Positions 1 to 15,756 of a stretch of DNA of 15,756 nucleotides are shown piece after piece (position 1 is the first letter of the stretch; each line of letters opens with the position of its first letter). The translations under genes and the position numbers were made by a program. This DNA is from JAWOFN01 sp046497505 [NCBI: bacterium] (lineage in GTDB: Bacteria; Blakebacterota; Blakebacteria; Blakebacterales). A model generated the notes under the pieces. It was not told the origin of the DNA and searched no databases. It worked only from the letters and a program-made list of their open reading frames with translations. The stretch covers positions 1 through 15,756 of the forward strand of contig JAWOFN010000046.1 in the NCBI GenBank assembly GCA_046497505.1. The letters run 5' to 3'.

Positions 1-28
1 CGGCCAGCACGAGGGCTAAGCGTCGCAT
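1..28 (-). CDS. 5' end of an exported or membrane protein, cut by window edge
   Basis: Only the first nine codons are in the window. Reading leftward, an ATG at 28-26 gives MRRLALVLA, a basic N-terminus followed by hydrophobic residues, which is how a signal peptide or membrane anchor begins. A good ribosome binding site (GGGAGA, six bases from the ATG) lies just upstream at about 34-39. The gene is divergent from the Tricorn-type protease at 296, so the 267 bases between them should hold promoters for both. A TAGAAT hexamer on the minus strand at 77-72 is a possible -10 for this gene, but no convincing -35 accompanies it. Product unknown; the call rests on the start signal alone. Confidence 0.4.
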
Positions 29-295
29 CCGATTCTCCCGTCCAGTAGGTTGCGGTGCGTGGGACTCCAGGATTCTACATCCAGGTGGCCCGGGTTCGTC
101 ACCCTCCCTCTGAGGGGAACATCGAGCGCCGCTCCTGTCGGAAGCGCCCGGCACCCATCGGATGGTCCGCCCTGTTCAAGGAATCGGGAGGGCCGGGTGT
201 CTACCTTCATGTGGACTCCGTGATACCCGGCCGGGCCCGGTGCCGGGGTACCCGGAGCTTGGATGTCACCTGACCTCCTGCATGGAGTGTTCCCC

Positions 296-3200
296 ATGAG
301 ACGGACCTCACGGATCTCTGGACGGATCCTCACGATCCTGGCGGCCTGGGCCTTCCTGCTCACGGCGCTGGCCCAGCCCGCTGCCGCGGACCCCATCAAG
401 TTCGCCCGCTATCCTCACACCAGCCACGGCAAGGTAGCTTTCACCTACCACGGCGACATCTGGGTGGCGGACCTGGACGGGAAGAACCCTTATCGTCTGA
501 CCGCACATGTCGCCATGGACGAGTTCCCGCGCTTCTCGCCCGATGGGAACTGGGTCGCCTTCAACAGCAACCGCATGGGGAACGACGACATCTACGTGGT
601 CCCTGTCACCGGAGGCGTGCCCCGACAGGTGACCTTCCATACCACCGGGGACCGGGTCCTCTACTGGACCCCGGACGGAGAGCGGATCCTCTTCAGCTCG
701 AGCCGCAGCGCCCACCCCTTCATGAGTCCCCTCTACACGGTGGCCGCCGAAGGGGGTCTCCCGGTGCCTATGGACATGGCCATGGGCGCGTCGGGGATGA
801 TCCGTCAGGACGGGAGCATGATCGCCTTCAACCGGAAGGGCTTCAGCTACTGGCGGAAGGGTTACCGGGGGAACAACAACACCGACATCTACGTGCAGGA
901 CCTGGGGACGAAGGAGATCACCCAGCTCACCGATTTGGACCTGAAGGCCTTCCGTGAGCACACCCAGGACGCCCATCCCATGTGGGGCGCGGACGGGATG
1001 ATCTACTTCATGAGCGAGAAGGACGGGATCTTCAACATCTGGAAGATCGCGCCCACCGGCGGTGACCCGGTGCAGGTCACCCGCCACCGGGCAGACGGGG
1101 TGCAGTACCCCTCCATCAGCCCCGACGGCCGGACCATCGTGTATGAGAACGAGTTCGAACTCTGGCGGCTGGACATCCCCGGCGGCCGGCCGCAGAAGAT
1201 CGCCGTGGACCTGGCCTTCGACCCGAAGGTCAACCAGGTGGAGTACCTGCGCGCTGAGGACCGGGCGGACGATTTCAGTCCCAGCCCCGATGGGGAAGAA
1301 GTGGCGGTGAGCTACCACGGTGAGATCGTCATCGTGCCCGCGGACCCGGAGAAGGGGGAGAAGCGGCAGGTCACCTCCTCGCCCTGGCGCGACTGGCGTC
1401 AGGTGTGGTCCCCGGACGGCAAGTACCTGGCCTACATCTCCGACGAGTCGCTGGAAGAGGAGATCTGGCTCTTCGACCTAGAGAGCGGTGAGCGGAGCAA
1501 GCTCACCGACCACGCCAGCCTGAAGTCCTCGCCCGTCTGGTCCCGTGACGGCAGCCGGCTTGCCTTCGAGGCCGCCAACCGGCTCTTCCTCGCCGAGGCG
1601 GCCAGCGGCCGGGTCCGGGAACTGGCCTACAACGAGGCGGGCGGCTACTCGGTCTCCGAGTTCAGCCCGGACGGCCGGTGGCTGGTCTATTCCCGCAGCG
1701 ACGAGGACCTGAACAGCGAGGTCTATCTCTACGACATCGATGAGCGGCGTGAGGTCAACGTCACGGACAACCCCTGGCGGGAGGGATCGGGTGCACTGAC
1801 CCCGGACGGGAAGTGGCTGCTCTTCAGCTCGAACCGGGACGACGGCACCAGCCACCTGTTCAAGGTCAGCCTGACACGGATGACCGAGGACCCCGAGGAC
1901 CCCCTGGTGAAGGCCCGCAAGGAGGAAGAGGCCTCGGGCGGACGGGACCGGGGCGACCAGGAGCAGGAAGAAGAGCAGCCGCCGGCCCTGACCATCGAGA
2001 CCGAGGGGATCGGCCGCAGGGCCATCCAGCTGACCTCCGGGAGCGAGGGGGTGTACGACTTCTTCCTCTCGGCCGACGGGAAGACGATCTACTACACGAC
2101 CCGGACCGAAGACGGCACCATACTCAAGTCGATCGGCCTGGACGGGGAGGACGACAAGGAAATAGCGGAGGTCGGGTCCTACCGCGTCATCCCCACCGCC
2201 GACCGGAAGATGGTCTTCTGGACCCAGCGGGATGGGCTCTACCGCATGCCGGTGAGCGGTCGGGGGAAGGAACAGGTGCGTTTCGACTTCACGGTCACCG
2301 TGGACCGGAAGAAGGAGTGGCGCCAGATCTTCCAGGAGAGCTGGCGCACCATGAAGTACCGCTTCTACGACGAGGACATGCACGGGGTGGACTGGGAGGC
2401 CATGCGGCGCAAGTACGAGCCGCTCCTCTCCTACGTCGGGGTCAACCAGGACCTCTACGACCTCACCAACGAGATGATCGGGGAGCTGAACGCCTCGCAC
2501 ACGGGTGTGAGCGGACCCAGCGGCATCGAGACCCCGGACACCTACCGCACCGCCTACCCGGGGTTCGAGCTGAAGCCGGACGGGCGGGCCTACCGGGTGA
2601 GTCACGTCTACCGGGACGGTCCCGCGGACCGGGAGTGGGTGGCCATCGAGGCGGGGGACTACCTGATGGCTATCGACGGGCAGGCCATCGAGCCCCCCGA
2701 CAACTACTGGAAGTTCCTCAACCATACCCTGAACGACTACGTGACCCTCACCGTGAGCTCCTCGGCCAGCGGTCGGGACAGCCGCGAGGTCCGGGTCCAG
2801 ACCGTGAACTCCCTCCGCAACATCCAGTACGAGGAGTGGGTCTGGCAGCGTCGGAAGATGGTCGAGGAGTGGTCGGACGGCCAGATCGCCTACGTCCACA
2901 TCCGGAGCATGAACCGGTCCTCCCTGGAGCGCTTCGAGAACGAGATCGACCGGTTCTGGAACGCCAAGGGGATCATCGTCGACATCCGCTATAACGGCGG
3001 CGGGAACATCGACCAGCAGCTGCTGGACATCCTGGAGCGGCGTCCCTACGAGTACTGGAACAACCGCTGGGGTGCCCGCTCGTGGGGACGCCGTCCCCGG
3101 CAGGCCATCGCCGGACCGAAGGTGATGCTCATCAACTGGCGCTCGGCCTCGGACAGCGAGGTCACCCCCAAGGGCTTCCGGGACCTGGGTCTGGGCACCA

Positions 3201-3484
3201 TCGTGGGCACGCCCACCTATGGGGCGGTCATCGCCACCGGGAGCTACGGCCTGCTCAACGGGGGCCGGATCCGCACCCCCGGTTCGCTGGTGGTGGCCTA
3301 CGACCCCACGAAACCGAACAACTACGGGGTGAACCTGGAGAACTACGGGGTCGCTCCGGACATATGGGTGGAGAACAGCCCGCAGGACGAGCTGGACGGG
3401 TTCGACCGCGAACTGAAGACGGCGGTGGACGAGGCGCTGAAGATGCTCGCCCAGGGGCGCTGGCAGTACGAAGGCGGCCGCTGA
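296..3484 (+). CDS. Exported Tricorn-type protease (peptidase family S41)
   Basis: This 1062-residue protein has the layout of Tricorn proteases, large serine peptidases that degrade oligopeptides. Residues 1-31 form a signal peptide (basic start, hydrophobic core, AAA before D32), so it should act outside the cytoplasm. Residues 35-660 hold WD40/TolB-like beta-propeller repeats with recurring SPDG motifs (81, 275, 330, 372, 457). An acidic low-complexity linker lies at about 530-566. The C-terminal half has a PDZ-like region (755-835) and the S41 core. Counterparts of the Tricorn catalytic residues are visible: Ser734-His735 in NASHTG, nucleophile Ser952 in RSASDSE, and Glu1015 in ENYGV. An open frame extends up to an ATG at 263, but the ATG at 296 has GGAG eight bases upstream and starts directly at the signal peptide. 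Length matches the family. A terminator follows at 3543. Confidence 0.93.
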   Translation: MRRTSRISGRILTILAAWAFLLTALAQPAAADPIKFARYPHTSHGKVAFTYHGDIWVADLDGKNPYRLTAHVAMDEFPRFSPDGNWVAFNSNRMGNDDIYVVPVTGGVPRQVTFHTTGDRVLYWTPDGERILFSSSRSAHPFMSPLYTVAAEGGLPVPMDMAMGASGMIRQDGSMIAFNRKGFSYWRKGYRGNNNTDIYVQDLGTKEITQLTDLDLKAFREHTQDAHPMWGADGMIYFMSEKDGIFNIWKIAPTGGDPVQVTRHRADGVQYPSISPDGRTIVYENEFELWRLDIPGGRPQKIAVDLAFDPKVNQVEYLRAEDRADDFSPSPDGEEVAVSYHGEIVIVPADPEKGEKRQVTSSPWRDWRQVWSPDGKYLAYISDESLEEEIWLFDLESGERSKLTDHASLKSSPVWSRDGSRLAFEAANRLFLAEAASGRVRELAYNEAGGYSVSEFSPDGRWLVYSRSDEDLNSEVYLYDIDERREVNVTDNPWREGSGALTPDGKWLLFSSNRDDGTSHLFKVSLTRMTEDPEDPLVKARKEEEASGGRDRGDQEQEEEQPPALTIETEGIGRRAIQLTSGSEGVYDFFLSADGKTIYYTTRTEDGTILKSIGLDGEDDKEIAEVGSYRVIPTADRKMVFWTQRDGLYRMPVSGRGKEQVRFDFTVTVDRKKEWRQIFQESWRTMKYRFYDEDMHGVDWEAMRRKYEPLLSYVGVNQDLYDLTNEMIGELNASHTGVSGPSGIETPDTYRTAYPGFELKPDGRAYRVSHVYRDGPADREWVAIEAGDYLMAIDGQAIEPPDNYWKFLNHTLNDYVTLTVSSSASGRDSREVRVQTVNSLRNIQYEEWVWQRRKMVEEWSDGQIAYVHIRSMNRSSLERFENEIDRFWNAKGIIVDIRYNGGGNIDQQLLDILERRPYEYWNNRWGARSWGRRPRQAIAGPKVMLINWRSASDSEVTPKGFRDLGLGTIVGTPTYGAVIATGSYGLLNGGRIRTPGSLVVAYDPTKPNNYGVNLENYGVAPDIWVENSPQDELDGFDRELKTAVDEALKMLAQGRWQYEGGR

Positions 3485-3542
3485 GGGTGCAGACGGTCTC
3501 AGGGTCCTCCGGAAGGGTCTCGGACCCTGACGGGGACCTTGA

Positions 3543-3582
3543 AGGGGGCGTCCGGGGCGACCCGGGCGTCCCTTCCTCTTTC
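3543..3582 (+). terminator. Intrinsic terminator after the Tricorn-type protease gene
   Basis: Arms 3545-3556 and 3561-3572 pair over 12 bp, with two G-U wobbles, around a GCGA tetraloop (3557-3560, GNRA type). The stem can extend by one G-U and one A-T pair. It is followed by the T-rich stretch TTCCTCTTTC. It begins about 60 nt after the protease stop codon. It is the strongest hairpin seen in the window. Confidence 0.75.
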
Positions 3583-3596
3583 AGGGGGGTGGAGCG

Positions 3597-3621
3597 GCGG
3601 GGTGGAAGCCCCGCTTGCTTT
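3597..3621 (+). terminator. Second GC-rich hairpin, possible back-up terminator
   Basis: GCGGGG (3597-3602) and CCCCGC (3609-3614) form a perfect 6-bp stem with a 6-nt loop, followed by TTGCTTT. It lies 15 nt after the first terminator, so the two may act in tandem. The T tract is interrupted, so its strength is uncertain. A 7-bp inverted repeat, CAGGGTC at 3500-3506 with GACCCTG at 3523-3529, lies further upstream without a T tract. Confidence 0.4.
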
Positions 3622-3720
3622 CGGACGTCGAAGAACACACCATGCGGACCCACCGCGGACCCTCCGGGGGTTCCGTGATGGCCTGAGGACTTCGAAGCAC
3701 CGACGCGCGAGGAGAGATCC

Positions 3721-4254
3721 ATGAAGGACCTGTATGCCCGGACCGTCCGGTCCGGCCTGGTCGCCCTGACCCTGCTCACCACAGCCCTGGCCGTGCCGGC
3801 TGCGGCCCAGCAGCCGGGAGAGCCCGCCCCCGCCCTGGAAGTGACCACCCTGGAGGGGGAGACCCTCACCCTGGCCGACCTGGAGGGTCAGGTGGTGGTG
3901 CTGGACTTCTGGGCCACCTGGTGCCAGCCGTGCCTGCGGGAGATCCCCGATTACAACCACATCTACGAGGAATACCGGGACCAGGGGGACGGCTTCTCTA
4001 TCGTGGGCCTGACCATCGCCTCGGGGAGCGAGCAGGATGTGAGGGACTGGATGGAAGAGGGGCAGGAGCTCGCCTACCCCGTGGCCGTGGTGGACGACTC
4101 GGTCCCGCAGGCGTGGGGCGGTGTGATGGTGGTGCCCACCACCTTCGTCATCGGCCGGGACGGCAAGATCCTCAAGCGCTTCGAGGGAGCCACGCAGGAG
4201 AAGCTGGACTACATCAGGGAGCTCGCTGGCGCCAGGACATCCGGGGGACGGTAG
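3721..4254 (+). CDS. Exported TlpA/ResA-like thiol-disulfide oxidoreductase
   Basis: A 177-residue thioredoxin-fold protein. Residues 1-29 are a signal peptide ending in PAAA, so it works outside the cytoplasm. There is no lipobox cysteine. The active site WCQPC (Cys68, Cys71) sits in the FWATWC context typical of the TlpA/ResA branch of the AhpC/TSA-thioredoxin superfamily, and the cis-proline loop is VVPTT (Pro139). TlpA-like proteins reduce disulfides or apocytochrome/copper-site cysteines in the periplasm; the exact partner cannot be read from sequence. GGAGAG lies about five bases before the ATG. It follows the terminator region of the protease gene, so it is probably transcribed on its own, and it converges with the PII-like gene. 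A link to copper handling is possible, since some TlpA proteins mature copper sites, but that is inference. Confidence 0.88.
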   Translation: MKDLYARTVRSGLVALTLLTTALAVPAAAQQPGEPAPALEVTTLEGETLTLADLEGQVVVLDFWATWCQPCLREIPDYNHIYEEYRDQGDGFSIVGLTIASGSEQDVRDWMEEGQELAYPVAVVDDSVPQAWGGVMVVPTTFVIGRDGKILKRFEGATQEKLDYIRELAGARTSGGR

Positions 4255-4283
4255 CGCAACCGATCGGGAGCAGGGCCATACCG

Positions 4284-4296
4284 AAGACCAGGTCTT
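4284..4296. other. Small hairpin between convergent genes
   Basis: AAGAC-CAG-GTCTT forms a 5-bp stem with a 3-nt loop in the 98-nt gap between the convergent tlpA-like and PII-like genes. CCG/CGG flanks could extend it past a bulge. Its location suits a terminator for either strand, but no run of T follows, so this is only a weak candidate. Confidence 0.25.
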
Positions 4297-4352
4297 TGTC
4301 GGGGGCACAGGCGGCGCTGCTCTCTCTTCTCACAGCAGTCGCGGCCTGAGGA

Positions 4353-4727
4353 TCAGCTCGAGGCGACGGTCCGGCTGAGCCTGCTGCCGGTCCGCAGGTC
4401 CACGGCCTGCCGCACCGGAGTCACATAGGCGAACCCGTCCCCGCGCTGCCCTGTGTGGGCCTGATCGGCGATGGCCTCGAGGATCGCATCGGTCCGGACA
4501 TGGGGGCACACCAGTTCGAGTCGGGCGAGGGTGGAGTAGCGCTCCACCAGCTCGAAGGAGTACTTGAAGTCCTTCGGGTCGACCCCCCGGCCCATGGCCT
4601 GCACGTCGATGATGGTCATTTGGCAGACGCCGAGGTTCTCAAGGGCACCGATCACGTCGGACACCCGTTCCGGCCGGATATAGGCTTTGATCTCGACGAG
4701 TCCCTGTTTGTTCTGTTCTTCGGTCAT
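4353..4727 (-). CDS. Divergent PII-family signalling protein in the cus operon
   Basis: This 124-residue protein matches PII (GlnB/GlnK) along its length. The clearest mark is TGQRGDGF (92-99) followed by AYVTPV and VDLRTG, equivalent to the C-terminal PII signature TGxxGDGK. The T-loop region (45-66) keeps its length but has Lys56 where GlnB has the uridylylated Tyr51, and Phe99 replaces the phosphate-contacting Lys90. Canonical uridylylation and standard ATP/2-oxoglutarate sensing are therefore unlikely. It starts 43 nt after the cusA stop on the same strand with only a weak GAGAG ribosome site, so it is probably the last gene of cusCBA. A divergent PII group (PII-NG) has been reported beside heavy-metal RND pumps; this gene fits that description. 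Inferred role: modulating or sensing for the pump, perhaps by binding metal or nucleotide. The partner is unknown. Confidence 0.85.
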   Translation of the reverse strand: MTEEQNKQGLVEIKAYIRPERVSDVIGALENLGVCQMTIIDVQAMGRGVDPKDFKYSFELVERYSTLARLELVCPHVRTDAILEAIADQAHTGQRGDGFAYVTPVRQAVDLRTGSRLSRTVASS

Positions 4728-4770
4728 GTCGACTCTGCTCTCGTGAAGGGTTCACCCATGCTGCGGGGGC

Positions 4771-7700
4771 TCAGTGGCCCACCCCCTTGTAGCGGAGCAC
4801 GCCTCGCTTCAGTTCCCATTCCTTGTAGAGACTCCAGGCCACAGGGAGCACGATCAGGATCAGGACCAGGCTGGTCAGGATCCCGCCGATGAGGGGTGTG
4901 GCCAGGGGCTTCATGACGTCGCTCCCGGTCCCGGTGCTCCACATGATGGGCAGCAGGCCGATGAGGCTGGTGGCCACGGTCATGAGCTTGGGGCGCAGAC
5001 GGAGCACACTGCCGTCGATGGCCGCCTCCCGGATGTCCTCCCTGGTGACATCCCCCTTGAGGATGCGCTTGTCCAGGGCCTCGTTGAGGTAGACCAGCAT
5101 CACCACGCCTGTCTCCACCGCCACCCCGAAGAGGGCGATGTAGCCGACCCATACCGCCACGCTGTAGTTGTATCCCAGACCCCACTGGAGCAGCACCCCG
5201 CCGACCAGTGCGAAGGGTACGGAGAGCACGACCAGGAACGCCTCCCCGAAACTGTGGAAGGTGAAGTACAGGAGCAGCATGATGATGAGCAGCACCGCAG
5301 GCATGAGGGTCATGAGCCGCTTGCGGGCGCGGACCTGGTTCTCATACTGACCGGACCATCCTACATAGTAGCCCTCAGGCAGCTCGAGCTGCTCCTCGAG
5401 GGCCACCTTCGCCTCGTCCACGAAACTCCCCATGTCACGGCCCCGGACGTTCAGCATCACCAGCGAGCGCAGCATCCCGTTCTCGCTGTTGATCATGGGG
5501 GGACCCGCGTTGATGCTGATGTTCGCGACCTGGTCCAGGGGGATCTGCGCCCCCGTGGTGGCGGGGACGAGCACCCGTCCCAGCGCCTCGGGGTCCTGGC
5601 GGTAATCGGGGAGGTAGCGCACCCGCACGGGGAAACGCTCCCGGCCTTCCACCGTGGTGGTCAGGTTCATGCCGCCGATGGCGGTCTCCACCACCATCTG
5701 GGCATCCTGTACGCTCACGCCGTACCGTGCGGCTTCGCGGCGGTCGATCTCGATGTCGAGGTACTTCCCGCCCACCACCCGTTCGGCGTAGACATCCGCC
5801 GCGCCGGGGATGGTACGCATGATCTCCTCCGCCTCCAGCGCCAGTTCGGCCAGCTGTTCGAGGTCGGGACCGAAGATCTTCACGCCCAGGTCGGTCCGCA
5901 CCCCGGTGGCCAGCATCTGGATCCGGTTGATGATGGGCTGGGTCCAGCCGTTGGTCAGGCCGGGGATCTGGAGCTTGGAATCCAGTTCCCCGATGAGGTC
6001 GGGCTTGGTCATCCCCTCACGCCACTCCTCCCTCGGCTTCAGGAGGATGATGGTCTCGATCATGCTCACCGGGGCCGGGTCGGTGGCCGTCTCGGCCCGG
6101 CCCACCTTGCCCAGCACATACTCCACCTCCGGGATCTCCTTGATGAGCTTGTCGGTGACCTGGAGCAGGCGCTTGGCCTCGGTCACACTCACGTTGGGCA
6201 GGGTCACGGGCATGTAGAGGAGGCTGCCCTCGTCCAGGGAGGGCATGAACTCCCGTCCCCGGCTGGCGGCGATGGGGATGGTGGCGATGAGGATGAGCAG
6301 GGTCATGGCCAGGGTGCTCCAGCGGAAGCGGAGCACGAAGACCTGGATCTTGTGGTAGATGGCCACCAGGACCCGCATGAGCGGGTTCTCGGACTCGGCC
6401 CGCATGTGCCCCCTCATGAACACGGTCATGAGGACGGGGACCAGGGTGATGGCGATGAAGGCCGCCGCGGTCATGGTGAAGGTCTTGGTGAAGGCCAGGG
6501 GCCGGAAGAGGCGTCCCTCCTGGCCGGTGAGGAGGAAGACCGGTACGAAGGAGAGGATGATGATCATGAGGCTGAAGAAGATGGGGCGGCCCACCTGCTT
6601 GGCGGAGACGAGCACGGTCTTCACGACATTGCTCCGAGCCTCCTCGTCCCCCTCCGATATATGGCGGAAGGCGTTCTCCACCATCACCACCGAGGCATCC
6701 ACGATCACCCCGATTGCGATGGCCACCCCGCCCAGCGACATGATGTTCGAGGTGATGCCGATGTAGTACATGAAGATGAAGCTGATGAGCACCGCCACGG
6801 GCAGGCTGATGATGATGGCCATCGCGCTCCGGAAGTGGAGCAGGAAGACCAGCACGATCAGGGCCACGATGATCGCTTCCTCCAGCAGCGTATGCCGGAG
6901 AGTGTCCACCGCGTTCTCGATCAGCTCGGAACGGTCGTATGCCGTGGTCACGATGACGCCGTCGGGGAGCCCGGACTTGAGCTCCTCCATCTTCACCTTC
7001 ACCCGGTCGATGACGTCCTTGGCGTTCTCTCCGTAGCGCATCACCACGATGCCGCCGACGACCTCGCCCTCACCGTTCTCATCCAGCAGGCCGCGCCGGA
7101 TGTCGCCGCCCATCTGGACGGTCCCCAGGTTGCGCACGTAGATCGGGGTGCCGTCGGGACTGGCCCCGACCACGATGTTCTCCACGTCCTCCACCGACTC
7201 GATGTAGCCCAGGCCCCGGACCACGTACTCCATGTCCGTCATCTCCAGGAGCCGTCCCCCGACATCGTTGTTGCTCTGCCGCACCGACATGACCACGTGT
7301 CTGAGGGGGATGTCGTAGGCCAGGAGCTTGGAGGGATCCACGTCGATCTGGTACTGGCGGACGAACCCGCCGATGGAGGCGACCTCGCTCACACCGGGTA
7401 CGGCGGTGAGCTGGTAGCGGATGTACCAGTCCTGGATGGCCCGGAGATCGCCGAGGTCGTGGCGGTCGCTCTTCAGCGTGTACCAGTAGACGTGTCCCAC
7501 GCCGGTCCCGTCGGGACCCAGCGTGGGGGTCACACCCTGGGGGAGGAGGCTCTGGGCGTAGTTCAGCTTCTCCAGGACCCGGCTCCGGGCCCAGTAGATG
7601 TCCACATCATCCTCGAAGATCACGTAGATGATGCTGGTGCCGAACATGCTCGTGGCCCGCACCGTCTTCACCCTGGGAAGGCCCTGGAGGGCCGTGGAGA

Positions 7701-7905
7701 GGGGATAGGTGATCTGGTCCTCGATCACCTGGGGGCCCCGTCCCATCCAGTCGGTCGCCACGATGACCTGGTTGTCGCTCAGGTCGGGTATGGCGTCCAG
7801 CGGGGTGTTCTGGAGGGCCCAGACCCCCCACCCGATGCCCAGTGCGAACAGGATCAGTACGACCAGGCGGTTGCGTACGCTTGCTTCGATAAGTCGTTCG
7901 ATCAT
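4771..7905 (-). CDS. cusA: Cu(I)/Ag(I) efflux RND transporter CusA
   Basis: Inner-membrane pump subunit of 1044 residues, normal for the heavy-metal RND family. It exports Cu(I)/Ag(I) through CusB and CusC using the proton gradient. The N-terminus (MIERLIEASVRNR, then a membrane helix and NTPLDAIPDLSDNQV) is characteristic. The three substrate methionines of E. coli CusA (573, 623, 672) align with Met565, Met615 and Met664 with the same spacing (50 and 49 residues), in LLYMP, APVSM and RIQM. This supports copper/silver rather than Zn/Co/Ni specificity. Proton-relay counterparts are Asp403 (IGVIVDAS), Glu931 (GVAVETG) and Lys973 (RPKLMTV). Helix clusters lie at about 340-495 and 865-1025, with large periplasmic loops between. 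The start lies 4 nt after the cusB stop with no strong ribosome site, suggesting translational coupling. Confidence 0.97.
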   Translation of the reverse strand: MIERLIEASVRNRLVVLILFALGIGWGVWALQNTPLDAIPDLSDNQVIVATDWMGRGPQVIEDQITYPLSTALQGLPRVKTVRATSMFGTSIIYVIFEDDVDIYWARSRVLEKLNYAQSLLPQGVTPTLGPDGTGVGHVYWYTLKSDRHDLGDLRAIQDWYIRYQLTAVPGVSEVASIGGFVRQYQIDVDPSKLLAYDIPLRHVVMSVRQSNNDVGGRLLEMTDMEYVVRGLGYIESVEDVENIVVGASPDGTPIYVRNLGTVQMGGDIRRGLLDENGEGEVVGGIVVMRYGENAKDVIDRVKVKMEELKSGLPDGVIVTTAYDRSELIENAVDTLRHTLLEEAIIVALIVLVFLLHFRSAMAIIISLPVAVLISFIFMYYIGITSNIMSLGGVAIAIGVIVDASVVMVENAFRHISEGDEEARSNVVKTVLVSAKQVGRPIFFSLMIIILSFVPVFLLTGQEGRLFRPLAFTKTFTMTAAAFIAITLVPVLMTVFMRGHMRAESENPLMRVLVAIYHKIQVFVLRFRWSTLAMTLLILIATIPIAASRGREFMPSLDEGSLLYMPVTLPNVSVTEAKRLLQVTDKLIKEIPEVEYVLGKVGRAETATDPAPVSMIETIILLKPREEWREGMTKPDLIGELDSKLQIPGLTNGWTQPIINRIQMLATGVRTDLGVKIFGPDLEQLAELALEAEEIMRTIPGAADVYAERVVGGKYLDIEIDRREAARYGVSVQDAQMVVETAIGGMNLTTTVEGRERFPVRVRYLPDYRQDPEALGRVLVPATTGAQIPLDQVANISINAGPPMINSENGMLRSLVMLNVRGRDMGSFVDEAKVALEEQLELPEGYYVGWSGQYENQVRARKRLMTLMPAVLLIIMLLLYFTFHSFGEAFLVVLSVPFALVGGVLLQWGLGYNYSVAVWVGYIALFGVAVETGVVMLVYLNEALDKRILKGDVTREDIREAAIDGSVLRLRPKLMTVATSLIGLLPIMWSTGTGSDVMKPLATPLIGGILTSLVLILIVLPVAWSLYKEWELKRGVLRYKGVGH

Positions 7906-7909
7906 CGTA

Positions 7910-9409
7910 TTACCCGTTCGGGTCCTCGTTCGTGTCGTTGCCGCCGCCGGTGTCCATGCCGCCGTGGTCCATCCCCGCGTGTCCGCCGCCTCCGGCCATC
8001 GCCTTCAGCTGGCTCTCCGAGTCGAGGAGGAAGCCCCCCGAGGAGGCCACGGCCGTACCCGGCTCCAGCCCCTCGAGGATCTGGTAGTACGCCCCGACCC
8101 GCAGGCCGAGGGTGACGTTGCGCGGGCTGAACCGGTTGGTCTCGACCTCTTTCCACACCACGGTGCGGCGTCCGGTGTTGATGACCGCCGAGGCGGGGAC
8201 GACGACAGACTCGGCCACCGGGGCCTGGATGACCGCCTCACCGAACATATTCGGCTTGAGGGCGCCGTCCCGGTTGGAGAACTCGGCGCGGATGGCCACG
8301 GTCCGGGTCTTCGGCTCCACGACCGGATCGATGAAGGTGATCCGACCGGTGAAGGTCCGGCCCGGGTGGGCCCGGCTGGTCACGTGGACCGTCTGCCCCA
8401 TCTCCAGGAAGGGGAGTTCGAACTCGTAGACGTCGGCGTAGAGCCAGAGGCCGGAGAGGTCGGCGATGTCCATGAGGGTCTGACCCTGCTGGACGTACTG
8501 CCCCTCCTGCACCGCCTTGCGCAGGACGGTCCCGGATGAGGGAGCGTTGATGGTCATGGTGGTGCGGACCTCCCGGGTACGCTCCAGCTCCTCGATCTGG
8601 GCCTCGCTGATGCCCCAGAGCAGGAGCCGTTCCCGGGCGCCCCGGCGCAGGCGCTCACGGGAGCTCTTCAGCGTTTCGCTCACCGCGTCCGCGTCGGGAC
8701 CCTCCAGGGTGGAGAGGTACTCCTCCTGGGTCTGGATGAGGGCGGGGCTGTAGATCTCCATCAGGGGCTGTCCCTTGCGGACCACAGCGCCTTTGAAATC
8801 CACGTGGAGCTCCTCGACCCGGCCCCCGATCCATGAGGCCACGTTGGCGGTGCGCTGCTCGTCCACGTCGAACCGGCCCACGGCGGTCACGTGCTTGACC
8901 AGGGGCCGGACCTCGGCGTGGGAGACCGCCACGTTGGCCAGCACCCGCTGACGGGGGGTGATGGATACGTCCACCAGCATCCCCTCTTCGGCCTCGGTCA
9001 TCTCGCTGGAGGATTCCCTGCGCGGGACCAGGCTCATGCCGCAGATGGGGCAGTCGCCCGGGGAATCCCGCACCACCGAGGGGTGCATGGGGCAGGTGTA
9101 GACCGTCTCGCCCTCGGGTGTCTGTACGGCCTCGCCGCCCTCGTGCAGGTGTTCGGCGTGCTCATCCTCGGTCATCCCCATGTCGTCCGCGCTCTGCCGC
9201 TCCTTGGGGACCAGACTCATGCCGCAGATGGGGCAGTCCCCGGGCTCGTCCTCGACCACCGAGGGGTGCATGGGGCAGGTGTAGTAGGTGCCGGTCTGTT
9301 CCTGCTGTGCGTCCTCCGACCCGCCGAAGACCTGCACAGCGGCGTAGGTGCCGCCCGCCAGCACCACGACCAGGGCCGCGACGATCCATATGCTCTTCGA
9401 GTTCATCAT
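7910..9409 (-). CDS. cusB: CusB-type periplasmic adaptor with two tandem heavy-metal-binding domains
   Basis: Membrane-fusion subunit (499 residues) that links CusA to the outer-membrane channel. Residues 6-28 are an N-terminal membrane anchor. Two copies of the short heavy-metal-binding module follow at about 43-69 and 104-130, each with the pattern YTCPMHPSVV...GDCPICGMSLVP, rich in Cys, Met and His ligands. The adaptor body has lipoyl/barrel halves at about 188-222 and 285-320 (IGGRVEELHVDFKG; APSSGTVLRKAVQEG), an alpha-hairpin at 225-280 and beta-barrel/membrane-proximal domains to 465. The tail (470-490) is rich in Gly, His and Met, another likely metal site. The gene starts with ATGATG. 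GGGAG lies 3 nt from the first ATG and 6 nt from the second, so the second (9406) may be the true start. It begins 9 nt after the cusC stop. Confidence 0.95.
   Translation of the reverse strand: MMNSKSIWIVAALVVVLAGGTYAAVQVFGGSEDAQQEQTGTYYTCPMHPSVVEDEPGDCPICGMSLVPKERQSADDMGMTEDEHAEHLHEGGEAVQTPEGETVYTCPMHPSVVRDSPGDCPICGMSLVPRRESSSEMTEAEEGMLVDVSITPRQRVLANVAVSHAEVRPLVKHVTAVGRFDVDEQRTANVASWIGGRVEELHVDFKGAVVRKGQPLMEIYSPALIQTQEEYLSTLEGPDADAVSETLKSSRERLRRGARERLLLWGISEAQIEELERTREVRTTMTINAPSSGTVLRKAVQEGQYVQQGQTLMDIADLSGLWLYADVYEFELPFLEMGQTVHVTSRAHPGRTFTGRITFIDPVVEPKTRTVAIRAEFSNRDGALKPNMFGEAVIQAPVAESVVVPASAVINTGRRTVVWKEVETNRFSPRNVTLGLRVGAYYQILEGLEPGTAVASSGGFLLDSESQLKAMAGGGGHAGMDHGGMDTGGGNDTNEDPNG
9024..9283 (-). 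repeat. Tandem duplication encoding the CusB metal-binding module
   Basis: Two 77-nt segments, 9024-9100 and 9207-9283, are 183 nt (61 codons) apart and differ at only about ten positions, mostly in the middle. The segment between them encodes an acidic, His-containing spacer (DDMGMTEDEHAEHLHEGG). The DNA-level similarity points to fairly recent duplication, gene conversion or strong constraint. Confidence 0.85.
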
Positions 9410-9418
9410 CTTCTCCCG

Positions 9419-10714
9419 TTACTCCTGCTGGGGTGCGTCACGCCGGGCGGGGTCGCCCACCAACGCTTCCAGTTCGGCTGTCCGGCGACGGGCATCCACT
9501 TCTACCCGCACCGCCTCGAGCTGATAGTTGAACAGCGTGGTCTGGGCACTCAGGAGGGTCAGGAAGTCCACCTGGTCCACCCGGTAGCCGGAGAGGGTGC
9601 TGCTCAGCACGCCCTCCGACTGGGGGAGGATCTGCTCGGTGTAGAGGTCGGTGAGACGACGGGTCCTCCTCAGTTCGGCCACCAGGCGTTCCACCTCGCC
9701 CTGGATCTGCAGTTCCATGTCCCGGATCCTGTAGTCCCGCTGGGTGAGACGCGCCTCTTCCTCACGCACCGCCCGGTCCTGCTTGCTGCCCGCCCAGAGG
9801 GGTACCTGTACACTCACCATGGCAGTGAGGAAATCGGGGCGCCCGCCGTCCCGCTGGCCGTAGGAGGCGCTGGCACTCCAGTTGGGGAGCCGCATCCGCT
9901 CGGCCAGGTCGATGGCTGCCTGCCGACGCTCCCGCTCGGCCCTGGCCACCAGCAGGGCGGGACTGTGTTCCATCGCCCGAACGGCCAGGGAGTCGGCGGG
10001 AGCCAGCATCTGTCCGCCCTCCGCGGTGATCGGCGCTGCCCGCACCGGCGTCGAGAGGGGCATGTCACGGAGCGCGTTGAGACGGCTGACCAGCCCGCTC
10101 CGCTGCTCCTCCAGACCGATGAGGCGCTCGGTGAGGCGGGAGCGTTCCAGTTCGGCCTTCAGCACATCCTGCTGGATGCCCGAGCCGGTTCTGTAACGGG
10201 TCTCGGCCACCTGGACGAACTGGTCCAGCAGCGCCTGGTTCTCCTGCACCACCCGGATGCGCTCGTCCAGGAAGTAGAGGTCCAGCCAGGTCAGGCGGGC
10301 CTGCTTCCTGAGTTCTTCCCTCGTCCGATCCAGCATCAGCCGGCTGGTCTCCACGCCGGCCTCCGCCACGGTGGACCGGGCGCCCCGAACCCCGGGAGCC
10401 GGGAACGCCTGGCTCAGCGTGAGCTGCTTTTGGGTCATCGGCTCCTGATCGAAAACGAAGGTGTCCAGGGGAAGGCTCATCAACGAGAAGCCCACCATCG
10501 GGTCGGGGAGGGCGCCGGCCTGTGGCACACGCTCCTCGGCGGCCTCGATGGCCGATACCATGCTCGAGAGCCCGGGGTTGCGGTCGAGGACCTGTTCCAC
10601 GTATTCCCCCACGGCGAGGGGTGGTCCGACGCTCCCTTCCTGGGCCCGGGCCGGGGCGGCCAGGAGCAGTCCGAAGAGTGCCAGGATCTGTATCGATAGG
10701 ATGTGTCGTCTCAT
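9419..10714 (-). CDS. cusC: CusC-like outer-membrane efflux channel (OEP/TolC family)
   Basis: Outer-membrane partner of CusBA, 431 residues, within the usual range for the OEP family. Residues 1-24 are a signal peptide (LLLAAPARAQ). Unlike E. coli CusC there is no lipobox cysteine, so it is not predicted to be a lipoprotein. Two OEP repeats can be traced, each with long amphipathic helices (EEERVPQAG-type N-terminal helix; ALDYQLEAVRVEVDARR-like C-terminal helix region near 400-415) and the AFPAPGVRG and QVPLWAGSKQ segments seen in metal-efflux OEPs. It is first of four co-directional genes with gaps of 9, 4 and 43 nt. The ribosome site is weak (GGA six bases from the ATG). A sigma54 promoter lies just upstream, giving a leader of roughly 37 nt. 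Confidence 0.93.
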   Translation of the reverse strand: MRRHILSIQILALFGLLLAAPARAQEGSVGPPLAVGEYVEQVLDRNPGLSSMVSAIEAAEERVPQAGALPDPMVGFSLMSLPLDTFVFDQEPMTQKQLTLSQAFPAPGVRGARSTVAEAGVETSRLMLDRTREELRKQARLTWLDLYFLDERIRVVQENQALLDQFVQVAETRYRTGSGIQQDVLKAELERSRLTERLIGLEEQRSGLVSRLNALRDMPLSTPVRAAPITAEGGQMLAPADSLAVRAMEHSPALLVARAERERRQAAIDLAERMRLPNWSASASYGQRDGGRPDFLTAMVSVQVPLWAGSKQDRAVREEEARLTQRDYRIRDMELQIQGEVERLVAELRRTRRLTDLYTEQILPQSEGVLSSTLSGYRVDQVDFLTLLSAQTTLFNYQLEAVRVEVDARRRTAELEALVGDPARRDAPQQE

Positions 10715-10762
10715 GGGTCATCCGGTTCGGGTGCAGGTGGATCCGATATGCGCTCATGTAAC

Positions 10763-10778
10763 GCAAGTACCGTGCCAA
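10763..10778 (-). promoter_or_regulatory. Sigma54 (-24/-12) promoter of the cusCBA-PII operon
   Basis: On the minus strand this reads TTGGCACGGTACTTGC, a complete match to the consensus YTGGCACGNNNNTTGC, with the near-invariant GG and GC at the correct spacing. The predicted start is near 10751, about 37 nt before the cusC ATG. It lies in the gap after a gene for an NtrC-class activator, the class of protein that sigma54 promoters require. Promoter use is inferred; the motif match is direct. Confidence 0.88.
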
Positions 10779-10871
10779 CGTGCTGGCCGACGGGCGAGGG
10801 GATGTGAGGCCCGATGAAGGGGTTCGCCGTTCGGGTGAGTGTGAGGTCACCGGCCACGGCCGGGCCGGAGA

Positions 10872-10897
10872 TGATTCAAATCAGACAACAGATGTTG
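10872..10897 (-). promoter_or_regulatory. Paired palindromes, candidate activator-binding sites for the sigma54 promoter
   Basis: Two 12-bp palindromes lie in an AT-richer island: TGATT-CA-AATCA (10872-10883) and CAACA-GA-TGTTG (10886-10897). Each has 5-bp arms around a 2-bp centre, with centres 14 bp apart. They lie about 125 and 140 bp upstream of the predicted cusC start, the usual distance for NtrC-type enhancer sites. The two half-site sequences differ, so the binding assignment is inference. Confidence 0.5.
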
Positions 10898-10912
10898 GAT
10901 ATGAAGCAGTTC

Positions 10913-10928
10913 CAGCCCTGGAGGGCCG
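10913..10928 (-). terminator. Weak hairpin just after the response-regulator gene
   Basis: CGGCCC and GGGCTG on the minus strand can pair (one G-U) around a 4-nt loop a few bases after the regulator stop codon. No T tract follows, so readthrough into cusC is possible. It marks the likely boundary between the regulator transcript and the sigma54-driven pump operon. Confidence 0.25.
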
Positions 10929-10931
10929 GTG

Positions 10932-12302
10932 TCACCCCTCGATGCCGTACTTCTGCATCCGGTAGATGAGCGTGTTCCGGGTGATCCCCAGGGAGCGGGC
11001 GGCCTGGGACTGGTTCCCCTCATTCCGGGCAAGGGCCGCCTCCAGGAGCTGTCTCTCCATTTCATCCAGGGAGAGTCCGGTATCCAGCATCCGGTCTGCC
11101 AGACGCCCGGCTTCCGGGGGGACCGACCCGACGTTATCGGGGAGCTGGTCCGCCGTGATGCGGTCCGAATCGGTCATCACCAGCATCCGCTCCACCGTGT
11201 TCTCCAGCTCCCGCACGTTCCCGGGCCAGGAGTAGTCCTGAAGGCGGCTGTAGACCTCCGGGTCGACCGAGACCATCGGTCGGGCCTGCTCCCTGCTGTG
11301 CACACGAAGGAAGTGGTCGAAGAGGAGGGGGATGTCCTCGCGGCGCTCCCGCAGCGGCGGGAGCTTGATGGGGACCACACAGAGCCGGTAGTAGAGGTCC
11401 TCACGGAACCGTCCCGCGGCGACCGCCTTCTTGAGGTCCACGTTGGTGGCGGCGATGACCCGCACGTCCACCGGGACCGGCTGTTCGGCCCCCACCTTGT
11501 CCACCGTACGTTCCTGGAGGACGCGGAGCAGGCGGACCTGCACCTGGAGGGGGAGTTCGGAGACCTCATCCAGGAAGACCGTCCCCCCCTCGGCCGCCTG
11601 GAACTTGCCATCCTTGTCCCGGGTGGCCCCGGTGAAGGCCCCTTTCACATGGCCGAAGAGTTCGGACTCGAGCAGCGATTCGGGGATCGCGCCGCAGTTG
11701 ATCGGTACGAACGGCCGGGCGGTACGGGCGCTGTTCACGTGGATGGATCGAGCGAGGAGTTCCTTGCCCGTTCCGCTCTCTCCCTGCACCAGGACCGTGG
11801 CGTCGGTGGCCGAGACGCGCCGGGCGATCCGATAGACCTCCTGCATCCTGCCCGATCGTCCCACCATCCCCTCCAGGTCGTACTGTTCCTGGATCAGCGA
11901 GCGGAGCTGCCGGTTCTCCTTCCGAAGGTCCTGGATCTCCAGAGCTTTCCCGACCGTGGTCAGGAGTTCCTCCCGCTCGAACGGTTTGGTCAGGAAGTCG
12001 TAGGCACCCTGGCGCAGGGCCTCGATGGCGTTGTCCACGGTGGCGTAGGCCGAGATGACCACGACCGGCGTCTCCGGGAGCCTCCGGGTGAGTTCCGCCA
12101 GCAGTTCGAGGCCGTCCAGTTCGGGCATCTGGAGGTCGGTGAGGATCAGGTCGAACTGCTGGTTTTCCAACACCTCCAGGGCCGCACGACCATCCTCCGC
12201 CTCGACGGTCTCATGGCCCGCCTTGTCCAGCTGGGCCGTCAGGGTGCGTCGGAAGGAATCGTCGTCGTCCACCACCAGGACCCGGTGCTCCCGTTCATTC
12301 AT
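10932..12302 (-). CDS. NtrC-family sigma54-dependent response regulator
   Basis: A 456-residue activator with all three NtrC-class domains. The receiver (6-120) has acidic residues 12-14, phosphoacceptor Asp56 (LILTDLQMP) and Lys106 (FLTKPF). The AAA+ domain (about 146-375) has Walker A GESGTGK (174-180), the sigma54-contacting GAFTGA loop intact (221-226) and Walker B VFLDE (242-246). The Fis-type helix-turn-helix is at 426-453 (NQSQAARSLGITRNTL). The frame stays open up to 12425, but the ATG at 12302 has GGAGGG seven bases upstream and starts directly at the receiver. Its start overlaps the kinase stop in ATGAATGA, typical of a co-translated pair. The intact GAFTGA predicts that it activates sigma54 promoters. 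The perfect one upstream of cusC is the obvious target. Confidence 0.95.
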   Translation of the reverse strand: MNEREHRVLVVDDDDSFRRTLTAQLDKAGHETVEAEDGRAALEVLENQQFDLILTDLQMPELDGLELLAELTRRLPETPVVVISAYATVDNAIEALRQGAYDFLTKPFEREELLTTVGKALEIQDLRKENRQLRSLIQEQYDLEGMVGRSGRMQEVYRIARRVSATDATVLVQGESGTGKELLARSIHVNSARTARPFVPINCGAIPESLLESELFGHVKGAFTGATRDKDGKFQAAEGGTVFLDEVSELPLQVQVRLLRVLQERTVDKVGAEQPVPVDVRVIAATNVDLKKAVAAGRFREDLYYRLCVVPIKLPPLRERREDIPLLFDHFLRVHSREQARPMVSVDPEVYSRLQDYSWPGNVRELENTVERMLVMTDSDRITADQLPDNVGSVPPEAGRLADRMLDTGLSLDEMERQLLEAALARNEGNQSQAARSLGITRNTLIYRMQKYGIEG

Positions 12303-13401
12303 GTCCAGTCCCTCCAGCCCAGACGGGGAGGGAGAGGACGAAGTCCGCCCCCCCCTCGGGACGGTCCTCGGCCCGGATGGTCCCTCCGTGGGCTTCGATG
12401 ATGGCGTATGCGACCGATAGGCCAAGACCGGTACCTTCCTTCCGTGTCGTGAAGAAGGGATCGAACAGTTTCTCCTTCACCGAGGAAGCAATTCCCGGGC
12501 CATCGTCCTTGACGTGGATCCGGACCCTCTCCTCTCCGGGGTCCTCTTCGACCTCGATCTCAACCCGTCCCCCCTCCTCCTGTGCCTGGATGGCGTTCAG
12601 CACCAGGTTGACCAGGACCTGGGAGAGCTGGGCCTCATCCGCCTGGACCGGCTCGATGGCTGCAGGCAGCTCGTAGGAGAGGTCGGCCTTGTTCCGCTCG
12701 GCCTCCTTGTTCAGGAGGCGGAGGACCTGGGGAATGAAGCGCCGCAGGTCGACCGGGCCGAAGGAGGGCGGGGAGGGACGGGCGAAGGAGAGGAAATCGT
12801 CCAGCAGGTGCTGCAGACGCCGGGTCTCCTTGCTGATGATGTCGGCGAACTCCTGGGAGGGCAGGTCGTCGGGGATGTCGTCCAGGAGCAGGTCCACCGC
12901 GCTCTTGATGGATCCCAGGGGGTTGCGGATCTCGTGGGCCATGCCGGCGGCCAGTTGACCCGCAGCCGAGAGGCGGTCCGCCCTCCGTATCTGCTCCATG
13001 GAGTCCTGGAGCTGGGCGTAGGCCTGCTCCAGTTCCGCCGCCGCCTCCTGGTAGCGCCGGTGCTGCCTGTGCTCCAGGTCGGCCAGTACCCCCGTGATGG
13101 CCCCCACCACGAAGTACATGATCATCTCGCCGTACCGTCCCGCGTTGTCGGGAGGCGTGTGGGCCCAGTGGATCAGGATGTGGGGCAGGTACAACAGGGC
13201 AGAGAGCACCGCCGTGACGAGTCCCCCGCGGAGCCCGTACCACCAGGCGCCGAAGAGGATCGGCATGTAATACAGCCGCCTCCAGATCTGGTGCAGGAGG
13301 GGCTGGTCCACCGGGGTGGACAGATGGAGTAGGGTCACCAGGGCGAGCATGCCGCCGAGGGCGGCCAGACGCTGGGTCCGGGTGAGCTGTGTGGTCTCCA
13401 T
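12295..13401 (-). CDS. Membrane sensor histidine kinase, NtrB/ZraS-like
   Basis: A 368-residue kinase. The N-terminal third has about four membrane helices (roughly 9-25, 43-56, 59-77, 91-108) with short loops and no large periplasmic sensor domain. One loop, LPHILIHWAHTPPDN, contains three histidines (74, 78, 81). A coiled-coil (110-140) leads to the HisKA domain with phosphoacceptor His156 in MAHEIRNPLG. The ATPase domain has the N box (VNLVLNAIQ, near 263-271), G1 DDGPGI (299-304), DPFFTT (314-319) and G2 GTGLGLS (323-329). A longer frame starts at 13422, but the ATG at 13401 has GAGAGG nine bases upstream, so it is preferred. It is paired with the downstream sigma54 activator through an 8-nt overlap. 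Copper or silver sensing is inferred only from the neighbouring pump genes. Confidence 0.93.
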   Translation of the reverse strand: METTQLTRTQRLAALGGMLALVTLLHLSTPVDQPLLHQIWRRLYYMPILFGAWWYGLRGGLVTAVLSALLYLPHILIHWAHTPPDNAGRYGEMIMYFVVGAITGVLADLEHRQHRRYQEAAAELEQAYAQLQDSMEQIRRADRLSAAGQLAAGMAHEIRNPLGSIKSAVDLLLDDIPDDLPSQEFADIISKETRRLQHLLDDFLSFARPSPPSFGPVDLRRFIPQVLRLLNKEAERNKADLSYELPAAIEPVQADEAQLSQVLVNLVLNAIQAQEEGGRVEIEVEEDPGEERVRIHVKDDGPGIASSVKEKLFDPFFTTRKEGTGLGLSVAYAIIEAHGGTIRAEDRPEGGADFVLSLPVWAGGTGHE

Positions 13402-13429
13402 GGTCGGCGGCCTCTCGCGCATGCACGGA

Positions 13430-13440
13430 TAATATCCTAC
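13430..13440. repeat. Small palindrome upstream of the kinase gene
   Basis: GGATA-T-TATCC (minus strand) is an 11-bp palindrome in the 93-nt gap between the truncated ATPase and the kinase gene. It could be an operator or part of a promoter, but no matched -35/-10 or -24/-12 pair is visible around it. Confidence 0.2.
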
Positions 13441-13494
13441 GGATGGCTGCTGCGCGCGCCGGGCGCAACGCAGGCTGTCACGGCCAGCGTGTAC

Positions 13495-14850
13495 TCAGGC
13501 GCGGCGCACCAGGACCTCGTCGTTCCTCGAACATCCGTCCGATCCCGGCCACCAGGCCCATGCTGCTCCACAACGGATCAGGATCCCGTGCTCGGCGCCC
13601 ATGCCGCTCCCGACCATGAGGGCCGTGGGGGTGGCCAGGCCCAGGGCGCAGGGGCAGGCGATGACCAGGACCGCGACCATGGAGACCACGGCCAGGGTGA
13701 TCACGCCCAGACCGGGATCCACCCAGGGGAGGAAGGACCCGGCGGCGGCCAAGCTGCTCATGAGACCGGGCAGGGCCACCCAGAGGACCACGGTGAGCAG
13801 GGCCACGCCGATGACCACGGGCACGAAGACCCGGGTGACCCGGTCCGCGAACTCCTGGATCGGCACCTTGGTGCCCTGGCACTCCTCCACGAGTTTGATG
13901 ACCTGGCTCAGGAAGGTGTCCTTCCCGACCCGGGTCGCTTCGACCTTCAGCAGACCCTCCTGATTGACCGTGGCGCCGATGACCTCGTCCCCCTCTCTGC
14001 GGGTGACGGGCATCGACTCGCCGGTGGCCATCGACTCGTCCACCGCGCTCTCCCCATCACGGACCACCCCGTCGGTGGGGATCTTCTCGCCCGGCCAAAC
14101 CACCATGAGGTTGCCCGCACGTACTTCGTCTATGGGGACCTCGACCTCCTGGCCGTCCCGAAGGACCCGGGCGGTCTTGGCGCCCAGCTCCAGCAGTTTG
14201 CGGATGGCCTGGGAGGCCCGTCCCTTCGCGGCCTCCTCCACATACCGTCCGGTGAGGTGGAAGGCCATGATCATGGCGGAGACGCCGGCGTAGTTGGCGA
14301 TGGGGAAGAAGAAGGATGCCGGCCCGGTCAGCAGGGAGGCCCCGGTCCCCAGAGCGATCAGGGAGTCCATGTTGGGGGCCCCCCGTATCCCCGCCTTCCA
14401 GCCGCTCCGGTAGGTATCCCGTCCGACCCAGAAGAGGACCGGGAGGGCCAGCACGATCATGCCGGCGTTGTAGACGGTCTCCGAAGGCCAGAGGATGCCG
14501 AAGAACATCTCAGCGAACATCCAGAGGATGATCGGGACGGTGAAGAGCCAGGCGACCTTCATGCGATACCGCGCCCCCTGCATCTTGCGTTCGTCGTCCG
14601 ATACCTCCTCGGTGTCCCCGCCGGTCTCCTCCGACGGCTTGTCGAGGACCTGGTAGCCCGTCGCGTCCACGGCGGCGGTCAGATCCTCCCGGTCCGCCGT
14701 TCCCCGCACGGTCTTCACCCGGGCCCGTTCGGCGGCCAGGTTGACCGAGGCCTCCATGACGCCGTCCACTCCGGCCAGGGCATCCTCGACGTGTCCCGCA
14801 CAGAAGGCGCAGGTCATGCCCTCCACGGCCAGCGTGATCTCCTTCTCCAC
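13495..14850 (-). pseudogene. copA: Copper P1B-type ATPase (CopA-like), truncated before the catalytic P-domain
   Basis: The 451-residue product begins as a normal CopA: an HMA metal-binding domain with GMTCAFC (11-17), membrane helices from about 98, the actuator domain with TGES (276-279), and the copper-transport motif CPC (399-401) in [16 protein letters not shown]. After GILIR (426) the match stops. The last 25 residues are unrelated, and the DKTGTLT phosphorylation site, nucleotide-binding domain and last two helices are absent. None of the three frames beyond the break encodes them, so this is a deletion or rearrangement rather than a simple frameshift. The protein cannot hydrolyse ATP for transport. 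A GTG start at 14850 is chosen because GGGAG lies eight bases upstream. The frame remains open to a GTG at 14925 that has no ribosome site. A misassembly at the break is possible. Confidence 0.82.
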
Positions 14851-14939
14851 GGCAGGTTCTCCCTTCCGTTTCCGGCCCTCCGGGCTCTGCCCGGTGGGGC
14901 CGATGGTTCTTGGCGTTCGATGCACAGGGTAGGGGTAAG

Positions 14940-14959
14940 GGGATGAAGTCGGGATGAAG
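14940..14959. repeat. Two direct GGGATGAAG repeats at helical spacing
   Basis: GGGATGAAG occurs at 14940-14948 and 14951-14959, a period of 11 bp. A partial third copy (GAAG at 14967-14970) has nearly the same phase. The spacing of about one helical turn would suit a protein binding one DNA face upstream of the ATPase gene. Chance cannot be excluded. Confidence 0.35.
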
Positions 14960-15058
14960 GGGACCTGAAGGGGCCATCACCACGGTCGGGGGCTGCCTGT
15001 GCGAAATGCCCCAGGCGCTGCGGCAAATCGAGCAGTGGGCATGGAACAGCGGCGCGGT

Positions 15059-15078
15059 GGAAGGGCGGAGATCCTTCC
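15059..15078. repeat. Inverted repeat GGAAGG-N8-CCTTCC
   Basis: Perfect 6-bp arms (15059-15064 and 15073-15078) flank an 8-bp spacer. The half-sites resemble those of CueR operators (CCTTCC-N7-GGAAGG), but the order is reversed and the spacer longer. It could be a different operator or an RNA hairpin. Confidence 0.3.
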
Positions 15079-15107
15079 GGGCCCATCCTCGCCGCTTACC
15101 AGCGGCA

Positions 15108-15122
15108 TGGCACGGCATTTGA
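15108..15122 (+). promoter_or_regulatory. Near-consensus sigma54 element on the plus strand
   Basis: TGGCACGGCATTTGA matches the -24 box perfectly and the spacing of the -12 box, but ends in TTGA rather than TTGC, losing part of the near-invariant GC. If used, transcription would begin near 15134, about 50 nt before the ATG at 15185. It carries the same TGGCACG core as the cusC promoter. Confidence 0.3.
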
Positions 15123-15184
15123 CGCCTACCATCAGGTGAACAAGTCCGAAACCTGCAGGGACCATACGGACGGAGAGTGAAAGC

Positions 15185-15460
15185 ATGTCGACGGCGTCGG
15201 ACGAGATGAGGCCGAACGTGCGCGGGACGGCCTGCGGGATGGCCTCCGGGTACGAGGCCAGCGGCAGTGACCATCGGCAGGCCCGTAAGGGCGCCGTGCT
15301 GTGGGGAGGATGGTGGACCCTTGTGCTGTTGGGGCTCTACTTAGGGATCGTGAGACCTTCATGGTCCGTTTCCGGATGGACGTCGCATGCCACCCCACCG
15401 CGCGCCCCGGAGCGTTCCGTCGGCGGGTGCGGATCGCCGCCAGCCGTACGGCCCCGGTGA
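15185..15460 (+). CDS. Hypothetical small membrane protein, possibly the front half of a broken gene
   Basis: A 91-residue open frame with a good ribosome site (GGAGAG, about eight bases before the ATG). The first 35 residues are polar and resemble nothing I recognise. Residues about 37-57 (AVLWGGWWTLVLLGLYLGIV) form one clear membrane segment. The remainder is rich in Pro, Arg and Ser and looks like out-of-frame translation. Another frame that opens across the second half reads like the end of a DUF1573 domain (15361-15492). The simplest explanation is a signal-anchor whose true C-terminal part has been shifted out of frame between about 15325 and 15365. It could instead be a genuine short membrane protein. 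Confidence 0.4.
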   Translation: MSTASDEMRPNVRGTACGMASGYEASGSDHRQARKGAVLWGGWWTLVLLGLYLGIVRPSWSVSGWTSHATPPRAPERSVGGCGSPPAVRPR

Positions 15461-15492
15461 TCCTAACCCTGGAAGGGACCCTGGTCCCCTGA
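15361..15492 (+). pseudogene. DUF1573-like C-terminal fragment in a shifted frame
   Basis: The frame from 15361 ends with residues such as GAFRRRVRIAAS and APVILTLEGTLVP followed by a stop. This resembles the last strands of DUF1573 (Ig-like, often periplasmic) domains, which typically end in a form like LTLxGxVVP. Only about 43 residues are present, roughly half a domain, and there is no ribosome site at 15361. It overlaps the second half of the 15185 frame, so together they may be a frameshifted, internally shortened gene. Identification is from pattern memory and is uncertain. Confidence 0.3.
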
Positions 15493-15556
15493 ACGGGAGT
15501 TCCTCCTGGGTCCTCGGCCTCCAGGACATGATCTTGGCAGAGATGGAGGTGGTTCG

Positions 15557-15756
15557 ATGGATAAGACGAGCCGCACGATCCGCCGCCGCTACAGCAGGAT
15601 CGCCCCCCTCTACGATCTTATGGAAGCGCCCATGGAGCAGGGCGTGTCGGGCTGGCGCCGGCAGATCATGGAGGAGGTCCGCGGGAGGGTCCTGGAGGTC
15701 GGTGTGGGGACGGGCAAGAACCTGCCCCACTATCCGCCGGAGCGCCAGGTCGTGGG
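15557..15756 (+). CDS. Class I SAM-dependent methyltransferase, N-terminal part (cut by window end)
   Basis: Sixty-six residues are present. The N-terminus RRRYSRIAPLYDLME (9-23) is the substrate-lid helix common to UbiE/PmtA-like methyltransferases. VLEVGVGTGKNLPHY (45-59) is motif I, the glycine-rich S-adenosylmethionine-binding loop, with Glu47 at the motif's acidic position. An excellent ribosome site (GGAGGT, six bases from the ATG) fixes the start. The substrate cannot be told from this part; lipids and quinones are the usual ones for this branch. It lies 64 nt after the DUF1573-like remnant on the same strand. Confidence 0.88.
   Translation, partial: MDKTSRTIRRRYSRIAPLYDLMEAPMEQGVSGWRRQIMEEVRGRVLEVGVGTGKNLPHYPPERQVV

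Follow-up and report, generated by a model that had tools for sequence, protein, structure and literature searches.

A predicted sigma54 promoter and an NtrC-class regulator at a Cus-type copper/silver efflux operon

Background

In textbook accounts, an OmpR-class regulator acting with sigma70 controls the Cus pump; E. coli CusR is of this kind. Without an activator, promoters of the sigma54 type are silent, so that their basal expression is very low and their induction sharp. A kinase combined with an NtrC-class regulator and sigma54 is known from ZraSR, which responds to metal or envelope stress and has ZraP as its target instead of a pump.

Activators of the sigma54 type have been described for copper genes before; what follows refers to the accessible parts of the articles cited. 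In M. xanthus CorSR-curA, a sigma54-type regulator controls the copper genes of its own cluster, which have predicted sigma54 promoters (PMC3707914). Unlike the locus described here, its targets are a multicopper oxidase, a P-type ATPase and others, with no RND pump, and CorS has a predicted periplasmic sensor. The promoter of the CusA/CusB genes MXAN989 cusAB is listed as a target of the M. xanthus enhancer-binding protein Nla28, but Nla28 is a starvation regulator and the listed site, CCGCACG-N4-TTGCT, is a poor match at -24 (PMC9765219). The cus and sil genes of Cupriavidus metallidurans are reported to be RpoD-dependent (PMC9045368). In Geobacter, the P-II-like gene PII-NG is clustered with a CzcABC metal RND pump, as a P-II-like gene is with the pump here, but that operon is reported to be under Fur, whereas we propose sigma54 (PMC7726332).

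A comparison of sigma54 regulons mentions ZraSR and heavy metals, and the words 'copper' and 'RND' are absent from its main text as accessible (PMC12316311). Copper signal systems of marine bacteria have been surveyed, with 43 hits recorded in Caldithrix abyssi, and the accessible text of the survey lacks 'NtrC', 'AtoC' and 'ZraR' (PMC10141476). The accessible parts of four further articles (PMC2864759, PMC4641369, PMC8836040, PMC2621215) contain no sigma54-Cus case. A kinase-regulator-CusCBA module was not described in the titles and abstract openings among the matches listed for the open-licence literature, the scope of this search being that literature.

Genes of the locus

The window is the whole stretch of DNA analysed here, 15,756 nt from a member of the Blakebacterota. 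Its minus strand carries, in order, a truncated P-type ATPase gene, a kinase gene, a regulator gene, the element TTGGCACGGTACTTGC, and cusC-like, cusB-like, cusA-like and P-II-like genes (Table 1). The locus resembles E. coli CusRS/CusCFBA in that a Cu/Ag RND pump is apparently controlled by a two-component system. It differs in that the regulator is of the NtrC class, with a predicted sigma54 promoter, and in that a P-II gene follows the pump genes.

Table 1. Features of the locus and the evidence on which each assignment rests.
Feature	Coordinates	Strand	Evidence
Membrane histidine kinase	12295..13422	-	HisKA, HATPase; N-terminus weakly DUF4118-like, below Pfam cut-off
NtrC-class response regulator	10932..12302	-	Receiver, sigma54 AAA+ with GAFTGA, Fis-type HTH
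Regulator-cusC intergenic, expected enhancer region	10779..10931	-	Short inverted repeats, candidates only
Sigma54 -24/-12 promoter element (predicted), TTGGCACGGTACTTGC	10763..10778	-	Sequence match; relatives
cusC-like outer-membrane efflux protein	9419..10714	-	Family/profile matches
cusB-like adaptor with two heavy-metal-binding (HMBD) motifs	7910..9409	-	
cusA-like RND pump	4771..7905	-	Family match; methionine triad in alignment
P-II family protein, operon end (PII-NG-like position)	4353..4727	-	Family match

The regulator is NtrC-class and not OmpR-class by architecture, with Pfam matches to Sigma54_activat (243.1 bits), a receiver domain and HTH_8, and its GESGTGKE and GAFTGA motifs are intact. 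An activator with an intact sigma54-interaction domain is therefore encoded near TTGGCACGGTACTTGC. It falls short of the equivalog cut-offs of both ZraR (423.3 bits versus 760) and AtoC (506.6 bits versus 714). The kinase gene overlaps the start of the regulator gene by 8 nt. Its product has short loops with recurrent histidines and no large periplasmic metal-binding domain, unlike a CusS-type sensor, and its two best family matches, AtoS and ZraS, are both below cut-off.

The pump belongs to the CusA/CzcA family (TIGR00914, 1145.7 bits; cut-off 701.45) and is homologous to E. coli CusA (1063 bits). All three copper-binding methionines of the E. coli protein, which we take to be M573, M623 and M672, are present in the alignment. 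Thus, copper/silver is favoured over zinc/cobalt, and we infer that copper/silver is the metal handled. The P-II-like protein resembles classical P-II proteins only weakly.

The predicted promoter

The initial annotation had claimed a full -24/-12 match on the minus strand, about 50 nt before cusC and adjoining the gene for an NtrC-class activator, and each of these claims holds. TTGGCACGGTACTTGC is an exact match, with the -24 GG at 10776-10775 and the -12 GC at 10764-10763, spaced as in a sigma54 promoter. Between its end and the ATG of the cusC-like gene (10714) lie 48 nt, and it begins 153 nt after the end of the regulator gene; the expected transcription start is at about 10751. The motif TGGCACGN4TTGC has one exact match in the window and five matches at no more than two mismatches (4.07 expected), and among these the exact one alone stands out. 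The form TGGCAYRN4TTGC occurs once on the two window strands together, whereas 200 dinucleotide shuffles average 0.015 occurrences, and the probability of a chance occurrence on the motif strand of the 217-nt regulator-cusC intergenic region is 0.0006 (5000 shuffles). Judged by its sequence and by the relatives described below, the promoter is probably real and functional.

A scan of 10600-11000 for sigma70-type promoters found none, a result of little information since the scan expects 0.0 in shuffles. A near-consensus sigma54 site at 12502-12488 lies within the kinase gene and was taken as chance. TGGCACGGCATTTGA, at 15108-15122 on the plus strand, has one mismatch to the sigma54 consensus, with a methyltransferase-like ORF (by eye) about 435 nt further on; as a promoter it is probably also a chance match.

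Cus loci with and without a sigma54-type regulator

A CusA search of species genomes gave 343 relatives, of which the best 80 loci (top identity 62%) were used; the counts rest on 63 of them, those whose operon is preceded by 500 nt or more. A sigma54-type regulator is present in 4 of the 63 (L019, L021, L023 and L065), some of the 63 ending at contig edges, where a regulator could be overlooked. All four have a same-strand TGGCAYRN4TTGC site, with at most one mismatch, within about 500 nt, versus none of the 59 loci that lack such a regulator (Fisher P=1.7e-6), in which the best site has two (15 loci), three (38) or four mismatches (6). A strict GG/GC scan of the 80 loci missed sites beside cusC because the -12 C varies in the relatives, and was set aside for the mismatch count.

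A regulator search of 40 genomes of the phylum of L019 (Calditrichota) returned 30 loci, and 20 of these were extended. In 12 of the 20, regulator and cusC share a strand and cusC lies downstream, at less than 1.8 kb in ten and about 4.7 kb in two; several of the remaining eight regions are cut by contig ends. Eight of the 12 have cusB, full-length cusA and a P-II-like gene at the same operon place as in the window. L153 has no P-II-like gene, L147 has a cut cusA, L156 is cut within cusC, and L157 has a cusC fragment only, cusBA being absent from 16 kb. In several relatives (L141 at 3162-3557, L065 and others), the promoter is separated from cusC by a small membrane-protein ORF that the window lacks.

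A site with one mismatch lies 160-490 nt before cusC in all 12 Calditrichota loci and in L021, L023 and L065 (15/15). L153 is the same locus as L019, four of the 15 are shared with the CusA set, and L145, L146 and L151, as well as L143 and L148, are close kin. The scan upstream of the relatives' cusC genes that the initial annotation had proposed as a check therefore came out in favour of the promoter, with near-consensus sites in 4/4 loci with the regulator, 0/59 without it and 15/15 of the wider set. Its expectation that the GG/GC pairs be conserved was borne out in part: the -24 GG is kept in 15/15, but the terminal -12 C in 1/15, the mismatch being the final C in 14 loci and position 7 in L147.

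In the Calditrichota relatives, the missing C is probably a trait of the lineage and not evidence against sigma54. The 40 genomes contain 26 copies of TTGGCACRN4TTGCW (control 7) and 213 of TTGGCACRN4TTGDW (control 61). With an enrichment of about 3.5-fold for either form, C is not favoured at -12 in this phylum, which suggests a lineage-specific sigma54 promoter consensus. The sigma54 DNA-binding domain (rpoN) was found in 12/12 of the relatives' genomes. The window element keeps the classical -12 GC. Among the Calditrichota sigma54-like sites listed, the -12 element reads mostly TTGT or TTGA instead of TTGC.

A palindrome upstream of the relatives' promoters

A palindrome of the TGTAGAATATTCTACA type is present upstream of the promoter in 12/12 Calditrichota loci. 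The best copy is exact in seven, has one mismatch in four and two in one, and starts 102-173 nt before the -24 T in 11 loci (309 nt in L153). A second, mostly weaker copy (2-5 mismatches) is located 22-23 bp away in 11 of the 12. Tandem sites about two helical turns apart are the expectation for cooperative enhancer binding. The palindrome is the likely enhancer of the Calditrichota Cus promoters.

Exact TGTAGAATATTCTACA occurs at 17 sites in 16 of the 40 Calditrichota genomes, and the reversed control at none. Its neighbours are cusC (11), P-II-led clusters (2), P-type ATPases (2) and other genes (2), and both P-II-led copies have exact TGGCAC-N5-TTGC sites. In genome G212, cusC is preceded by the palindrome and by a TGGCACG-N4-TGGC site. 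Of the 16 palindrome loci scanned, three (L199, L202 and L203) lack a sigma54 site of at most one mismatch within 500 nt; the sole site of this quality in L194 lies on the other strand from the neighbouring ATPase gene. The genes beside the palindrome may form a metal regulon. The recurrent palindrome provides a testable predicted binding site and a handle for metal-response regulons in poorly studied phyla. By eye, its neighbours in L235, L234, L232, L233 and L237 encode Met-rich, HMA-like, DUF302-like and SHOCT-like proteins.

In the window, the best copy of TGTAGAATATTCTACA has 6/16 mismatches (P=0.049) and was rejected. The recognition helix of the window regulator reads ITRNTLIYR, versus IPRHxLxYR in the palindrome-bearing group, and this difference may explain the absence of the palindrome. 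The window intergenic region holds five inverted repeats of the 5+2+5 type versus a shuffle mean of 0.19, a count noticed after looking and made up of differing sequences; two of the five overlap just after the regulator stop. The inverted repeats CAACATCTGTTG, TGATTTGAATCA and CCGGCCGTGGCCGG are centred about 114, 100 and 79 nt before the -24 T. The centres of TGATTTGAATCA and CCGGCCGTGGCCGG are 21 bp apart, like the relatives' tandem copies but differing in sequence, and this pair is a lead for a candidate enhancer. A search of the same region for direct repeats gave nothing convincing.

Desulfuromonad-type loci and regulator phylogeny

A kinase search of 198 genomes of the phylum of L056's genome (labelled Desulfuromonadaceae) gave 17 loci in 16 genomes at E<=1e-70. 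Eleven were extended, and a twelfth, L243, is the same as L226, which has no Cus genes in 14 kb. The order kinase-regulator-cusC-cusB-cusA is found in L260, L262 and L264; the regulator lies 0.75 kb before cusC in L267, and cusC follows the regulator by 4.4 kb in L261. L263 and L266 have the kinase-regulator pair followed by Met/His-rich genes, with a multicopper-oxidase-like gene (by eye) also in L263. In L268 the kinase is divergent and the regulator is followed by a weak cusC-like gene; L258, L259 and L265 have no Cus genes in the extended DNA. The promoter is exact in L261, with one mismatch in L260, L263 and L266, two in L262 and L267, and three in L264. The same seven loci have TGTAGAATATTCTACA-type palindromes with 1-3 mismatches (shuffle P<=0.001), and six of them a weaker copy (4-5 mismatches) 20-22 bp away.

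In a 57-row regulator tree, the window groups with L258 and L259 (98/93). Their sister is a clade of 27 rows (97/92), made up of regulators from Desulfuromonad-type and Calditrichota genomes and of two identical rows from a single genome of L021's class, and the joint 30-row clade has support of 100/95. In the DNA fetched for the 27 rows, 17 have Cus genes and two more have copper-type genes. L258 and L259, the nearest regulators to that of the window, have neither Cus genes nor a sigma54 site with at most one mismatch in the 5.9 and 7.3 kb covered. A CusA search of the genomes of these regulators found one CusA near a contig start (G460) and a distant pump of 30% identity (G496), and a class-wide search for close kin of the window returned just the genomes of L258 and L259.

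The NtrC-class regulators of L021, L023 and L065 fall outside the clade of the window, and TGGCAYR-N4-TTGG sites are present by their Cus operons. The sigma54-Cus wiring has thus probably arisen or been re-wired more than once. Regulator searches of 200 genomes of a Gemmatimonadota-type phylum (best about 50% identity) and of the class of L021 (149 genomes) each gave 0/30 returned loci with Cus genes within about 1.5 kb. The design had been called uncommon, a claim that does not survive the comparison: it recurs in Calditrichota, in the Desulfuromonad-type phylum and, with another regulator lineage, in Bacteroidetes/Ignavibacteriae loci. It is a recurrent, little-described variant of copper control, not a one-off.

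Proposed control of the pump

We put at roughly 0.8 the probability that the window encodes a self-contained copper/silver response module, in which a sigma54-driven pump operon would be accompanied by its own kinase and activator. The membrane histidine kinase would sense copper/silver stress in the envelope and phosphorylate the adjacent NtrC-class activator, which would bind enhancer sites within about 150 nt upstream of the promoter. By ATP hydrolysis, the activator would open RNA polymerase-sigma54 bound at 10778-10763, and the opened promoter would drive cusC-cusB-cusA-PII. The pump that textbooks place under sigma70 would here be under sigma54, as first proposed, and both gene linkage and the comparison of relatives support this. 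Against it are the lack of the palindrome in the window, the nearest regulators without Cus genes, the -12 C kept in 1/15 and the three Desulfuromonad-type Cus loci with promoters at 2-3 mismatches.

The kinase, with short loops and no large periplasmic metal-binding domain, and with AtoS and ZraS as its top family matches (both below cut-off), would also suit a ZraSR-type system. The sigma54 promoter would then be real and fired by the adjacent activator, but the signal would be general envelope stress and the pump one output among others; the two closest regulators (L258, L259) and that of L226, none of them beside Cus genes, agree with this. We regard such a signal as possible but unlikely, since 19/27 rows of the sister clade have Cus (17) or other copper-type (2) genes and the palindrome neighbours are mostly metal genes. 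An unlinked enhancer-binding protein might instead act on the element, as Nla28 does for cusAB in M. xanthus (PMC9765219, accessible part), and that the window has candidate enhancers only would agree with this; the regulator followed by cusC in 12/20 extended Calditrichota regions, and in Desulfuromonad-type loci, makes this improbable. That TTGGCACGGTACTTGC is a chance match, and that cusCBA transcripts start instead at a sigma70-type promoter missed by the scan or arise by read-through, is very improbable given P=0.0006 in the intergenic region and 0/59 comparable sites in Cus loci without a sigma54-type regulator, even with a single sequence of the window's lineage, only candidate enhancers in it and a sigma70 scan too strict to exclude such a promoter.

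Beyond the copper/silver module itself, we lean towards a wider reading. Short-loop kinases and NtrC-class activators, with a tandem palindromic enhancer in the main branch, may constitute an undescribed Cu/Ag two-component family that commonly controls Cus pumps, and other metal genes too, across several phyla as a standard regulator. The sigma54-Cus wiring would have arisen or been re-wired a second time in Bacteroidetes/Ignavibacteriae, with an NtrC-class regulator outside the family. The window would belong to a diverged branch in which the recognition helix, and with it the enhancer, has changed.

Gene upstream of the kinase

Just upstream of the kinase, a copper-type P-type ATPase gene (13495-14925, minus strand) comprises the N-terminal half only. 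The phosphorylation domain was not matched in this gene, which ends soon after GAEHGILIR; metal-binding and actuator domains were matched. It is either a broken copA-like gene or an assembly junction.
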